Shown here piece by piece: positions 1-64,000 of a stretch of 64,000 nt of DNA. Numbering within the stretch: the first letter of the stretch is position 1; every line of letters starts with the position of its first letter. The DNA lies in assembly GCF_001426485.1 (NCBI RefSeq), contig NZ_LMET01000001.1:358844-422843 (forward strand). The letters are read 5' to 3'. The notes under the pieces were generated by a model. The model saw only the letters and a program-made list of their open reading frames with translations, ran no database searches and had not been told where the DNA came from. This stretch comes from Aeromicrobium sp. Root472D3 (GTDB lineage Bacteria > Actinomycetota > Actinomycetes > Propionibacteriales > Nocardioidaceae). The translations under genes were made by a program, and so were the position numbers.

Positions 1-144
1 AGCCGTGCCGGTCGTGCGGTACTGCACGTCGATGATGAGCAGGCCCGGGCGCTTGCCGAGGCCGACGGGACGACCGAAGCCCGCCGCGTCGTAGCGCTCA
101 CGCGTCAGGGGGTCGATGGGGTCCGTGTCGATGGTCTCGGTCAT
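1..144 (-). CDS. Isochorismatase-family cysteine hydrolase, N-terminal part only
   Basis: Only the first 48 codons are inside the window; the rest lies beyond base 1. The readable part runs MTETIDTDPIDPLTRERYD and then reaches a hydrophobic strand ending LLIIDVQ. LLIIDVQ is the first beta strand of the isochorismatase fold and carries the catalytic Asp of the Asp-Lys-Cys triad. A long N-terminus of this kind (RYDAAGFG...) is usual for N-carbamoylsarcosine amidase-like members. The ATG overlaps the TGA of the amidohydrolase upstream (ATGA), so it is the last visible gene of the GntR-lyase-amidohydrolase operon. Beside a hydantoinase, a role in hydrolysing an N-carbamoyl or amide intermediate is a reasonable inference. 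The Lys and Cys of the triad cannot be checked here. Confidence 0.75.
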   Translation of the reverse strand, partial: MTETIDTDPIDPLTRERYDAAGFGRPVGLGKRPGLLIIDVQYRTTGTA

Positions 145-1550
145 GCGTCGGCATCCTTCTCTGCGGCGGCGAGGGCGTCGGCACCGCTGCGCTCGCGGCG
201 CAGGTACCGTCCGGTCGTCCGGTCGGCCAGCTGACCGTCGCGCACGGCGAACACCCCGCGGACGATCGTGTGCACCACGCTGAGGGGCACCTCCGTGCCC
301 TCCCACGGCGTGTAGTCGGCGCCGGAGTGCTGCGTGGCGGCGTTGATCGTGTAGCTGCCGTCGAGGTCGACGATCGCGAGGTCGGCGTCCGAGCCCACGC
401 GGATCGTCCCCTTCTGCGGGTACATCCCGAACAGCTTCGCCGAGCGCGTCGACGTCGCGTCGACCAGCCGCTCGAGCGGCACCCCGCGCCGCAGGCCCTC
501 GGTGAGCGTCAGCGGCAGGACGCCGCCGGTGCCGGGGAAGCCGGCCGACGCCGTCCACACGTCCTTCTCCTTGAACGAGCGGTGGCGTGCGTTGTGGTCG
601 GACCCGACCGTGTCGACGCGCCCCTCGGCCAGACCCGTCCAGAGGGCCTCGAGGTCGGCGCGCTCGCGGATCGGCGGGTTGACCTTGCCGTAGGTGCCGC
701 ACTGCGCGTCCGTCGTCAAGGTCAGGTACTGCGTGCAGGTCTCGACGAAGAGGTTCTCGTACGAGCGACGCTGACGCTCCATCGCCTCGAGCGCGAGCTG
801 GCTGCTGGTGTGCACGGCGTAGACCGAGGCCCCCGTGATCTGGGCCATGTAGGCGACGCGCTGCACCGCCTCGGCCTCGACGAACGAGGGACGCGACTGG
901 TTCCACGCGCTGAGCGGTCCACGCGACTCGTCGATCGGCCGGTTCTTGAGCTTCCAGACCAGCTCGATGTTCTCGGGGTGCGGGTTGATCATGGCGCCGT
1001 TGTCGGCGGCCATGCCGAGCACGTCGTACATGTACCCGTCGTCGTTGCCCGGCAGCCCGAGGTACTTGCCCTCGTCGCCCTTGAAGTTCATGAAGAACTT
1101 GAAGCTCGAGATGCCGAACTCGCGGATGTAGGCCGGGATGTCGTGCACGTGGTCGTCGGTGCCCACGCAGATGTGGAAGCCGAAGTCGACGTAGGAGTCC
1201 TGCTCCATGACGGCCTGGGCGCCCGGCACGACGGTCTCGTACGGCTCGCCGCTCATCAGGTAGACCAGCATCGAGGTGATCCCGCCGGCCGCGGCGGACG
1301 CGGTCTCGAGCCGGGCGTCGTCGGGGTCGCGCGGGACGCGGATGTCCTTGCCCAGGTGCACGTGGGGGTCGATCGCGCCGGGCAGCACCAGCTTGCCGTC
1401 GAGCTGGACGGTCTCGCGCGCCTCGGCGTCGGAGTCGCGCGAGACGATGCCCGCGACCAGGCCGTCGGTGACCAGCAGGTCGACGTCGGCGGTCCCGGTG
1501 CCGTGCAGGTAGACGCGGCCCCCCGAGAGGCGCAGGTCGTGGATCGTCAT
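141..1550 (-). CDS. Dihydropyrimidinase/hydantoinase-like amidohydrolase
   Basis: 469 residues, the usual length for D-hydantoinase, dihydropyrimidinase or allantoinase, cytosolic binuclear metal enzymes that open cyclic ureides or imides. The metal-site pieces are in order: the HVH pair in DPHVHLGKD (about residue 60), a candidate carboxylated Lys in SSFKFFM (about 150), a His in NPHPEN, a His in AVHTSS, and the Asp in GSDHNA. The reading frame stays open far upstream, but the ATG at 1550 matches the family start (TIHDLRLSGGRVY) and overlaps the TGA of the lyase gene. Its own TGA overlaps the next ATG. The companion amidase-family gene suggests a two-step ring opening followed by amide cleavage. 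Substrate not determined; hydantoin, dihydropyrimidine or another ureide are all possible. Confidence 0.85.
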   Translation of the reverse strand: MTIHDLRLSGGRVYLHGTGTADVDLLVTDGLVAGIVSRDSDAEARETVQLDGKLVLPGAIDPHVHLGKDIRVPRDPDDARLETASAAAGGITSMLVYLMSGEPYETVVPGAQAVMEQDSYVDFGFHICVGTDDHVHDIPAYIREFGISSFKFFMNFKGDEGKYLGLPGNDDGYMYDVLGMAADNGAMINPHPENIELVWKLKNRPIDESRGPLSAWNQSRPSFVEAEAVQRVAYMAQITGASVYAVHTSSQLALEAMERQRRSYENLFVETCTQYLTLTTDAQCGTYGKVNPPIRERADLEALWTGLAEGRVDTVGSDHNARHRSFKEKDVWTASAGFPGTGGVLPLTLTEGLRRGVPLERLVDATSTRSAKLFGMYPQKGTIRVGSDADLAIVDLDGSYTINAATQHSGADYTPWEGTEVPLSVVHTIVRGVFAVRDGQLADRTTGRYLRRERSGADALAAAEKDADA

Positions 1551-2440
1551 GCGGTCACCCCCTGCGCGGGCAGGTCGGCGGCGTAGCGGCGGTCGAGCTC
1601 GTCGAACTCGGGCTTGCGCACGAGCGCCTGCCGGTCGGACCAGCTGATCATCAGGTCGGCCGCGGCGAGGGTGTCGCCGTGCACGCGCAGGTGGTCCATG
1701 ACCTGCCGCATGCCCGAGACCGCTCCCCGCATCGCGGCGTTGGCGTACAGGGCGATCGAGAAGCCGAGCTCGCCGAGCTCGTCGCGGGACGTCAACGGCG
1801 TGAGCCCGCCCTCGACCATGTTGGCCATGTGGATGCCGGGCACGGTGCGCACGATGTGCGCCATCTGCTCGGTCGTGGTGGGTGCCTCGATGAACAGGAT
1901 GTCGGCGCCGGCCTCGGAGTAGGCCGCGGCGCGCTCGCAGGCGGCGTCGAGGCCCTCGGTCGACAGCGCGTCGGTGCGCGCGATGATCAGCAGGTCGTCG
2001 TCGAGACGCGCGTCGACCGCGGCCTTGACCTTGCCGACCATCTCCTGCATCGAGACGACGTCCTTGCCGGCGAAGTGCCCGCACTTCTTCGGGCTGACCT
2101 GGTCCTCGAGCTGGATCGCCGAGGCGCCCGCCCGCTCGAGCTGGCGCACCGTCCGCTGCACGTTGAGCGCGTTGCCGAAGCCCGTGTCGGCGTCGACCAC
2201 CAGCGGGATCGAGACCGACTCCGCCATCGCGGCGACGTGGCCGACCAGCTCGGTGACCGACATCAGCCCCAGGTCGGGCATGCCCAGGTAGGTGTTGGTG
2301 ACCCCGGCCCCGGAGACGTAGACGGCTCCGAATCCTGCCTGCTCGATGACGCGGGCCGTGAGCGCGTTCGGCGCTCCCGGCAACAGGATCGGTGAGGTGG
2401 CCTGCTCGATGAGCGCGCGGAGGCCGGGGGTGTCGGTCAT
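1547..2440 (-). CDS. Isocitrate lyase/PEP mutase family lyase
   Basis: 297 residues forming the TIM barrel of the PEP mutase/isocitrate lyase superfamily. Visible signatures are VDADTGFGN (metal-binding Asp region), QLEDQ, and the flexible loop SPKKCGH with the catalytic Cys of methylisocitrate and isocitrate lyases; PEP mutases lack this Cys. This favours C-C bond cleavage of a malate or isocitrate-like acid over phosphonate chemistry. The length matches PrpB or dimethylmalate lyase. Overlaps on both sides place it inside the operon led by the GntR gene. No prpC or prpD neighbours exist, so a role in the methylcitrate cycle is not supported. It may cleave the acid released after ring opening by its neighbours; that is inference. 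Confidence 0.82.
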   Translation of the reverse strand: MTDTPGLRALIEQATSPILLPGAPNALTARVIEQAGFGAVYVSGAGVTNTYLGMPDLGLMSVTELVGHVAAMAESVSIPLVVDADTGFGNALNVQRTVRQLERAGASAIQLEDQVSPKKCGHFAGKDVVSMQEMVGKVKAAVDARLDDDLLIIARTDALSTEGLDAACERAAAYSEAGADILFIEAPTTTEQMAHIVRTVPGIHMANMVEGGLTPLTSRDELGELGFSIALYANAAMRGAVSGMRQVMDHLRVHGDTLAAADLMISWSDRQALVRKPEFDELDRRYAADLPAQGVTA

Positions 2441-3132
2441 GGGGTCTCATTCCCCTTTCGAGGATCGTCGGTGAAGCCGAGGGCGGCAAGGGCGCCGCTC
2501 CGGGCGTGCTCGAGGTGTTGCTGGACCAGGCGCACCGCGACGTCGGGCTCGCGGCTGCGCAGCGCGTCGACGATCGCCTGGTGCTCGTCGAGCGCAGCCT
2601 TGGCGCGGCTGGGCGCCTGGGCCGACATCGATCGGGCCAGCGATATCTGGGCCTGGGTGTCGAGGGCGGCGCGCTCGAGGGTCGTGTTGCCGGCCAGCGC
2701 CAGCAGGCGGCGGTGGAAGTCGCGGTCGGCGGGGTAGCGGCCGTTCGAGTCGTCCATCGCGAGCCCCGTGTCGGCGACGAAGGCGGCCAGGTCGCCGAGC
2801 TGCTCGTCGTCCGCGCGCCGGCAGATCAGGCGCACCGCGTACATCTCGAACGCGCACCGCATGTCGTACAGCTCGTCGAGCTCGCGGGCCTCGAACGTCC
2901 GGACGAAGGCGCCTCGGTGGCTGATCACCGTCAGCAGGCCCTCACCGGCCAGTCGCTGGATCGCCTCGCGCAGCGGGCCGCGGCTGATGCCGAGCGCGGA
3001 CGCGAGCGCGACCTCGTTGAGCCGCTCGCCCGGGGGGATCGTGCCGTCCAGGATCATGTCGCGGATCACGATCTCGGTGCGTCGGGAGAACGTGCCATCG
3101 CGCGTCAGGGCCGCGCCGGCTTCATCACTCAC
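2437..3132 (-). CDS. GntR-family regulator, FadR/FCD subclass
   Basis: 231 residues. An N-terminal winged helix-turn-helix (LNEVALASALGISRGPLREAI, about residues 38-58) is followed by an all-helical FCD ligand domain with DRDFHRRLLALAGN (D-x3-H metal/ligand motif) and a C-terminal DEHQAIVDAL. FCD members usually sense small organic acids and control adjacent catabolic genes. The start is a GTG at 3132 with GGAG six bases upstream. It is the first gene of the operon, so it is probably autoregulated. A perfect inverted repeat, CAACTGT-CA-ACAGTTG, sits about 130 bases upstream at 3262-3277 and is the obvious operator candidate. Confidence 0.88.
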   Translation of the reverse strand: MSDEAGAALTRDGTFSRRTEIVIRDMILDGTIPPGERLNEVALASALGISRGPLREAIQRLAGEGLLTVISHRGAFVRTFEARELDELYDMRCAFEMYAVRLICRRADDEQLGDLAAFVADTGLAMDDSNGRYPADRDFHRRLLALAGNTTLERAALDTQAQISLARSMSAQAPSRAKAALDEHQAIVDALRSREPDVAVRLVQQHLEHARSGALAALGFTDDPRKGNETP

Positions 3133-3261
3133 AGTTGCTCCTCACGGACCGTCCGGGGACGGCCGATGGCTAGGGGACATGTCGTTCGATTCTGCCCTCA
3201 AGCCGTGACCACCGCGGTCTGGACATTCCCGCGCTCGTCCTATTGTGACGCCGATCTTTGT

Positions 3262-3277
3262 CAACTGTCAACAGTTG
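3262..3277. promoter_or_regulatory. Inverted-repeat operator candidate upstream of the GntR operon
   Basis: A perfect 7-bp inverted repeat with a 2-base spacer, CAACTGT-CA-ACAGTTG, in the 158-base gap between mftG and the GntR gene. On the minus strand two copies of TTGACA overlap it, so it may cover the -35 region of the operon promoter; a possible TAGGAC -10 lies 16 bases on. The 13-mer CCAACTGTTGACA (minus strand, 3266-3278) recurs exactly in the mftA-mftR gap at 10017-10029. Either the GntR protein or MftR could bind here. Nothing else was recognised in this gap. Confidence 0.5.
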
Positions 3278-3290
3278 GACGGAGACGGTC

Positions 3291-4874
3291 CTAGGACCCC
3301 AGCACGCGCTCGGACGCCAGCCACGCCAGGGCCATGACCGGGGCCGCGGAGTTGCCCGACACCTGGTGGGGCAGGACCGACGCGTCGACGACCCGCAGGC
3401 CGCGGACGCCCCGCACCCGCAGATCGGCGTCGACGACGGCGTCGTCGTCCGGGCCCATCGCGCACGATCCCACCGCGTGGTAGATGCCGCCCCCGTGGGC
3501 GCGGGCGTGCTCGACGACCTGCGCCGGCGACGAGACGTCCGGGCCCGGGAACACCTCGCGCTCCACCACGTCGGCCAGGGCGGACGCCGCCACCACGGCC
3601 CGGGCGTGGGCCAGGATCCCGCCCGTCGTCGCCTGCTCGGCCGGGTCGAGCAGGTAGCGCGGGACGATGACGGGGCCCGCCGATCCCGCCGGCGCCAGGT
3701 GGATCGAGCCGGGCGTCGTCGGGCGGATCGCCCAACCCGTGAAGAGCAGGCCCGAGTACGGCGCCAGCTGCATGCGGTCCGACGTCTCGTCGAGGGCCAT
3801 CGGCACCCAGACGCCCTGGGCGTCCGGGCGCTCGCTCCCCGGGTCGGACCGGAAGGCACTGACGACGTCGTAGCCGCTGGACGCGATGGGCCCGCGCCGC
3901 GTCGCGAGGTACGAGAGCGCCTCGCGTGCCAGCCGCGGCCGGGTGTTGAGCCGCTCGGTGAGCCCGCGACGGTCGGCGAACCTGACCTGCATGCTGACGG
4001 CCCGCTGCTCGATCACGCCCTCGCCCACGCGGGGCCGCTCGACCCGCACGCGCACGCCGGCCTCCGCGAGCACCGCCGGGTCGCCGATGCCCGACCGCTC
4101 GAGCAGCAGGGGGCTCTCGATCGTCCCGGCGGCCAGGACGACCTCGCGACGCGCCCTCACCTCCTCGCGACGCGTGCCCCGGACGATCGACACCCCGACG
4201 GCGCGGTCGCCCTCCAGGAGGACGCGCTCGACGCGGGCGCCGGTCACGATCGTCAGGTTGGGGCGCCCGCGCGCCACCGACAGGAAGGCGGTGGCCGCGC
4301 TGACCCGGCGGCCGCGCAGGATCGTGGCCGGCGCCCGGCCGATGCGCTCGTCGTCCGAGTCGTTGAAGTCGTCGACCTCGCGGAGCCCGACCGCCCGGGC
4401 ACCCGCCAGCACGGCGTCCGTCACGGTGTCGGGCACCAGCGGGACCGACACGTGGACCGGACCGCCCGCGCCCCGCGTCGCCGAGGCACCGAGGGCGTGG
4501 TCCTCGATGGCGCGGTACGCGCGCAGGAAGGCGTCCGGCCCCCACCCGGGACCGCCCGCCCGCTCGAGCGTCTCGAAGTCGGCGGGTGCGCCGCGCACCC
4601 ACATCAGGCCGTTGACCGACGTCGACCCGCCGAGCCCGCGGCCCCGGGTCCAGGCCTCGGCGGGCACTCCCGCCGACGGCCCCGTCGGATACGTGCGCGC
4701 GTGGCGCGCCGACCGCAGGGTCACGGGGAACGCTCGCGGCACCGTGAGCAGCGGATCGCGTGCGCGTCCACCGTCCTCGACCAGCAGCACCCGCACCGAC
4801 GGATCGGCCGAGAGCCGCTCGGCCAGCACGCAACCGGCCGCGCCGGCGCCCACCACGACGACGTCGTGGCTCAT
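3291..4874 (-). CDS. mftG: MftG, GMC-family mycofactocin-associated oxidoreductase
   Basis: 527 residues of a glucose-methanol-choline oxidoreductase. It starts with the FAD-binding VVVGAGAAGCVLAERL, continues with the GMC signature GRGLGGSTSVNG (about residues 78-89) and AAGTIESP, and ends with a catalytic-region His in GGIYHAVGSCAMG and a second in LPHQVSGNSAAP. Its position at the 3' end of mftABCDEF and its size identify MftG, which in mycobacteria links mycofactocinol oxidation to the respiratory chain. The ATG at 4874 overlaps the TGA of mftF; the open frame runs further upstream but the family start and coupling favour this ATG. GMC homologues act elsewhere, so the assignment rests mainly on context. 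Confidence 0.88.
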   Translation of the reverse strand: MSHDVVVVGAGAAGCVLAERLSADPSVRVLLVEDGGRARDPLLTVPRAFPVTLRSARHARTYPTGPSAGVPAEAWTRGRGLGGSTSVNGLMWVRGAPADFETLERAGGPGWGPDAFLRAYRAIEDHALGASATRGAGGPVHVSVPLVPDTVTDAVLAGARAVGLREVDDFNDSDDERIGRAPATILRGRRVSAATAFLSVARGRPNLTIVTGARVERVLLEGDRAVGVSIVRGTRREEVRARREVVLAAGTIESPLLLERSGIGDPAVLAEAGVRVRVERPRVGEGVIEQRAVSMQVRFADRRGLTERLNTRPRLAREALSYLATRRGPIASSGYDVVSAFRSDPGSERPDAQGVWVPMALDETSDRMQLAPYSGLLFTGWAIRPTTPGSIHLAPAGSAGPVIVPRYLLDPAEQATTGGILAHARAVVAASALADVVEREVFPGPDVSSPAQVVEHARAHGGGIYHAVGSCAMGPDDDAVVDADLRVRGVRGLRVVDASVLPHQVSGNSAAPVMALAWLASERVLGS

Positions 4875-6250
4875 GACGGCTCCGCGCGCCGCGACGACAC
4901 CCGCCGCGGGGTGATCCACTGCGGCAGCAGGCAGCGCACGGACCGGTCGCGGGCCGCGCCGCTCCACACGCCCGTGCCGTACGCGACGTCGTCGAGACGC
5001 CGGGCGAGCGCGAACCGGCCCACGCCGAGCGTGGTGTCGGCCCGGGCACGGGCCAGGACGGCGTCGGCCGCCCCCGCGACCGCGACGAACCGGCGGGCCC
5101 GGCGCGAGACGACGCACGCCGCGGCCGCCACGGGCCACCAGTGGCGCAGGGCCAGGGCCGCACCTTGGGCGGACGTGGTGCGCACCGAGCCCGCGACGAT
5201 CGCGACGCGCTCCGTCGGCGTGACGCCCGCCGCGATCGCGGACGCCCAGCGGCGCTGCACCAGCGCGGCACCGATCAGGGTGGCCGCTCCCGGCGTCAGC
5301 ACCGCGGGGGTGACGAGCTCGCCGTGCCGCCGCGACAACGACGCCGCGCTCGTCCCGTAGAACCACTTGCGTCCCAGCCAGCTCGGCAGCGTCGTGCGTC
5401 CGTGGTGCCACACCACGACGTCGGACGCGTGCCGGACCCGGCGTCCCTCCCCCAGCAGCCGCCACACCAGGTCGACGTCCTCGCCGCTGGTCATCTGCTC
5501 GTCGAAGCCCGCGCCCAGCGCGTCGACGCGCGCCAGCAGGCACGCGGTGGGCACGTAGGAGACGGCCGACCAGGGCCTGACCGTCGCCGGCACGGGTCCG
5601 AGGTCGAGCGATCCGTGCGCGTCCTCGTACCGCTCGAACCACCGTTGCCCGCCGCGCGAGCGCACCCGCGCCGAGACCGCGGCCAGGGCGGGATCGGCCG
5701 TGTGGGCCACGAGCCCGGCGACGGCGTCCGCCGTCACCTCGACGTCGGAGTCGACGAACGCCACGAGCGGGGTCGCCACGATCCGCAGGCCGGCGTTGCG
5801 TGCGGCGGACGGCCCGCGGTTGACGTCGAGCCGCAGCAGCTCGGCGCCGTGGCGACCGACGACGTCCGCCAGCGCCCGGGCGTCGAGCGAGCCGTCGTCG
5901 ACCACGACGCAGCGCAGCGCCGGTCGCAGCGACGACAGCAGGCGGTCGACGCCAGCGGGACGATCACGCACCGGCACGACCACGGTCACCTGCGTCAGCG
6001 CCGCGGCGACGTCGCCCCCTGCCCCGTCGAGGACGGGGACCGCCAGGTCGAGGTCGAGCAGCCGCCCGGCCAGCGCCGCGCTGCCGGCATCCGCCACCGT
6101 GACCGTGCCGCCCGACGTCATCGCGAGGGCCGCCGACGACATCCGCAGCACCCGCGTGCCGCGGCGGAGCACCGCGCCCGGGACGACGTCGTCGTGCAGC
6201 CGCACCACGAACCCCGCCGGGAGCTCGACGCCGCGCGGCTCGGGGCTCAC
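4871..6250 (-). CDS. mftF: MftF, mycofactocin glycosyltransferase
   Basis: 459 residues. An N-terminal region typical of MftF precedes a GT-A fold glycosyltransferase 2 domain: VTVVVPVRDRP (about residue 88), CVVVDDGS, NRGPSAARNAG, and the metal-binding FVDSDVE, with the acceptor-site Asp in GEDVDLVWRL. The C-terminal third has hydrophobic stretches (TLIGAALV, WPVAAAACVV) that may contact the membrane. MftF adds the oligoglucose chain to premycofactocin. The start is a GTG at 6250 overlapping the TGA of mftE (GTGA); the frame is open upstream but that part belongs to mftE. Its ATGA overlap with mftG indicates translational coupling. Confidence 0.9.
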   Translation of the reverse strand: MSPEPRGVELPAGFVVRLHDDVVPGAVLRRGTRVLRMSSAALAMTSGGTVTVADAGSAALAGRLLDLDLAVPVLDGAGGDVAAALTQVTVVVPVRDRPAGVDRLLSSLRPALRCVVVDDGSLDARALADVVGRHGAELLRLDVNRGPSAARNAGLRIVATPLVAFVDSDVEVTADAVAGLVAHTADPALAAVSARVRSRGGQRWFERYEDAHGSLDLGPVPATVRPWSAVSYVPTACLLARVDALGAGFDEQMTSGEDVDLVWRLLGEGRRVRHASDVVVWHHGRTTLPSWLGRKWFYGTSAASLSRRHGELVTPAVLTPGAATLIGAALVQRRWASAIAAGVTPTERVAIVAGSVRTTSAQGAALALRHWWPVAAAACVVSRRARRFVAVAGAADAVLARARADTTLGVGRFALARRLDDVAYGTGVWSGAARDRSVRCLLPQWITPRRVSSRRAEPS

Positions 6251-6960
6251 GACGTCCGCTCGGCGAGCCCGATCCTGCCCCGGGCGTCGACGACGCCGTC
6301 CGACAGCGCGTCGACCGTCTGGCGCACCATCGTCGCGAGGACGTCTGCGCCGCGCTCGGCGTCGGCACCGGTCGGGTCGCCGAGGACGCCGTTCGCCGAG
6401 ACCGCGGCCACCCCGCCCTGCATCAGGGTCGGCAGGATCTCGCGCAGGGGTCGGGTGTCGCCCGGCTCCGCGCGGTCGAGCCGCACCGACCCGGGGCGCA
6501 GGCACAGCATCAGGGAGGTCTCGGTGAGGCCGGCGTGCAGGTCGACGTCCTCGGTGGCGCACGGCAGCCACGAGACGTCGTGCCCCTCGTCGCGCAGCTG
6601 CACGACGGCGGTGGTCAGCGCCATGAGGTTGCCCCCGTGCGCGTTCACGAAGACGACCGGCCCCGCCCAGGTCGACAGCGACCGCACGAGCTCGACGACC
6701 ACGTGGTGCAGCGCCTCGGTGCCGATCGAGCAGGTGCCGGCGAAGGCCTGGTGCTCGCCGCTCGACCCGTACGACAGCGCCGGCGCGACGAGCACGTCAC
6801 CGCCCACGGCGTCCGCCGCACCGCGCGCGACCGCCTCGGCGATCACGGTGTCGGTGTCGAGCGGCAGGTGCGGACCGTGCTGCTCGATCGAGCCGACCGG
6901 CACCAGGACCAGCGGACGCGCCGGGACCTCGGTCCACGTGGTGTCGGCGAGCCTCGTCAT
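6247..6960 (-). CDS. mftE: MftE, creatininase-family peptidase
   Basis: 237 residues of the creatininase amidohydrolase family. The metal motif EQHGPHLPLDTDT is near residue 26, NAHGGN is at mid-protein and a C-terminal GVLGDPTGAD follows. In mycofactocin synthesis MftE removes the precursor leader and releases the cyclised Val-Tyr dipeptide (AHDP). The ATG at 6960 leaves one base after the mftD stop; an in-frame upstream ATG at 7017 would lie inside mftD and is unlikely. It sits fifth in mftABCDEFG, the canonical position. Confidence 0.92.
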   Translation of the reverse strand: MTRLADTTWTEVPARPLVLVPVGSIEQHGPHLPLDTDTVIAEAVARGAADAVGGDVLVAPALSYGSSGEHQAFAGTCSIGTEALHHVVVELVRSLSTWAGPVVFVNAHGGNLMALTTAVVQLRDEGHDVSWLPCATEDVDLHAGLTETSLMLCLRPGSVRLDRAEPGDTRPLREILPTLMQGGVAAVSANGVLGDPTGADAERGADVLATMVRQTVDALSDGVVDARGRIGLAERTS

Positions 6961-6961
6961 C

Positions 6962-8209
6962 TCAGGCCGTTGCCGTCGCCGCGATGTCGTCCGGGACGGC
7001 CGAGGTGACGGCTGCACCGAGGTGACGCTCGAAGCCCTGGGGGACGACGAGCATGTCGCGGTCGAGCTGGTCGATCGAGGACAGTCCCATGCCGAGCAGC
7101 GACGAGTCGATGCCGCCGCGCAGGATGTCCAGGACGTTGCCGACGCCGGCCTCGCCGTTGGCCGCGAGGCCCCACAGGTAGGCCCGGCCGATCATGACGG
7201 CGCGGGCGCCCATCGCGACGGCCTTGACGACGTCGCTGCCGCGGCGGATGCCGCCGTCGAGCAGCACCTCGATCTGGTCGCCGACCGCGTCGGCGACCGC
7301 CGGCAGGGTGCGGATGGGGGCCGGGGTGCCGTCAAGGTTGTTGCCACCGTGGTTCGACACCGAGATCGCGTCGACGCCGAGGTCGACCGCGCGGCGGGCG
7401 TCGTCGACCCGGCACACGCCCTTGAGCATGAACGGCATGCCGCTGAGCTGGTACCACTGCTCGCGCATCCACTGCACGTCGTCCCACGTGGGCGGCGGGG
7501 TGCTCATCCACTCGTAGTAGGCGCCGAAGAACGTCGGGCCCTTGGCCTGGCCGGGTGCGGCGAGGTTGGGTGCCGTCAGGTCGGGCAGGTCGCTCGCGAA
7601 CGACGCGAGCCAGCGCGGCTTGCGGATGACCTGGGGAGCGAACTTGAGCGCGGTCCTGAAGTCGACCTTCTCGGGGATCTCGGGGCTGCCCCAGTCGCGG
7701 CCCATCGAGAACGACCAGTCGAGCGTCGCGATCAGACCGACGGCTCCGGCGGCGTGGGCGCGCTGCATGCGCTGGATCATGACGTCCCGGTCACCCGTCC
7801 AGTACATCTGGAAGAACGTCTGCGGGTTGGCGGCGACGACCTCCTCGACCGAGCGCGAGGCGAAGTTGCTCAGGCCGATGACGGTCCCCCGCGACGCCGC
7901 GGCCCTGGCGACGGCGACCTCGCCGTCGGGGTGCACGGCCTGCACGCCGGTGGGCGACATGATGACGGGCAGCGAGATCGGCTGACCCATGACCGACGTG
8001 GCCATCGACCGCTCGGGCTGGTGCCCGGCCACGTGCGGGGCGAAGCCCAGCTCCATGAACGCGGCCTCGTTGTCGGCGGTCGACTGACCGCGCTCCGAGC
8101 CGGCCACGAGCGCGCCGTACACCGACGAGGGCAGACGCTTCTTCGCACGACGCTGGGCGACGGCGACGGACTCGAACCAGGGATTCTGGGCCCAGGGGTT
8201 CTTCGACAT
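6962..8209 (-). CDS. mftD: MftD, FMN-dependent 2-hydroxy-acid dehydrogenase-like enzyme
   Basis: 415 residues of the glycolate oxidase/lactate dehydrogenase TIM barrel. It shows GLSNFAS, QMYWTGD, the Lys in MLKGV, the catalytic SNHGGNNLDG (usual family form SNHGGRQLDG, with Asn for Arg at the fifth position) and LLDGGIRRGSDVVKA for FMN phosphate binding. MftD oxidatively deaminates AHDP to premycofactocin, giving the redox-active alpha-keto amide. The Arg-to-Asn change next to the catalytic His probably reflects a substrate other than an alpha-hydroxy acid; I infer this and have not compared other MftD sequences. The gene begins 22 bases after mftC. Confidence 0.92.
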   Translation of the reverse strand: MSKNPWAQNPWFESVAVAQRRAKKRLPSSVYGALVAGSERGQSTADNEAAFMELGFAPHVAGHQPERSMATSVMGQPISLPVIMSPTGVQAVHPDGEVAVARAAASRGTVIGLSNFASRSVEEVVAANPQTFFQMYWTGDRDVMIQRMQRAHAAGAVGLIATLDWSFSMGRDWGSPEIPEKVDFRTALKFAPQVIRKPRWLASFASDLPDLTAPNLAAPGQAKGPTFFGAYYEWMSTPPPTWDDVQWMREQWYQLSGMPFMLKGVCRVDDARRAVDLGVDAISVSNHGGNNLDGTPAPIRTLPAVADAVGDQIEVLLDGGIRRGSDVVKAVAMGARAVMIGRAYLWGLAANGEAGVGNVLDILRGGIDSSLLGMGLSSIDQLDRDMLVVPQGFERHLGAAVTSAVPDDIAATATA

Positions 8210-8231
8210 CAGGTTCTCGTTTCTGGGGTCT

Positions 8232-9497
8232 CTAGAGGGCGAAGCCGGCGAGCGGGTTCTCGGCGCAGGCCGACACGGGAGGGCCGCTGCGCTGGACCTC
8301 GAGGGCGTCGTCGCGGCGCGACAGCGTCAGCATCACCGGCTGGTTGCGGGTGGGGTTGGCCTTGGAGTGGTCCTTGCCCTGCTCGGGCAGCACGCGGTCG
8401 CCCGAGGCGAGGGCGTCCTCGCCGAAGCCGCGGACGCACTCGGGGTCGGGGCCGTCCAGCGGCAGGCCGGTGAAGAACTTGGCGGCCATGCAGCCGCCGC
8501 GGCACGCGTCGAAGAACGCGCACGACGTGCACGCCCCGGACGTCTGCGGCGAGCGCAGCTCGGTGAACAGCTCGGACCGCTGCCAGACGGTCTCGAAGCC
8601 GCCGTCGGTCAGCACGTTGCCGGCCAGGAAGTTGTCGTGGATCGCGAACGGGCACGCGTACACGTCGCCGATCGGGTCGATCAGGCAGACCACGCGGCCC
8701 GCGCCGCACAGGTTGAGGCCCGGCAGGGCTCCCCCGCCGTCGGCCACGCCGAACGCCGAGAGGTGGAAGAACGAGTCGCCCGTCAGCACGTTCTCGCCGT
8801 TGGCGACCAGCCAGTCGTACAGCTCGCGCTGCTGCTCGGGCAGCGGGTGCAGCTCGTCCCACACGTCGGCGCCGCGACCCGACGGACGCAGGCGCGTCAG
8901 GCGCAGCGTCGCGCCGTACTGGTCGGCGATGGCCTTGAACTCGTCGAGCTGGCCGATGTTCTGGCGGGTGCAGACGACCGAGATCTTGGCGTCCTCGAAC
9001 CCCGCGTCCTGCAGGTTCTTCAGCGCGGTGATCGCGGTGTCGTACGAGCCGGGGCCCCGCACGTAGTCGTTGACCTCGGGCGTCGCGCCGTCCAGCGAGA
9101 TCTGCACGTCGACGTAGTCGGTCGAGGCCAGGAAGCGCGCCCGCTCGGGGTTGAGCCGCACCCCGTTGGTCGAGAACTTGACGCCCACGTCGTGCGAGAC
9201 GGCGTAGTCGAGCAGCTCCCAGAAGTCGGGACGGATCGTCGGCTCACCCCCACCGATGTTGACGTAGAAGACCTGCATGCGCTGCAGCTCGTCGATGACG
9301 GCCTTGCACTGCTCGGTGCTGAGCTCGCGGGGGTCGCGACGGCCCGACGACGAGAGGCAGTGGGCGCACTCGAGGTTGCAGGCGTACGTGAGCTCCCACG
9401 TCAGGCAGATGGGGGCGTCGAGGCCGAGCTCGAACTGCTCGATCAGGCTGCCGCCCTCGGGGCGGGCGGTGACGGGACGGGATTCCAGGATCGTCAT
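8232..9497 (-). CDS. mftC: MftC, radical SAM/SPASM maturase
   Basis: 421 residues. The radical SAM cluster motif is C40-x3-C44-x2-C47 (CNLECAHC), followed by NIGGGEPTIR (SAM contact). A C-terminal SPASM domain has Cys in GLNLCGAG, VVCLIDP, YACPF, ACTSCAFFDACRGGC and DPEC, enough to bind two auxiliary 4Fe-4S clusters. MftC oxidatively decarboxylates the terminal Tyr of MftA and then forms the Val-Tyr C-C bond. The TGA of mftB overlaps its ATG at 9497, so the two partners are translationally coupled. Confidence 0.96.
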   Translation of the reverse strand: MTILESRPVTARPEGGSLIEQFELGLDAPICLTWELTYACNLECAHCLSSSGRRDPRELSTEQCKAVIDELQRMQVFYVNIGGGEPTIRPDFWELLDYAVSHDVGVKFSTNGVRLNPERARFLASTDYVDVQISLDGATPEVNDYVRGPGSYDTAITALKNLQDAGFEDAKISVVCTRQNIGQLDEFKAIADQYGATLRLTRLRPSGRGADVWDELHPLPEQQRELYDWLVANGENVLTGDSFFHLSAFGVADGGGALPGLNLCGAGRVVCLIDPIGDVYACPFAIHDNFLAGNVLTDGGFETVWQRSELFTELRSPQTSGACTSCAFFDACRGGCMAAKFFTGLPLDGPDPECVRGFGEDALASGDRVLPEQGKDHSKANPTRNQPVMLTLSRRDDALEVQRSGPPVSACAENPLAGFAL

Positions 9498-9808
9498 GCG
9501 ACGGCACCTTCACTGGTGGCGCCGGCCGGAGCCGGGCGGGGGCGGATCATGTCGGTGGCCGCGAGGCCGTGCAGGGCGGCGACGTACCCCGGCCACTGGG
9601 ACTCGGGCACGTCGGCCGCCTGCAGCGTCGACCGGACGTCGGGGCACTCGGCGAGGCCACGCACGACGTCGACCAGCTGCATCCGCTTGAGGAACGTCAG
9701 CTTGCGGTTGCCGAAGTGGTAGGCCATCGCGCCGAACGGCTCAGGTCGCAGCGCCACGGCGGGCGACAGCGCCCAGGCCTCGTCGAGCATCTCGATCGTC
9801 TCGGTCAT
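9494..9808 (-). CDS. mftB: MftB, precursor-recognition (RRE) chaperone
   Basis: 104 residues, the usual size of the PqqD-like RiPP recognition element that delivers the MftA leader to MftC. The core EAWALSPAVALRPEPFGAMA and the following YHFGNRKLTFLK match the beta strands of this fold, and a helical region (MQLVDVVRGL) follows. The C-terminal 20 residues are Ala/Pro-rich and probably disordered. It starts 13 bases after the mftA stop and overlaps mftC by 4 bases. Confidence 0.93.
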   Translation of the reverse strand: MTETIEMLDEAWALSPAVALRPEPFGAMAYHFGNRKLTFLKRMQLVDVVRGLAECPDVRSTLQAADVPESQWPGYVAALHGLAATDMIRPRPAPAGATSEGAVA

Positions 9809-9821
9809 GACGGTCGGCGAC

Positions 9822-9938
9822 TCAGTAGACGCCGCACATGCCGTCGATCGAGACCTCTTCGATCAGCGACTCGGCGGTGACGGTGGGGTCGGTCTCGACG
9901 GTCTCGGCGACCTCGGTCGCGGGGGTCTCGATGCTCAT
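9822..9938 (-). CDS. mftA: MftA, mycofactocin precursor peptide (38 residues)
   Basis: A short ORF of 38 residues starting MSIETPATEVAETVETDPTV and ending in the diagnostic core IDGMCGVY. The terminal Val-Tyr pair is the substrate from which MftC, MftE and MftD build the cofactor; the acidic Glu/Thr-rich N-terminus is the leader bound by MftB. The ATG at 9938 is preceded by GAGGAG seven bases upstream. It is the first gene of mftABCDEFG, with a 129-base gap to the divergent mftR. Confidence 0.97.
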   Translation of the reverse strand: MSIETPATEVAETVETDPTVTAESLIEEVSIDGMCGVY

Positions 9939-10011
9939 GCTCGCTCCTCGGTAGTGGTGTGCGACACACAGTAATGACACTCAGGGCCAAAAGTCGAGAG
10001 TTTTGACGAGA

Positions 10012-10032
10012 AAATGCCAACTGTTGACATTT
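10012..10032. promoter_or_regulatory. Candidate MftR operator between mftA and mftR
   Basis: A 21-bp near-perfect palindrome of the form AAATG-N-CAAC-N-GTTG-N-CATTT; 18 of the 20 positions around the centre pair. Palindromes of this size and symmetry are typical TetR operators, and its place 36 bases before mftR and 74 bases before mftA would let one dimer pair control both directions. In Mycobacterium smegmatis MftR represses the mft promoter and is released by long-chain acyl-CoA. Binding here is inferred from position and symmetry only. Confidence 0.65.
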
Positions 10033-10055
10033 GATCGGCGTGGACGTCGGATTGG

Positions 10056-10061
10056 TAGGTT
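10056..10061 (+). promoter_or_regulatory. -10 box of mftR, leaderless start
   Basis: TAGGTT fits the actinobacterial TANNNT -10 and ends six bases before the GTG of mftR, which would make the mRNA leaderless. No clear Shine-Dalgarno sequence precedes the GTG, in agreement. A good -35 at 16-18 bases is not evident; TTGATC at 10031-10036 is 19 bases away. Confidence 0.55.
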
Positions 10062-10067
10062 GCCCCG

Positions 10068-10658
10068 GTGGACCAGCGACCCCGACCGACCCGAGGACGT
10101 CCGGTCGCGACGACCCACGAGGAGATCGAGGAGGCCGCGTTCCGGCTGTTCGACGAGCGCGGCTTCGCCGAGACGACGGTCGAGGCGATCGCCGAGTCGG
10201 TCGGCATCGGCCGCCGCACGCTGTTCCGGTACTTCGACTCCAAGAACGACATCCCGTGGGGACGCTTCGCCGACAGCCTCGACCACTTCCGCGAGATCCT
10301 CGCCGACTCGCCGCCCGGGCTGCCGCTGCACGAGAGCGTGCACCAGGCGATGCTGCGGTTCAACGACTTCGGCCCGCACGCGGCCCCCCAGCACCGCCGC
10401 CGCATGGGCCTGATCCTCTCGACGCCGGCCCTGCAGGCGCACTCGGTGCTGCGCTACGCGCAGTGGCGGGGCGTCATCGCCGACCACGTCGCGGACCGCA
10501 CGGGCCTGGCGCCCGGCGACCTGCTGCCCGTCACCGTCGGCCACGTCAGCCTGGCCCTGGCGCTGTCGGCGTACGAGTTCTGGCTCGCCCACGAGGAGTC
10601 CGACCTGCTCGACCTCCTCGACTCGGCGATGGCCGGTCTGCGCGACCACCTGGCGTGA
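10068..10658 (+). CDS. mftR: MftR, TetR-family regulator of the mycofactocin locus
   Basis: 196 residues. An N-terminal TetR helix-turn-helix (about residues 22-52) reads TTVEAIAESVGIGRRTLFRYF, followed by an all-helical ligand domain with a run of hydrophobic residues (LLPVTVGHVSLALALSAYEFWL) suited to an acyl ligand. It is transcribed divergently from mftA, the standard place of mftR. The GTG start is supported by the -10 box six bases upstream and by the family start (RPRPTRGRPVAT). In mycobacteria MftR responds to long-chain acyl-CoA; that response is inferred here. Confidence 0.9.
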   Translation: MDQRPRPTRGRPVATTHEEIEEAAFRLFDERGFAETTVEAIAESVGIGRRTLFRYFDSKNDIPWGRFADSLDHFREILADSPPGLPLHESVHQAMLRFNDFGPHAAPQHRRRMGLILSTPALQAHSVLRYAQWRGVIADHVADRTGLAPGDLLPVTVGHVSLALALSAYEFWLAHEESDLLDLLDSAMAGLRDHLA

Positions 10659-10683
10659 CGGCGTCGCGGACCCGGCCGGGTCG

Positions 10684-11502
10684 TCACGACGCCGGGCCGT
10701 ACGTGCGCACGAGCTGCCTGAACGCGTCGGCCGCCCGCGCGCGCACGTCGACCCGCGGGGCGGGGGCGACGTCCCCGAACATCGCCAGCCCGCGCGTCAG
10801 CGCATCAGCCACGTACGTCCTCAGCTCGGCCGGTGCCGCGCCGATCCCCATCTCGCGCGTCCGCGACTTCACCTCGACCAGCTCGTCGACCAGGCGGACC
10901 ACCGCCTCCGTCGCGCCGCTCTGCTGCAGGAGCACCTGCAGCTGCATGGGCGGGGTCGCCGCGGCGGGGTGAGCCTCGAGCCACCGCACGCACGCGGCCG
11001 GGCGCAGCGCGTAGAAGAGCCGCTTCAGCGGCATCTCGGTCTCGTCGCCGTACCGCTCCCACTGACCACGGCACACGTGGGTGTAGTGGCGCCCGACGGC
11101 CGAGCGGTCGGCGATCTCGGCGGCCAGGTCGAGCATCGCGTCGCGGAAGCCCTCGTCGCCGCGGTAGACGTGGGGCGACCGCAGCCACTCCACGGCGACC
11201 GCGTTGCCGCGCGCCAGCAGCTCGACGGCCTTGCGCACGTCCCACCCGTTGACGTCGAAGACCGCGTCGAGGGGCGTCTCGACGACGTCCCGCGGCAGCC
11301 ACGGCGTGAGGTACGCGTCCTCGTCACGGACGTAGAAGAACCGGCAGTCGTAGTCGCTGTCCGGCGACGGGAAGCCCCACGCGCGACTCCCGCTCTCGAT
11401 CGCCCACGGGATCCGCACGCCGTGGTCGGACTCGACGCCCGCGAGGCGCGCCCCGATCTCCGTCACGACGGACGCGTCGAAGGTGTCGGGGATCGCACGC
11501 AC
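10684..11502 (-). CDS. Predicted nucleotidyltransferase, YcgL/COG3541-like
   Basis: 272 residues. The polymerase-beta type nucleotidyltransferase motif is visible as ESGSRAWGFPSPDSDYDCRFFYV (Gly-Ser followed by Asp-x-Asp, about residues 36-58), with Arg, Lys and Trp-rich helices behind it (GQWERYG, MPLKRLFYALRPA). Related proteins are uncharacterised, and some lie next to RNA ligase or repair genes; no such partner is present here. The GTG at 11502 has TACCGT six bases upstream, a leaderless arrangement. It ends 25 bases from the stop of convergent mftR. Confidence 0.75.
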   Translation of the reverse strand: MRAIPDTFDASVVTEIGARLAGVESDHGVRIPWAIESGSRAWGFPSPDSDYDCRFFYVRDEDAYLTPWLPRDVVETPLDAVFDVNGWDVRKAVELLARGNAVAVEWLRSPHVYRGDEGFRDAMLDLAAEIADRSAVGRHYTHVCRGQWERYGDETEMPLKRLFYALRPAACVRWLEAHPAAATPPMQLQVLLQQSGATEAVVRLVDELVEVKSRTREMGIGAAPAELRTYVADALTRGLAMFGDVAPAPRVDVRARAADAFRQLVRTYGPAS

Positions 11503-11567
11503 CCGGCCACGGTAACCGCACCGCGCGTGCTGATGCGGCTCGCCCCGACCTGACGCACGATGGACGC

Positions 11568-11771
11568 ATGAAGGTCGGAGACAAGGTCAGCTGGGACACG
11601 CCGCAGGGTCGCACCCACGGGAAGATCGTCGAGAAGAAGACCAAGGACTTCCAGCTCGCGAAGCAGAAGTTCACGGCGTCCGACGACGAGCCGAAGTTCG
11701 TCGTCGAGAGCGACAAGACCGGCGCGAAGGCGGCCCACGCCGCCTCGGCGCTCAACGCGCTGAAGGGCTGA
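11568..11771 (+). CDS. Small DUF2945-type (TUDOR-like) protein
   Basis: 67 residues beginning MKVGDKVSWDTPQGRTHGKI, the sequence of the hypervirulence-associated TUDOR domain (DUF2945), a small SH3-like barrel common in soil bacteria. It is Lys-rich with no signal peptide. The ATG follows CACGAT by six bases, a weak leaderless -10 candidate. Its molecular role is unknown; the family name came from a fungal protein and says nothing about virulence here. It lies between the divergent nucleotidyltransferase and the convergent DUF3293 gene. Confidence 0.75.
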   Translation: MKVGDKVSWDTPQGRTHGKIVEKKTKDFQLAKQKFTASDDEPKFVVESDKTGAKAAHAASALNALKG

Positions 11772-11775
11772 CCCC

Positions 11776-12207
11776 TCAGGCGTCCAGCACGCTGGTCAGC
11801 ACGAGCCGGGCCGCCTCGCCCCGCTCCACGACGACGACGGCGTTCTGCTCGTGGGCGACCGCCAGCGCGACGGCCTGCTCCTCGGGCAGGTCGAGCACGA
11901 AGAAGCCGTGCTCGGCGCGCCACGCCGGGTCCTCCCCGAAGCCGGCGTGCGGCAGCGCCACGAGCCCGTCGCTCGCGAGCGCCATCGCCATGCGGGCGTG
12001 GGCATCGGCGTTGACGTCGTCGTGGGTCGGCTCGCTGCGGGGGTTCCAGGCCGTGATGAAGACGCCCGACCGGGCCCCGTGCGCGTCCAGCACCGCGTCG
12101 ACCGCGGGCACGTGCCGGCCGATCAGCGCCTCGGCCACCGTGCCGCCGTCGGCACCGAGCACGGCGTAGCGCGTCCCGCGGTACGCCGCGATGAGGTCGT
12201 CGATCAT
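11776..12207 (-). CDS. DUF3293-domain protein
   Basis: 143 residues with the DUF3293 layout: FITAWNPRSEPTHDD followed by NADAHARMAMALAS and EHGFFVLDLPEEQAVALAVAHEQNAVVV. No catalytic motif or membrane segment is evident and the function of the family is unknown. The ATG at 12207 overlaps the end of the anthranilate synthase gene by four bases, so it is probably co-transcribed with and coupled to that gene and shares its Trp attenuator. Confidence 0.7.
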   Translation of the reverse strand: MIDDLIAAYRGTRYAVLGADGGTVAEALIGRHVPAVDAVLDAHGARSGVFITAWNPRSEPTHDDVNADAHARMAMALASDGLVALPHAGFGEDPAWRAEHGFFVLDLPEEQAVALAVAHEQNAVVVVERGEAARLVLTSVLDA

Positions 12208-14084
12208 CCGACCAGGTCGGTGACGAGGTCGCGCAGGATGCCGAAACCGTTCTGGGTCAGGATCGACTCGGCGTGGAACTGCACGCCGCGGTAGTGCGGG
12301 CCGGCCACCAGGTGGATGTCGCCGGTCGCCGGATCGGTCTCGACCGTGACGCCCTCCGGCAGGCCCGCGGCGGGCACGCGCGCCACGAACGTGTTGTAGA
12401 AGCCGACGGTCTCGGGCCGCTCGAGCACCGTCAGGCGGCTCTGCGTGCCCTGGAAGACGATGTCCTTGAACACCAGGTCGAGCCCGATCTGGTGGCTCAG
12501 CGTCTGGTGGCCGAGGCACACCGCGAGGAACGGCCGATCCGCGTCGAGGAGCCCGCGCACGACGCCGTGCAGCGTCGCCATCTTCGGGTCGGCGAGGTCA
12601 CGGGGGTCACCCGGCCCGGGCCCCACGACCACCAGGTCGTAGCCGTCGAGCGCCCGGTCGCCTCCCTGCTGGAGCGATGGCGCGTCGTGCCGCACGATGT
12701 CGGTCGTCATGCCCAGCACGCCGAACACGTGCGACAGCATGTTGACGAAGTCGTCCTCTCCGTCGACGATCACGACCCGCTTGCCGACCAGCGACGGCAC
12801 CGGCGCGGCGCCCGACTGGTCGGTCAGCCAGAACTGGCTGAGCCGCTGGTTGCGCGACCCCAGCGCGATGATGACCTCGTCCTCGCGCGTGAACGCGTCG
12901 AAGCCGTCGACCGGCTCGGGAGCCGACTCGACCAGGCCGAAGGCGCTGAGGATGCCGCCCGCCTTGGCCCACGTCTCGGTCGTCTCGTAGGCCGCGTCGG
13001 AGTCGCGCACGAGCGTCGCACCCGCCGTGACCTTGAGGTTGCCGTCGAGGTCGACGTCGGCCGTGCGGATCAGGATCGGGGCGTCGGCGCGCTGCTCGCC
13101 CTGCTCGTCGCGGCCGATCAGTGCCGCGACCGACGCGTAGTAGCCGCGCCCCTCGGGCTCGTACTGCTTGATCAGGCGGCAGGCGTTCTCGACCGGGCTG
13201 CCCGTCACGGTCGCGGCGAACATCGAGTCGCGCAGCACCTCGCGGACGTCGCGGTGCGTGCGGCCCGCCAGGAGGTACTCGGTGTGCACGAGGTGCGTCA
13301 TCGGCTTGAGGTACGGGCCGAGCACGAGACCGCCCTCGTGGCAGATGTCGCACATCATCTTGAGCTCTTCGTCGACGACCATGAAGAGCTCGTAGATCTC
13401 CTTCTCGTCCTGCAGGAACGACAGCAGCTCGCGCTTGCGGTCGGCGTGCGTCTCGAGCCCGCGCATGCGGAACGTCCCGCTGATGGGGTTCATCCGCACC
13501 TGGCCCGCCTCGAGGCTGACGTGCCGCTCGGGGCTCGCCCCGATCAGGTAGCGGTCGCCCGTGAAGATCAGGAACGTCCAGAAGGCGCCGCGCTCGCGCT
13601 CGAGCAGCCGGCGGAACACCGTGAGGGCCGCGTCGTGCCCCCAGTCGGCGACCTGCGCCCGGTAGTGGCGCCCGATGACGAGGTTGGCGCCCTCGCCCTG
13701 ACCGATCTCGTCGTCGATGATGTGGCGGACGATGCCGGCGTACTCGTCGTCGGACGTCTCGAAGCCGCCACGATCGGTGAACTCGACGGGCACGTCGGGC
13801 AGCAGCTCGAGCAGCTCGGTCAGCGGCACCTCGGCGCTGTGCCGGATCTCGATCGCCGACAAAGGCGTCCCGTCCTGGTGCGCCTCGAAGCCACGCTCGC
13901 GGGCCTGCGCGTACGGCACCAGCACGAGGTGGTCCCACGCGCGCTCGGCACCGGTCCGGACGGGGATGTCGGCCAGGACGTCGAGATCGGTGCGGGGCCC
14001 GCCGACCAGCGTGACGGTGTCGGACTCGCGCACCCGGATCAGCGCGAACGCGGGCTGGGCGAGGGTCTCGTCGAGGGCGGTCAT
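12204..14084 (-). CDS. Fused anthranilate synthase (TrpE-TrpG), PhzE-type
   Basis: 626 residues joining a chorismate-utilising synthase (about 1-410) to a class-I glutamine amidotransferase (about 425-626). The synthase half has MNPISGTFRM, DEELKMMCDIC, GSPVENACRLIKQYEP and GRGYYASVAAL. The amidotransferase half has VVGPGPGDPRD, the nucleophile Cys in AVCLGHQTL and the His-Glu pair in VQFHAES. Sequence details resemble PhzE (aminodeoxyisochorismate synthase), but no phenazine gene is nearby, and the upstream leader encodes tandem Trp codons with an attenuator. Trp control strongly favours anthranilate synthesis for tryptophan. The ATG at 14084 has AAGGACC upstream. DUF3293 is coupled downstream. 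Confidence 0.85.
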   Translation of the reverse strand: MTALDETLAQPAFALIRVRESDTVTLVGGPRTDLDVLADIPVRTGAERAWDHLVLVPYAQARERGFEAHQDGTPLSAIEIRHSAEVPLTELLELLPDVPVEFTDRGGFETSDDEYAGIVRHIIDDEIGQGEGANLVIGRHYRAQVADWGHDAALTVFRRLLERERGAFWTFLIFTGDRYLIGASPERHVSLEAGQVRMNPISGTFRMRGLETHADRKRELLSFLQDEKEIYELFMVVDEELKMMCDICHEGGLVLGPYLKPMTHLVHTEYLLAGRTHRDVREVLRDSMFAATVTGSPVENACRLIKQYEPEGRGYYASVAALIGRDEQGEQRADAPILIRTADVDLDGNLKVTAGATLVRDSDAAYETTETWAKAGGILSAFGLVESAPEPVDGFDAFTREDEVIIALGSRNQRLSQFWLTDQSGAAPVPSLVGKRVVIVDGEDDFVNMLSHVFGVLGMTTDIVRHDAPSLQQGGDRALDGYDLVVVGPGPGDPRDLADPKMATLHGVVRGLLDADRPFLAVCLGHQTLSHQIGLDLVFKDIVFQGTQSRLTVLERPETVGFYNTFVARVPAAGLPEGVTVETDPATGDIHLVAGPHYRGVQFHAESILTQNGFGILRDLVTDLVG

Positions 14085-14139
14085 GTCAGGTCCTTCGGTT
14101 CATGCCCCGGCCGGACGAGGAGCGTCGTGAGACAACGAT

Positions 14140-14168
14140 GCCCAGAGCCGGCGCGAGGCGGTCTGGGC
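14140..14168 (-). terminator. Trp attenuator terminator hairpin
   Basis: In the leader RNA of the anthranilate synthase gene, GCCCAGA (14168-14162) pairs perfectly with TCTGGGC (14146-14140); an inner CCG/CGG extends the stem around an eight-base loop. AUCGUUGUCUC follows, a modest U-rich tail. It lies between the leader peptide stop (14189) and the structural start (14084), where an attenuator should be. Upstream, GGTGGC-GCCACC-N6-GGTGGC (14205-14182) can form alternative pairings, the first copy spanning the Trp codons. I could not derive the full antiterminator pairing by eye. Confidence 0.7.
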
Positions 14169-14188
14169 GTGGGGTCGACAGGCCACCG

Positions 14189-14227
14189 TTACAGGTGGCG
14201 CCACCACGTGAGGTGCTGGGTCGACAT
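14189..14227 (-). CDS. trpL: Trp leader peptide (12 residues)
   Basis: The short ORF encodes MSTQHLTWWRHL and ends in TAA. Two adjacent Trp codons in a 12-codon ORF, 104 bases ahead of an anthranilate synthase and followed by a strong hairpin, are the signature of ribosome-mediated trp attenuation. The ATG is six bases after TAGGCT (14239-14234), so transcription likely starts at the A of the ATG and the peptide is read from a leaderless mRNA. Low charged tRNA-Trp would stall the ribosome on the WW codons and change folding of the GGTGGC/GCCACC segments. Confidence 0.85.
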   Translation of the reverse strand: MSTQHLTWWRHL

Positions 14228-14233
14228 GGCAGG

Positions 14234-14239
14234 AGCCTA
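14234..14239 (-). promoter_or_regulatory. -10 box of the trpL-anthranilate synthase transcript
   Basis: TAGGCT on the minus strand, six bases upstream of the trpL ATG, matches the TANNNT -10 seen before many genes in this window. No convincing -35 was found at 16-18 bases. Confidence 0.55.
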
Positions 14240-14286
14240 GCGCAGCACCGCACCCCCACCGCTGACGAGACCCTTGTCGCCCGTCG

Positions 14287-14354
14287 ACGAGGGGGTTGCG
14301 GCCCCTGCGCGGGGGCCGCAACCCCCTCCCCTCAGGGCGGTGACCCCCTCGTCG
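14287..14354. repeat. GC-rich palindromic intergenic repeat, copy 1
   Basis: A perfect 17-bp inverted repeat: GAGGGGGTTGCGGCCCC (14289-14305), a 6-base loop, then its reverse complement (14312-14328). A third, degenerate inverted copy of the unit (GGGCGGTGACCCCCTCG) runs to about 14352, and CGACGAG/CTCGTCG flanks close the element. The same unit builds the element at 45364-45448. It sits between the divergent trpL and M20 promoters, where a terminator has no obvious use. Confidence 0.8.
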
Positions 14355-14376
14355 GCGGCGGTGCCAGACTGGCCGC

Positions 14377-15588
14377 ATGGACATCGACGTCGACCTGATC
14401 AGGCGCGACCTGGCCCAGCTCGTCAACATCCCCAGCACCGGCGGCTCGGACGCCGAGGTGGCCGCCCAACGGTGGTGCGCCGCGACCCTGACGGGCCTGG
14501 GCCTCGACGTCGACCAGTGGCGGCTCGACCTCGACGCCCTGCGCGCCGATCCCGACTACCCCGGCGAGGAGGTCGAGCGCGAGGAGGCGTGGGGTGTCGT
14601 CGGCACGTCCGGCCCCGGCACGCCGGCGCTGATCCTCAACGGCCACGTCGACGTCGTCCCGCCGGGCGAGCCCGACTCGTGGACCAACTCCGACCCGTGG
14701 CACGTCCGCGAGGTCGACGACCGCTGGTTCGGCCGCGGCGTGTGCGACATGAAGGGCGGTGTCATCGCGATCATCGCGGCGGCCCGGGCCGTCAGCGGCC
14801 TCGAGCTGTCGAGGCCGTTCGCGGTGCACACGGTCGTCGGCGAGGAGGACGGCGGCATCGGCACGTTCGGCACCCTGCGCCGCGGCCACACCGGCGACGC
14901 GTGCATCATCGCGGAGCCGACCGCCGGCCAGGTCGTGGCGGCCAACGCCGGCTCCCTGACGTTCCGCCTGCAGGTGCAGGGCCGCTCGACCCACGGATCG
15001 ATGCGCGCGACGGGCCACAGCGCGATCAGCGCCTTCGAGCTGGTGCACCGCGCGCTCGCCGAGCTCGAGGACGTCCGCAACACCGCCCCGCCCGAGCCCT
15101 TCGGCATGCTGCCGTGGCCCATCAGCGTCGGCATCGTCCGCGCGGGCGACTGGGCCAGCACGGTGCCCGACCAGCTCGTGGCCGAGGGACGCTACGGCGT
15201 CATGCCGGGCGAGACGTTCGCCGACGCCAAGACCGTGTTCGAGAAGGCCGTGCAGCGCGTCGCGCAGACCGATGCGTGGCTCGCCGAGAACCCGCCCGTC
15301 GTCACGTGGCCGGGTGGCCACTTCGCCGCCGGGCGCCTGCCCACCGGCGACCCGTTCGGCGACCAGGTCGCGACGGCCGTCGTCGCGGCGGGGCAGCCCC
15401 TGCCCGAGCTCGTCGGCGCCCCGTACGGCTCCGACCTGCGCCAGTACGCGGCCGCGGGGGTCCCGACCGTCCAGTACGGTCCGGGCGACATCGCCGACGC
15501 CCACGCCGTCGACGAGGCCGTCAGCATCGCCGAGGTCATCGCCTGCGCGACGGCCTACGCCGAGCTGATCGTCGCCCGCTGCACCTGA
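14377..15588 (+). CDS. M20-family deacylase (ArgE/DapE-like)
   Basis: 403 residues of a di-zinc M20 peptidase/deacylase. Metal ligands are visible in LILNGHVDVVPPG (His, about residue 89), RGVCDMKGG (bridging Asp), VVGEEDGG (catalytic and metal Glu), and a late His in DAHAVDE. The lid domain carries GRSTHGS. It probably cleaves an N-acyl group from an amino acid in the cytosol; ArgE-, DapE- and carboxypeptidase G2-like activities cannot be separated by sequence, and no Arg or Lys pathway genes are nearby. The ATG follows CAGACT by six bases, compatible with a leaderless mRNA. Confidence 0.85.
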   Translation: MDIDVDLIRRDLAQLVNIPSTGGSDAEVAAQRWCAATLTGLGLDVDQWRLDLDALRADPDYPGEEVEREEAWGVVGTSGPGTPALILNGHVDVVPPGEPDSWTNSDPWHVREVDDRWFGRGVCDMKGGVIAIIAAARAVSGLELSRPFAVHTVVGEEDGGIGTFGTLRRGHTGDACIIAEPTAGQVVAANAGSLTFRLQVQGRSTHGSMRATGHSAISAFELVHRALAELEDVRNTAPPEPFGMLPWPISVGIVRAGDWASTVPDQLVAEGRYGVMPGETFADAKTVFEKAVQRVAQTDAWLAENPPVVTWPGGHFAAGRLPTGDPFGDQVATAVVAAGQPLPELVGAPYGSDLRQYAAAGVPTVQYGPGDIADAHAVDEAVSIAEVIACATAYAELIVARCT

Positions 15589-15601
15589 CCGCCCCCACCC
15601 G

Positions 15602-17218
15602 TCAGGGGGTGGTGGGGAGCTGCTCGGGCTGGGCCGTCTCGTCGGCGCTGGGGTCCTCGACCGGATCGGGCGCGGCCTGCTCGGCACCGGCGGACGGCAG
15701 CGGGAGCGTCGTGTAGTCGCCGACGTCGATCGTCTTGGACGGGTTGAACGACACGACCTGGAGCCCCACGGGCACGCCGTCGGCGTCGAACGTCACGATC
15801 GACACCTGCGCCTGGCGCCGCAGGCTGCTGCCGAGCGCGATCGGCAGCACCGCACCGCCCGTCGAACCCGTGGTCAGTCGGGTCGTGGTCGTCAAACCCG
15901 GCCCGTCGATCGCCTTCGGACCCACCTGGTAGTGCAGGTGGCCGGTCAGGACGAGGTCGACGCACCCGCTGGCCGCGACCTCGCTGCCCGACGACCACGA
16001 GTGGACGGCCAGCACGCCGACGCGCTCGCCGGCCTCGTCGGCCGCGCACGCCGCGTCGCGCAGGGCGGTGTCCTGCTCGGCCAGACCACCGTTGCGGGTC
16101 TCGGCGTCCTCGGTGTAGCCCGTGAGCTTCGTGCCCCGGGGATCGCTGGCACCGAGGAAGCGCACCCCACCGACCTCGACGGGCTCGCCGTCGAGCACCG
16201 TGAAGCCCTTGTCGGCCATCTGCTCGGCCACGGAGTCGGTGTCGTGGTTGCCGGCGACCGCGACGGTGTCGAAGCCCTCGAACTCCCGGGCCAGCGAGTT
16301 GATGCTGAACGACTCCCACGACGCGCCCTGACCCGTGTCGTCGCCGAGGTCGATCAGCAGACGGGCCTGCGCCCGGTCGGCGATCGTCCGGACCACGGGG
16401 TCCATGCCGATGTTGTCGTGGCGGTCGGTGACGACGAGCGCGGTGGTCTGCCCCTCCTCGGGCGTGCGCACCACGGCCTGCTGCGCCCTCTCGTCGAGCG
16501 CCTCGTAGAAGCTGACGGAGTCGCGGTACAGGTAGAGGGCACCCTCGACGAGTGCCCGGCTCGAGCTCGTGGCCGACCCCTCCGCGAGCTGGATCGTCTT
16601 CAGCCCGGCGTTGTCGGCGGGCAGCTCGGGGAAGGCCTCGGTCAGCGACACCCACCGCCGCGTCGGCTGGCCGTCGTCGCCCGGCACGATGACGAGCACC
16701 AGCGACCCCACCACGACCAGCGCCGTCGCCGAGGCGATCAGCACCTGCGAGCGGGCCGGACGCGTCAGGCGCGACCCGAGCTCGTCGCGACGACGGGACC
16801 CGACGGCGACCCAGGCCAGGACCGTCGCGGTCCCCACCAGCAGGCCGACGCCGAGCCCCCGCAGGGCCGCGGACGTCGCCATCGAGACCATCGCGGCGCG
16901 CACGGCGCGGATCTCGCCGTCGGGCTGGCTGGCGATCACGGCGTCGCGCGCGAGCATCTCCTCGAGCCCCGCGCCCTGGCTGTCGCCCAGGTCGATCGAC
17001 ACGCCGAGGTCGCCGGGGACGTCGACCGGCACCCTGACCTGGGGCAGGAGGGCGCCGAAGTCGAGCGTCGCGTGCCCGTCCGTGGCCGGACGGACGGTCG
17101 CCTCGTGCGCCCCCAGCACGAGGTACCGGTCGCTCTGCAGGAAGAGGGTCCACGCCGTGGGGGCGGCGACCACGAGCACGACGGCGAGGACGCCGACGAT
17201 CTTGACGAGCGTCCTCAC
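15602..17218 (-). CDS. Membrane-anchored metallophosphoesterase
   Basis: 538 residues. An N-terminal membrane segment (IVGVLAVVLVVAAPTAWTLFL) is followed by an extracytoplasmic stretch and two more membrane helices (about 110-180). The calcineurin-like phosphoesterase domain has TDRHDNIG in place of the usual DxH, then IDLGDD, VAGNHD, VHSWSS and TGHLHYQ. These are the five metal-binding blocks in order. The C-terminal 30 residues are acidic and Pro-rich. A GTG start at 17218 overlaps the stop of the helicase gene (GTGA); the longer open frame belongs to the helicase. Substrate unknown. The topology suggests that the catalytic domain faces outward. Confidence 0.8.
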   Translation of the reverse strand: MRTLVKIVGVLAVVLVVAAPTAWTLFLQSDRYLVLGAHEATVRPATDGHATLDFGALLPQVRVPVDVPGDLGVSIDLGDSQGAGLEEMLARDAVIASQPDGEIRAVRAAMVSMATSAALRGLGVGLLVGTATVLAWVAVGSRRRDELGSRLTRPARSQVLIASATALVVVGSLVLVIVPGDDGQPTRRWVSLTEAFPELPADNAGLKTIQLAEGSATSSSRALVEGALYLYRDSVSFYEALDERAQQAVVRTPEEGQTTALVVTDRHDNIGMDPVVRTIADRAQARLLIDLGDDTGQGASWESFSINSLAREFEGFDTVAVAGNHDTDSVAEQMADKGFTVLDGEPVEVGGVRFLGASDPRGTKLTGYTEDAETRNGGLAEQDTALRDAACAADEAGERVGVLAVHSWSSGSEVAASGCVDLVLTGHLHYQVGPKAIDGPGLTTTTRLTTGSTGGAVLPIALGSSLRRQAQVSIVTFDADGVPVGLQVVSFNPSKTIDVGDYTTLPLPSAGAEQAAPDPVEDPSADETAQPEQLPTTP

Positions 17219-19326
17219 GAGATGCGCTGCCTCCAGCGCTCCGTCGTGCCGACCGTCGTGAGCAGCTGCGTGGCGCGGGTCAGCACGACGTACAGCGTCC
17301 GCCAGCCCGCGCTCGACTCGTCGGTGATGCCGTCGGGCTCGACGACGACGACGCCGTCGAACTCCAGGCCCTTGGTGTCGAGCCCGTCGAGCACCTTGAG
17401 CCGGTCGGGGTGCTCGGCGACGAGCGTCGCGAGATCGGCGCGCAGCCCCTCGAGCGAGCTGCGCGGTGCGACGACCGCGACGGTGCCCTCGACCCGGCCG
17501 AGGACGTCGCGGGCGCTGCGGCTCACGGCCTCGACCAGCGCGGGGCCGTCGACCACGAGGTGCTGGGGCTCCTCGCCCGTGCGGCGCACCGCGTCGGCGA
17601 GGTCGGGGTCGGGGACGCCGATCGCGGCGACCTTGGCGGCGAGCTCGTAGATCTCGGCGGAGTTGCGGTAGTTGGTCGACAGCCGGAACGCGTGCTCGGG
17701 CTTGCCGTCGAGCGCCGCCTTGCGGGCCGCCGCCGACTCGCGCGGGTGCGGCCACGACGACTGGGCCTCGTCGCCCACGATCGTCCAGCTGGCGTGACGG
17801 CCGCGGCGGCCGAGCATGCGCCACTGCATCGGCGAGAGATCCTGCGCCTCGTCGACCAGCACGTGGGCGAACCCGTCGTCCTCGATGCTCTGCGTCGAGC
17901 GGAACCGGTCGACGCGCTCGTCGCGCTCGCGCCGCTCGAAGCTCATGAGCTGCTTGGGGGCGTCGTCGTCGTCGTCCGAGACCTCGGGCAGCTCGCCGAT
18001 GACGTAGCGCAGCTCGTCGACGAGGGGGACGTCCTGGATGCTCGGCTCGCCCGCGGCCCACGACGCCTTCAGCGCTGCGACCTCGACCCGGCTGAACGTG
18101 CCCTGCGACAGGCGGTCGATGACGTCGGGGAGGGTCCGCCAGATCTCGACGGGCTCGACCGGCGGCCACCACTGCTCGACGAAGTCGACGAAGCGGTCGT
18201 CGGTCGTGACGATCTCGACGAAGTCCTCGCGGCCCTTCTCGAGGGCGCGCTCGCCCCGCACCTGACGCCACAGCGCCTCGACCAGCACCGCCGGCGCCTG
18301 GGCGTAGGCCCGGTTGCGCTTGGCGTTGGACAGCAGCTGGCGACGCAGCCTGTCGAGCTGTGCCGCGTCGAGGCGCAGGACGTCGTCCTTGAAGAAGTAG
18401 CGGAACTCCGTCGGGGTGCCCGGCATCGGCGCCGCCGCGGCCTTGGCCAGGAACCCGACCATGCGCGACGAGCCCTTGGCCGCCGCCGCGACCGACTCGT
18501 CGTGCCGACCCGCGCGGATGCCGTCGACGACCTCGCCGAGCGACCGCAGGGTCACGCTGGTCTCGCCGAGGCTCGGCAGGACCCGCTCGATGTAGTTCAT
18601 GAAGACGTTGGACGGTCCGACGACCAGCACGCCGCCGGACTCGAACCGCCGGCGATCGGTGTAGAGCAGGTAGGCCGCGCGGTGCAGCGCGACGACGGTC
18701 TTGCCCGTGCCCGGACCGCCGCCGATCGTCGTGGCGCCACGGCTGGGGGCGCGGATCGCCTCGTCCTGCTCCTTCTGGATCGTCGCGACGACCGAGTGCA
18801 TCGTCGTGTCGCGCGCCCGGGTCAGGCTCGCGAGCAGCGCGCCCTCACCGACGACGACCATGTCGTCGGGCGCGTTGTCGCCGTCGAGCAGGTCGTCCTC
18901 GACACCGATCACGGTGTCGTTGGCGCACCGCAGCACACGGCGTCGGACGACTCCGGCGGGCTCCTGCGCCGTCGCCTGGTAGAACGTCGCGGCCGCGGGG
19001 GCGCGCCAGTCGATCAGGAGGATCTCGCGATCGGCGTCGCGCACGCCGATGCGTCCGATGTAGCGCGACTGGCCGTCGATCATCGAGAGGCGACCGAACA
19101 CCAGCCCGTCGTGCGCCGCGTTCAGGGCCGACAGCCGCCGCTGCGCCTGGAACACCATGGCGTCGCGCTCGACGAGACCGCCCTCGTTGCCGACGTGGCC
19201 ACGGGCCATGCCCTCGACCACGAGGGACTGGGCGACCTTGGCGGATGCGTCGAGTCGTTCGTAGACCGTGTCGACATATGCCTGCTCGGCCTCGATCTCG
19301 CGCTGTTCCGCGTTGTGTGAGCTCAC
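17215..19326 (-). CDS. HelD-type UvrD/Rep-like ATPase
   Basis: 703 residues. A charged N-terminal coiled-coil arm (AEQREIEAEQAYVDTVYERL) precedes the split SF1 ATPase with Walker A GGGPGTGKT (about residue 201), HRAAYLLY, Walker B VLVDEAQDLSPMQW and late motifs LSTNYRNS, DTKGLEFDGV and LYVVLTRAT. HelD enters the RNA polymerase channels and recycles stalled polymerase; some actinobacterial relatives (HelR) also give rifamycin tolerance. No rifamycin-associated promoter element was recognised upstream. The GTG start has GAAGGAG upstream. The metallophosphoesterase is coupled downstream by GTGA, an unexplained pairing. Confidence 0.87.
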   Translation of the reverse strand: MSSHNAEQREIEAEQAYVDTVYERLDASAKVAQSLVVEGMARGHVGNEGGLVERDAMVFQAQRRLSALNAAHDGLVFGRLSMIDGQSRYIGRIGVRDADREILLIDWRAPAAATFYQATAQEPAGVVRRRVLRCANDTVIGVEDDLLDGDNAPDDMVVVGEGALLASLTRARDTTMHSVVATIQKEQDEAIRAPSRGATTIGGGPGTGKTVVALHRAAYLLYTDRRRFESGGVLVVGPSNVFMNYIERVLPSLGETSVTLRSLGEVVDGIRAGRHDESVAAAAKGSSRMVGFLAKAAAAPMPGTPTEFRYFFKDDVLRLDAAQLDRLRRQLLSNAKRNRAYAQAPAVLVEALWRQVRGERALEKGREDFVEIVTTDDRFVDFVEQWWPPVEPVEIWRTLPDVIDRLSQGTFSRVEVAALKASWAAGEPSIQDVPLVDELRYVIGELPEVSDDDDDAPKQLMSFERRERDERVDRFRSTQSIEDDGFAHVLVDEAQDLSPMQWRMLGRRGRHASWTIVGDEAQSSWPHPRESAAARKAALDGKPEHAFRLSTNYRNSAEIYELAAKVAAIGVPDPDLADAVRRTGEEPQHLVVDGPALVEAVSRSARDVLGRVEGTVAVVAPRSSLEGLRADLATLVAEHPDRLKVLDGLDTKGLEFDGVVVVEPDGITDESSAGWRTLYVVLTRATQLLTTVGTTERWRQRIS

Positions 19327-19488
19327 CCCACTCCTTCACTGCTGGAGAACGCACCATTCTATGGCGTGGCGGAATCGCGGCGCAGGCGGATGCTCGCTCC
19401 GCGGACGTCGCCCGGATCACAGGTCGGCTGGCCGACCCGGCGCCGGCGACGTACCGTCGAGACAGGACTTTCGACCTATGGGGGACAC

Positions 19489-20283
19489 ATGCGCAAGATC
19501 CTGATCGCCATCGCCACCGCGGCTCTGGTCGCCGCACCGATGACCGCCGCCGAGGCCGCGTCGTCGTACCGCGTCTCGGCCAGCAGCAGCGACAACAAGC
19601 TCGACCTGACCTCGCACGACGGCAGCAACCGCAGCACCGTCATCAAGGGCACGGTGCGCGGCGGCAAGGTCAAGGGTCAGAAGGTCTACCTCTACGCGAG
19701 CAACACCAGCGCCCGCAACCAGAGCTACCGTTACATCGGCTCGGACCGCCTGTCGTCGTCCGGGCGCTTCGCCAAGAAGTGGAAGCCGAAGGACGGCGGC
19801 CTGTACCGCGTCAAGGTCGTCAAGCGGGCCGGCCAGGGCAAGCGCGCCGGGCAGGACGTCACCAAGGTCTACGTGTACCGGTTCACCAATCTCGCCCGAT
19901 TCTTCGCCGGCGGTGCCGGTGTGACCCGTCCCGACAAGGCCACGTCGGCCGGCGGCGGGTACTGGTCGACGGCCTACGAGATCCCCGCCGGGTCGTCGGC
20001 CACCTTCGCCACGCAGGGCTACGCGTGCTTCCGCATCAACTTCAAGATCGGCGTCTCGGACCGCACCGGCGGATCGGGCTCGTACCGCGTGAGCCAGGGC
20101 GGCCGCACCATCAAGGCCGGCAGCCTCAGCCGCGGCGACCGGTTCGTCGAGCCCACCAAGACCGAGACCAAGCGGATGCGCGCCAACGACCCGGTCGTCG
20201 TGACCGCCACCGGCACGACGATGGTGCTCGGCAACCCCAAGGCCGCGTGCACCTACCCGGCGAAGTCCGCCGCGGTGCGCTGA
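19489..20283 (+). CDS. Secreted protein of unknown function, tandem paralogue 1
   Basis: 264 residues with a clear Sec signal peptide (MRKILIAIATAALVAAPMTA, cleavage likely after AEA). The mature part has two halves: a beta-rich domain (KLDLTSHDG... STVIKGTVRGGKVKGQKVYLY... GRFAKKWKPKDGG) resembling bacterial Ig-like folds, and a C-terminal domain with ATFATQGYACFRINFKIGVS and a last segment VLGNPKAACTYP. Two Cys are shared with the next gene and could form a disulfide. GGGGGA lies upstream of the ATG; an in-frame GTG further upstream would spoil the signal peptide. No known family recognised. Probably released to the cell exterior. Confidence 0.8.
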   Translation: MRKILIAIATAALVAAPMTAAEAASSYRVSASSSDNKLDLTSHDGSNRSTVIKGTVRGGKVKGQKVYLYASNTSARNQSYRYIGSDRLSSSGRFAKKWKPKDGGLYRVKVVKRAGQGKRAGQDVTKVYVYRFTNLARFFAGGAGVTRPDKATSAGGGYWSTAYEIPAGSSATFATQGYACFRINFKIGVSDRTGGSGSYRVSQGGRTIKAGSLSRGDRFVEPTKTETKRMRANDPVVVTATGTTMVLGNPKAACTYPAKSAAVR

Positions 20284-20327
20284 CGGGCGATCTCGCCGGA
20301 AATCGTGCCGCGCGCCGGCGGGCGCCG

Positions 20328-20350
20328 TAGTCTACGAGGACCTTAGTCCT
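20328..20350 (+). promoter_or_regulatory. Promoter and small hairpin before tandem paralogue 2
   Basis: TAGTCT (20328-20333) fits the TANNNT -10. Just after it, AGGAC-CTTA-GTCCT (20337-20350) is a perfect 5-bp hairpin that would lie at the 5' end of the transcript, about 20 bases before the GTG. It could be an operator or a 5'-end stabiliser. The second secreted paralogue thus seems to have its own promoter. Confidence 0.45.
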
Positions 20351-20369
20351 GTCGTGGAGAGTGCCTGCC

Positions 20370-21242
20370 GTGCGAAAAGTCCTGGTCCTGCTCATCGCCG
20401 TCGTGGTGTCGAGCGCCCTGCTCAGCCCTGCCGGGGCCGCCCGCTCGCGGTCGTTCTCGATCGCGGCGTCGATCGACAACCGCAAGATGGACCTCGACTC
20501 GTCCACGGGCGGCAACCGCACGACGCTGGTCAAGGGACGGGTGAAGGCCGGCTCGTCGCGCCTCGCGGGCAAGAAGGTCCGCATCTACGTCACGAACGTC
20601 CACACCCGCGCCCAGGTCCGCCGCTCCCTCGGCACCGCCCGGCTCGACCGCAAGGGACGCTTCTCGAAGCGGTTCGCGCCGTCCGAGGGCGGCACGTACC
20701 GGGTCGAGATCGTCAAGTCCGCCGGCAACGGCCGCAGGACGACGACGCGCACGGTCACGGCGCACGCGTACGAGTGGCCTCTCCTGGACCGGTTCCACGA
20801 CGCCGCGGCCAGCAACCCCGACCCGTCGGCTCCGCTCGTCGTCCGCTCCGACAAGGAGCAGACGGGCAACGGGCGCGACGCCACCGCCCGCTGGTCGCTG
20901 TCGTACGCGATCTCGAGCGGTGGCAGCGCCGTCTTCGGCATCGCGGGATACAACTGCTGGCGCTTCAACATGAAGCTCGCCGTGTCGCAGTCGTCGCGCG
21001 CCGCCAGCGGCACCGTCACGGTGTCGCAGGGAGCGCGGGTGCTGGCCCGCGAGACGCTGCAGCGTGGCGGGGGCTACTGGGAGCCGTCCCGCGGGCTGTC
21101 GGAGAGCCTCGACCCGAACCTGCCGGTCGTCGTGTCGGTCCCGCCGGCCGATGTCGCGTCGGGCGAGCCCGTCGCCCGCCTCGTGCTCGGCAACCCCAAG
21201 GCGTCCTGCACCTACCCGGGCAGGAGCACGCCGTACCTCTGA
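20370..21242 (+). CDS. Secreted protein of unknown function, tandem paralogue 2
   Basis: 290 residues, with signal peptide VRKVLVLLIAVVVSSALLSP and likely cleavage after AGA. Architecture and many positions match the gene 86 bases upstream: KMDLDSSTGGNRTTLVKGRV, KKVRIYV, GRFSKRFAPSEGGTYRV, FGIAGYNCWRFNMKLAVS and VLGNPKASCTYP at the end. The conserved Cys pair is kept. I chose the second of two in-frame GTGs (20361, 20370) because it gives the same signal-peptide start as the paralogue (xRKxL) and has GGAG about ten bases upstream. Function unknown; no enzyme motif seen. Confidence 0.78.
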   Translation: MRKVLVLLIAVVVSSALLSPAGAARSRSFSIAASIDNRKMDLDSSTGGNRTTLVKGRVKAGSSRLAGKKVRIYVTNVHTRAQVRRSLGTARLDRKGRFSKRFAPSEGGTYRVEIVKSAGNGRRTTTRTVTAHAYEWPLLDRFHDAAASNPDPSAPLVVRSDKEQTGNGRDATARWSLSYAISSGGSAVFGIAGYNCWRFNMKLAVSQSSRAASGTVTVSQGARVLARETLQRGGGYWEPSRGLSESLDPNLPVVVSVPPADVASGEPVARLVLGNPKASCTYPGRSTPYL

Positions 21243-21252
21243 CGTCCGGGGA

Positions 21253-22032
21253 TCAACCCGGGTCGAGGATGCGCTGCAGGAACTGCCGGGTGCGCTCCTG
21301 CGTCGGGTCGCCGATGACCTGCGCGCTGGAGCCGCGCTCGACGATGACGCCCTCGTCGAGGAACAGCACCTGGTCGGCGACCTGCTCGGCGAAGCGGATC
21401 TCGTGCGTCACGATGACCGTCGTCCACCCCTGCGTCGCGAGGTCCTTGATGACGGCCAGCACCTCGCCGACCAGCTCGGGGTCGAGCGCCGACGTCGGCT
21501 CGTCGAACAGCACGACCTTGGGCCGCAGGGCCAGGGCCCGCGCGATGCCCACGCGCTGCTGCTGACCGCCGGACAGCTCGAAGGGGTGCTGGTCGGCCTT
21601 CTCGGCCAGCCCCACCTGCTCGAGCAGCTCGCGCGCGTCGGCGACGGCCTCGTCGTTCGGCCGCCCCTGCACCTGGACGGGACCCTCGATCACGTTCTCG
21701 AGGACGGTCTTGTGCGGGAACAGGTTGTGCGACTGGAAGACCATGCCGCTCTGCGCCCGCAGACGTGCCGTCCGCTCGCGGACGTCCCTGCGTCGCTGCG
21801 GCAGCGCGCCGAAGTCGACCTCGACGTCACCGATGCGGACGACACCGGCGTCGGGCGTCTCGAGCACGTTGAGGGAGCGCAGCACCGTCGTCTTGCCCGA
21901 GCCCGACGGGCCGAGCAGCACCGTCGTGGTGCCGCGGTCGACCGCGAAGTCGACGCCTCGCAGCACGTGGTTGTCGCCGAAGGCCTTGGCGAGGCCGCGG
22001 ACGTCGACAAGGGGTGCGGTGGGATCGGTCAT
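21253..22032 (-). CDS. Amino-acid ABC transporter ATP-binding protein
   Basis: 259 residues of a PAAT-type (GlnQ/HisP-like) ATPase: Walker A LLGPSGSGKTT, Q-loop MVFQSHNLFPHKTVLENV, signature ELSGGQQQRVGIARAL, Walker B VVLFDEPTSALDPE and switch VTHEIRFA. The ATG at 22032 overlaps the stop of the receptor-permease gene, so both halves are made together. It energises uptake of a polar amino acid or cystine-like substrate across the cytoplasmic membrane. Convergent with the secreted paralogue, whose stop is 10 bases away. Confidence 0.92.
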   Translation of the reverse strand: MTDPTAPLVDVRGLAKAFGDNHVLRGVDFAVDRGTTTVLLGPSGSGKTTVLRSLNVLETPDAGVVRIGDVEVDFGALPQRRRDVRERTARLRAQSGMVFQSHNLFPHKTVLENVIEGPVQVQGRPNDEAVADARELLEQVGLAEKADQHPFELSGGQQQRVGIARALALRPKVVLFDEPTSALDPELVGEVLAVIKDLATQGWTTVIVTHEIRFAEQVADQVLFLDEGVIVERGSSAQVIGDPTQERTRQFLQRILDPG

Positions 22033-23510
22033 CGTGCCACGAACCTGTTCAGTCGGGTCTCGATCCTGCCCTGCCCAGCCGCGAGCGCGGCGCAGACGAC
22101 CCAGTAGTAGAGGGCGGCCAGGAGGTAGAGCGGGAAGAACACCTGAGCGGCCGACGCCGCGATCTGGGCCTGTCGGAACAGCTCCGTCACGAGGACGACC
22201 GACAGCAGCGACGTGTCCTTCAGCAGCGAGATCAGGGTGTTCGACAACGGCGGGACGGCCGTGCGGGCCGCCTGCGGGAAGACGATGCGCCGCAGGCTCT
22301 GCCAGTAGCCCATGCCGATCGTCGCGGCCGCCTCGAACTGCCCCTTCGGCACCGAGAGGATCGCCGACCGGACGATCTCGGCGGCGTAGCCGCCGACGTT
22401 GAGGCTCAGGGCGAGGATCGCCGACGGCCACGGCGGCAGGTCGATGCCGATCTCGGGCAGGCCGTAGAAGACGATGAACAGCTGCACCAGCAGCGGCGTG
22501 CCGCGGATGATCGAGATGTAGGTGCGGGCGATGCCGCGCAGCACCCGGCTGCCGGAGATGTTCGCGAGCGCTGCCGCGACCGCCAGCACCAGGCCGAGCG
22601 CGAAGCTGACGACCGTGATCGGGATCGTCGCGATCAACAGCTTCTGGAGCATCGGCCAGGCGGCGTCCTTGACGATGTCGGCGTCGCTGCGGACCGCGCG
22701 CCCGCCCGACAGGTCGGCCTCGCCGCTGTTCTCGGTGCTGACGTCGATCTTGAAGTACTTCTCGGAGATCTTCGCCAGCGTGCCGTCGGCCTTGAGCGCC
22801 GCGAGCGCCTCGTTCGCCTGCTGCAGCAGGGCCGTGTCGTCCTTGCGGAACGCGAGCTTCTGCTGGCTGACCTCGTCGCCTGCGTCGCCGGTGATCTCGA
22901 TCGCGTCCGACCCGGTGGTGTTGAGGTAGTCGAGCGCCGCGAGGTTGTCGTTGATCAGCGCGTCGACGCGGCCCTGCACGACCAGCGCGGCCGCCTGGGC
23001 GAACCCCTCGACGCCCTCGACCTTCGCGCCGGCCTCGCGCGCCAGCTCGGCGTAGTTCGTGGTCAGCGACTGCGCGGTGGTCTTGCCCTCGAGGTCCGCG
23101 AGCGACGTGATGCCCGTCGTGCCCTTCTTGACCACGATGACGCCGCGCGAGTACGTGTACGTGTCCGACAGCCCGTAGCGGGCCTGCCGCTCGGGGTTGT
23201 CGGTGACCTGGTTGGCGACGACGTCGATGCGGTCGGCGTCGAGGGCCGCGAAGATCGCGTCGAACGTCGTCTCGACGAACTGCAGCCGCCAGCCGGCCTT
23301 CTCGGCGACGGCCTTGATGACCTCGACGTCGTAGCCCGTCAGGTCGTCGGTGTCGGAGTCGTGGAACGAGAAGGGCGGGTAGGTGCCCTCGGTGCCGACC
23401 CGCACGACCGGCCGGTCGTCAGTCGCCGCACCCGCCGAACCGGCCCCGGCCAACGGCGCGACGACCAGCGCCACCAGCAGCAGCGCGAGCACTCTCAATA
23501 CGTGCCGCAT
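22029..23510 (-). CDS. Amino-acid ABC transporter, fused substrate-binding protein and permease
   Basis: 493 residues. A signal-peptide-like N-terminus (HVLRVLALLLVALVVAPLAG) leads into a type-3 periplasmic binding domain (about 30-250: VRVGTEGTYPPFSFHD, TGYDVEVIKAVAEKAG, DRIDVVANQVT, SEKYFKIDV). A PAAT permease domain with about five membrane helices follows (SRVLRGIARTYISIIRGTPLLVQLFIVFYGLP; EAA-like loop EAAATIGMGYWQSLRRIVFPQA). Such fusions tether the receptor to the channel. The substrate is a polar amino acid, not further resolved. ATG at 23510 with AGGGGAC upstream. The family fusion is known in Firmicutes and Actinobacteria. Confidence 0.9.
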   Translation of the reverse strand: MRHVLRVLALLLVALVVAPLAGAGSAGAATDDRPVVRVGTEGTYPPFSFHDSDTDDLTGYDVEVIKAVAEKAGWRLQFVETTFDAIFAALDADRIDVVANQVTDNPERQARYGLSDTYTYSRGVIVVKKGTTGITSLADLEGKTTAQSLTTNYAELAREAGAKVEGVEGFAQAAALVVQGRVDALINDNLAALDYLNTTGSDAIEITGDAGDEVSQQKLAFRKDDTALLQQANEALAALKADGTLAKISEKYFKIDVSTENSGEADLSGGRAVRSDADIVKDAAWPMLQKLLIATIPITVVSFALGLVLAVAAALANISGSRVLRGIARTYISIIRGTPLLVQLFIVFYGLPEIGIDLPPWPSAILALSLNVGGYAAEIVRSAILSVPKGQFEAAATIGMGYWQSLRRIVFPQAARTAVPPLSNTLISLLKDTSLLSVVLVTELFRQAQIAASAAQVFFPLYLLAALYYWVVCAALAAGQGRIETRLNRFVAR

Positions 23511-23594
23511 GTCGTCCCCTCGTCGGCGTGTGTGCTCCGACCGTACGGTGCCACCGCCCGACGTGCACGCGGCCATCGTCCGGACGCCCGTCTG

Positions 23595-24767
23595 CTAGCC
23601 CCGGACGCGGACCGTCTTGGCGGTGGTGCCGAGGTTCTTCGAGCCGTCGAAGACGATCGTCAGCCGGTGCCGGCCCCGCTTCAGGCCCGTGACCTTGATC
23701 GAGGACGTGCCGGCCCTGACCGAGGCCCGCTTCAGCGTCCGGCCGTTCTCGAGCACGATGATCTTGCCCTTCGACCTCTTCGACGCCTTCGGCGACACCG
23801 CGACCTTGATCGTCACGGTGCGCTTGCGGACGCTGGTGCGCGCGGAGACCTTGCCCTTCCGCTTGGCGCGGTACGAGGGACCGGCCTGACCCGCGACCGT
23901 GGTGTAGCCGGGACGGCTGTACGTGATCGTGGCCGTGATCCGCTTCTTGTAGTCGGCCTTGGCGACGCGGTACGTGCGGGCGGTCCTGCCCGAGATCGCA
24001 CGGCCGTCACGGAACCACTGGTAGCTCACGGCGGCGCCGGGCGTGAGCGCGCCGGGCGACGCCGACAGGGTGCGGCCGATGATCGGCAGGCCGCTGACCG
24101 CCGGGGTCGCGCTGAACGAGAAGGCACCGGCCCGAACGGCACCGCCGTCGGGGAAGGCGGGGGTGTAGTAGGACGCCACCCCATCGCTGGAGGCCACGAT
24201 GTCGACGTAGACCGCCTTGCCGATGTCGGCGATGGTCGGGACGTAGGTGGGGCCCGTCGCGCCGGGGACGCGCGACACACCGACGAACCACTGGTAGGTG
24301 ATCGACGAGATGGGCTGCGCCCACACGCCCGACGTCGCCGTCAGCGGGACGTCGAGCTGCGGGGTCCCGACGATCCTCGGCAGCACCCGGGGGCACACCC
24401 GGGTCGGTTGCGGGTCCTGCTTCGTCGTGAACTGGGGCGTGATGTTCTGCTGCGCGTCGGCGACCACGGTGACGCTGAGGGGGGCGGCGCCCTGCAGCAC
24501 CCGGCACTCGTCCTGGGCCTGGACCTGGTACGTGCCCGCCGGGAGCGACACGGCGAAGGCGCCGTTGTCGTTGGTCGTGACGGTCGACGCGCTGCCGAAC
24601 GTCACGGTCGTCCTCGCCACCGGAGCACCACTCGGGTCGAGCACCGTGCCGGTCACGACGCCGGTCGTGCCCGCGCTCGCCGACGTGCTCGTGGCGCCGA
24701 GGGTGCCGGCCGCGAGGGCGAGGGTCGCCACGAGCGCCCCGGCCCGGCGGAGGGGAGTGATCTTCAT
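23595..24767 (-). CDS. Secreted modular beta protein (carboxypeptidase-regulatory-like plus Ig-like)
   Basis: 390 residues. The signal peptide (MKITPLRRAGALVATLALAA) ends near SASAG. Modules follow in order: a carboxypeptidase-regulatory-like domain (GTVLDPSGAPVARTTVTFGS ... GAFAVSLPAGTYQVQ), two repeats of the kind IVGTPQLDVPLTATSGVWAQP / SGLPIIGRTLSASPGALTPG, each with the motif YQWFxxxxxIxG, and a basic C-terminal Ig-like domain (RTVTIKVAVSP ... GRHRLTIVFDGSKN). No LPXTG or membrane anchor is seen, so it is probably secreted. Such repeats are common in actinobacterial surface proteins of unknown role. The next gene upstream is a diverged relative. Confidence 0.78.
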   Translation of the reverse strand: MKITPLRRAGALVATLALAAGTLGATSTSASAGTTGVVTGTVLDPSGAPVARTTVTFGSASTVTTNDNGAFAVSLPAGTYQVQAQDECRVLQGAAPLSVTVVADAQQNITPQFTTKQDPQPTRVCPRVLPRIVGTPQLDVPLTATSGVWAQPISSITYQWFVGVSRVPGATGPTYVPTIADIGKAVYVDIVASSDGVASYYTPAFPDGGAVRAGAFSFSATPAVSGLPIIGRTLSASPGALTPGAAVSYQWFRDGRAISGRTARTYRVAKADYKKRITATITYSRPGYTTVAGQAGPSYRAKRKGKVSARTSVRKRTVTIKVAVSPKASKRSKGKIIVLENGRTLKRASVRAGTSSIKVTGLKRGRHRLTIVFDGSKNLGTTAKTVRVRG

Positions 24768-24882
24768 GGCTCGAGCTCCTGGGTGAGGGTGACGTGGTCG
24801 TGCGCAGACGACCTGACGCTAACCCACGATCCAGCTCCGCGCCCAGCACCGCGGCGGCGCGGCCACCCGGCCGCGGAACGTC

Positions 24883-26157
24883 CTACTTCCTGGACGGCTT
24901 CTTGAACGTGACCCACACCGCGTCGCGGGCGCCGTAGACGCTCTCGTCGCCGAAGAAGTACGCGTCGTAGCGCACCTTGGTCTTCGGCAGCTTCGAGAAC
25001 CGGAAGACGGCGCGGCCGTTGCGGACCGCGGCGGTCCTGACGATCTTGCCGCGCAGGCGCAGCTGCACGGTGCCGGTGCTCGGCACGGGTCCCTGCGAGG
25101 TGACCTTGACCGTGACGGTGGCCTTCTTGCGCCCGGGACGCGACGTCGCGTCGATCTTGGTGTGCCAGCGGATCGGCCCGACCGGGTCGCTCGTGACCGA
25201 CGCGGAGTTCATCGACGGCGCGTACGCCGTGACCTGCACCGAGAGCGAGGCGCCGAGGTCGGCGGCCGTGACCCGGTAGCGGGCATCCGTGGCGCCGGGG
25301 ATCGGCGTCCCGTTGCGCAGCCACTGGCGGGAGAAGACCGCCGGGTAGTACGACCACGTGCCGTCGACCGACGTCATGACGGTGTCGACCGCCGGGTACC
25401 CCTCGGCGCGCGGCTTCGAGAAGTTCTGGATCGTCCGGTAGGTCGGCGGGGTGACGGGCGCCGGTGTGAGCACGGCGTCGATGCCGGTGACGCCCCGGGC
25501 GTCGACGACGACGTCCTTGGCGCCGGCGATCGACGGGGCGTCGTCCCAGAACTCCGCGCGGTAGTCGTCGTCCTCGTCGAAGAACCCGATCCGGTACGTC
25601 CCCGGCGCGACCGGCATCGAGTAGGTGCCGTCGGCCTCGACCTCGGCGAAGTACTCGCTGTCCCACCCGGTCTCGGCATCGCCCGTGACGGCGATGACGT
25701 AGGAGTACGGCACGGGAGCACCCGACGGCGTGCGGACGGACCCCTCGACCGTCGGCAGCAGCTCGAGCTCCACGGTGTCGAGCCGGACCGGCGCGTCGGA
25801 CACCACGACCGACGTGGCGTGCTTCAGCCGCGTGGCGTCGTTGTAGTACTCCGACACGTACCGCTCGTCGGCGAAGACGCCGAACCGGTACGTCCCCGGC
25901 TCGAGGTCGAGGGCGTAACGACCGCGAGCATCCGTCTCGGTACCGACGACGTCGGGCACGAACGCGCCCTCGTCCTCGTCCTTGACCCACACCGCGATGC
26001 TGGCGTCGGCCACCGGCCGACCGGCGGTGTCGACGACGACGCCCGTGACGGAGAGGTCGGCGGCCTGCGCGGGCGCGGACGACAGGGGGCCGCAGACCAG
26101 CGCGACGCCGGCGAGCACCGAGACGAGCGCCGAGCGGCGGGGGAAGCGTGACAGCAC
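24883..26157 (-). CDS. Secreted modular beta protein, paralogue of its neighbour
   Basis: 424 residues. The GTG at 26157 has GGAG five bases upstream and gives a good signal peptide (LSRFPRRSALVSVLAGVALV, cleavage near AQA); a longer in-frame ATG at 26220 would bury it. Two carboxypeptidase-regulatory-like domains follow (GVVVDTAGRPVADASIAVW and GSVRTPSGAPVPYSYVIAV, each closing with PGTYRxGxF). Then comes one YQWF-like repeat (FSRQWLRNGTPIPGATDARY) and a basic Ig-like C-terminus (KKATVTVKVTSQGPVPSTGT) ending FKKPSRK. It shares modular layout with the gene 115 bases downstream. No enzyme motif. Confidence 0.76.
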   Translation of the reverse strand: MLSRFPRRSALVSVLAGVALVCGPLSSAPAQAADLSVTGVVVDTAGRPVADASIAVWVKDEDEGAFVPDVVGTETDARGRYALDLEPGTYRFGVFADERYVSEYYNDATRLKHATSVVVSDAPVRLDTVELELLPTVEGSVRTPSGAPVPYSYVIAVTGDAETGWDSEYFAEVEADGTYSMPVAPGTYRIGFFDEDDDYRAEFWDDAPSIAGAKDVVVDARGVTGIDAVLTPAPVTPPTYRTIQNFSKPRAEGYPAVDTVMTSVDGTWSYYPAVFSRQWLRNGTPIPGATDARYRVTAADLGASLSVQVTAYAPSMNSASVTSDPVGPIRWHTKIDATSRPGRKKATVTVKVTSQGPVPSTGTVQLRLRGKIVRTAAVRNGRAVFRFSKLPKTKVRYDAYFFGDESVYGARDAVWVTFKKPSRK

Positions 26158-26245
26158 GAGATCTCCATGGGCAAGAGAAGGGGGAAGAGAGCCCCCGACC
26201 CTCACCGGACACGCCGTCACCGCGCGGCCGAATGCGAGATCCCGT

Positions 26246-26992
26246 CTACCTCCTGCGCCGCAGGAACGCCGTCATGGCCGCGCGGGCCTCGTCGCTGCCG
26301 AACAGCTCGCCCGAGAGGGCGGCGAGGTCGTCGCCCAGCGCGTCGATGCGGGCCACGAGGTCGTGGTTGAGCAGCGTCTTGGTCTCGCGCAGGCCCTGCG
26401 GGTAGCCCTTCACGACGTCGGCGAGCGATCGCGCCACCTCGGCCTGCAGCTCGGTGTCGGGCACGGCCCGGGTGACCAGGCCGTGGTGGACGGCCTCGGT
26501 GGCGTCGAACGTCCGCGCCGTGAGGAAGAGGTCGGAGGCGGCGCGCGACGTCAGGCGGGGCAGCAGGCTGAGCGAGATCACCGCGGGTGCCAGCGCGAGC
26601 CGCACCTCGGTGAGCGCGAACGTCACCGACTCGGCCGCGACGACGATGTCGGCGGCCCCCACGACGCCGAGGCCGCCCGCGCGCACCGCGCCGGCCAGCT
26701 CGACCACGACGGGCTTGCCCAGCGTCGCGATCCGGCGCTGCAGGGCGATGAGCGCCCTCGCGCCCTCGACCATGCCCCCCTCGGCGGCCTCGGACAGGTC
26801 GGCACCCGAGCAGAACACCGTGCCGGACGACCGGACGAGCACGGCGCGGGCCGACTCGTCGGCGTCCGCCGCCGCGAGGTGCGCCATCAGCTCGGACACC
26901 AGCTGACGGCTCAGCGCGTTGCGGTTGCGCTCGCTGTCGAGCGTGATGGTCGCGACGTCGTCGGCGACGTCGAGGTGGACGAGCTCGGTCAT
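26246..26992 (-). CDS. Enoyl-CoA hydratase/isomerase-family protein (EchA7-like position)
   Basis: 248 residues of the crotonase fold: ITLDSERNRNALSRQL (CoA site), GTVFCSGADL (first oxyanion-hole strand) and [19 protein letters not shown] (second). The usual catalytic Glu pair is not obvious: the segment after the second oxyanion loop reads FALTEVRLALAPAVISLSLL. It may be a hydratase for a 3-methyl-enoyl or glutaconyl-type CoA, like LiuC/AtuE, by position in this operon. It is the last gene of the cluster and begins 8 bases after the dehydrogenase stop. Substrate not determined. Confidence 0.82.
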   Translation of the reverse strand: MTELVHLDVADDVATITLDSERNRNALSRQLVSELMAHLAAADADESARAVLVRSSGTVFCSGADLSEAAEGGMVEGARALIALQRRIATLGKPVVVELAGAVRAGGLGVVGAADIVVAAESVTFALTEVRLALAPAVISLSLLPRLTSRAASDLFLTARTFDATEAVHHGLVTRAVPDTELQAEVARSLADVVKGYPQGLRETKTLLNHDLVARIDALGDDLAALSGELFGSDEARAAMTAFLRRRR

Positions 26993-27000
26993 GGTGGCTC

Positions 27001-28164
27001 CTAGTAGGACTTGGGCAGGCCGAGGCTGAACTGGGCCACGAAGTTCAGCGCCATCTCGCGGCTCACCGGGGCGATGCGCGACAGGCGTGACCCCGCCAGC
27101 ATCTGCACGAGACCGTACTCGGTGGCCAGGCCGTTGCCGCCGTGCGTCTGGATCGCCCGGTCGACCGCGTTGCACACCGCCTCGCCGGCGGCGTACTTGG
27201 CCATGTTGGCGGCCTCCGCCGCCCGCATGACGTCGCCCGCCGCGTACAGCGCGGCGGCCTTCTGCGTCATGAGCCGGGCCATCTCGATCTCGATGTGCGT
27301 CTGCGCGAGGGGGTGCGCGATCGCCTGGTGGGCACCGATCGGGGCCTTCCAGACCGTGCGCTCCTTGGCGTACTCGGACGCCTTCGCGAGGGCGAGCCGC
27401 GCCGTGCCGAGCGCGAACGACGCCGCCATGATGCGCTCGGGGTTGAGCCCCGCGAACAGCTGCTCGATGCCGGCGCCCTCCCCGCCGATCAGCGCCTCGG
27501 CGGGCACCAGGACGTCGTCGAAGAACAGCGTGAACTGCTTCTCCGGCGACACGATGCCCATGTCGATCTCCTGGTACGTGAACCCCGCGGAGTCGGTGGG
27601 CACGAGGAACAGCGCCGGCTTGAGCGTGCCGGTGCGCGCGTCCTCCGAGCGCGCCACGACCAGCACGTGGCTGGCCTCGTCGACGCCCGAGATGTACGTC
27701 TTGGTGCCGGTCAGGCGCCAGCCGTCGCCCTCGCGGTACGCCGTCGTGATGATGTTGTGCGAGTTGGAGCCGGCGTCGGGCTCGGTGATCGAGAAGGCGA
27801 ACGTCGACGTGCCGTCGGCGAGCCCCGGCAGCAGCGACTTCTTCTGCTCGTCGCTGCCGAACTGGGCGATGATCGTGCCGACGATCGCCGGCGAGACGAC
27901 CATCAGCAGCAGGGGGCTGCCGGCCGCCGCGAGCTCCTCGCAGACCGCGGCGAGGTCGCCGATGTCGCCACCCCCTCCGCCGTACTCCTCGGGGATCGAG
28001 ACCCCGAGGAACCCGTTGCGGCCCGCCTCGGCCCACAGCTCGGTGGTCTTGCGCCCGTCGCGTGCGGCCTCCTCGAAGTAGCTGCGGCCGTACTTGGCGC
28101 CGAGGGCGGCGACGGACCTGCGCAGCGCGAGGCGCTCCTCGGACTCGGTGAATGCGACGGTCAT
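27001..28164 (-). CDS. Acyl-CoA dehydrogenase (FadE12-like position)
   Basis: 387 residues with the ACAD layout: N-terminal helices, the beta domain FSITEPDAGSNSHN (FAD/substrate), YISGVDEASHVLVVAR, helical domain ALGTARLALAKASEYAKERT, and IQTHGGNGLATEYGLVQMLAGSRLSRIAPVSREM. The common YEGT catalytic Glu near the C-terminus is replaced by a RIAPVSREM segment, so the base may come from another helix, as in isovaleryl-CoA dehydrogenase. It oxidises an acyl-CoA to the enoyl-CoA using FAD and electron-transfer flavoprotein. ATG overlaps the stop of the carboxylase alpha gene. Confidence 0.85.
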   Translation of the reverse strand: MTVAFTESEERLALRRSVAALGAKYGRSYFEEAARDGRKTTELWAEAGRNGFLGVSIPEEYGGGGGDIGDLAAVCEELAAAGSPLLLMVVSPAIVGTIIAQFGSDEQKKSLLPGLADGTSTFAFSITEPDAGSNSHNIITTAYREGDGWRLTGTKTYISGVDEASHVLVVARSEDARTGTLKPALFLVPTDSAGFTYQEIDMGIVSPEKQFTLFFDDVLVPAEALIGGEGAGIEQLFAGLNPERIMAASFALGTARLALAKASEYAKERTVWKAPIGAHQAIAHPLAQTHIEIEMARLMTQKAAALYAAGDVMRAAEAANMAKYAAGEAVCNAVDRAIQTHGGNGLATEYGLVQMLAGSRLSRIAPVSREMALNFVAQFSLGLPKSY

Positions 28165-30176
28165 GCGTTCTCTCCTTCGATGACGGCCAGGACGGCACCG
28201 GACTCGACCTGCGAGCCCGCCGTCACCGACAGCTGGGTCACGACGCCGTCGGTCGGCGCGGTGATGGTGTGCTGCATCTTCATGGCCTCGAGGACGACGA
28301 CGACGTCGCCCGCGGAGACCGTCTGGCCGTCGGTCACGGCGACCTCGACCACGGCGGCCGGCATCGGGGCGAGGAGCGATCCCTCGGCGACGACGTCCGA
28401 CGGGTCGACGAACCGCGGCACCGGCACGAGGTCGAGCGAGCCGTGGGGCCCGTCGACGTCGACCGACCCGGCGGCGACCGCGACGTCGTAGGTCTCGGTG
28501 ACGCCGTCGACGTCGAGCACGACCCGTGTCGGCGTGGCGTCGAGGACGGTCACGGTGGCGTCCGTGACGATCGCGAGCCGGCCGCCGCGGTTCTCGTACG
28601 CCACCGTGAGGACGTCGTCCCCCACGGCGTACTCGCGCACCCGCGGCGCCGACGGCACGTTGCGATAGGCCGGCGCGATGCGCGTCAGGACCTTCGCGCC
28701 GGACGCGGCGGCGGTCGCCTCCGCCAGCGCGGCCGCCCAGGCGCAGCGGTGCAGCACCTGCTCGTCCGTCGCCGGCGCCGTCCACGCCTCGAGCCGGTCG
28801 TCGAGCAGCGTCGTGCGCAGGTCTGCCGCCTCGAACGACTCGTCGGCCAGGATCGCCCGCAGGAAGGTCAGGTTGGTCGTCAGCCCGTGCACCCGCGAGC
28901 GTCGCAGGACGTCGCCGAGCCTCCGGACGGCCGTGAGCCGGTCGGGTCCGTGGGCGACGATCTTCGCGATCATCGCGTCGTAGTGGATGCCCACCTCCGA
29001 TCCGGCCTCGACACCGGAGTCGACCCGGACGCCCGGGCCCGCGGGGACGTCGAACGTCCGCAGGGTGCCGGTCTGCGGCTGCCACGAGTCCGCGGGGTCC
29101 TCGGCGTAGAGGCGCACCTCGACGGCGTGCCCGGACGGCGGCGGCACGTCGCCGACCAGCGGGCGACCCTCGGCGACGGCGATCTGCAGGGCGACGAGGT
29201 CGAGGCCGAAGACCTCCTCGGTGACGGGGTGCTCGACCTGCAGGCGGGTGTTCATCTCGAGGAAGAACGCCCTGCCCTCGTCCGACCCGGTGCCGGAGAC
29301 CATGAACTCCACCGTGCCGGCTCCGACGTAGTCGACGGCTCTGGCCGCCGCCCGTGCCGCGTCGTGCAGGGTCGCGCGGACGGTCTCGGACAGGCCCGGC
29401 GCGGGCGCCTCCTCGACGACCTTCTGGTGGCGCCGCTGGATCGAGCAGTCGCGGTCGCCCACGACCCAGACCGTCCCGTGGGTGTCGGCCATGACCTGCA
29501 CCTCGACGTGGCGGGCGGACTCGAGGTAGTGCTCGACGAAGACCGTCGGGTCGCCGAACGCCGAGGCGGCCTCGGCGGACGCCTGCTCGATCGTGCGCTC
29601 GAGGTCGTCGAGGTCCCGGACGACGCGCATGCCGCGGCCACCTCCACCGGCGGACGCCTTCACCAGCACCGGCAGCTCGGCGGCCGTGATCGCGTCCGGC
29701 TCCAGGCGGCCGAGCTGGGGCACGCCGGCGTCGACCATCAGCTCCTTGGCGCGGATCTTGTCGCCCATCGCCTCGATCGCGGACGGCGTCGGGCCGATCC
29801 AGACCAGGCCGGCCGCCTCGACGTCGCGCGCGAACTGCGCGTTCTCGGACAGGAAGCCGTAGCCGGGGTGGACGGCGTCGGCGCCCGCCGCGAGCGCCGC
29901 CGCGACGACGAGGTCACCTCGCAGGTACGTGTCGGACGGCGCGTTGCCGGGCAGCCGGACCGCGACGTCCGCCTCGCCGACGAACGGCGCGGACCCATCG
30001 GCGTCCGAGTACACGGCGACCGTCCGGATGCCGAGGTCGCGGCACGTGCGGAACACCCGCCGCGCGATCTCCCCCCGATTGGCGACCAGCACCCGCGAGA
30101 TGTGGGCAGCTGATGTCGATCTCGCCGGAGTGGACCGACCGAAGGTGCCCACTTCTCGTGCATTGGTGGCGTTCAC
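28161..30176 (-). CDS. Biotin-dependent acyl-CoA carboxylase alpha subunit (biotin carboxylase plus BCCP)
   Basis: 671 residues. Biotin carboxylase spans about 28-470: RVLVANRGEIARRVFRTCRD, ATP-grasp loop KASAGGGGRGMRVV, DRDCSIQRRHQKVVEEAPAP, and EMNTRLQVEHPVTEEVFGLDLV. A linker leads to the C-terminal biotinyl domain with EAMKMQHTI, the Lys being the biotin site. It charges biotin with bicarbonate and ATP for the beta subunit encoded directly upstream. The GTG at 30176 overlaps that gene's TGA and adds about 25 residues before the conserved start; the exact start is less certain. Candidate substrates are 3-methylcrotonyl-, geranyl- or a short branched acyl-CoA. Confidence 0.88.
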   Translation of the reverse strand: MNATNAREVGTFGRSTPARSTSAAHISRVLVANRGEIARRVFRTCRDLGIRTVAVYSDADGSAPFVGEADVAVRLPGNAPSDTYLRGDLVVAAALAAGADAVHPGYGFLSENAQFARDVEAAGLVWIGPTPSAIEAMGDKIRAKELMVDAGVPQLGRLEPDAITAAELPVLVKASAGGGGRGMRVVRDLDDLERTIEQASAEAASAFGDPTVFVEHYLESARHVEVQVMADTHGTVWVVGDRDCSIQRRHQKVVEEAPAPGLSETVRATLHDAARAAARAVDYVGAGTVEFMVSGTGSDEGRAFFLEMNTRLQVEHPVTEEVFGLDLVALQIAVAEGRPLVGDVPPPSGHAVEVRLYAEDPADSWQPQTGTLRTFDVPAGPGVRVDSGVEAGSEVGIHYDAMIAKIVAHGPDRLTAVRRLGDVLRRSRVHGLTTNLTFLRAILADESFEAADLRTTLLDDRLEAWTAPATDEQVLHRCAWAAALAEATAAASGAKVLTRIAPAYRNVPSAPRVREYAVGDDVLTVAYENRGGRLAIVTDATVTVLDATPTRVVLDVDGVTETYDVAVAAGSVDVDGPHGSLDLVPVPRFVDPSDVVAEGSLLAPMPAAVVEVAVTDGQTVSAGDVVVVLEAMKMQHTITAPTDGVVTQLSVTAGSQVESGAVLAVIEGENA

Positions 30177-31777
30177 AGGCGGAACACTCCGTATCCCTCG
30201 GTGCCGTGGACGGGTCTGGTGTTGATCGCGCTCAGGCAGATGCCGAGGATGGTCCTCGTGTCGCGCGGGTCGATGACGCCGTCGTCGTAGAGCATCCCGG
30301 ACGTGAAGTACGCCAGCGACTCCTTCTCGATCTGCTCCTCGATCATGGCGCGCATCGCCGCGTCACCGTCCTCGTCGTACGGCTGTCCCTTGGCCGCGGC
30401 GGCACCGCGGGCGACGATCGAGATGACGCCGGCCAGCTGCGCCGGGCCCATCACGGCCGACTTGGCGTTGGGCCAGCTGAACATGAAGCGCGGGTCGTAC
30501 GCGCGTCCGCTCATGCCGTAGTGGCCGGCTCCGTACGAGGCGCCCATGACGACCGACAGGTGCGGCACGGTCGAGTTCGAGACCGCGTTGATCATCTGAG
30601 CGCCGTGCTTGATGATGCCGCCCTGCTCGTACTCGGCGCCGACCATGTAGCCCGTCGTGTTGTGCAGGAACAGCAGGGGCGTGTCGGTCTGGTTGGCGAG
30701 CTGGATGAACTGCGCCGCCTTCTGCGCCTCCTCGCTGAACAGCACGCCCTGCGCATTGGCCAGGATGCCGATCGGGTGCCCGTGCAGGCGGGCGTAGCCC
30801 GTGACGAGCGACGTCCCGTAGAGGGGCTTGAACTCGTCGAAGGGGCTCGATCCGTCCGTGGTGCCGTCGACGACGCGGACGATGACCTCGCGGGGGTCGA
30901 ACGGGATCTTGAGATCGGTCGGGACGATCCCGAGCAGCTCCTCGGGGTCGTGGGCGGGCTCGGCGTACGTCGGTGCGGGCGTCGTGCCGGCCTTGCGCCA
31001 GTTGAGGTTCTTGACGATCGAGCGCCCGATGCGGATCGCGTCGTGCTCGTCGACCGCCAGGTAGTCGGCCAGGCCCGACGTGCGGGCGTGCATCTCGGCG
31101 CCGCCGAGCGACTCGTCGTCGGACTCCTCCCCCGTGGCCATCTTGACCAGCGGCGGGCCGCCGAGGAACACCTTCGCCCCCTCCTTGACCATCACGACGT
31201 AGTCGCTCATGCCCGGCACGTACGCGCCGCCGGCGGTCGAGTTGCCGAAGACCAGCGCCACGGTCGGACGCCGGTCGGCGCTGGCGCGGGTGATGCTGCG
31301 GAACGAGCCGCCGCCGGGGATGAAGATGTCCTTCTGCGTCGGCAGGTCGGCACCGCCCGACTCGACCAGGTTGACGGTCGGCAGCCCGCACTCGTCCGCG
31401 ATCTGCGCGGCCCGCTGGCTCTTGCGCAGGGTGCTCGGATTGCTCGAGCCGCCCTTGACCGTGGGGTCGTTGGCCACGATCAGCACCTCGACGCCCTCGA
31501 CGACGCCGATGCCCGTGACGACCGAGGCGCCGACCGTGAAGTCGGTGCCCCAGGCCGCCAGCGGCGACAGCTCGAGGAACGGCGCGTCGGCGTCGACGAG
31601 CAGCTCGATCCGCTCGCGGGCCGTCAGCTTGCCGCGGCGGCGGTGCCGCTCGATGCTGCGCTCGCCGCCCGCGTCGACCGCCAGCCGGTGCTGGGCGGCG
31701 AGGTCGGCGACGCGCTCGAGCATCCGCTCGCGGTTGGCGCGGTACGTCTCGGACGTCGTGTCGACGGCGGTCCTCAT
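30173..31777 (-). CDS. Acyl-CoA carboxylase beta subunit (carboxyltransferase)
   Basis: 534 residues of the crotonase-derived carboxyltransferase. The N half contains GKLTARERIELLVD, GGSSNPSTLRKSQRAAQIA, LVESGGADLPTQ and FGNSTAGGAYVPGMSDY. The C half contains GILANAQGVLFSEEAQKAAQFI, PLLFLHNTTGYMVG and GASYGAGHYGMSGRAYDPRFMF. This ordering matches the LiuB/AtuC/AccD2 group (methylcrotonyl or geranyl-CoA carboxylase) better than propionyl-CoA carboxylase beta; this is my reading by motif. It transfers carboxyl from biotin to the acyl-CoA. TGATG junction with the preceding dehydrogenase, GTGA with the alpha subunit. Confidence 0.88.
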   Translation of the reverse strand: MRTAVDTTSETYRANRERMLERVADLAAQHRLAVDAGGERSIERHRRRGKLTARERIELLVDADAPFLELSPLAAWGTDFTVGASVVTGIGVVEGVEVLIVANDPTVKGGSSNPSTLRKSQRAAQIADECGLPTVNLVESGGADLPTQKDIFIPGGGSFRSITRASADRRPTVALVFGNSTAGGAYVPGMSDYVVMVKEGAKVFLGGPPLVKMATGEESDDESLGGAEMHARTSGLADYLAVDEHDAIRIGRSIVKNLNWRKAGTTPAPTYAEPAHDPEELLGIVPTDLKIPFDPREVIVRVVDGTTDGSSPFDEFKPLYGTSLVTGYARLHGHPIGILANAQGVLFSEEAQKAAQFIQLANQTDTPLLFLHNTTGYMVGAEYEQGGIIKHGAQMINAVSNSTVPHLSVVMGASYGAGHYGMSGRAYDPRFMFSWPNAKSAVMGPAQLAGVISIVARGAAAAKGQPYDEDGDAAMRAMIEEQIEKESLAYFTSGMLYDDGVIDPRDTRTILGICLSAINTRPVHGTEGYGVFRL

Positions 31778-32916
31778 CACAGTCCCATCAGCTTGGCGGC
31801 CAGATCGGTCATGACCTCGGTGGCGCCGCCGCCGATGCCGAGGATGCGGGCGTCGCGGTAGTGCCGCTCGACCTCGGACTCGCGCATGTAGCCCATGCCG
31901 CCGAAGATCTGGACGGCCTCGGAGACGACCCACTCGCACGCGGCGACCGAGACGTTCTTGGCGACGACCGCCTCGAGCAGCGGGCTCTGCCCGGCCGCGG
32001 CCAGCTCGACGGCCTCGCGGGTCAGGGCGCGGGCGGCCGCGGTGCGGCTGTGCATCTCGACGAGCTTGTGGCGGATGACCTGACGCGTCACGAGCGGCTT
32101 GCCGAACGTCTCGCGCTGCTTCGCGTACTCGGTCGCGAGGTCAAGGGTGCGCTGCGCCGTCGCGTAGGCCTGCGTCGCGAGGCTCAGCCGCTCGTTGACG
32201 AACTGGTCGACGATCAGCGAGAACCCGCCGTCGACGTCGCCGACGATGTTGGACGCCGGCACCCGGACGTCGTCGAACGTCAGCTCGGCGGTGTCGGAGC
32301 AGTGCCACCCCATCTTGCGCAGCGGCTGGGACACCGTGAAGCCCGGCAGCCCCTTGTCGATCACGAGCAGGCTGATGCCGGCGAAGCCGGGCCCGCCCGT
32401 GCGCACCGCGGTCGTGACGAAGTCGGCGCGCACGCCGGACGTGATGAACGTCTTGGCGCCGTTGACGACGTACTCGTCACCGTCGCGGACGGCGCGGGTC
32501 GTGAGCCCCGAGACGTCCGAGCCGCCACCGGGCTCGGTGATGCCGAGCGATCCGATCGTCTCGCCGGCCAGGGTCGGCCGGACGTACCGGTCGACCAGGT
32601 CGGCGCTGCCCCTGTCGACGATGTGCGGGATCGCGATGCCGTGGGTGAACAGGCTCGCGAGCAGGCCGGTCGACCCGCCCCCGGCCATCACCGCCTCGGT
32701 CATGATCGTCGCGTCGACGATGTCGCCCCCGCTGCCGCCCAGCTCCTCGGCGAAGCCGATGCCGAGCAGACCGACGTCCGCGGCCTTGCGGTGCAGCTCG
32801 CGCGGAAGCACGCCCGCGTCCTCCCAGGCCGGCAGGTGCGGGGCGATCTCCTTCTCGGTGAAGGACGTGACCATCTCGCGCAGGGCGAGACGCTCGGGGG
32901 TGGTCCAGACGGTCAT
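31777..32916 (-). CDS. Acyl-CoA dehydrogenase (FadE13-like position)
   Basis: 379 residues. Recognisable ACAD blocks are LGITEPGGGSDVSGLTTRA (FAD contact), INGAKTFITSG-like segment GAKTFITSGVRADF, AYATAQRTLDLATEYAKQRETFGKPL, and the last block QIFGGMGYMRESEVERHYRDARILGIGGGATEVM. The usual YEGT catalytic Glu position reads IGGG, so the base is probably on another helix as in isovaleryl-type enzymes. Citronellyl-, isovaleryl- or another branched acyl-CoA is likely in this operon. ATG overlaps the stop of the AtuA-like gene. Confidence 0.86.
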   Translation of the reverse strand: MTVWTTPERLALREMVTSFTEKEIAPHLPAWEDAGVLPRELHRKAADVGLLGIGFAEELGGSGGDIVDATIMTEAVMAGGGSTGLLASLFTHGIAIPHIVDRGSADLVDRYVRPTLAGETIGSLGITEPGGGSDVSGLTTRAVRDGDEYVVNGAKTFITSGVRADFVTTAVRTGGPGFAGISLLVIDKGLPGFTVSQPLRKMGWHCSDTAELTFDDVRVPASNIVGDVDGGFSLIVDQFVNERLSLATQAYATAQRTLDLATEYAKQRETFGKPLVTRQVIRHKLVEMHSRTAAARALTREAVELAAAGQSPLLEAVVAKNVSVAACEWVVSEAVQIFGGMGYMRESEVERHYRDARILGIGGGATEVMTDLAAKLMGL

Positions 32917-34685
32917 CGGGCGGCCTCCGCGGCGGTGTCGGTCGAGTGGTCGGTCAGCAGGGCCGTCGGCACGTCGACGACGCGGGCGCGCAGCCACTCG
33001 CCGACGCCCTTGGCCTGCGGGTCGAGGCGGGTCGACGACGCGACGCCCTCGCCGAGCAGGCCGTGGACGACGACGTTGACGGCGCACAGCGTCGGCAGGA
33101 GGTGGACGTCGACGTCGAGCCCGGCCGCCTCGGGCAGCAGCTCGCGCACCGTCGCGACGTCGAGCAGGCCGACGAGCCAGGCGTAGGCGTCGTCGCGGGC
33201 GGGGTGGTCGGCCGGGATCCAGACGCCGATGTTGGCGTCGCCGCCCTTGTCGCCCGACCGCGCGTGCACCAGGCGTCCGAGCGGGGCACGGGTCGTCGCG
33301 GACGTCCCGCCGAGTGGTGCACTCCCGGCTGCGAGCGGTGCGGTCCGGTCGGACACGCCGTCCCAGATCGACCGATCCGCACCGTTCGCGATGTCCGGGG
33401 CGGGGACGGGTTCGCGGCGGCCGTCGGGGTGCACCACGACGTGGGGGACGTCCGACTGCTCGACGTACGCGGCGCTGTAGACGCCGTAGGGCGTCGCGGC
33501 CGCCGGGGGACGCGAGACGCTGAACCCGGGGTACGACCCGAGCGCGAGCTGGATCGCGGCATCGCTGAAGGCGCGACCGACCGGCTCGGGCGCGGCGCTG
33601 CGGACGTGCATCCGCAGCAGCGACGTGGCCTGCGCCTGCGTCGCCGGGTCGTCGACGCCCGTGCGGTCGAGGTGCCACTCGACGACGTCGGGCCGTGCGC
33701 CCGTCGCGGTCATCGCGGCCTGCATCTGGCGCTGGAGCAGCGCCGCCTTGGCCTCGACGTCGAGGCCTGTCAGCAGGAACTCGACGCTGTTGCGGAAGCC
33801 GCCGACCGAGTTGAGGCAGACCTTCGTGGTGGACGGCGGCGCCTCGCCGACGACTCCCGTGACGGCGACGCGGTCGGGGCCCTGCTGGGTCAGGACCACC
33901 GTGTCGAGACGGGTCGAGACGTCGGGTCCGAGGTAGAGCGGCGACTGCACCTCGTACACGAGCTGGGCCGTGACGGTGTCGACCGTGACGGCCCCTCCCG
34001 TGCCCGCGTGCTTCGTGATGACGACCGAGCCGTCGTCCGAGATCTCGGCGATCGGGAAGCCCAGAGGAGTCGACATGTCGACATCGGCGAATCCGGAGAA
34101 GTTGCCGCCGGTGGCCTGCGTCCCGCACTCGACGACGTGGCCGGCGACGACCGCTCCGGCCAGCCGGTCGAGGTCGTCGCGCCCCCACCCGAAGTGCGCG
34201 ATGGCGGGCCCGACGACGACCGACGCGTCGGTGACGCGCCCCGTCACGACGACGTCGGCTCCCGCCTCGAGGGCTGCGGCGATGCCGAAGGCGCCCAGGT
34301 AGGCGTTGGCGGTCAGGGCGTCCGCGCCGAACCGCTCGCTCAGGTCGTCGCCCTCGACGTGCGCGATCGAGACGTCGACGCCCTGCTCGTCCGCGATGCC
34401 CCGCAGCCGCTCCGCGAGACCCGCCGGGTTGAGGCCGCCGGCGTTCGTGACGATGCGGACCCCACGCTCCGTGGCCAGCCCCATCGTGTCGGCCATCTGC
34501 CGCACGAACGTCTTGGCGTAGCCGAGCGACGGGTCCTTCATGCGGTCACGCCCGAGGATCAGCATCGTGAGCTCGGCGAGGTAGTCGCCCGTCAGGTAGT
34601 CGAGGTCACCACCCTCGAGCATCTCGCGCATCGCCGACAGGCGGTCGCCGTAGTAGCCCGAGCAGTTGCCGACACGGATCGTCAT
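32913..34685 (-). CDS. AtuA-like acyclic terpene utilisation protein (DUF1446)
   Basis: 590 residues. The N-terminal two thirds is DUF1446: RVGNCSGYYGDRLSAMREML, LAELTMLILGRDR, RIVTNAGGLNPAGLAERL, VTGRVTDASVVVGPA and HVVECGTQATGGNFSGF. The last 110 residues form a second AtuA-type domain (LGRLVHARSGDKGGDANIGVWI). AtuA is required for citronellol/geraniol breakdown in Pseudomonas but its reaction is not established. An AtuA homologue beside carboxylase and dehydrogenase genes is a recurrent arrangement, including Rv0976c in the tubercle bacillus cluster. ATGA overlaps on both sides. Confidence 0.85.
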   Translation of the reverse strand: MTIRVGNCSGYYGDRLSAMREMLEGGDLDYLTGDYLAELTMLILGRDRMKDPSLGYAKTFVRQMADTMGLATERGVRIVTNAGGLNPAGLAERLRGIADEQGVDVSIAHVEGDDLSERFGADALTANAYLGAFGIAAALEAGADVVVTGRVTDASVVVGPAIAHFGWGRDDLDRLAGAVVAGHVVECGTQATGGNFSGFADVDMSTPLGFPIAEISDDGSVVITKHAGTGGAVTVDTVTAQLVYEVQSPLYLGPDVSTRLDTVVLTQQGPDRVAVTGVVGEAPPSTTKVCLNSVGGFRNSVEFLLTGLDVEAKAALLQRQMQAAMTATGARPDVVEWHLDRTGVDDPATQAQATSLLRMHVRSAAPEPVGRAFSDAAIQLALGSYPGFSVSRPPAAATPYGVYSAAYVEQSDVPHVVVHPDGRREPVPAPDIANGADRSIWDGVSDRTAPLAAGSAPLGGTSATTRAPLGRLVHARSGDKGGDANIGVWIPADHPARDDAYAWLVGLLDVATVRELLPEAAGLDVDVHLLPTLCAVNVVVHGLLGEGVASSTRLDPQAKGVGEWLRARVVDVPTALLTDHSTDTAAEAAR

Positions 34686-35485
34686 GGGCGGTCGCCCCGG
34701 TCGGCGAGGCGGACGGGATCGGCGCCCGGCATGCCGGCGAAGGCCTGGACGATCGACAGCCAGTGCGCCGCGTGCTCGCCGTGCGCGACGACGTCGACGT
34801 CGTCGAGGTGCCGGCGGCGCGTCGCGAGCAGCGCGAAGTCGTGCCCGGAGCCCGTGACCCGCTCGTCGGCGTCGGCCGGCCCCCACGTCCAGAGGTCGCC
34901 GTCGGGGCCCGTCAGCTCGACCCGGACGTCGACGCCGGGGTCGGTCTCGCCGTGCACGAGATACGCGTAGCCCCGGGCCCGCACCCCGATGTGGCACACG
35001 TGCCGGGCGCGCGACGTCGTGGGGATCGTGATGCCGAGCGCCTCGCCGATGTCGTGGCCATGCGCCCACGTCTCCATGATGCGCGCGGTCGCCATCGAGG
35101 CGGGGCTCATGGGCGGCCCGAACCACGGCACCTTCTCGCCGTCCGGCACGTCGCGCAGGGCCGCGTCGAGCTCGACCCGCCCCTCGCGCCACACCATCAG
35201 CAGGTCGCCCGGCGGGATCAGCGCGGTCTCGGCCGACTGCGCGTCGACGAAGCCCGTGGGGTCGGAGGCGGCGGCCCGCAGCATCTCGGCGAACGCCTCG
35301 GGCTCCTGCAGGGCCGTGAGCGACGCCGTGTCGGTCCAGTGCAGGTGGGCGATCTGGTCGGTGACGGTCCACCCTTCGGGGGTCGTGACGGTCGCCCAGG
35401 CGGGTTCGGCCAGCCCGGCGACCCACTGGTCGAGCTGCACGCTCTCGGCCGTCAGGTCGGACAGGACGTCGTCGAGGGTGCTCAT
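34682..35485 (-). CDS. TIGR03084-family metal-binding (DinB/MDMPI-like) protein
   Basis: 267 residues. The N-terminal four-helix metal fold shows DQIAHLHWTD (His ligands), then TARIMETWAHGHDIGEALGI (Glu-x3-His-x-His). A C-terminal domain has WTWGPADADERVTGSGHDFALLATRRRH. The layout fits the TIGR03084 family related to mycothiol maleylpyruvate isomerase, so a thiol-dependent isomerase or transferase role is possible but not shown. It overlaps the TetR gene and the AtuA-like gene by 4 bases each, inside the branched acyl-CoA operon. Confidence 0.8.
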   Translation of the reverse strand: MSTLDDVLSDLTAESVQLDQWVAGLAEPAWATVTTPEGWTVTDQIAHLHWTDTASLTALQEPEAFAEMLRAAASDPTGFVDAQSAETALIPPGDLLMVWREGRVELDAALRDVPDGEKVPWFGPPMSPASMATARIMETWAHGHDIGEALGITIPTTSRARHVCHIGVRARGYAYLVHGETDPGVDVRVELTGPDGDLWTWGPADADERVTGSGHDFALLATRRRHLDDVDVVAHGEHAAHWLSIVQAFAGMPGADPVRLADRGDRP

Positions 35486-36090
35486 GACATCTCCAGCTCG
35501 TGCTCGAGGACCGTGGCCCATGAATCGAGGACGGTCGCCCGTCGTCGTGCGTCGTCGGTCAGCGAGGCGGCCAGACCCAGGCCGCGGACGAGGTCGAGCG
35601 TCGCCTGGACGAGCTGGCGGTTGTCGCCCTTGGTCTCGTCGATGCCGAGCAGCTCGAGCGCGTAGGCGTGCGTCTCGCGCCCGATCCGCCGCTCCAGGGG
35701 CGCGACCGACTCGCGCAGCTCGGCGTCGGTGCGGGCCGCGACCCACAGCTCGAGCGCGGCGAAGAACACCGGCGACACGAACTGGTCGGCCAGGATGTCG
35801 AGCACGCCACGGATGCGGTGGTCGCCCGTGAGGCGGTCGGCGTGCCGCCGCATGTCGTCGCGGCGACGGTCGGTCAGGTGCTCGACCGCCGCGACCACGA
35901 GGGCCTGCTTGCTCGGGAAGTGGTGCAGCTGCGCACCGCGGCTGACTCCTGCGCGCCGGCTCACGACGGTCGTCGTGGTGCCCGACCAGCCGAGCTCGAC
36001 GAGCGAGTCGACCGTCGCCTCCATCAGGCGCAGGCGCATCGCGCGGGTGCGCTCGCCCTGGGTCGCGCGCACGGCGGCTTCGGTCGTCAC
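35482..36090 (-). CDS. TetR-family regulator of the carboxylase operon
   Basis: 202 residues from a GTG at 36090. The helix-turn-helix reads TTVVSRRAGVSRGAQLHHFPSKQALVVAA (about residues 36-64). The HHFPSK form is typical of TetR proteins controlling lipid and acyl-CoA genes. A longer frame to 36126 would need a TTG start. The GTG is preferred because CATGCT lies six bases upstream with TTGACT 18 bases before that, a leaderless promoter. A palindrome at 36115-36140 covers the -35. It is the first gene of the operon, so probably autoregulated by an acyl-CoA ligand. Confidence 0.87.
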   Translation of the reverse strand: MTTEAAVRATQGERTRAMRLRLMEATVDSLVELGWSGTTTTVVSRRAGVSRGAQLHHFPSKQALVVAAVEHLTDRRRDDMRRHADRLTGDHRIRGVLDILADQFVSPVFFAALELWVAARTDAELRESVAPLERRIGRETHAYALELLGIDETKGDNRQLVQATLDLVRGLGLAASLTDDARRRATVLDSWATVLEHELEMS

Positions 36091-36114
36091 CCGACCAGCA
36101 TGCGCCGAGAACAC

Positions 36115-36140
36115 ACAAACAGTCAAGCCTGCTTGTTTGT
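36115..36140. promoter_or_regulatory. TetR operator candidate of the carboxylase operon
   Basis: A 26-bp dyad: outer arms ACAAAC (36115-36120) and GTTTGT (36135-36140), inner perfect palindrome CAAGC-CT-GCTTG (36124-36135). It covers TTGACT, the minus-strand -35 of the TetR gene, and borders TTGTCT, the plus-strand -35 of the lipoprotein gene. A bound repressor could therefore silence both directions. Confidence 0.65.
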
Positions 36141-36165
36141 CTCGAGGGTGCGCGGCGAATATAAG
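36137..36165 (+). promoter_or_regulatory. Promoter upstream of the PepSY-like lipoprotein gene
   Basis: TTGTCT (36137-36142) and TATAAG (36160-36165) are separated by 17 bases, a good vegetative promoter on the plus strand. The transcript would start near 36172, giving a leader of about 96 bases before the ATG at 36268. The -35 overlaps the right arm of the TetR operator. Confidence 0.5.
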
Positions 36166-36267
36166 AACGCCCTCACGGCGGTCTCACAGCGTGCTCACGT
36201 GCAGGCGGTGGGATGGGGTCATCGACACTCCCCCTCCCGCTCACCCACCCCGATCACAGGAGACACC

Positions 36268-36846
36268 ATGCGCACCACCTCGTTCCGCCCCCGCCTCGCC
36301 GCCGTCGGCGCGATCTCGGCCCTCGCCCTCACGCTCGGCGCCTGCGGGGGCAGCGACGACGAGGCCCTGTCGTCCGGAGACCGCGAGAAGGCCTCGGCCG
36401 CGGCGCTCGCGTACGTCGGCGGAGGCGCCGTCACGGACGCCGAGCGCGGCGACGGCGACGACCGGTACGAGTACCAGGTCGAGGTCACGCTCCCGAACGG
36501 CACCGACATCGACGTCGAGCTCGACGACTCCTTCGCCGTGACCAACAGCCCGCCGAAGGCCGCCGACTTCGCGACCGACGACCCGTCGGCCACGCCGACC
36601 GGCGCGGCACCCACCGACGCCTCGCCGTCGGCCGTCGCCCCCGAGGACGACCGCGGCCTGCTCGGCGAGACCAGGACGAAGGCCGAGGCCGCCGCCCTCA
36701 AGGCCACCGGCGAGGGACGCGTCACCGGGACCAGCGGGAGCGACGACGCCGACCACGTGTACGAGGTCGACGTGCTGCTGCCGAGCGGCGAGGACGTCAC
36801 GGTCGAGCTCGACGCCGACTTCGCCGTCACCACGATCGATCGCTGA
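36268..36846 (+). CDS. Lipoprotein with duplicated PepSY-like domain
   Basis: 192 residues. The signal sequence ends in a lipobox, LTLGAC, with Cys26 as the lipidated residue. Two repeats follow: AAALAYVGGGAVTDAE...YEYQVEVTLPNGTDIDVELDDSFAVT and AAALKATGEGRVTGTSGS...YEVDVLLPSGEDVTVELDADFAVT. They are about 50 residues each and separated by an acidic Ala/Pro/Thr linker. The helix-then-hairpin pattern is that of PepSY (YkoI) domains, often found in extracytoplasmic regulators or inhibitors. ATG with AGGAGA upstream. Probably anchored on the outer face of the membrane; partner unknown. Confidence 0.8.
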   Translation: MRTTSFRPRLAAVGAISALALTLGACGGSDDEALSSGDREKASAAALAYVGGGAVTDAERGDGDDRYEYQVEVTLPNGTDIDVELDDSFAVTNSPPKAADFATDDPSATPTGAAPTDASPSAVAPEDDRGLLGETRTKAEAAALKATGEGRVTGTSGSDDADHVYEVDVLLPSGEDVTVELDADFAVTTIDR

Positions 36847-36857
36847 CAGCTGTCAGC
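36842..36857. promoter_or_regulatory. Perfect 16-bp palindrome across the lipoprotein stop codon
   Basis: GCTGACAGCTGTCAGC is a perfect palindrome with no loop, including the TGA of the lipoprotein gene. TAGGCT (36887-36892), the likely -10 of the DUF3352 gene, lies 30 bases on. With no loop and no U-tract it is a better protein-binding site than a terminator. Confidence 0.4.
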
Positions 36858-36927
36858 AGGCGGTGAGACAGGGCGTCCTCCTCGGCTAGGCTCAGACGAC
36901 CCAAGAATCCGCTGAGAAGGATCCCGC

Positions 36928-38763
36928 ATGAGCGACCAGACTCCCGTCCCGCCTCCTCCGCCGCCGCCCCCGTCCGAGCCGAGCGTCGTCCGGGCTCCGT
37001 CCGCCGCCGCGGCACCGCCGCCCCCGCCGCCCCCGCCGGCGCCCGACGCCCCGGCCGCGACCGGCGGCGGCACGCGCGGTCGCGGTGCGCGCACGGCGAT
37101 CGTCGGCGGCGTGGCGGCGGCGCTCGTGCTGGGCGGCGGGCTCGGCGCCTACGCGGTCTACGACCGGCTCAGCGGAGGCGGCACCCAGCCCGACGACGTC
37201 CTGCCGGCCTCGACCCAGATCTACGCGCGGGTCGACCTCGACCCGTCCGCGAGCCAGAAGATCGACCTGTTCACGCTGCTGCGCAAGGTGCCCGACCTCG
37301 CCGACGAGGCCGGCATCACGAGCGACGAGGCCGACATCCGCGAGCTCGTCTTCCCGCAGATCCTCGCCGCCTCGTGCGACGACGTCGACTACGAGAAGGA
37401 CGTCGAGCCGTGGATCGGCGACCGCATCGGCGTCGGCGCCAACGTCGAGGACAAGACGGCCGTCATCGCCGTCCAGGTCACCGACGAGTCGAGGTCGCGC
37501 GACGGCATCAAGCAGCTGTTCGAGTGCGCCGGCGAGGACTACGGCCTGGCCTACCTCGACGGATACGCGCTGATCTCGCCGAAGCAGGCCGACGTCGACC
37601 AGGCCGTCGCGGCCACGAAGAAGGCGTCGCTGGCCGACAGCGAGAAGTTCTCCGAGGACGTCGACGAGCTCGGCGAGCAGGGTGTCGCCTCGGCGTGGAT
37701 CGACCTCGAGGCGCTGTCGTCGATCCCCCAGGCCAAGGAGGCGCTCGGCACCGAGCTCGACCGGGTCGTCGCGATGGGCTCGGTCGCCACGGCGCTGCGC
37801 GCCGACGGCGACGCGATCGAGCTCGCCGTGCTGAGCGGCGTCGACGAGAAGCGCAGGAGCACCACGAAGGGGACCCCGCTCGGCAAGCTCCCCGCCGACA
37901 CCGTCGCCGCCCTGTCGGTCGCCGGTGTCGGTGACCAGGTCTCCGAGGCGTACGACTCGTTCGTCGAGGAGCTCGACCGGCAGTTCTCCGGCGGCGCCGG
38001 TGACACGGGCCTCGACGGCACCGCGTCCGACCCGTCCGACGCCCTGGCCGACCCGGTCCTGGCGACCGTCCCGACCCCCGATGTCCCGACCGTCCCGACG
38101 CCCGACGTCCCGACGTTCCCGACGCCGACGACCGAGCCGTCGGACCCGACCGAGCCGGCCGACCCGTTCGGCTCCGACCCGACCGATCCGTTCGCGAGCC
38201 CGGGCTTCGACGTCGAGCGCTTCCTCGACAGCATCGAGGCCGAGACGGGGCTGCAGCTGCCCGCGGACCTCGAGACGCTCTTCGGCGACAACCTGACCCT
38301 CGCGATCGGCTCGAAGAACCTCGAGAAGCTGCCGACGCTCTCGGGTCCCGAGGGCCTCAGCACGCTCGACCTGGCGCTCGCACTGACGTCCGAGAAGGCC
38401 CCTGCCCTCGACCTGGTGCAGCGCATCGCGAAGCTGGCCGGCGACAATGGCATCCCCCTCGTCGCGTCGCCGACCGACGACGGCGCCGTGCTCGCGACCA
38501 ACCAGGGAGCCGCCGACGAGATCGCCGATCCCGACGGGTCGCTGGGCGACCAGGACGCCTTCACGAGCGTGATCCCCGACGGCGACGCCGTCGGCGGCCT
38601 CTACGTCGACATCGGCACGATCCTCGACCGGCTGCTCGAGGCCGATCCGCCGGCCGACGTGCGCAAGGGCATCGAGTCGGCCAAGGCCCTGCGGGCCCTC
38701 GGCGCCTCGTCGACGACGGACGGAGACCGCTCGCTGACCCGCGTGCGCCTGTCGTTCAAGTAG
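36928..38763 (+). CDS. DUF3352-like membrane-anchored surface protein
   Basis: 611 residues. A cytosolic N-terminus rich in poly-Pro (two runs of seven or more Pro) precedes one membrane segment (TAIVGGVAAALVLGGGLGAYAV, about residues 55-76). The large extracytoplasmic part matches DUF3352 proteins: DDVLPASTQIYARVDLDPSASQKI, a conserved Cys pair (ILAASCDD, KQLFECAGED), and a disordered acidic Pro/Thr/Asp linker at about 370-425 with near-repeats VPTVPTPDVPTFPTP. ATG with GAGAAGGA upstream. DUF3352 has no known activity. The poly-Pro tail suggests interaction with cytosolic partners and may need EF-P for translation. Confidence 0.78.
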   Translation: MSDQTPVPPPPPPPPSEPSVVRAPSAAAAPPPPPPPPAPDAPAATGGGTRGRGARTAIVGGVAAALVLGGGLGAYAVYDRLSGGGTQPDDVLPASTQIYARVDLDPSASQKIDLFTLLRKVPDLADEAGITSDEADIRELVFPQILAASCDDVDYEKDVEPWIGDRIGVGANVEDKTAVIAVQVTDESRSRDGIKQLFECAGEDYGLAYLDGYALISPKQADVDQAVAATKKASLADSEKFSEDVDELGEQGVASAWIDLEALSSIPQAKEALGTELDRVVAMGSVATALRADGDAIELAVLSGVDEKRRSTTKGTPLGKLPADTVAALSVAGVGDQVSEAYDSFVEELDRQFSGGAGDTGLDGTASDPSDALADPVLATVPTPDVPTVPTPDVPTFPTPTTEPSDPTEPADPFGSDPTDPFASPGFDVERFLDSIEAETGLQLPADLETLFGDNLTLAIGSKNLEKLPTLSGPEGLSTLDLALALTSEKAPALDLVQRIAKLAGDNGIPLVASPTDDGAVLATNQGAADEIADPDGSLGDQDAFTSVIPDGDAVGGLYVDIGTILDRLLEADPPADVRKGIESAKALRALGASSTTDGDRSLTRVRLSFK

Positions 38764-38829
38764 TCACGCACCCGACGCCGGGGACGGACCGCTCGCTGCG
38801 GCTCGTCCCCGGCGTCGTCGCGTCGTGGG

Positions 38830-39984
38830 TCAGGCGGCCGAGTCGGGGACCATGCCCGCGATCTGCTCGGTGTGCGCCTCGGGGTCGACCGATGCGGGAC
38901 GGTCGAGCTCGCCGACCGCCCGCCGGGCGAAGTCGGCCGCCAGCTGCAGGGCCATCTCGCTCTCGGGCAGGACGTCGGCCAGCACGGGGAACGCGTGCAC
39001 CTGCTTGCGCCACAGGTGGGTCTCGACCTCGACCCCCCGCTGCGACAGCAGCAGCGCCATCGCCTCGACCTCGGGTCGCAGCATCTCGTCCTCGACCGCC
39101 ACGAAGAACGTCGGCGACGAGATGTAGGCGCTGGCGTGCAGCGGCGAGGCGTACCCCTCGATCGAGGATCCCTCGGGCAGCCAGCGCTCACGGATCTTGG
39201 CGAGCCGCTTGACCGGCAGGTACGCGTCACGCGCCGGCGCGACCCGCACGACCTCCTTGTCCTCGCGATCGGGGTCGACGCTCAGCAGCGGCGAGAACCC
39301 CAGCAGGGCGGCGGGTGCCTGCAGGCGACGTCGGGTCGCGAGCTCGGCGATCTTCATCGTCAGGTACCCGCCGGCCGAGTCGCCCGCGACGACGATCTTG
39401 TCGGGGTGCGACGTCTCGTCGAGCAGGGCCTGGTACGCCGTGATCGCGTCGTGCACCGAGTCGGCGATCGACCCTTCGGGCAGCTGCACGTAGTCGACCG
39501 ACACGACGGTCGCGCCGGTCTTGAGCGCGAGCCGCTCGCAGATGCGGCGGTGGGTCTCGATGCCGCACGAGAAGAAGCCGCCCCCGTGCAGGTAGAGGAT
39601 CGTCATGTCGCTCTCGGGGCCGAAGCGGTGCGTCATCGCCTCGACGCGCACGCCGCCCAGCTCGTGCTGGACGGGCTCGACGTAGCGCGAGCGCGGGCCA
39701 CGGGACGAGAACGTGTCGAGCGCCCTGATCGCCGCGAGCGAGCGGTCGTTGATCGGCGTGTACTGCAGCAGCGGCTTGAAGACGATGCGCATCGTGCGCT
39801 GCAGCAGCCGCGCGCGCAGGCTGAACGACTCGTGCACGATCGCCTCGTCGTACACGACCCGCATGGGGCCGCGGCCGCTGCGGACCGGCCGGTCGCGCTG
39901 CGGACGTTGACGTCGACGAGGCACCAGGCCCAGGAGCCGGGCCGCACGGTCACGGACGGGAGACCACCACATGACGGCCAGCAT
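38830..39984 (-). CDS. Alpha/beta hydrolase of the HSL-type esterase family
   Basis: 384 residues. The hormone-sensitive-lipase signature YLHGGGFFSCG (oxyanion hole, about residue 134) is followed by the nucleophile VVAGDSAGGYL and a C-terminal acid/His region (AVEDEMLRPE, WRKQVHAFP). This set is typical of bacterial carboxylesterases and steryl acetyl hydrolases. No signal peptide; the N-terminus is basic. The ATG at 39984 is six bases after CATACT, a leaderless arrangement that supports it over the in-frame ATG four codons later. Substrate unknown; monocistronic. Confidence 0.82.
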   Translation of the reverse strand: MLAVMWWSPVRDRAARLLGLVPRRRQRPQRDRPVRSGRGPMRVVYDEAIVHESFSLRARLLQRTMRIVFKPLLQYTPINDRSLAAIRALDTFSSRGPRSRYVEPVQHELGGVRVEAMTHRFGPESDMTILYLHGGGFFSCGIETHRRICERLALKTGATVVSVDYVQLPEGSIADSVHDAITAYQALLDETSHPDKIVVAGDSAGGYLTMKIAELATRRRLQAPAALLGFSPLLSVDPDREDKEVVRVAPARDAYLPVKRLAKIRERWLPEGSSIEGYASPLHASAYISSPTFFVAVEDEMLRPEVEAMALLLSQRGVEVETHLWRKQVHAFPVLADVLPESEMALQLAADFARRAVGELDRPASVDPEAHTEQIAGMVPDSAA

Positions 39985-40032
39985 ACCCGCAGTATGTGAG
40001 GGTGCAGGGGCCGAAACCCCTGCACGGCCGGG

Positions 40033-40686
40033 CTAGTCGGCCTGGAAGCGCGCGTCGACCTCGACCCGGACGACGATCTCGGCCGGCGTCAGGTCGAGCT
40101 CGGGACCCTGGCCGTCGGACAGCGCGAACGCCTTCGCCATCGGCGCCGCCGGCGCCTCGCCGGGGCCCGTCAGCATGCCGGGGTCGGCGAGCTGGACCGC
40201 CACGACCTTGCCGCGGCGCACCGCGGTGGCGTACGCCTGGGCCTTGACGACGGCGTCGTCGACCGCCGCCTTGCGCACCTCGGCCTCGACGACCCGGCGG
40301 CTCTTGGCGCTGACGTCCCACACGACACCGCCGACCTCGACGCCGTCGACGCTCGACCAGTGGTCGAGGAAGCTGCTGAGCCGCTCGAAGTCGGTGAACT
40401 CGGCCCGCACCCGCACCCTGGCCACGTGCACCGCGGGCCCACGCCGTCCGTCGCCGTCCCACGGCCGGTGGCTGAACACGCGCACCTGGTCGCTCGACCA
40501 CGTCTCGACGGCCCGCAGGTCGGCGAGCTCCTTGAGCTGGCCCGTCAGCGGGTCCTGGATCGCGAGGGCGTCGGCGAACGCCTGCGCCTTGTCGGACCTC
40601 TCGATCGCGGCGGCCAACGAGACGGTGGCCCGTTCGGCGGGGTGGTGCTGCTCCGCGGAGCCGCGGACGGTGATGTCGAGCGTCAT
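40033..40686 (-). CDS. SIMPL/DUF541-domain protein
   Basis: 217 residues. The SIMPL pattern is visible: ITVRGSAEQHHPAERATVSLAA at the start, VEVGGVVWDVSAKSRRVVEAEVRKAAVDDAVVKAQAYA in the middle and PAEIVVRVEVDARF at the end. Unlike many DUF541 proteins it has no signal peptide, so it is probably cytosolic. Role unknown. CAAGAT six bases before the ATG suggests a leaderless mRNA. It stands alone between an esterase and a divergent thioesterase. Confidence 0.75.
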   Translation of the reverse strand: MTLDITVRGSAEQHHPAERATVSLAAAIERSDKAQAFADALAIQDPLTGQLKELADLRAVETWSSDQVRVFSHRPWDGDGRRGPAVHVARVRVRAEFTDFERLSSFLDHWSSVDGVEVGGVVWDVSAKSRRVVEAEVRKAAVDDAVVKAQAYATAVRRGKVVAVQLADPGMLTGPGEAPAAPMAKAFALSDGQGPELDLTPAEIVVRVEVDARFQAD

Positions 40687-40803
40687 GGCGCCATCTTGCC
40701 CCATGCCGGGTGCCGGCACTGCCCGGATCGGGCGCCGCGGTCCCCCGCTAGGCTCGCGGCACCCGATCACCTGGCGACACGACGGCGACGACGAAGAGGC
40801 ACG

Positions 40804-41304
40804 ATGACCGAGCAGACGCAGAAGTCGAAGACCATCACGTGGGTCGACCCGCTCCCCCAGGCCGCGCTGGCACGGACGATGTCCGGGCTGGACTACCTGC
40901 AGGCCATCATCGACGGCGACGTCCCGGGCGCCCCGATCGCGAGCCACATCAACATGGAGTTCGTCAGCGTCGAGACCGGCACCGCCGTCATGGCCGCGAC
41001 CCCGGACGAGTCGCACTACAACCCCATCGGGTCGGTGCACGGCGGCTTCTTCGCGACGCTGCTCGACTCGGTCTGCGGGTGCGCGGTGCAGACGACGCTG
41101 CCGGCCGGCACGGCGTACACGTCGCTCGACCTCACGGTCAGCTTCCTGCGCGGCATCACGGTCGACACCGGTCGGGTCGTCGCGACCGGCCGCGTGACCA
41201 AGCCCGGGTCGAGGGCCGCCTTCGTCGAGGCCGACATCAAGGACGCCGCCGGTCGCCTGCTGGCCACCGCGACGTCGACGTGCCTGGTCTTCCCGGTCGG
41301 CTGA
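40804..41304 (+). CDS. PaaI-family thioesterase (hot-dog fold)
   Basis: 166 residues. The hot-dog thioesterase core reads YNPIGSVHGGFFATLLDSVCGCAVQTTLPAG, with HGGF and the helix Asp characteristic of PaaI/YdiI members, then YTSLDLTVSFLRGI and TGRVTKPGSRAAFVEADIKD. It hydrolyses an acyl or aryl-CoA in the cytosol, probably as a tetramer. A TAGGCT -10 (40749-40754) and GAAGAGG Shine-Dalgarno precede the ATG. It is 50 bases upstream of the phosphofructokinase gene, without an evident functional link. Confidence 0.85.
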   Translation: MTEQTQKSKTITWVDPLPQAALARTMSGLDYLQAIIDGDVPGAPIASHINMEFVSVETGTAVMAATPDESHYNPIGSVHGGFFATLLDSVCGCAVQTTLPAGTAYTSLDLTVSFLRGITVDTGRVVATGRVTKPGSRAAFVEADIKDAAGRLLATATSTCLVFPVG

Positions 41305-41354
41305 GCCTGCCGGAAGGCCCGAACGTGAGGTTCTCCTCGGAGTAGGATCGCCTC

Positions 41355-42674
41355 GTGGTCACTCTCGCCGATCTCCAGGTCCGCTCGCTCGGTCCGTGCA
41401 CCGTCAGCAGCCCGCTCGCGATGTACGTCAACGAGCGCGAGACCAACGAGTACTACGTCGGCGAGACCGACCGCGTCCTGTACGACGACACGATCGAGCT
41501 GATCACGGCCCGCGGCCTGCCGCTCGAGGAGCTGCCGACGTTCGAGGCCGGCGGGCCCCGCCGCTCGATCTTCTTCGACCCCGCCACGACCAAGGTCGGG
41601 GTCGTGACGTGCGGCGGGCTGTGCCCCGGGCTCAACGACGTCATCCGGGCGATCGTCCTCGAGCTGCACACCCACTACGGCGTGCACGACGTCGTGGGCT
41701 TCCAGCACGGCTACGCCGGCATCGTCGAGGCCAACGGGCACGCGGTCGTGCAGCTCACGCCCGAGTACGTCGCCCGCATCAACGAGCGCGGCGGGACGAT
41801 CCTCGGCTCGTCGCGCGGCGCGCAGGACCCCACCGCGATCGTCGACCGGCTCGTCGAGCTCGACATCGACATCCTGCTGGTCATCGGCGGCGACGGCTCG
41901 ATGCGCGGAGCCCACAACATCGGGCGCGAGATCGAGGCACGCGGGCTGTCGATCGGCATCGTCGGCGTGCCCAAGACGATCGACAACGACATCCCGCACA
42001 TCGGCCAGAGCTTCGGCTTCTCGACGGCGTTCTCGAAGGCCGCGGAGTCGATCAAGGCGGCGCGCGTCGAGGTCGAGGCGGCCGTCGGCGGCGTCGGCAT
42101 CGTCAAGGTCATGGGCCGCCACGCCGGCTTCATCGCCTGCTACGCCGCGCTGGCCAACCACGACGCCGACTTCGTGCTGATCCCCGAGGTCGAGTTCTCG
42201 CTCGACGGCGAGAACGGGCTGCTGCCCCTGCTCGCCCGCCGCGTCGCCGAGCGCGGCAGCGCCGTCATCGTCCTCGCCGAGGGTGCCGGCCAGGAGCTGA
42301 TCCCCGCCGACGACCGCACCGACGCGAGCGGCAACGCCGTCCTCGGCGACATCGCGGGCTTCCTGCGCGAGCAGATCGGCAAGGACTTCGCGAACCGATC
42401 GCAGCCGTTGACGATGCGCTACTTCAACCCCGGCTACGCGATCCGCTCGGTGCCGGCCGACGCGTCCGACTCGGTCTACTGCGCACGCCTGGCCCAGATC
42501 GCGGTCCACGCCGCGATGTCGGGCCGCACCGACATGGTCGTCGGGCGGCGCCGCCACCGGTTCGTCAACGTGCCGATCCCGTTCGTCACGGCCGGGTCGC
42601 ACAGCGTCTCGCCCGACGGCGACCTGTGGCTCTCGGTGCTGGAGTCGACCGCCCAGCCGTTCAGCATGCGCTGA
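41355..42674 (+). CDS. 6-phosphofructokinase, ATP-type GGDG motif
   Basis: 439 residues, longer than the 320-340 of bacterial PfkA. An 80-residue N-terminal extension precedes the kinase: VGVVTCGGLCPGLNDVIRAI, GGTILGSSRG, VIGGDGSMRGA, VPKTIDNDIP, FGFSTAFSKAAESIKAA and VMGRHAGFIA. The GGDG motif is the ATP-dependent form; PPi enzymes have GGDD. The Lys in PKTIDND is otherwise typical of PPi-type and plant-type enzymes, where PfkA has PGTIDND. So this is a long, plant/spirochaete-like clade, probably ATP-dependent. The GTG follows TAGGAT by six bases, leaderless. Glycolytic function inferred. Confidence 0.87.
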   Translation: MVTLADLQVRSLGPCTVSSPLAMYVNERETNEYYVGETDRVLYDDTIELITARGLPLEELPTFEAGGPRRSIFFDPATTKVGVVTCGGLCPGLNDVIRAIVLELHTHYGVHDVVGFQHGYAGIVEANGHAVVQLTPEYVARINERGGTILGSSRGAQDPTAIVDRLVELDIDILLVIGGDGSMRGAHNIGREIEARGLSIGIVGVPKTIDNDIPHIGQSFGFSTAFSKAAESIKAARVEVEAAVGGVGIVKVMGRHAGFIACYAALANHDADFVLIPEVEFSLDGENGLLPLLARRVAERGSAVIVLAEGAGQELIPADDRTDASGNAVLGDIAGFLREQIGKDFANRSQPLTMRYFNPGYAIRSVPADASDSVYCARLAQIAVHAAMSGRTDMVVGRRRHRFVNVPIPFVTAGSHSVSPDGDLWLSVLESTAQPFSMR

Positions 42675-42964
42675 GGCCGAGCGAGCTCTGCGAGCGAGCG
42701 CCGAGGCGCGCCAGCGCAGCGTGAGCGGTGCGCGGCGAAGCCGCCCTGCTGCGAGGCGTGGCGGGTGATCGAGCCCGGGTGGGGCGCCGGAGGGCGGACC
42801 GCAGCCATCAGACCTACGTCAGGGCCCCTTCGCCCCGCTCACGGTCGGCCGCAAACGGCCTCCCCAGGGGCCGGTGGCTCCGTGCCACATCGTGAGACGC
42901 CCTTGTCGTGCAGCGAGACGGTGGCACTGTCGGAGGACAGACCTTCGACCTCCCGGGAGACACC
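42675..42964 (+). other. 290-base intergenic region with multiple hairpins before metY
   Basis: No ORF is convincing. Just after pfk there is a GCGAGC-rich tract and a hairpin GCGGC-GAA-GCCGC (42732-42744), possibly the pfk terminator. Nearer metY, GGCCCCT pairs with AGGGGCC enclosing GGCCG-CAAA-CGGCC (42847-42860). GTGCCAC (42882-42888) pairs with GTGGCAC (42921-42927) around a 32-base loop containing two copies of GAGACG. This looks like a structured leader or operator for the methionine genes. It does not match the SAM-I, SAM-II or SAM-IV riboswitch cores I know. Confidence 0.4.
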
Positions 42965-44254
42965 ATGAGCGACACCTGGTCATTCGAGACCAAGCAGATC
43001 CACGCCGGACAGGTTCCCGATCCGGCCACCGGCGCCCGCGCCCTGCCGATCTACCAGACGACGTCGTTCCAGTTCCGCGACACCGACCACGCGGCCGCGC
43101 TGTTCAGCCTCGCCGAGCCCGGCAACATCTACACCCGCATCATCAACCCGACGCAGAGCGTCGTCGAGGAGCGCCTCGCCGCGCTCGAGGGCGGCGTGGG
43201 CGCCCTGCTGTTCGCCTCCGGCCAGGCGGCCACGACCGGCGCGCTGACCAACGTCGCCGAGGCCGGCGACCACATCGTCGCGTCGGCCAGCCTGTACGGC
43301 GGCACCGACAGCCTGCTGCGCCACTCGTTCCCGAAGCTCGGCATCACCGTCACGTTCGTCGAGGACAACAACAACCCCGAGGCGTGGCGAGCGGCCGTCC
43401 AGGACAACACCAAGGTGTTCTTCGGCGAGACGGTCGGCAACCCCAAGGGCGACGTCCTCGACCTCGAGGCCATCTCGGCGGTCGCCAAGGAGGTCGGCGT
43501 GCCGTTCATCGTCGACAACACCATCGCGACGCCCTACCTGCTCAACCCGTTGCGGCACGGCGTCGACACCGTCGTCCACTCCGCCACGAAGTACATCGGC
43601 GGGCACGGCACCGCGATCGCCGGCGTCGTGATCGACGGCGGCACGTTCGACTACGGCGCCCACGGCGACAAGTACCCCGGCTTCACCGAGCCCGATCCGA
43701 GCTACCACGGCCTCAAGTACGCCGAGGCGCTCGGACCGGCCGCCTACATCTCGAAGCTGCGCGTGCAGGTGCTGCGCAACACGGGTGCCGCGATCGCGCC
43801 CTTCAACGCCTTCCTGCTCGCCCAGGGCCTCGAGACCCTGAGCCTGCGCATCGAGCGGCACATCGAGAACACCCGCGCGGTCGCCGAGTGGCTCGAGGCC
43901 CGCGACGACGTCTCGAAGGTCACCTGGGCGAGCCTGTCGAGCAGCCCGTACAAGCAGCTCGCCGACCGGTACGTGCCGAAGGGCGCCGGAGCCGTGCTGA
44001 CGTTCGAGCTGCCGGGTGGGCTCGAGGCCGGCAAGGCGTTCATCGACGCGCTCGAGCTGTTCAGCCACGTCGCCAACATCGGCGACGTCCGCAGCCTCGC
44101 GATCCACCCCGCCAGCACGACCCACTCCCAGGGATCGCCCGAGGAGCACGCCGCGACCGGCGTGACGCCCGGTCTGGTGCGCCTCGCGATCGGCCTGGAG
44201 GGGATCGACGACATCCTGGCCGACCTCGAGGCCGGATTCCGCGCCGCGAAGTGA
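42965..44254 (+). CDS. metY: O-acetylhomoserine sulfhydrylase (MetY)
   Basis: 429 residues of a PLP Cys/Met-metabolism enzyme. It shows YTRIINPTQSVVEERLAALEGG, ASGQAATTGALT, VDNTIATPYLLNPL, and the PLP Lys in VVHSATKYIGGHGT. A 30-residue insertion after the Lys (FDYGAHGDKYPGFTEPDPSYHG) distinguishes O-acetylhomoserine sulfhydrylases from cystathionine enzymes. It converts O-acetylhomoserine and sulfide to homocysteine. The ATG at 42965 has GGGAGA upstream; an upstream in-frame ATG at 42908 lacks conservation. metX is coupled downstream (GTGA) and makes its substrate. Confidence 0.93.
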   Translation: MSDTWSFETKQIHAGQVPDPATGARALPIYQTTSFQFRDTDHAAALFSLAEPGNIYTRIINPTQSVVEERLAALEGGVGALLFASGQAATTGALTNVAEAGDHIVASASLYGGTDSLLRHSFPKLGITVTFVEDNNNPEAWRAAVQDNTKVFFGETVGNPKGDVLDLEAISAVAKEVGVPFIVDNTIATPYLLNPLRHGVDTVVHSATKYIGGHGTAIAGVVIDGGTFDYGAHGDKYPGFTEPDPSYHGLKYAEALGPAAYISKLRVQVLRNTGAAIAPFNAFLLAQGLETLSLRIERHIENTRAVAEWLEARDDVSKVTWASLSSSPYKQLADRYVPKGAGAVLTFELPGGLEAGKAFIDALELFSHVANIGDVRSLAIHPASTTHSQGSPEEHAATGVTPGLVRLAIGLEGIDDILADLEAGFRAAK

Positions 44255-45363
44255 GCCTGGCCCCCGGCATCGATCCCTCTCTCGTCACGGGCGCGTGGCG
44301 GGAGGGGGATCCCGTGGGTGGACGGACCTTCACCGATCTCGGCGACCTGACCCTCGACTCGGGTCGCGTCCTCGCGGACGTCCGGCTCGCGCACGAGACG
44401 TGGGGGACGTTCGACGGCGGCAACGCCGTGCTGGTGCTGCACGCCCTGACGGGTGATAGCCACGTCGTCGGCGACGCCGGCCCCGGACACCCCACACCGG
44501 GGTGGTGGGGGACGCTGGTCGGCCCCGGTCGCCCGATCGACACCGACCGCTTCTTCGTCGTCGCGGCCAACATCCTGGGCGGCTGTCAGGGCTCGACCGG
44601 ACCGGCCTCGCTGGACCCGGACGGCATGCCGTGGGGCGGCTCGTTCCCGTCCCTGACGGTCCGCGACCAGGTGCGGGCCGAGGTCGCCCTCGCCGACCGC
44701 CTCGGCATCGACCGGTGGCACAGCGTGATCGGCGGATCGGCCGGCGGCATGCGGGCCCTGGAGTGGGCCGTCGAGCACCCGGCGCGCGTCGAGCGGCTGT
44801 TCCTGCTGGCGACGTCGGCGGCGGCCTCGGCCGAGCAGATCGCCCTGTCGCGCACGCAGGTCGCGGCGATCGAGAACGATCCCGCCTGGTTCGACGGCGA
44901 CTACTACGACGGCCCCGTCGGACCCCTCGCGGGCCTCGACCTGGCGCGACGCATCGCGCACATCGCCTACCGCAGCGAGTCCGAGCTGCAGGACCGCTTC
45001 GGTCGCCAGGTCGAGGACGACGGGACGTGGTCGGTCGACTCGTACCTGCAGCACCACGGCGCCAAGCTGGTCGGACGCTTCGACGCCAACTCGTACGTCG
45101 TGCTGACCTCGGCGATGGACACCCACGACATCGGTCGCGACCGCGGAGGCGTCGAGTCCGCGCTCTCGCGCATCACCGCCCGGACGGTCGTGGCGGGCAT
45201 CGACTCCGACCGGCTCTACCCGCTGCACCAGCAGCAGCTGCTGGCCGATCTGATCCCCGGTGCCCGCGGGCTCGACGTCGTGACGTCCGCGCACGGCCAC
45301 GACGGGTTCCTGGTCGAGTTCGACCAGGTCGGCGAGCTCGCCCGCGCCCTCCTCGCCCGCTGA
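44251..45363 (+). CDS. metX: Homoserine O-acetyltransferase (MetX)
   Basis: 370 residues of the alpha/beta-hydrolase MetX family. It shows LVLHALTGDSHVVGD, FVVAANILGGCQGSTGPASLDP, the nucleophile Ser in VIGGSAGGMRALEW, the Asp in GIDSDRLYP and the His in AHGHDGFLVE. It acetylates homoserine with acetyl-CoA, the first committed step of methionine synthesis. The GTG start overlaps the metY stop (GTGA), giving coupled synthesis. The stop codon is immediately followed by the palindromic repeat element. Confidence 0.93.
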   Translation: MSLAPGIDPSLVTGAWREGDPVGGRTFTDLGDLTLDSGRVLADVRLAHETWGTFDGGNAVLVLHALTGDSHVVGDAGPGHPTPGWWGTLVGPGRPIDTDRFFVVAANILGGCQGSTGPASLDPDGMPWGGSFPSLTVRDQVRAEVALADRLGIDRWHSVIGGSAGGMRALEWAVEHPARVERLFLLATSAAASAEQIALSRTQVAAIENDPAWFDGDYYDGPVGPLAGLDLARRIAHIAYRSESELQDRFGRQVEDDGTWSVDSYLQHHGAKLVGRFDANSYVVLTSAMDTHDIGRDRGGVESALSRITARTVVAGIDSDRLYPLHQQQLLADLIPGARGLDVVTSAHGHDGFLVEFDQVGELARALLAR

Positions 45364-45448
45364 CGAGGGGGTTTCCGCCCCACGACGAGAGGGTTGCCGC
45401 CCCCGTGTGGGGCGACAACCCTCTCCTGGAGGGGCGACAACCCCCTCG
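45364..45448. repeat. GC-rich palindromic intergenic repeat, copy 2 (nested)
   Basis: Two nested inverted repeats fill the gap between metX and the convergent membrane-protein gene. The inner one pairs GAGAGGGTTGCCGCCCC (45387-45403) with its near-complement (45409-45425, one mismatch that is a G-U pair in minus-strand RNA). The outer one pairs CGAGGGGGTTTCCGCCCC (45364-45381) with 45431-45448 (two mismatches). All four arms are variants of one unit, CGAGGGGGTTGCCGCCCC, also used at 14287-14354. Here it could act as a two-way terminator. Confidence 0.8.
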
Positions 45449-45454
45449 CGAGCG

Positions 45455-46063
45455 TCAGTAGAGCTGGCGCGAGGCCGCGGTCGCGTCGTAGAAGGCGGAC
45501 GACTGCTTCTTCCACAGCAGCACCAGGATGAAGACGCCGAGCACGAGGTTCACGATCGACAGCACCACGCTCACCGTCTGGGTACCGCCGATGGCGAGTC
45601 CGAAGAGGGTGAACACGACGTTCAGCACGCCCAGCACCGTGGCGACGACGCGGGCCCACGATCGGCCCTGGCCGTTCTTCCAGGCCATCCAGAGCCACAG
45701 CAGCACGGTGATCGAGCCGCCCACGATGCTCGAGGCGATGCCGACGGCGTACGCCGCGTCGATCGTGGACTGCGTGACGGACGGGTCGCTCTCGCGCATC
45801 TGCCGGGCGATGTCATCCTTCAGCGAGCCGAGGCCGATGAACCCCACGACCAGGGAGAGCAGGCTGAGCGCGGCGCCCACCAGCATCAGCTTGACCGCCA
45901 GCGCGATCGACGACGGCTGCGGCGGCGCGGCCGGACGCTGCGGCGGCTGGCCGCCCGGCCCGGTCGGGTACGAGCCGTACGGGGCCGCGGGCTGCTGGGG
46001 CCCCGGGTAGGCCGGCTGACCGGCGCCGAACGGCTCGTTGGGATCGGACGGTGTGCTGGTCAT
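45455..46063 (-). CDS. Small four-helix membrane protein with Pro/Gly-rich N-terminus
   Basis: 202 residues. The first 50 are a Pro/Gly/Gln/Tyr-rich cytosolic tail (PYGSYPTGPGGQPPQRPAAPP). Four hydrophobic segments follow at about 55-76, 103-125, 137-158 and 164-186. Similar tail-plus-helices proteins are common in actinobacteria and poorly characterised. AGGGGG precedes the ATG at 46063. No motif indicates transport or catalysis. It is convergent with metX across the palindromic repeat. Confidence 0.72.
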   Translation of the reverse strand: MTSTPSDPNEPFGAGQPAYPGPQQPAAPYGSYPTGPGGQPPQRPAAPPQPSSIALAVKLMLVGAALSLLSLVVGFIGLGSLKDDIARQMRESDPSVTQSTIDAAYAVGIASSIVGGSITVLLWLWMAWKNGQGRSWARVVATVLGVLNVVFTLFGLAIGGTQTVSVVLSIVNLVLGVFILVLLWKKQSSAFYDATAASRQLY

Positions 46064-46124
46064 GGGGTCCCCCTGGATTCGACGACGTGCCTGATGTCGC
46101 CACGACCCTATCGGAGACGGGCCG

Positions 46125-46883
46125 TCACACCATCCGGCGGACGACGCCGAGCGGCGCGTACTTCATGACCTGCCCGAGCGGCGCCCACGGCCACGACGGG
46201 ACGGCGGCATCGACGACCTCGGCCTCGATCTTGGCCACGAGCGCCCGGCACCCGGTCTCGGTGTCGACCATCATCCGGGTCTCCTGCGTCACGCCCTCGT
46301 TCATCTCCGACGCGATGTAGCCCGGGAACAGCGTCGTGACCTTGATGTCGAGGCCCTTGCGGCCGATCAGGTCGGACCGGATGCCCTCGGCGATCATCGC
46401 GAGGCCGGCCTTCGTCGCGGCGTACGTCGTCATCGACGAGGGCATGCCGCGCATCGCCGACATCGACGAGATGACGACGAGGTGACCGGCCTTGCGCTCG
46501 TAGAAGTGCTCCATCGCGGCCTCGCACTGCGCGAGCGCCGCGACGAAGTTGGTCTCGGCGGTCTGCCGGTTGGCCTCGAACCTGCCCGTGCCGATGCGTC
46601 CGCCCTTGCCGAGCCCGGCGTTGACGATGACGCGGTCGAGCCCGCCGAGGTCGGTGATCGCCTGCTTGAAGACCGCGAAGACCTGGTCGTGGTCGGTGAC
46701 GTCGAGCGCGTGGACGACGACCTCGATGCCGGGGTGGGCCGCGAGCAGCTCGTCGCGCAGCGCCTCGAGGCGGTCGACGCGCCGGGCCGTCAGGGCGAGG
46801 TGGTGGCCCTTGGCGGCCAGGATGCGGGCCATGCCGGCGCCCAGCCCCGAGCTGGCGCCGGTGATGAGGACGTTGGTGCGCAC
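46125..46883 (-). CDS. Short-chain dehydrogenase/reductase
   Basis: 252 residues of a classical SDR: cofactor loop TGASSGLGAGM, ALDVTD, VNAGLGKGG (NAG motif), catalytic Ser in VVISSMSA, and YAATK (Tyr-x3-Lys). The Arg at the end of beta-2 (TARRVDRL) favours NADP. The C-terminal VVDAAVPSWPWAPLGQVMKYAP is typical of mycobacterial-type SDRs acting on lipids or sterols. GTG start with AAGAAGGA upstream, 4 bases after the neighbouring SDR stop, so the two are co-transcribed. Substrate unknown. Confidence 0.83.
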   Translation of the reverse strand: MRTNVLITGASSGLGAGMARILAAKGHHLALTARRVDRLEALRDELLAAHPGIEVVVHALDVTDHDQVFAVFKQAITDLGGLDRVIVNAGLGKGGRIGTGRFEANRQTAETNFVAALAQCEAAMEHFYERKAGHLVVISSMSAMRGMPSSMTTYAATKAGLAMIAEGIRSDLIGRKGLDIKVTTLFPGYIASEMNEGVTQETRMMVDTETGCRALVAKIEAEVVDAAVPSWPWAPLGQVMKYAPLGVVRRMV

Positions 46884-46887
46884 GGGA

Positions 46888-47688
46888 TCAGTCCTTCTTC
46901 GCCATCTGGAACGAGGCCTTGCGCATCATGCGGTCGTACACCGGTCGGGCGAACCGCTTGGCGGCGTAGGCGATCCTGCCGTCGCGGTCGGTCAGGATGA
47001 TGTGCCGGCCCTTCTCGACGCCCTTGACGACCTCGGCCGCGATGTCGTCGGCCGTGACCGTCGACCGGTCGATGAGCTTGGCGGCCGACTTCTGCGCCGA
47101 CTCGTCCTTGCCGCGCATCGACTCGGTGAGGTTGGTCTTGAAGAACGTCGGGCACACCACCGAGACCTTGACGCCGTAGGGCGCGAGCTCGTGCAGCAGC
47201 GTCTCGCTCAGCGCGACGACCGCGGCCTTGACGGCGTTGTACTCGCTCATTCGCGGCGGGTGCACCAGGCCCGCGGCCGACGCGGTGTTGACGATGTGTC
47301 CGCTGCCCTGCGCCTTCATGATCGGCGCGAAGGCGCGGCAGCCGCGGGCCACGCCGAGCAGGTTGATGTCGACGATCCACTGCCACTGGTCCATCTCGGT
47401 CAGCTCGATGCGACCACCGGCCGCGACGCCGGCGTTGTTGAACAGCAGGTCGAGGCCGTCCCACTCCTCGACGACCCAGTCGCGCGCCGCGGCCCAGTCG
47501 ACGTCCTGCGTGACGTCGAGGTGCCGGTAGGTGACGCCCACCAGCCCGTCGAGCGCGGAGGACTGCTCGGCGTGGACGTCGGTCGCGAGCACGCGGCACC
47601 CGCGGTCGACCATCTGGCGCACCAGCGCCAGGCCGAGGCCGGAGGCGGCGCCGGTGATCAGGACGCGGGAGCTCGCGGGGATCGTCAT
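46888..47688 (-). CDS. Short-chain dehydrogenase/reductase
   Basis: 266 residues: TGAASGLGLALV, ATDVHAEQ (Asp after beta-2, favouring NAD), LDVTQD, NNAGVAAGG, catalytic Ser in TASAAGLV, YNAVKAA (Tyr-x3-Lys). The C-terminus is basic and carries DRDGRIAYAAKRFARPVYDRMMRK. The ATG at 47688 is seven bases after TAGTAT, so it probably begins a leaderless two-gene mRNA with the SDR downstream. The frame is open far upstream over the phosphatase gene; that part is not coding in this frame. Substrate unknown. Confidence 0.84.
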   Translation of the reverse strand: MTIPASSRVLITGAASGLGLALVRQMVDRGCRVLATDVHAEQSSALDGLVGVTYRHLDVTQDVDWAAARDWVVEEWDGLDLLFNNAGVAAGGRIELTEMDQWQWIVDINLLGVARGCRAFAPIMKAQGSGHIVNTASAAGLVHPPRMSEYNAVKAAVVALSETLLHELAPYGVKVSVVCPTFFKTNLTESMRGKDESAQKSAAKLIDRSTVTADDIAAEVVKGVEKGRHIILTDRDGRIAYAAKRFARPVYDRMMRKASFQMAKKD

Positions 47689-47693
47689 GGTCC

Positions 47694-47710
47694 GGATACT
47701 ACCGGTATCC
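47694..47710. promoter_or_regulatory. Inverted repeat over the -10 of the SDR pair
   Basis: GGATAC-N5-GTATCC is a perfect 6-bp inverted repeat. The minus-strand -10 TAGTAT (47701-47696) lies inside its left arm, seven bases before the SDR ATG. A repressor binding the dyad would block this promoter; the cognate protein is not in the vicinity. Confidence 0.5.
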
Positions 47711-47741
47711 CGGCAGCGTCCCGGTGGCCGTCGCCGCGCGG

Positions 47742-48383
47742 CTAGCGGAACGTGACCATGTCGCGGGGCAGGTGGCCCGTCTCGTTGAACGCGAGGAGCC
47801 GGGCTCCCGAGGCGCCGACGATGACGGTCGTGACGCTGGCGTTCACGATGACGTCGTTGATGCGCTGGAACAGCGAGTCGTCCCCGGCCAGCAGGTGCGA
47901 CGCGACGAGCGCGATGGGGCCGCCGGAGGTGAACACGGCGACCTGCCGGCCGGAGGTCGCCTGCGCGACGACGTCGTCGAACGAGGCCATCACCCGCGAC
48001 CGGAACGTCTCGTACGGCTCGCCCGGGCCGGGCTCGCCGGCCATCCACCCGGTGATCGCGATGTTGAGGGTGCGCTGGAAGGCCTTGGTGTCGGAGCCCA
48101 TGGCCGAGGAGTCCTGCGCCTTCGCCAGCGCCAGGTGGTCGTACTCGTCCCACCCGGGGTCGACGTCGTAGCCGTCGCCCTCACCGCTCGCGTCGATCGC
48201 CGCGATCGCGGTCTGCGCGTGCCGCTTCATGCCGCCCGTGACGGCCGACGTCGGCGCCCAGCCGGACGCCTCCCACGAGACCCCCAGCGAGGACGACTGC
48301 TCGTACCCGAGCTCGGAGAGCTGGTCGTAGTCGGCCGCGCCGAACGAGGCCTGCCCGTGGCGGATCAGGTGGATGGAGCCCAT
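47742..48383 (-). CDS. Histidine phosphatase-family protein
   Basis: 213 residues. The catalytic LIRHGQASFG (Arg-His-Gly) is at residues 6-15. Later come the second Arg in GGMKRHAQTA, a Glu donor region (WDEYDHLAL) and the second His, which is not in the usual GHG form but reads VAVFTSGGPI, with Ser-Gly-Gly replacing His-Gly. Loss of the second catalytic His would weaken phosphatase activity; this should be taken cautiously because alignment was by eye. TAGGGT six bases before the ATG indicates a leaderless mRNA. Confidence 0.8.
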   Translation of the reverse strand: MGSIHLIRHGQASFGAADYDQLSELGYEQSSSLGVSWEASGWAPTSAVTGGMKRHAQTAIAAIDASGEGDGYDVDPGWDEYDHLALAKAQDSSAMGSDTKAFQRTLNIAITGWMAGEPGPGEPYETFRSRVMASFDDVVAQATSGRQVAVFTSGGPIALVASHLLAGDDSLFQRINDVIVNASVTTVIVGASGARLLAFNETGHLPRDMVTFR

Positions 48384-48405
48384 GGCGCGACCCTACCCGC
48401 GCAGA

Positions 48406-48447
48406 CCGCGAGGCCGGCACCTGGTGAAGTCAGTGCCGGCCTCGCGG
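48406..48447 (-). terminator. 15-bp perfect hairpin after the fasciclin gene
   Basis: CCGCGAGGCCGGCAC (48406-48420) and GTGCCGGCCTCGCGG (48433-48447) pair perfectly around a 12-base loop. It lies 38 bases past the stop of the fasciclin gene (minus strand) and 22 bases upstream of the divergent-reading phosphatase start. No T-run follows, as is common for actinobacterial terminators. Two perfect tandem copies of GTCGTGCGGTGCTGCG (48448-48479) separate it from the fasciclin stop. Confidence 0.75.
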
Positions 48448-48485
48448 GTCGTGCGGTGCTGCGGTCGTGCGGTGCTGCGTGGCGA

Positions 48486-49151
48486 TCAGGCCGCCGGCGG
48501 CATCAGGACCGTGTCGATCAGGTAGACCGTGGCGTTGGCGGTCTGGACGCCACCGCAGATCACGGCGGCCTGGTCGCCGACCTTGATGTCGTCGCCCGAA
48601 CCGGTGATGGTCAGGTCGGCGCCGTTGACGGTCTTGAAGGTGCCGTCGATGTCCGCGGGCGCGATGCGCTCGGGGATCACGTGGTACGTCAGGATGCTCG
48701 ACAGCGTCGTGCCGCCGGCCTCCTTGGCGAGGGTGTCGATCGTGTCGGCCGGGATCTTGGCGAACGCGTCGTCGACGGGCGCGAAGACCGTGAACTCGCC
48801 ACCGTTGAGGGTGTCGACCAGGTCGACGTCGGGGTTGACCTGTCCGCTGACGGCCTTGACGAGCGTCGTGAGCAACGGGTTGTTGCTGGCGGCCGTGGCC
48901 ACCGGGTCCTGGGCCATGCCGCTGACCGAGCCGGCGCCGTCCGGGACGGCCTTGGCGTAGTCGGCGCAGCCGGGTCCGACGAGGTCGGCCGCCGGGTCGG
49001 CGTCCGAGGAGTCGGCGGACGGCGCGGCCGAGGTGGCCTCGTCCGACGGAGCGGCGGCGTCGCCCTCCGAGTCGCTCGATCCGCACGCCGCGGTGAACAG
49101 GGCGAGCGAGGCAACAGCCGCGACGGCGAAGCTCTTGGTGTGGGTACGCAT
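48486..49151 (-). CDS. Fasciclin-domain lipoprotein
   Basis: 221 residues. A lipobox (LFTAAC, Cys23) is followed by a 35-residue acidic Ser/Ala/Asp linker and one FAS1 domain: [62 protein letters not shown]. This is the MPT70/MPT83-like arrangement. FAS1 proteins act in adhesion or protein binding on the cell surface. A second Cys pair ([13 protein letters not shown]) may form a disulfide. It lies 52 bases after the molybdopterin oxidoreductase, same strand; in related bacteria such genes are often adjacent. Confidence 0.87.
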
Positions 49152-49203
49152 GTCGTGTCTCCTTGTGGTTGGGTTGTCGTGCTCTCGTGCGAGTCGTGCT
49201 GTG

Positions 49204-50769
49204 TTACTCGACGCGGAACTGGACGCTCTGCCAGCCGGTCGTACCGTTCGGGCGAATCGGGGCCCGCTCGGAAGTCTGTGTCTCGCCGTCCTTGTTGGTG
49301 GCGCGCACCTGGACGGAGTGGATGCCGGTCGTGGCGTCGTCCCACTGGTAGGACCACTGGCGCCACGTCTCGACGTTGTCCTCGTCGGCGAGCTCGGCCT
49401 CGACCCAGTCGCCCTTGTCGATGCTGAGCTCGACCTTCTCGATGCCGACGGTCTGCGCCCACGCCACGCCGCCCATGCGGACCGCGTTCTGCGGGAAGGC
49501 CTGGAACGACTTCGGGACGTCGATGCGCGAGGAGAACTTGATGGGTGCCAGCGCGGTGTAGTCGCGCGTCGTCCAGTAGCCCTTGAAGTCCGAGAACCTC
49601 GTGACCTCGATCTCGGTCAGCCACTTGGTGGCCGACACGAAGCCGTACAGGCCGGGCACCACCAGACGGGCCGGGAAGCCGTGGGCGAGCGGGAGGGGCT
49701 GGCCGTTCATGCCGATCGCGACCATCGAGTTGCGGTCGTCGGTCACGGCCTCGATCGGGGTGCCGGCCGTCCAGCGGTCGGCGCTCGTCGACTTGATCGC
49801 GTCGGCGCCGTCCTGCACGCCGGCCATCTCGAGGAGCGTCGCGGTGCGGACACCGAGCCACAGCGCGTTGCCGACGTACGGTCCGCCGACCTCGTTCGAG
49901 ACGCACGTCAGGGTGACGCGGTGCTCCTCGAGCTCCATGTCCATCAGGTCGCGGAACGAGAGGTTCAGCTCCTTGTCGACCATGCCGTGGATGCGCAGGC
50001 TCCAGCCCTCGGCCGGCACGTCGGGGATGCTGAGCGCGGTGTCGACGCGGTAGAAGTCGCGGTTCGGGGTGACGTAGGGGCTGACGCCCTCGACGTCGAC
50101 CTGGGCCCCGGCGGGGACGGCCGGAGCGGGCTTGGCGGCCCGGGGCAGGCGGATGCCGGCGCGGGAGGCCGCGGCAGCGGCGTCGCCGAAGACCTGGCCG
50201 ACGGCTCCACCGATCACGACCAGGGCGGTCACGCCCAGGGACGCCTTGAGGAAGCCGCGACGCCCCAGGCCCAGCGGGTGCGCCGCAGCGGCCTTCTCGC
50301 GACCGCGGAGGTTGGCGAGCAGCACCAGCAGCGCGCCGAGGGACACGAGCAGCGTGACGACCGAGGGCACCAGCGTCAGCACCCGGCTGGCGGTCGTGGT
50401 GCGGTCGATCGCGGCGGCGGCGATGGCGAGCGCACCGAGCAGCGCGACGGCGCCGATCGCGATGCGCGGCCGGCGACGGCCGATGATGCCGGCGACGATC
50501 GCGAACAGGGCCAGCGTCGCGACGACCCCGCCGATCAGGACGGCCTTGTCGTTCGACCCGAACTGCCGGATCGCGAAGTCCTTGAGGAACGGCGGCGCGT
50601 AGTCGACCGCCCGGTTGCCGACCGACTCGATCGGGGAGGGCACGCCCTGCAGGAGGGCGGCGACCCCGGTGCCCACGGCGACGCCGGACGCGGCGGCGAG
50701 GAAGCCGGCGATGGCTCCCGCCCACCAGGGCGCCGCAGCGGCTGCGCGAGTGTCTGTCGTCGTGGTCAC
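49204..50769 (-). CDS. Membrane-anchored sulfite-oxidase-family molybdopterin oxidoreductase
   Basis: 521 residues. Three to four N-terminal membrane helices (about 14-140) precede [19 protein letters not shown], which resembles a Tat-type twin-Arg segment placed internally. The catalytic domain carries the Mo-ligand Cys in [35 protein letters not shown] and a C-terminal Mo-co dimerisation domain ([22 protein letters not shown]). The catalytic face should be outside. Substrate unknown; MsrP/YedY relatives repair methionine sulfoxide. The GTG at 50769 keeps the first helix intact; open frame further upstream runs over the next gene. Confidence 0.85.
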
Positions 50770-50871
50770 ACCTGCGGTTCGGCGCACCGTGGGAGGTGGA
50801 TTGGTGTGTCGGGGAATAAATTTCGAAGAACTTGATGAACGGTACGAACCGCCGCCTTCTACGCTGGTCCG

Positions 50872-52290
50872 ATGAGTGCACTTGAGGGAGTCACCTTTCC
50901 GTCCGACAGCTCGACGTCCGCCGCCCGCACCGTCATGGCCGACGCGTTGCGCAAGGCCGATCCGGTGGGTGCCCGGGCGATCGAGAACGAGACGAACTGG
51001 CGCCGCAACTACCTGGCGCACTTCCGCCGGTCGGTCGAGGCCGGCGTCGGCGAGGCGGCCGCGGCCCACAGCATCGCGGCCGAGGGCCTGCGCAGCGCCC
51101 ACGGCCTGATGCGCTTCGACGACCTGCCGCTCGACGAGGCCGTCCGCGGCAGCGCCCTCAAGCAGGCCTTCCACACCCGGACGGTCGAGGGCACCGCCGA
51201 GGCCGAGACCGAGCTGACGATCCCCTACCGCGGCGAGCGGCTCGGCGGGGCCGCCCTCGTCGGGCAGCTCGAGACGTGGGTCGCCGCCGGCGTCATCACC
51301 CGCTCGGCGGCCGACGCCGTCCGCACCGTGCAGGACAACCCGCAGTGGCTGCGGCTCGAGGGCGACACCGTCGTCGTGCTGGGCGCCGGTGCCGAGATGG
51401 GGCCCCTGCGCGCCCTCCTGCGCTGGGGGGCACAGGTCGTGGCGCTCGACCTGCCGCGCGCCGACGTCCAGGAGCGCCTCCGCACCCTCGCGACCGAGTC
51501 GGCCGGCCGCACGCTGGTGCCGGCCCGCATCCTGACCAACGGCGACGACACCGGCGCCGACCTGCTGACCGAGCTGCCGGGCATCGCGCACTGGCTCGGC
51601 GGCCTCGACGGACGGCTGGTCGTCGGCAACTACTGCTACGCCGACGGAGCGACCCACGTCCGGCTCTCGATGGCGGCCGACGCACTGGTCGAGCACCTGG
51701 TCGACGAGCGCGACGACACCGCGCTGGCGTTCCTCGCGACACCCACCGACACGTTCGCCGTCCCGGCCGAGGAGGTGCGGTTCTCCAACGAGCTCTACTC
51801 GTCGCGATCGCGGCTCGTGCGCACGCCGCTGCGCCTGGCCAGCGGCGGACGCCTGCTGCAGCGCCACTACCCGCCGGGAGCCGACCCCGGCATCTGCGAC
51901 GCGCTCGTGCCGCAGCAGGGGCCCAACTACGCCCTGGCCAAGCGGATCCAGCGCTGGCGCGCCACCACGTCACGCGCCGCCGGGACCACGGTGTCGCTCA
52001 ACGTCGCCCCGGCCACCCGCACACGATCGGTCGTCAAGAACAAGGCGCTGGCCGCCGCCTATGCCGGCTCGCACCGGTTCGGGGTCGAGATCTTCGACCC
52101 GGCCACGAGCAACACCCTGATGGCGGCGCTGCTGGTCCACGACCTGCGGGCAGGTGCCGCACCCCAGGCCGAGCCGTGGCAGGACGAAGCCGTCAACGCG
52201 GCGCACGGAGGCCTGTGGACCGCGGCGTACGACCCCCGCAGCGCGCTCGGGCTCGCCGCCGTCCTCGGCATCGGCGCCCTGCGCGGCTGA
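50872..52290 (+). CDS. Conserved protein of unknown function with a Rossmann-like motif
   Basis: 472 residues with no family I can name. The N-terminal 150 residues are helical (WRRNYLAHFRRSVEAGVGEAAAAH). A nucleotide-binding-like segment VVVLGAGAEMGPLRALLRWGAQVVALD follows at about 165-191, with Gly-x-Gly-x2-Gly and an Asp closing beta-2 as in NAD enzymes. Later conserved-looking blocks are NYCYADGATHVRLSMAADAL, PQQGPNYALAKRIQRWR and TVSLNVAPATRTRSVVKNKALAAAY. No signal peptide. TACGCT six bases before the ATG indicates a leaderless mRNA. It is probably a cytosolic dehydrogenase-like protein; activity unknown. Confidence 0.75.
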   Translation: MSALEGVTFPSDSSTSAARTVMADALRKADPVGARAIENETNWRRNYLAHFRRSVEAGVGEAAAAHSIAAEGLRSAHGLMRFDDLPLDEAVRGSALKQAFHTRTVEGTAEAETELTIPYRGERLGGAALVGQLETWVAAGVITRSAADAVRTVQDNPQWLRLEGDTVVVLGAGAEMGPLRALLRWGAQVVALDLPRADVQERLRTLATESAGRTLVPARILTNGDDTGADLLTELPGIAHWLGGLDGRLVVGNYCYADGATHVRLSMAADALVEHLVDERDDTALAFLATPTDTFAVPAEEVRFSNELYSSRSRLVRTPLRLASGGRLLQRHYPPGADPGICDALVPQQGPNYALAKRIQRWRATTSRAAGTTVSLNVAPATRTRSVVKNKALAAAYAGSHRFGVEIFDPATSNTLMAALLVHDLRAGAAPQAEPWQDEAVNAAHGGLWTAAYDPRSALGLAAVLGIGALRG

Positions 52291-52306
52291 CCACTCGCAC
52301 GGCCGG

Positions 52307-52999
52307 TCAGTCGACGAAGGTGACCGCCTGGTCGATCGGGGCGCGTGTCGACGTGAACCGGGCCGTGGGGTGGTCGGGATCGGGACGGCCGAACGAGATC
52401 CCGCACACGACCCGGCGGTCGTCGGGCAGGTCGAGGAACGCGCGGACGGCCGGCGTCACCTGGGCGATCGCGGCCTGCGCGCAGGTGCCGATGCCGAGCG
52501 CCTGGGCCGCGAGCATGAACGAGTCGACGTACAGGCCGCAGTCGATCGCACCGTAGACCCCGAGATCGGCGTCGGTCGTGATGATCGCGACGTGCGGGGC
52601 GCCGAAGAACTCGAAGTTCCGCAGCATCTGGGCAGCCGACCCGTCACGGTCGCCCTTCTGCACGCCGACCGCCTCGTACAGCTGCCAGCCGACCTCCTTG
52701 CGGCGGTCGCGGTGGACGCCGGTGTAGGCCTCGGGGAACGGGAAGTCGGACGGCGTGGGCTGCCCGAACGTCGCGATGACGTTCTCGACGGCCGCCTTCG
52801 ACAGCGCGTCCTTGGCCTCCCCCGAGACGACGTGCACGTTCCACGGCTGGGTGTTGCACCACGACGCGGTGTGCTGCGCCGCGGCGAGCAGCTGCTCGAT
52901 CGTCTCGCGCGGCACCTCGTCGGGCAGGTACCCGCGGCAGCTGCGGCGGCCGGTGAGCAGACGGGTCAGCGTCTCGAAGTCGTCGGTGGGCTGGTCCAT
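52307..52999 (-). CDS. Nitroreductase-family FMN oxidoreductase
   Basis: 230 residues. Nitroreductase fold signatures are LLTGRRSCRGYLPDEVP (FMN phosphate contacts), AAAQHTASWCNTQPWNVHVV, GIDCGLY-like AIDCGLYVDSFMLAAQALGIGTCAQAAIA, and VVCGISFGRPD. It likely works as an NAD(P)H-dependent dimer on quinones, nitro compounds or enones. The ATG at 52999 is 8 bases after the hydratase stop, same strand, so the two are an operon. An open frame continues upstream over the hydratase, in another frame from it. Confidence 0.88.
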   Translation of the reverse strand: MDQPTDDFETLTRLLTGRRSCRGYLPDEVPRETIEQLLAAAQHTASWCNTQPWNVHVVSGEAKDALSKAAVENVIATFGQPTPSDFPFPEAYTGVHRDRRKEVGWQLYEAVGVQKGDRDGSAAQMLRNFEFFGAPHVAIITTDADLGVYGAIDCGLYVDSFMLAAQALGIGTCAQAAIAQVTPAVRAFLDLPDDRRVVCGISFGRPDPDHPTARFTSTRAPIDQAVTFVD

Positions 53000-53007
53000 G
53001 GTGCGTC

Positions 53008-53763
53008 TCACCGTCCTTCGAAGACGGGCGGGCGCTTCTGCAGGAAGGCGGTCGTGCCCTCGGCGAAGTCGGCAGTGTCGAACAGGCGCACCTGCAGGTC
53101 GCGCTCGCGGTCGAGGGCGTCGTCGAGGTGCGGCAGCGTCGCCGCGGCGATCGCCTGCTTCGTCGAGCGGTACGCGACGCCGGCGCCGTGGGCGAGCCGG
53201 CCGACGAGGCGGTCGACCTCGGCGGCGAAGTCGTCGTCGGGCACGGCACGGTGCACCAGCCCCGCGGCCGCGGCGTCGGTGGCCGGCAGCCGCTCGCCGA
53301 GCAGGGCCATCGCCGAGGCCCGCGCGCGGCCGATCGACGCCGCCACGACGGCGGTCGCGCCGCCGTCCGGCATGAGGCCGATGCTCGTGAACGGGAGCAG
53401 GAAGTAGGCCGACTCCTTCGCGATCGTGAGGTCGGCCGCCAGCGCGACCGAGCAGCCGAAGCCGGCCGCCGGACCGTTGACCGCCGCGACGACGGGCACG
53501 GGGCTCGCGACGATCGCGCGGATCAGGCGGTTGGCGCGGTCCATCGGCTCGGTGCCGCTGATGGGTCCGTCGAGGCGGGCGCCGGTCGAGAAGCCCCGAC
53601 CCGCCCCCGTGAAGACGATGACGCGGGTGCCGTCCGGGGCCTGCTCGACGGCATCGGACGCGATGTCGAGCATGACGCCCGTCAGCCCGTTGAGTCGGTC
53701 GGGATCGTTCCACGTGATCGTGCGGACGCCGTCGGCGTCGGCGACCAGCACTGCGTCATCCAT
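53008..53763 (-). CDS. Enoyl-CoA hydratase/isomerase-family protein
   Basis: 251 residues of a crotonase. It shows ITWNDPDRLNGLTGVML (CoA site), RGFSTGARLDGP (oxyanion 1), AAVNGPAAGFGCSVALAADL (oxyanion 2) and IGLMPDGGATAVV, where Asp occupies a position often catalytic in PaaG/ECI-like isomerases. It may be an isomerase rather than a hydratase. TAGCCT six bases before the ATG indicates a leaderless mRNA. Co-transcribed with the nitroreductase. Divergent from the SDR at 53821. Confidence 0.85.
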   Translation of the reverse strand: MDDAVLVADADGVRTITWNDPDRLNGLTGVMLDIASDAVEQAPDGTRVIVFTGAGRGFSTGARLDGPISGTEPMDRANRLIRAIVASPVPVVAAVNGPAAGFGCSVALAADLTIAKESAYFLLPFTSIGLMPDGGATAVVAASIGRARASAMALLGERLPATDAAAAGLVHRAVPDDDFAAEVDRLVGRLAHGAGVAYRSTKQAIAAATLPHLDDALDRERDLQVRLFDTADFAEGTTAFLQKRPPVFEGR

Positions 53764-53820
53764 GACGACAGGCTAGGCGACCCCTGGCCATCGTGACAGC
53801 AGTGGTGGCAAGATCACGAC

Positions 53821-54675
53821 ATGTCACTCGCGGGAAAGACGATCATCATGTCCGGCGGCAGCCGCGGTATCGGCGAGGCGATCGCGGTGCGCGCCGCCCG
53901 CGACGGCGCGAACATCGCCCTGCTGGCCAAGACGACCGAGCCCCACCCTGCCCTGCCCGGCACGATCCACACCGCCGCCGCGGCGATCGAGGAGGCCGGC
54001 GGGCACGCCCTGCCCCTGGTCGGCGACATCCGCGACGACGCCTTCGTGCTCGACGCCGTGGCGCGCACGGCCGAGGCGTTCGGCGGCATCGACGTCGTCG
54101 TCAACAACGCCTCGGCGATCGACCTGTCGAGCACCCGCGACGTCACGATGAAGAAGTACGACCTGATGAACGACATCAACTCGCGCGGCTCGTTCCTGCT
54201 CGCGAAGTCGTGCATCGACCACCTCGAGCGCTCCGACAACCCCCACGTCCTGACGCTGTCGCCACCCATCACGCTCGACCCCAAGTGGTTCAGGACCGCG
54301 ACGGCCTACACGATCGCCAAGTTCGGCATGAGCCTCGTGACGCTGGGCCTGAGCGAGGAGCTGCGCGAGCTCGGCATCGCCGCCAACTCCCTGTGGCCCC
54401 GCACCGCGATCGACACCGCGGCCGTCCGCAACGTCGTCGGCCCGGGGCTCGGCCACCACTCGCGCACGCCGGCGATCATGGCCGACGCGGCGTACGAGAT
54501 CGTCACGCGTCCGAGCCGCGAGTGCACCGGCAACTTCTTCATCGACGACGACGTCCTCGAGGAGGCCGGGGTCACCGACTTCTCGATCTACCTGAACGGC
54601 GGCGAGGAGTCCGACCTCGCCCTCGACTTCTGGGTCGAGCCGAAGGGCCCTCACGATCCGAGCCTGTCGCTGTGA
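53821..54675 (+). CDS. Short-chain dehydrogenase, HSDL2-like
   Basis: 284 residues: cofactor loop MSGGSRGIGEAI, GDIRDD, VVNNASAIDL, LTLSPPI (Ser region) and YTIAKFGMS (Tyr-x3-Lys). The stretch WPRTAIDTAAVRN and the C-terminal RECTGNFFIDDDVLEEAGVTDF are typical of the hydroxysteroid dehydrogenase-like 2 group, often fatty-acid or steroid related. CAAGAT six bases before the ATG suggests a leaderless mRNA. The next gene starts inside its stop codon (GTGA). Substrate unknown. Confidence 0.85.
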   Translation: MSLAGKTIIMSGGSRGIGEAIAVRAARDGANIALLAKTTEPHPALPGTIHTAAAAIEEAGGHALPLVGDIRDDAFVLDAVARTAEAFGGIDVVVNNASAIDLSSTRDVTMKKYDLMNDINSRGSFLLAKSCIDHLERSDNPHVLTLSPPITLDPKWFRTATAYTIAKFGMSLVTLGLSEELRELGIAANSLWPRTAIDTAAVRNVVGPGLGHHSRTPAIMADAAYEIVTRPSRECTGNFFIDDDVLEEAGVTDFSIYLNGGEESDLALDFWVEPKGPHDPSLSL

Positions 54676-55148
54676 GCGCCGGCCACGTCACCGTCACGCC
54701 GTTCCTGTGGTTCGACGCGAACGCCGAGGAGGCGATCGAGCGGTACCTGTCGGTGTTCGACGACGCCGAGCTGCTGAGCGAGCAGCGGCACCCCGACGGT
54801 TCGCTGTTCATCGGCGAGATCAGCGTGCAGGGCCAGCGCCTGACGCTCATGAACGGCGGGCCGCGCGTCTGCCTCACCGACGCCTTCTCGCTGGCGGTCG
54901 GCGTCGAGACGCAGCAGGAGGTCGACACGATCTCCGACGGGCTGATCGCCGGTGGCGGCCGACAGGGCCGGTGCGGGTGGCTCGTCGACGCCTTCGGGCT
55001 GAGCTGGCAGGTCGTGCCGACGGCGCTGCACCGCCTGCTCGGCGATCCCGACCGCGAGGCCGCCGGACGTGCCCAGGCCGCCATGATGGCGATGGACCGG
55101 CTCAGCATCCGCGACCTCGAGGAGGCCTTCGCGGCCCGGACGAACTAG
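54672..55148 (+). CDS. VOC-fold PhnB-like protein
   Basis: 158 residues of the vicinal-oxygen-chelate superfamily, PhnB/3-demethylubiquinone methyltransferase-like subgroup: TPFLWFDANAEEAIERYLSVF, DGSLFIGEISVQGQRLTLMNGG, QQEVDTISDGLIAGGG, and GWLVDAFGLSWQVVPTALHRLL. Most such proteins have no known reaction. The GTG start overlaps the SDR stop, so it is coupled to that gene. Its frame is open far upstream inside the SDR. Confidence 0.83.
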   Translation: MSAGHVTVTPFLWFDANAEEAIERYLSVFDDAELLSEQRHPDGSLFIGEISVQGQRLTLMNGGPRVCLTDAFSLAVGVETQQEVDTISDGLIAGGGRQGRCGWLVDAFGLSWQVVPTALHRLLGDPDREAAGRAQAAMMAMDRLSIRDLEEAFAARTN

Positions 55149-55244
55149 TCCCTTCGAGTCAATTTCGAGTGTCGGACGCCGAATTCCCCCGCCTGACCCC
55201 ATCGCCTCGTACCGTCGGAGGAAGAGGGGAAGGTCTCGACGGCA

Positions 55245-55307
55245 ATGAGCATGGCAGCAGTGGGCACGACGGCAGTGGGCACGACGGCGACGGGCGCGGT
55301 CCGATGA
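55245..55307 (+). CDS. Possible upstream ORF coupled to the next small gene
   Basis: ATG at 55245 opens a 20-codon ORF (MSMAAVGTTAVGTTATGAVR) whose TGA overlaps the ATG of the next gene (ATGA at 55304-55307). GAGGGGAAGG lies about 11 bases upstream, and TACCGT (55210-55215) could be the -10. Most of it is two perfect tandem copies of GCAGTGGGCACGACG (55257-55286). It may serve only to bring ribosomes to the downstream start. Low confidence that the peptide itself matters. Confidence 0.4.
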   Translation: MSMAAVGTTAVGTTATGAVR

Positions 55308-55624
55308 GCGTCTACCTGTTCGACATGGAGGGCGACCCCGTGGCCTTCCGCCGCAGCTGGTCCGACCCGCACGTCTTCGACCTGCGCGGTCGCCGCATCG
55401 GGTGCCTGCCGTGGGACGACAACGAGGTCGTCGACCTCGACGGACGCTACCTCGGCACCGTCGTCGACGACCGCCTCGTGCGACGCAACGACTCGTGCCA
55501 GCGGCCGTGCGCCGAGCTGCCCGCCGACCCGGGCACCGTCGAGCCGACGGGACGCCCGCTGGCGCCGCACTACTTCCCGAACCGCTTCGCGTACGAGGAC
55601 ATCCCGCTCCAGCACCTCGCGTAG
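55304..55624 (+). CDS. Small uncharacterised protein
   Basis: 106 residues starting MSVYLFDMEGDPVAFRRSWS. Several short strands with repeated Asp-Gly turns (VFDLRGRRIGCLP, VVDLDGRYLGTVVDDRLVRR) resemble a small beta-roll of the 4-fold DLDGRYLG type. The end, PNRFAYEDIPLQHLA, is unlike the rest. No signal peptide or membrane segment. I do not recognise the family. It has no Shine-Dalgarno of its own, but its ATG overlaps the stop of a 20-codon upstream ORF, so translation is probably coupled. Confidence 0.6.
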   Translation: MSVYLFDMEGDPVAFRRSWSDPHVFDLRGRRIGCLPWDDNEVVDLDGRYLGTVVDDRLVRRNDSCQRPCAELPADPGTVEPTGRPLAPHYFPNRFAYEDIPLQHLA

Positions 55625-55640
55625 CAGCGGCCCGACCGGT

Positions 55641-56069
55641 CTAGACGTCGCGGATCTCGACGTCCGCCTCGGCACCGATCGCGAGCGTCCGCGCAACGGT
55701 GCAGAGCCGGTCCTCGGCCTTCGCGATCGCGTCGGGCAGCAGCGCGCGCGCCCGGTCGCCGTCCTCGCCCTCGGGGAACGCCACGTCGAACCGCATCAGC
55801 AGGTCGACCAGGTGGTTGCCGAGCTCGTCGCGGATCTTGTCGGCGCGGGTGTGCACGTCGAACGTCACGGGCTCGGCCCGTCGCGCCACGAGCGGGTCGA
55901 CCGTCAGCGCGGTGCAGCCGGCCAGCGCGACCAGCAGCAGCTCGACGGGCGTGAAGTCGTCGCTCGAGCCGTCGCCGATCCGCAGGGTCGTGCCGCGGAC
56001 GTTGGTCGCGGTGTAGCGCGACGGACCCGTGCGCGTCAGCTCGACGCTGCGCTCGGTCTCGCCCGACAT
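55641..56069 (-). CDS. OsmC/Ohr-family peroxide-reductase-like protein
   Basis: 142 residues. The OsmC fold shows PVELLLVALAGCTALTVD with the first conserved Cys at about residue 52, and DRLCTVARTL with the second near residue 123. This pair is the peroxidatic/resolving set. The C-terminus TVARTLAIGAEADVEI is usual. Role: detoxification of organic hydroperoxides, using lipoyl or other thiols. ATG at 56069 shares one base with the stop of the DUF2470 gene (TGATG), indicating an operon. Confidence 0.86.
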   Translation of the reverse strand: MSGETERSVELTRTGPSRYTATNVRGTTLRIGDGSSDDFTPVELLLVALAGCTALTVDPLVARRAEPVTFDVHTRADKIRDELGNHLVDLLMRFDVAFPEGEDGDRARALLPDAIAKAEDRLCTVARTLAIGAEADVEIRDV

Positions 56070-56368
56070 CAGTGCGCCTCGGGGGCCGGCAGGCCCAGCC
56101 GCTCGACCGCGGCGTCGTGCAGGGCGACGACCGCGCGGCGGACGTCGGCGCGCTCGACGACCGGCCCGGGCCACGGGACGGTCTGCGTCCGGGTCCCGCC
56201 GTCCACGACGACGTCCCAGGTGCCGCCCTCGGTGTCGAGGTCGGTCATCGTCGCGGCGGTGGCCGCGGGATCGACGAAGGCGCGCGCGATCGTGAGGTTG
56301 TCGTCGGTGTGGTCGTCGTTCATGTGGTGCAGGATCGCCGCGACCACGTCGGGCGGGAAGCTCGTCAT
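56069..56368 (-). CDS. DUF2470 domain protein
   Basis: 99 residues covering a single DUF2470 domain: VVAAILHHMNDDHTDDNLTIARAF at the start (the HMNDDH motif), MTDLDTEGGTWDVVV in the middle and VRRAVVALHDAAVERLGL at the end. DUF2470 is found at the C-terminus of HugZ/HutZ heme-utilisation proteins and also alone; its role alone is unknown. TACCGT six bases before the ATG indicates a leaderless mRNA shared with the OsmC gene. Confidence 0.82.
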   Translation of the reverse strand: MTSFPPDVVAAILHHMNDDHTDDNLTIARAFVDPAATAATMTDLDTEGGTWDVVVDGGTRTQTVPWPGPVVERADVRRAVVALHDAAVERLGLPAPEAH

Positions 56369-56460
56369 GGCTCGACGGTATCGCCCGGCCCCCGGTGCCG
56401 GAATCCCCCACGGGCGGGGAAGAAGGTGCGCCGACCGGTCGGCCCCAGGACACTGGGGAC

Positions 56461-57942
56461 ATGTCGTCCCCCCGCAGTCTCGTCACTGGTGCCACCGGAT
56501 ACGTGGGCGGACGCCTCGTGCCCCAGCTGCTCGAGGCCGGCCACACGGTGCGCGTCATGGTGCGCGACGAGCGCAAGGCCCGCGCCCACGTGTGGTCGCA
56601 CGACGTCGAGGTCGCGGTCGGCGACGGCACGAGCGACAGCGACGTGCGCGACGCGATGAAGGACGTCGACGTCCTGTACTACCTGCTGCACTCGATCGGC
56701 ACGGGCGACGACTTCGGCAAGACCGAGCACGACATGGCCGAGCGCTTCGCCACCGCCGCCAAGGAGGCCGGCGTCAGCCGCATCGTCTACCTCGGCGGCA
56801 TGATCCCCGAGGGCGAGGAGCTGTCGGAGCACCTCAGCTCGCGCGGCGAGGTAGGCGACGTCCTGCTCGCCTCGGGCGTGCCGACGACGGTGCTGCAGGC
56901 CGGTGTCGTGATCGGCTCGGGATCCGCCTCGTTCGAGATGCTGCGCTACCTCACCGAGCGCCTCCCCGTGATGGTGACGCCGAAGTGGGTCAACACCCGC
57001 ATCCAGCCGATCGCGATCCGCGACGTGCTGCGCTACCTGGTCGGCTCGGCCGACATGCCGTCCGACGTCAACCGGCGCTTCGACATCGGCGGTCCCGAGG
57101 TGCTGACGTACCTCGACCTGATGCAGCGCTTCGCCCAGATCTCGGGCCTCCCCAAGCGCCGTGTGCTGAAGGTGCCGGTGCTGTCACCGGGTCTGTCGAG
57201 CCACTGGGTCGGCATCATCACCCCGGTCCCCGCGAGCCTCGCCCGCCCCCTCGTCGAGTCGCTGCGCAACACCGTCGTGGCCGGCGACACCGACATCAAG
57301 CAGCACGTGCCCGACCCGCCCGAGGGGCTGATCGACTTCGACCGATCGGTCGAGCTCGCGCTGACCAAGATCCAGAGCCTCGACGTGCCGACCAGCTGGT
57401 CGTCCGCCGCGACCGCGGGGGCACCCGCCGAGGGCCTGCCGACCGATCCCGACTGGGCCGGCGGCTCGCTGTACCAGGACGAGCGCACCCGCGAGGTCGA
57501 CGCGAGCCCCGAGAACCTGTGGACCGTGATCGAGGGCATCGGCGGCCGCAACGGCTGGTACTCGTGGTCGCTGGCCTGGTGGGTGCGGGGCGTGCTCGAC
57601 CGGATCGTCGGCGGACCGGGCCTGCGCCGCGGGCGCCGCAACCCCCGCGACCTCGTGGTGGGCGACGTCGTCGACTTCTGGCGCGTCGAGGAGACCGACG
57701 ACTCGACGTTCCTGCGCCTGCGGGCCGAGATGCGCCTGCCCGGGCTGGCCTGGCTCGAGATGCAGGTCGGGTCGACCGAGGGCGGGACGACGACGTTCCA
57801 CCACCGGGCGCTGTTCGCGCCGAAGGGACTCCTCGGCCAGCTGTACTGGTGGTCGATCTACCCGTTCCACGGCATCGTCTTCGGCGGCATGCAGCGCAAC
57901 ATCGCCCGCGCCGCCGAGGCCCTCGAAGCACGGGAGGACTGA
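56461..57942 (+). CDS. NAD(P)-binding atypical SDR fused to DUF2867
   Basis: 493 residues. The N half (about 1-290) is an atypical SDR of the NmrA/complex-I-subunit type: LVTGATGYVGGRLVPQLLEAG, RVMVRDERKA, GDGTSDSDVRDAM, YYLLHSIG, VYLGGMIP. The C half (about 320-490) is a DUF2867 domain with a START/SRPBCC look: WYSWSLAWWVRGVLDRIVGGPGLRRGRR and LRAEMRLPGLAWLEMQV. CCCCAG-GACA-CTGGGG (56443-56458) just before the ATG could be an operator. Possibly binds a hydrophobic ligand; function unknown. The DUF1206 gene follows after 5 bases. Confidence 0.82.
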   Translation: MSSPRSLVTGATGYVGGRLVPQLLEAGHTVRVMVRDERKARAHVWSHDVEVAVGDGTSDSDVRDAMKDVDVLYYLLHSIGTGDDFGKTEHDMAERFATAAKEAGVSRIVYLGGMIPEGEELSEHLSSRGEVGDVLLASGVPTTVLQAGVVIGSGSASFEMLRYLTERLPVMVTPKWVNTRIQPIAIRDVLRYLVGSADMPSDVNRRFDIGGPEVLTYLDLMQRFAQISGLPKRRVLKVPVLSPGLSSHWVGIITPVPASLARPLVESLRNTVVAGDTDIKQHVPDPPEGLIDFDRSVELALTKIQSLDVPTSWSSAATAGAPAEGLPTDPDWAGGSLYQDERTREVDASPENLWTVIEGIGGRNGWYSWSLAWWVRGVLDRIVGGPGLRRGRRNPRDLVVGDVVDFWRVEETDDSTFLRLRAEMRLPGLAWLEMQVGSTEGGTTTFHHRALFAPKGLLGQLYWWSIYPFHGIVFGGMQRNIARAAEALEARED

Positions 57943-57947
57943 CCACC

Positions 57948-58766
57948 GTGGTCGGCACGAGTCCCCAGCAGGCGCGTCACAGCGACCTGCTCAAGCACGG
58001 CGCCCGCGTCGGGCTGGCCGCGTACGGCGTCGTCCACCTGATCGTGGCGTGGATCGCGCTGCAGGTCGCCTGGTCGGGCGGGGGCGGGGGCGACGCGAGC
58101 AGCGGCGGCGCCCTGCGGACACTCGCGCACCAGCCCTTCGGCCGCACGATGCTGTGGACCACGGTAATCGGCCTGGTCGCGCTGATGCTGTGGCAGCTCG
58201 GCACCGCGATCTGGGGCTACGCGACCGAGGACGGCGCCAAGCGCGTGCGCAAGCGCGTCGGCGCTGCCGGCCGCGTCGTCGTGTACGGGGCCCTGGCGGT
58301 GTCGGCCGCGAAGATCGCGGGCGGATCGGGCGGAGGATCGGGGGGCGACTCCCAGGAGGAGGGCCTGACGGCCGACCTGCTCGGCGCCCCCGCGGGCCGG
58401 ACGCTCGTGGCGGCGATCGGCATCGCCGTGTTCGCCCTCGGCGTGCGACAGGTGCACCGGGGTGTCACCGACTCGTTCACGCACGACCTGGAGGGTCCCG
58501 CGACCAGCGGCGACTCGGGCTCGGCCGTCATCGTGCTGGGCCGCGTCGGCTACGTCGCGAAGGGCGTCGCGGTCGGCGTCGTCGGAATCCTGTTCGGCTG
58601 GGCGGCGCTCGCGTACGACCCCGAGAAGGCCGGCGGACTCGACGACGCGCTCAAGACCGTCCGCGACCAGCCGTTCGGGCCGTACCTGCTCAGCGCCGTC
58701 GCGCTGGGCCTCGCGGCCTTCGGGCTGTTCTGCTTCGCCTGGGCCCGGTACCCCCGCACGCGGTGA
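57948..58766 (+). CDS. DUF1206 integral membrane protein
   Basis: 272 residues with six predicted membrane helices in three pairs (about 20-42, 60-82, 100-118, 136-156, 180-200, 220-242). Each pair belongs to one DUF1206 repeat with the pattern ARVGLAAYGVVHLIVAWIAL / GRVGYVAKGVAVGVVGILFG and a following ALRTLAHQPFGRTMLW / ALKTVRDQPFGPYLLS. The repeats are clear internal homologues. Function unknown in all organisms. GTG at 57948 with GGGAGG upstream; it is in an operon with the SDR-DUF2867 gene. Confidence 0.85.
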   Translation: MVGTSPQQARHSDLLKHGARVGLAAYGVVHLIVAWIALQVAWSGGGGGDASSGGALRTLAHQPFGRTMLWTTVIGLVALMLWQLGTAIWGYATEDGAKRVRKRVGAAGRVVVYGALAVSAAKIAGGSGGGSGGDSQEEGLTADLLGAPAGRTLVAAIGIAVFALGVRQVHRGVTDSFTHDLEGPATSGDSGSAVIVLGRVGYVAKGVAVGVVGILFGWAALAYDPEKAGGLDDALKTVRDQPFGPYLLSAVALGLAAFGLFCFAWARYPRTR

Positions 58767-58840
58767 GCCGCCGTCGACACGCGGCGCCGGCAGGGGCCTG
58801 AGCGCTTGCGCCCGACCGCCGATCGCCACAGGATGTCCGG

Positions 58841-60340
58841 ATGGATCTCTTCCGCATCAAGTCCGTCGAACGCTCCATCGCGGAAACCGACGAGCCCGAG
58901 ACCCGGCTCAAGAAGGAGCTCTCGGCCTGGGACCTGACGGTGTTCGGCGTCGGCGTCATGGTCGGCACCGGCATCTTCGTGCTGACGGGAGAGCAGGCGT
59001 ACAGCAACGCCGGGCCGGCGATCGTGATCTCGTTCGTCATCGCCGGCATCGTGTGCGGGCTCGCCGCCCTCTGCTACGCCGAGTTCGCGTCGACCGTCCC
59101 CGTCGCGGGCAGCGCCTACACGTTCTCGTACGCGACGCTCGGCGAGCTCATCGCCTGGATCATCGGCTGGGACCTCGTCCTCGAGCTGGCCCTCGGTGCG
59201 GCCGTCGTGGCCCGCGGGTGGTCGGCCTATCTGCAGTCGCTGTTCGACCTGCCGACGTGGCTCGCCGGCGACGAGGCGATCCCCGACTTCGGCGCGATCG
59301 CGATCGTCCTGGCGCTGACGGCGCTCGGCGTCTTCGGCACCAAGCTGTCGGGACGGTTCACGAGCGTCCTGGTCATCGTGAAGGTCGCCGTCGTGACGTT
59401 CGTGATCGTGGCGGGCCTGTTCTTCATCAAGGCGTCGAACTACACGCCGTTCGTCCCCGACTCGAAGCCCAGCGAGGGCGGGTCGGGACTCGACTCGACG
59501 CTGCTGCAGTCGATCTTCGGTGTCGACCCGACGGTCTTTGGCGTCTACGGCATCATCGCGGCCGCCTCGGTCGTGTTCTTCGCGTTCATCGGCTTCGACA
59601 TCGTCGCGACGTCGGCCGAGGAGACCAAGAACCCGCAGCGCGACATGCCGCGCGGCATCCTCGGCTCGCTGGCGATCGTCACGGTCCTCTACGCCGCGGT
59701 CTCGTTCGTCGTCACGGGCATGCTCAAGTACAGCGACGAGCGCATGAACACCGCCGCGCCGCTCGCCGAGGCGTTCAAGGCCAACGACCTCGACTGGGCC
59801 AGCAAGATCATCTCGGTCGGCGCCGTCGCCGGCCTGACGACCGTCGTGCTCGTGCTGATGCTGGGCCAGTCGCGCGTGCTGTTCGCGATGTCGCGCGACG
59901 GGCTGCTGCCGGTCGGCCTGGCCAAGGTGCACCCGCGCTTCGGCACGCCGTACCGCATCACGGTCATCACGGGCCTGTTCGTCGCCGTGCTGGCCGGGTT
60001 CGTGCCGCTGTCGGAGCTGTCGAAGCTCGTCAGCATCGGCACGCTGTTCGCGTTCGTCGTGGTGTCGGCCGGCGTCATCATCCTGCGCCGCACGCGCGCC
60101 GACCTCGACCGTCCGTTCCGCGTGCCGGGCGTCCCGCTGATCCCGATCCTGTCGATCGCGGCGTGCCTGTGGCTGATGGTCAACCTGTCGGTCGAGACGT
60201 GGGTGCGCTTCCTGATCTGGCTCGCGATCGGCTTCGCGGTGTACTTCGTCTACGGCTACCGGTCGTCGCGCCTCGGCCGCGGCCTGCGCCAGGCCGAGGT
60301 CGACGCCGACGCCGACGTCAACGATGGGCAGTCGCCGTGA
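58841..60340 (+). CDS. APC-family amino acid permease, cationic type
   Basis: 499 residues with 12 membrane helices. APC signatures are DLTVFGVGVMVGTGIFVLTGEQA (helix 1 unwound Gly motif), GLAALCYAEFASTVPVAGSAYTFSYATLGELIAWIIGWDLVLE, and FFAFIGFDIVATSAEETKNPQRDMPRGI. The last two are characteristic of the CAT/CAAT subgroup that imports Lys, Arg or related amino acids. A charged cytosolic N-terminus precedes helix 1. The 3' end overlaps the convergent TetR gene by 23 bases. Substrate inferred from family. Confidence 0.88.
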   Translation: MDLFRIKSVERSIAETDEPETRLKKELSAWDLTVFGVGVMVGTGIFVLTGEQAYSNAGPAIVISFVIAGIVCGLAALCYAEFASTVPVAGSAYTFSYATLGELIAWIIGWDLVLELALGAAVVARGWSAYLQSLFDLPTWLAGDEAIPDFGAIAIVLALTALGVFGTKLSGRFTSVLVIVKVAVVTFVIVAGLFFIKASNYTPFVPDSKPSEGGSGLDSTLLQSIFGVDPTVFGVYGIIAAASVVFFAFIGFDIVATSAEETKNPQRDMPRGILGSLAIVTVLYAAVSFVVTGMLKYSDERMNTAAPLAEAFKANDLDWASKIISVGAVAGLTTVVLVLMLGQSRVLFAMSRDGLLPVGLAKVHPRFGTPYRITVITGLFVAVLAGFVPLSELSKLVSIGTLFAFVVVSAGVIILRRTRADLDRPFRVPGVPLIPILSIAACLWLMVNLSVETWVRFLIWLAIGFAVYFVYGYRSSRLGRGLRQAEVDADADVNDGQSP

Positions 60341-60935
60341 AGTGATGCGTCGCGGCGTCGACGATCTGGCCGGGGCTCGCCGCGAGTGTCCCCTCGATCC
60401 ACGCGGTCACGAGCTCGGCCACGCCACCGATGAACATCGTCGCCGCGAGGTGCCCCTCGACCTCGCTCCAGGCCTGCGGACCGTAGAGGTCGCGGGCCTC
60501 GTGCGCCGCCAGCTCGGCGAACTGGCGCAGCAGGCGGGCGCGGTGCGGCCGCAGCGCGTCGATCGACAGCGACTCGACGATCGCGACGCGCCCCCTGCGG
60601 GGGTCGTCGGTCAGGATCTGCACGAACGCTCCGATGCCCGCGCGCACGCGCTGCTCGGGGGTGCCCGCCGCGGCCTCGAGCGCCGCGACCGACCGCTCCG
60701 CGATCTGCGCCGCGATGTCGTCCATGACCGCGGCGAGGGCGTCGTCGAGCCCCGTGAAGCTCTCGTAGAAGTACCGCTCGGTGAGCCCCGCCTCGGCGCA
60801 GACGCGGGTCATCGTGACCTTCGGCCCACCGTCGCGCCCCCACACCTCGAGGGTCGCCTCGACGAGCCTGGCCCTGCGGTCGGCGGTTCGCTGCTCGGCC
60901 GACATGCCGCGATACGTCCCTGCCTTGACTGCCAT
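60318..60935 (-). CDS. TetR-family regulator divergent from the P450 gene
   Basis: 205 residues. Helix-turn-helix VTMTRVCAEAGLTERYFYESFTGLDDALAAV at about residues 37-67; the RYFYESF form is common in TetR regulators of lipid genes. The ATG at 60935 is six bases after CAATAT, with TTGATT 17 bases before, giving a leaderless promoter; the in-frame ATG at 61001 lies within the P450 gene and is rejected. A GACAG-N6-CTGTC dyad sits inside the spacer of both divergent promoters, so the protein likely represses itself and the P450-SDR pair. The arrangement recalls Rv3058c beside cyp136 in M. tuberculosis. Confidence 0.88.
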   Translation of the reverse strand: MAVKAGTYRGMSAEQRTADRRARLVEATLEVWGRDGGPKVTMTRVCAEAGLTERYFYESFTGLDDALAAVMDDIAAQIAERSVAALEAAAGTPEQRVRAGIGAFVQILTDDPRRGRVAIVESLSIDALRPHRARLLRQFAELAAHEARDLYGPQAWSEVEGHLAATMFIGGVAELVTAWIEGTLAASPGQIVDAATHHFTATAHR

Positions 60936-60941
60936 GCCTCG

Positions 60942-60973
60942 ATATTGACAGAGCGTCCTGTCTGAATCAAGAT
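60942..60973. promoter_or_regulatory. Overlapping divergent promoters and operator of the TetR/P450 pair
   Basis: Plus strand: TTGACA (60945-60950), 17 bases, CAAGAT (60968-60973), then six bases to the P450 GTG. Minus strand: TTGATT (60970-60965), 17 bases, CAATAT (60947-60942), then six bases to the TetR ATG. The two promoters use the same 32 bases in opposite directions, each -35 overlapping the other's -10. The dyad GACAG-N6-CTGTC (60947-60962) lies between them, so only one polymerase or repressor can occupy the site. Confidence 0.75.
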
Positions 60974-60979
60974 GCCTGT

Positions 60980-62302
60980 GTGACCCAGACCACTGCAGCA
61001 CCTCCCCGACGTCGCGGGATCCCCTACGTCGGCCGCACGCTCGACTACGTCCGAGACCCGCTCGCGATGATGCGCACGCAGTACGACGGCTGGGGGCCGG
61101 TCTCCGACATCGACTTCATCGGCAAGCGCTGGACGGTCCTGCTGGGGCCCGACGCGTGCGAGGCCGCGCTGCGCAACGCCGACAAGGCCTTCGCCAGCGG
61201 CGACGGCTGGGGCTACCTCGTCGGCCCGTTCTTCGACCGCGGGCTGATGCTGCTCGACTTCGACGAGCACCACCGCCACCGGCGCATCATGCAGTCGGCC
61301 TTCACGCGCGACCGGCTCGAGGGGTACACGGCCGCCCTGCAGCCCGCCGTCGCCGCAGGACTGGCGCGCTGGCAGCCGGGCCCGGACGTCCGCGCCTACC
61401 CCGCGCTGAAGGAGCTGACGCTCGACCTCGCCGCCGAGGTCTTCATGGGCGGGGCCGACCTCGCGACGCCCGACGAGCTCGACCGCGTCAACCGGGCCTT
61501 CATCGACTGCGTGCAGTCGGCGACGGCGCTCGTCCGCGCCAACGTGCCGGGCACGCGGTGGGGCCGCGCCCTGCGGAGCCGACGACTGCTCGAGGAGTTC
61601 TTCGGGCGTCACCTCGCCGCCAAGCGGGCCACGCCCGGCGACGACCTGTTCTCGGTGCTGTGCCATCTCGAGACCGACGAGGGCGAGCGCTTCAGCGACG
61701 CGGACGTCGTCAACCACATGATCTTCCTGCTGATGGCCGCGCACGACACCTCGACCATCACGGTCTCGACCGTCATGCAGCAGCTCGGCCAGCACCCCGA
61801 GTGGCAGCGACGCTGCCGCGACGAGGCGCTCGCCCTGCCCGAGCACCCGACCATGGCCGAGCTCGACGGGCTCGTCGCGATCGACCTCGTGATGAAGGAG
61901 AGCCTCCGGCTCGTGCCGCCGGTGCCGGTGCTCGCCCGCAGGACCGTCAAGGAGACCGAGGTCATGGGGCACCGCATCCCGGCGGGCCGGCTCGTCGCCG
62001 TCATGGTCCACCTGTCGCACCACATGCCCGAGCTGTGGACCGATCCCGAGCGGTTCGACCCCGAGCGGTTCGCCGACGACCGCCGCGACGACAAGGTGCA
62101 CCGCTACGCCTGGGAACCGTTCGGCGGCGGCGTGCACAAGTGCCTCGGCATGTTCTTCGCGGGCGCCGAGGTCAAGACGATCCTCGTGCACCTGCTGCGC
62201 CAGTTCGAGTGGAGCGTCGACCCGGGCTACCGGGCCCCCATGAGCTACGCCTCGCTGCCGTTCCCCAAGGACGGCCAGCCCGTCCACCTGACCCGCCGCT
62301 GA
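60980..62302 (+). CDS. Cytochrome P450
   Basis: 440 residues. P450 landmarks are present: WRR-like heme-propionate region HHRHRRIMQSAF, I-helix FLLMAAHDTSTIT (Asp-Thr oxygen-activation pair), K-helix ESLR (Glu-x2-Arg), PERFDPERF, and the heme loop FGGGVHKCLGMFFA with the thiolate Cys. No membrane anchor, so it is soluble and needs ferredoxin partners that are not nearby. Layout resembles CYP136/CYP51-like mycobacterial enzymes acting on sterol or lipid substrates. GTG start, leaderless from a TTGACA/CAAGAT promoter. The SDR follows after 25 bases. Confidence 0.9.
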   Translation: MTQTTAAPPRRRGIPYVGRTLDYVRDPLAMMRTQYDGWGPVSDIDFIGKRWTVLLGPDACEAALRNADKAFASGDGWGYLVGPFFDRGLMLLDFDEHHRHRRIMQSAFTRDRLEGYTAALQPAVAAGLARWQPGPDVRAYPALKELTLDLAAEVFMGGADLATPDELDRVNRAFIDCVQSATALVRANVPGTRWGRALRSRRLLEEFFGRHLAAKRATPGDDLFSVLCHLETDEGERFSDADVVNHMIFLLMAAHDTSTITVSTVMQQLGQHPEWQRRCRDEALALPEHPTMAELDGLVAIDLVMKESLRLVPPVPVLARRTVKETEVMGHRIPAGRLVAVMVHLSHHMPELWTDPERFDPERFADDRRDDKVHRYAWEPFGGGVHKCLGMFFAGAEVKTILVHLLRQFEWSVDPGYRAPMSYASLPFPKDGQPVHLTRR

Positions 62303-62327
62303 ACCCACCCACCCCTCTGGAGGACCC

Positions 62328-63149
62328 ATGTCCCGCACGCTCAGCAACCAGGTCGTCGTCATCACCGGCGCCGGTCGAGGCATCGGCCTCGCGACCGCCC
62401 GCAGGTTCGCCGCCCAGGGAGCCGTCGTGGTGATCGGCGACCTCGACGACGACGTCGCCGCCAAGGCGGCGCTGCAGGTCGGCGGACGATCCGTCGCCCA
62501 CGTCGTCGACGTCGCCGACCGCGCGTCGTACGCCCGGTTCGTCGAGCGCGCCCGCGAGCAGGGTCCGATCGACGTGCTCGTCAACAACGCGGGCATCATG
62601 CCGCTCTCGCCCCTCGTCGACGAGACCGACGCGGCGACGGACCGCATCCTCGACGTCAACCTGCGCGCCGTCATCACCGGCACCAAGCTCGTGGCGCCCG
62701 ACATGATCGAGCGCGGCAGCGGCCACATCATCAACGTCGCCTCGGCGGTCGGACGCATCGCGGTCGCGAACGGCGCGACCTACAGCGCCAGCAAGTACGC
62801 CGTCATGGGCTTCTCCGAGGCGATGCAGTCCGAGCTCGCACCCTTCGGGGTCGACGTCTCGTGCATCCTGCCGACGGTGGTCGACACCGAGCTGGCCGCC
62901 GGCGTCTCGGCCGCCAAGGGCATGCGGGCCGTCCGCCCCGACGAGGTCGCGGCCGCGATCGTCAAGGTCGCGCGGGCGCCCCGCTTCGAGACGTGGGTGC
63001 CGGCGTGGAGCAAGGGACTGTTCTACTCGATGAACGTCCTGCCCCGACGGGTGCGCAACGGCGCCGGCCACGCGATCGGTGCCGACGAGGCGCTGCGGGC
63101 CGTCGACGTCGAGGCCAGGGCCGAGTACGAGCGTCGCGCCTCGTCGTGA
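62328..63149 (+). CDS. Short-chain dehydrogenase linked to the P450
   Basis: 273 residues: TGAGRGIGLATA (cofactor loop), GDLDDDVAAKAA (Asp after beta-2, favouring NAD), VDVADR, VNNAGIMPLS, NVASAVGRIAV (Ser region), YSASKYAVMGFS (Tyr-x3-Lys). The C-terminal WVPAWSKGLFYSMNVLPRRV is common in mycobacterial-type lipid SDRs. GGAGG lies upstream of the ATG. It probably oxidises the alcohol formed by the P450 or a related lipid; that order is inferred from co-transcription. Confidence 0.85.
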   Translation: MSRTLSNQVVVITGAGRGIGLATARRFAAQGAVVVIGDLDDDVAAKAALQVGGRSVAHVVDVADRASYARFVERAREQGPIDVLVNNAGIMPLSPLVDETDAATDRILDVNLRAVITGTKLVAPDMIERGSGHIINVASAVGRIAVANGATYSASKYAVMGFSEAMQSELAPFGVDVSCILPTVVDTELAAGVSAAKGMRAVRPDEVAAAIVKVARAPRFETWVPAWSKGLFYSMNVLPRRVRNGAGHAIGADEALRAVDVEARAEYERRASS

Positions 63150-63186
63150 CCCGGTGCGCACCGCGCCAGCCCTACGATCAGGTGTC

Positions 63187-64000
63187 ATGGAGCCCTCCAG
63201 CACCGGCCTGCCCCGGCCCGCCGTCACGATCGACCACGTCGTCGCGTGGGCGCGCGAGCACTTCGGCGTCGAGGGCCGCGGGGTCGAGCTCGGCAGCCAG
63301 CAGGACCGCAACGTCCTGCTCACGGGCGACGACGGCTCGCAACACCTCGCGAAGGTCAGCAACCCGGTCTTCGCACGGGCCGAGATCGAGGCGCAGAACC
63401 TGGTGATGCGGCAGCTGTCGGCGCGCGGTCACGCGACCCCGCGACCGGTGCCCTCGCTCGACGGTGACGAGATCGTCACGGTCGACGTCGACGGGGTGCC
63501 CCACGCGCTGCGGCTGCTGACCTTCGTCCCCGGTTCTCCCCTGTCGTCCACCGGGGCCCCGTGGCCGGGGACGCTGGCGCAGATCGGCCGGCTGGCCGGA
63601 CAGGTCGCGACCGCCCTGGCCGACGTCGCCCACCCCGGCCTCGAGCGCGACCTGCAGTGGGACCTGCGGCAGGGCGAGTCCGTCGTGGCCGACCGCCTGG
63701 CCCTCGTCGACGACCCCGTGCGTCGTGCGCTGGTCGAGGAGGCGGTGGCCCGCGTGCGCACCCGCCTCGACCCGGTGCGCGACGAGCTCCCGACCCAGCC
63801 GGTCCACGGCGACCTCACGACCGACAACCTGGTCGGCGAGCGCGACGTGGTCGGCGCCCTGCAGGTCACGGGCATCATCGACTTCGGCGACGCGATGACG
63901 AGCTGGCGGGTCGCCGAGCTGGCCGTCGCCTGCAGCGCCGTGTTCCGTGACGAGCCCGGCCAGCCCCTGGCCGTGCTGCCCCTCGTCGAGGCGTTCGACG
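63187..64000 (+). CDS. Aminoglycoside-phosphotransferase-fold kinase, 3' end beyond the window
   Basis: 271 codons are visible and the gene runs off the edge. The APH kinase fold is clear: LLTGDDGSQHLAKVSNP (nucleotide region), QNLVMRQLSARGHATPRPVPS, catalytic loop PVHGDLTTDNLVGE (His-Gly-Asp-x4-Asn, with Leu in the first variable position), and the metal Asp in GIIDFGDAM. TACGAT eight bases before the ATG may be the -10. In actinobacteria this N-terminal sequence often belongs to a long protein with an APH domain fused to a class III aminotransferase; a stand-alone homoserine/hydroxylysine-type kinase is the alternative. It should not be read as drug resistance. Confidence 0.78.
   Translation, partial: MEPSSTGLPRPAVTIDHVVAWAREHFGVEGRGVELGSQQDRNVLLTGDDGSQHLAKVSNPVFARAEIEAQNLVMRQLSARGHATPRPVPSLDGDEIVTVDVDGVPHALRLLTFVPGSPLSSTGAPWPGTLAQIGRLAGQVATALADVAHPGLERDLQWDLRQGESVVADRLALVDDPVRRALVEEAVARVRTRLDPVRDELPTQPVHGDLTTDNLVGERDVVGALQVTGIIDFGDAMTSWRVAELAVACSAVFRDEPGQPLAVLPLVEAFD

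Follow-up and report, generated by a model that had tools for sequence, protein, structure and literature searches.

The gene at positions 12204–14084 (minus strand) of the 64,000-nucleotide stretch of DNA from the soil bacterium Aeromicrobium sp. Root472D3 analysed here (the window) encodes a 626-residue PhzE-like protein in which a chorismate-binding domain (PF00425) is fused to a class I glutamine amidotransferase domain (PF00117), and it is preceded by a short open reading frame with two adjacent tryptophan codons. The locus thus raises the question of which chorismate-utilizing enzyme is encoded and how the sequence in front of the gene might control it. The original prediction proposed a leader peptide, trpL, translated from an mRNA without a 5′ leader and followed by an attenuator, and held that this link to tryptophan would help to correct the annotation of the synthase. 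Taken as a whole, the analysis indicates that the locus is very probably a ribosome-mediated transcription attenuator on a leaderless mRNA, controlling the cell's only anthranilate synthase, a PhzE-like fused TrpEG.

All of the elements originally named are present in the sequence of the minus strand, and both their coordinates and the distance of 143 nucleotides from the leader ATG to the trpEG gene proved to be correct. The −10 box TAGGCT (14234–14239) lies six nucleotides upstream of the leader start codon, with the spacer CCTGCC between the box and the ATG (14227), and its position predicts that transcription starts on the A of this ATG. The trpL reading frame (14189–14227) specifies the peptide MSTQHLTWWRHL through the codons ATG TCG ACC CAG CAC CTC ACG TGG TGG CGC CAC CTG TAA, with the tandem tryptophan codons, which are conserved in the genus, at 14206–14201 and the stop codon at 14191–14189. 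The stop codon sits in the loop of a protector hairpin (segments 1:2, 14182–14199) formed by GCCACC (14199–14194) and GGTGGC (14187–14182). A terminator hairpin (segments 3:4, 14140–14168; GCCCAGACCGCCTCGCGCCGGCTCTGGGC) with the arms GCCCAGA and TCTGGGC is followed by AUCGUUGUC, which has four U residues in nine. A putative antiterminator (segments 2:3, 14157–14187) would pair GGTGG.CTG (14187–14179) with CAG.CCGCC (14165–14157). A Shine–Dalgarno-like site, AAGGA (14091–14095), precedes trpEG.

On the other side of the leader, a divergent gene on the plus strand (14377–15588 of the window) encodes an ArgE/DapE-type M20 deacylase, and the same gene is a neighbour of the leader at several further Aeromicrobium loci. 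Copies of a 17-bp repeat, GAGGGGGTTGCGGCCCC, lie at 14289–14328 and, as a set of four between convergent genes, at 45365–45447. The genome holds 41 copies of it (with up to two mismatches) versus four of the reversed control, often 22 bp apart and ordered ++/−− as palindromes; no copy was found near trpL in other Aeromicrobium loci.

The 64 kb window contains a single reading frame of at most 30 codons with adjacent tryptophan codons and a TANNNT box six or seven nucleotides upstream of its start, whereas shuffled sequences contain a mean of 0.05. The folding energy of the single 143-nucleotide leader is unremarkable relative to shuffles (z = −0.64), and a search of the region against Rfam found no family matching the leader. 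The evidence for the leader is conservation rather than folding stability. Comparison of the regions upstream of the enzyme gene in 104 members of the Nocardioidaceae identified a tryptophan leader in 48 of them, 47 with two adjacent tryptophan codons and one with a single codon. Nearly all of these 48 loci belong to Aeromicrobium, with a few in sister genera; one Aeromicrobium locus (L010) and four other sampled loci have no leader. The leader is not a general feature of the Nocardioidaceae, as Nocardioides and most other genera do not have it. A covariance model built from the Aeromicrobium leader was also scanned over 296 Actinomycete genomes with no use of gene information, and it matched all sampled Aeromicrobium genomes except that containing L010, together with five others. 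In two of these five (G383 and G320, from another family) the match lies directly upstream of a trpEG homologue.

The RNA architecture was examined in a structural alignment of 36 leaders. Standard pairs occupy 96.6% of the alignment cells assigned to the protector and terminator hairpins, six pairs show changes on both sides, and none of 500 shuffles was as good on any measure; versions in which the partner strand was slid reached only 35–43% pairing. The middle pair of the protector covaries between AU, UA and GU, and the hairpin as a whole appears as GCCACC/GGUGGC or, in another subgroup, as CCUCC/GGAGG. RNAalifold recovers both hairpins unaided. For the antiterminator, the five-pair register on the alignment gave no separate covariation, and when its strands were swapped between two subgroups the foreign pairs were almost as good as the native ones. 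The terminator hairpin has a median energy of −22.6 kcal/mol, obtained by a search anchored on the conserved arm; an earlier automatic choice by stability had fallen on wrong, longer hairpins. The U-tract that follows has a median of four U residues in nine across the genus, as at this locus, and it is because of this poor tract that a consensus terminator scan scored none at trpL.

In the proposed mechanism, the A of the leader ATG would be the first base transcribed by RNA polymerase, and the 5′ AUG would receive a ribosome directly. A shortage of charged tRNA-Trp would make this ribosome stall on the tandem UGG codons and cover GCCACC, leaving the downstream segment GGUGGCCUG free to pair with CAGACCGCC; this antiterminator would take up the terminator arm and transcription would run on into trpEG. 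When tryptophan is plentiful the ribosome would be positioned at the stop codon, covering GGUGGC, and in an untranslated leader GCCACC would itself pair with GGUGGC; in both situations the GCCCAGA/UCUGGGC hairpin would form and transcription would stop.

These states were modelled in 42 leaders by masking the bases under the ribosome and folding the nascent RNA as far as the loop of the terminator; the measure was the expected number of pairs that the ascending arm of the terminator forms with the segment preceding the hairpin. The mean number of these antiterminator pairs was 10.5 for a ribosome at the second tryptophan codon, 2.7 for one at the stop codon and 1.9 in naked RNA, and the order of the three states was the same in nearly all of the 42 leaders. 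The recurring antiterminator helix pairs GGUGG.CUG with CAG.CCGCC. Shuffled spacers still gave 7.8 antiterminator pairs on average; thus, part of the effect is owing to GC content. In the model, the folding pattern is that of classical attenuator logic, including the shut-off of an untranslated leader. At equilibrium the terminator predominates in the full-length RNA (about 0.95) whichever ribosome state is imposed, so the switch must be kinetic and decided during transcription. The proposal of an attenuator is supported by the covariation of the protector and terminator and by the ribosome-state folding.

The same peptide could sense tryptophan and yet act otherwise than by intrinsic termination, through Rho-dependent termination or through control of trpEG at translation. 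The weak U-tract after the hairpin would fit such a scheme, as would the attenuators without obvious terminators of mycobacterial cys operons, for which Rho has been suggested (PMC1262725). However, no part of the leader is better conserved than the terminator hairpin, which also covaries and leaves the Shine–Dalgarno site of trpEG uncovered 45 nucleotides downstream, and in another family the hairpin of an orthologous leader (L232, from genome G383) is a canonical terminator followed by a U5 tail. We therefore regard control by Rho or at translation as unlikely and favour intrinsic termination.

The enzyme indeed looks like PhzE, as originally noted: its best match in the PDB is 3r74 (E = 1.9 × 10−142), which we take to be a PhzE structure, while entries for TrpE reach only about 10−16. 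Against the canonical TrpE model TIGR00564 it scores 100.6 bits (cut-off 517.7), and no NCBIfam model exceeds its cut-off for this protein. The distribution of the family points to a different function. A PhzE-like enzyme is present in 194 of 197 Nocardioidaceae genomes, none of which contains a canonical TrpE over the cut-off, whereas all 14 sampled genomes from other families of the order do. The Aeromicrobium sp. Root472D3 genome contains trpC, trpB and trpA together, with trpB over its cut-off, and also trpD. Its other two chorismate enzymes, identified by motif and layout, are a PabB-PabC-PabA fusion with a PIKGT motif and an isochorismate synthase, which leaves the PhzE-like protein as the sole candidate for anthranilate synthase. 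The former (L220, 543–3227) is apparently a fusion of aminodeoxychorismate synthase and lyase in the order PabB-PabC-PabA, 894 residues long in its longest reading. The PhzE-like protein is also related to fused chorismate-binding and amidotransferase proteins of Streptomyces that carry leaders. Its assignment as the anthranilate synthase TrpEG is thus supported by the leader and by the gap in the pathway, and the suggested correction of its annotation appears to be justified by the tryptophan leader, the lack of a canonical TrpE in the family and the presence of the other trp genes. As far as sequence can settle the matter, the PhzE-like genes of this group would be the anthranilate synthases of the whole Nocardioidaceae.

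A true ADIC synthase (PhzE) serving a phenazine-like product, with the leader merely balancing the use of chorismate, would account for 3r74 being by far the closest solved relative. It would leave the family with no other TrpE candidate, and no PhzD or phenazine genes adjoin the gene at this locus. (A genome-wide search for PhzA/B, PF03284, found none here and none in G034, the intended positive control, so that this absence is uninformative.) In addition, a leader-bearing homologue from Streptomyces venezuelae is a fused TrpEG that, despite its similarity to PhzE, was reported to act as an anthranilate synthase rather than as an ADIC synthase, according to the account of Ashenafi (2008) given in PMC3111181.

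The relation between leader and PhzD was examined outside the family, in 40 homologues from the rest of the class. A leaderless tryptophan leader precedes 29 of them, none with PhzD upstream; the remaining 11 have no leader, and in eight of these a PhzD-type motif lies immediately upstream. PhzD was recognized by one motif within 500–1500 nucleotides, so that its number is a minimum. A single branch of a maximum-likelihood tree built from 42 proteins divides the leader-bearing from the PhzD-adjacent enzymes (support 100/97). Among the sampled homologues, none with an adjacent PhzD gene has the leader, and the PhzD-adjacent proteins make up a clade of their own, which makes an ADIC synthase at the present locus highly improbable and favours TrpEG. 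The split also suggests a rule for annotation, in which a leaderless tryptophan leader in front of the gene would indicate tryptophan synthesis and a neighbouring PhzD would indicate ADIC and phenazine-like products. Such a rule matters to surveys in which phzE serves as a marker for phenazines.

The trpL mRNA appears to start at its own start codon. A TANNNT box lies exactly six or seven nucleotides before the leader ATG or GTG in all 48 leaders, compared with a box at such spacing at two of 484 other ATG/GTG positions (0.4%), although a box at 4–9 nucleotides was among the criteria by which the 48 were selected; the informative features of these loci are the tight spacing of six or seven nucleotides and the shared tryptophan codons and terminator. 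A Shine–Dalgarno-like sequence precedes the leader reading frame in one of the 48 and is lacking in the other 47; such a site is found before trpEG in 29 of the same loci. The fixed spacing, the near-absence of ribosome-binding sites and the precedent of trpL1 in S. lividans (PMC8079986) support the leaderless start that had been proposed. A start further upstream, with the leader translated from a conventional 5′ untranslated region, would be in keeping with the lack of a recognizable −35 region, but it is very hard to reconcile with this spacing and lack of ribosome-binding sites, with the mapped leaderless starts of trpL1 (PMC8079986) or with the near-identical peptide that precedes a homologue of the enzyme in S. 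canus (L212), and we give it little credence.

The box behaves differently in loci with and without the leader. No box lies just upstream of the enzyme gene itself in the 48 leader-bearing loci, whereas in 37 of the 56 family regions without a leader a box is found 6–9 nucleotides before the start of the enzyme gene. TAGCGT or a similar sequence occupies this position in L063, L092, L097, L105 and other leader-less family loci. In these 37 attenuator-free Nocardioidaceae regions the enzyme mRNA itself looks leaderless, judging from the position of the box. The Aeromicrobium locus L010 has lost the leader, and its promoter lies directly in front of the enzyme. It seems that the box serves whichever start codon stands first and that the attenuator constitutes a module placed between the promoter and the enzyme.

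A tentative outer helix, P1 (14174–14225), would pair GUCGAC at 14225–14220, which overlaps the leader start codon, with GUCGAC at 14179–14174 and so enclose the protector hairpin; other examples are AUGACAG/CUGUCAU and AUGUCGACG/UGUCGACGU. P1 is better than in shuffled sequences (p < 0.05) in only 13 of 42 loci. It is conceivable, though doubtful, that this helix puts the state of the switch in direct competition with the arrival of the next ribosome at the 5′ AUG. If so, initiation would be coupled to attenuation in a way that is impossible in leaders with a conventional 5′ untranslated region.

The leader RNA model additionally matches leaderless leaders with adjacent tryptophan codons (MTRLQQQWWRRL, MTRTQQQWWCRL and MRTRTFAWWPRR) in front of Methyltransf_11 genes, in L230 (1500–2356), L231 (family f31, genus g81) and L233 (family f37), minus strand. 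The encoded proteins are mutually related and uncharacterized, and two further relatives (L276 and L277) have single-tryptophan leaders with a box. These methyltransferases are apparently under tryptophan attenuation, as far as their leaders suggest.

Several known systems resemble the Aeromicrobium locus in part. PhzE (PDB entry 3r74) shares the domain order and the sequence over residues 37–623, but phenazine-type homologues adjoin PhzD and have no tryptophan leader. The trp attenuators predicted in Streptomyces and Corynebacterium by Seliverstov et al. (2005; PMC1262725) likewise have double or triple UGG codons and competing GGCC-rich antiterminators and terminators, but their terminators end in poly-U, and the set comprises Corynebacterium and Streptomyces and, as read here, no Nocardioidaceae. 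The trpL1 leader of S. lividans TK24 (MFAHSTRNWWWTAHPAAH), which was mapped as leaderless in 2021 and precedes the monocistronic anthranilate synthase gene trpE SLIV_27120 (PMC8079986), likewise has a leaderless leader peptide with tandem tryptophan codons and two hairpins; it differs in that its start is mapped whereas that in Aeromicrobium is predicted, and in the peptide outside the tryptophan run. The S. canus leader, MFAHSTQNWWWTAHPAAH, is nearly identical to trpL1. In S. venezuelae a trp attenuator was described by Lin, Paradkar and Vining (1998), and it is cited as tested in PMC1262725 and PMC4833913. As represented in the citing papers, it too combines a tryptophan leader peptide and attenuator with a monocistronic PhzE-like fused TrpEG; that system belongs to another family of Actinomycetes and has three tryptophan codons rather than two, a longer leader region and a richer U-tract. 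The combination of leader and PhzE-like TrpEG has thus already been described in Streptomyces, and Aeromicrobium is a further case. What is added here is the spread of the leader, the family-wide lack of a canonical TrpE, the split between leader and PhzD, and the change of the leaderless start between leader and enzyme, and the proposed mechanism offers a well sampled and testable case of attenuation on a leaderless mRNA.
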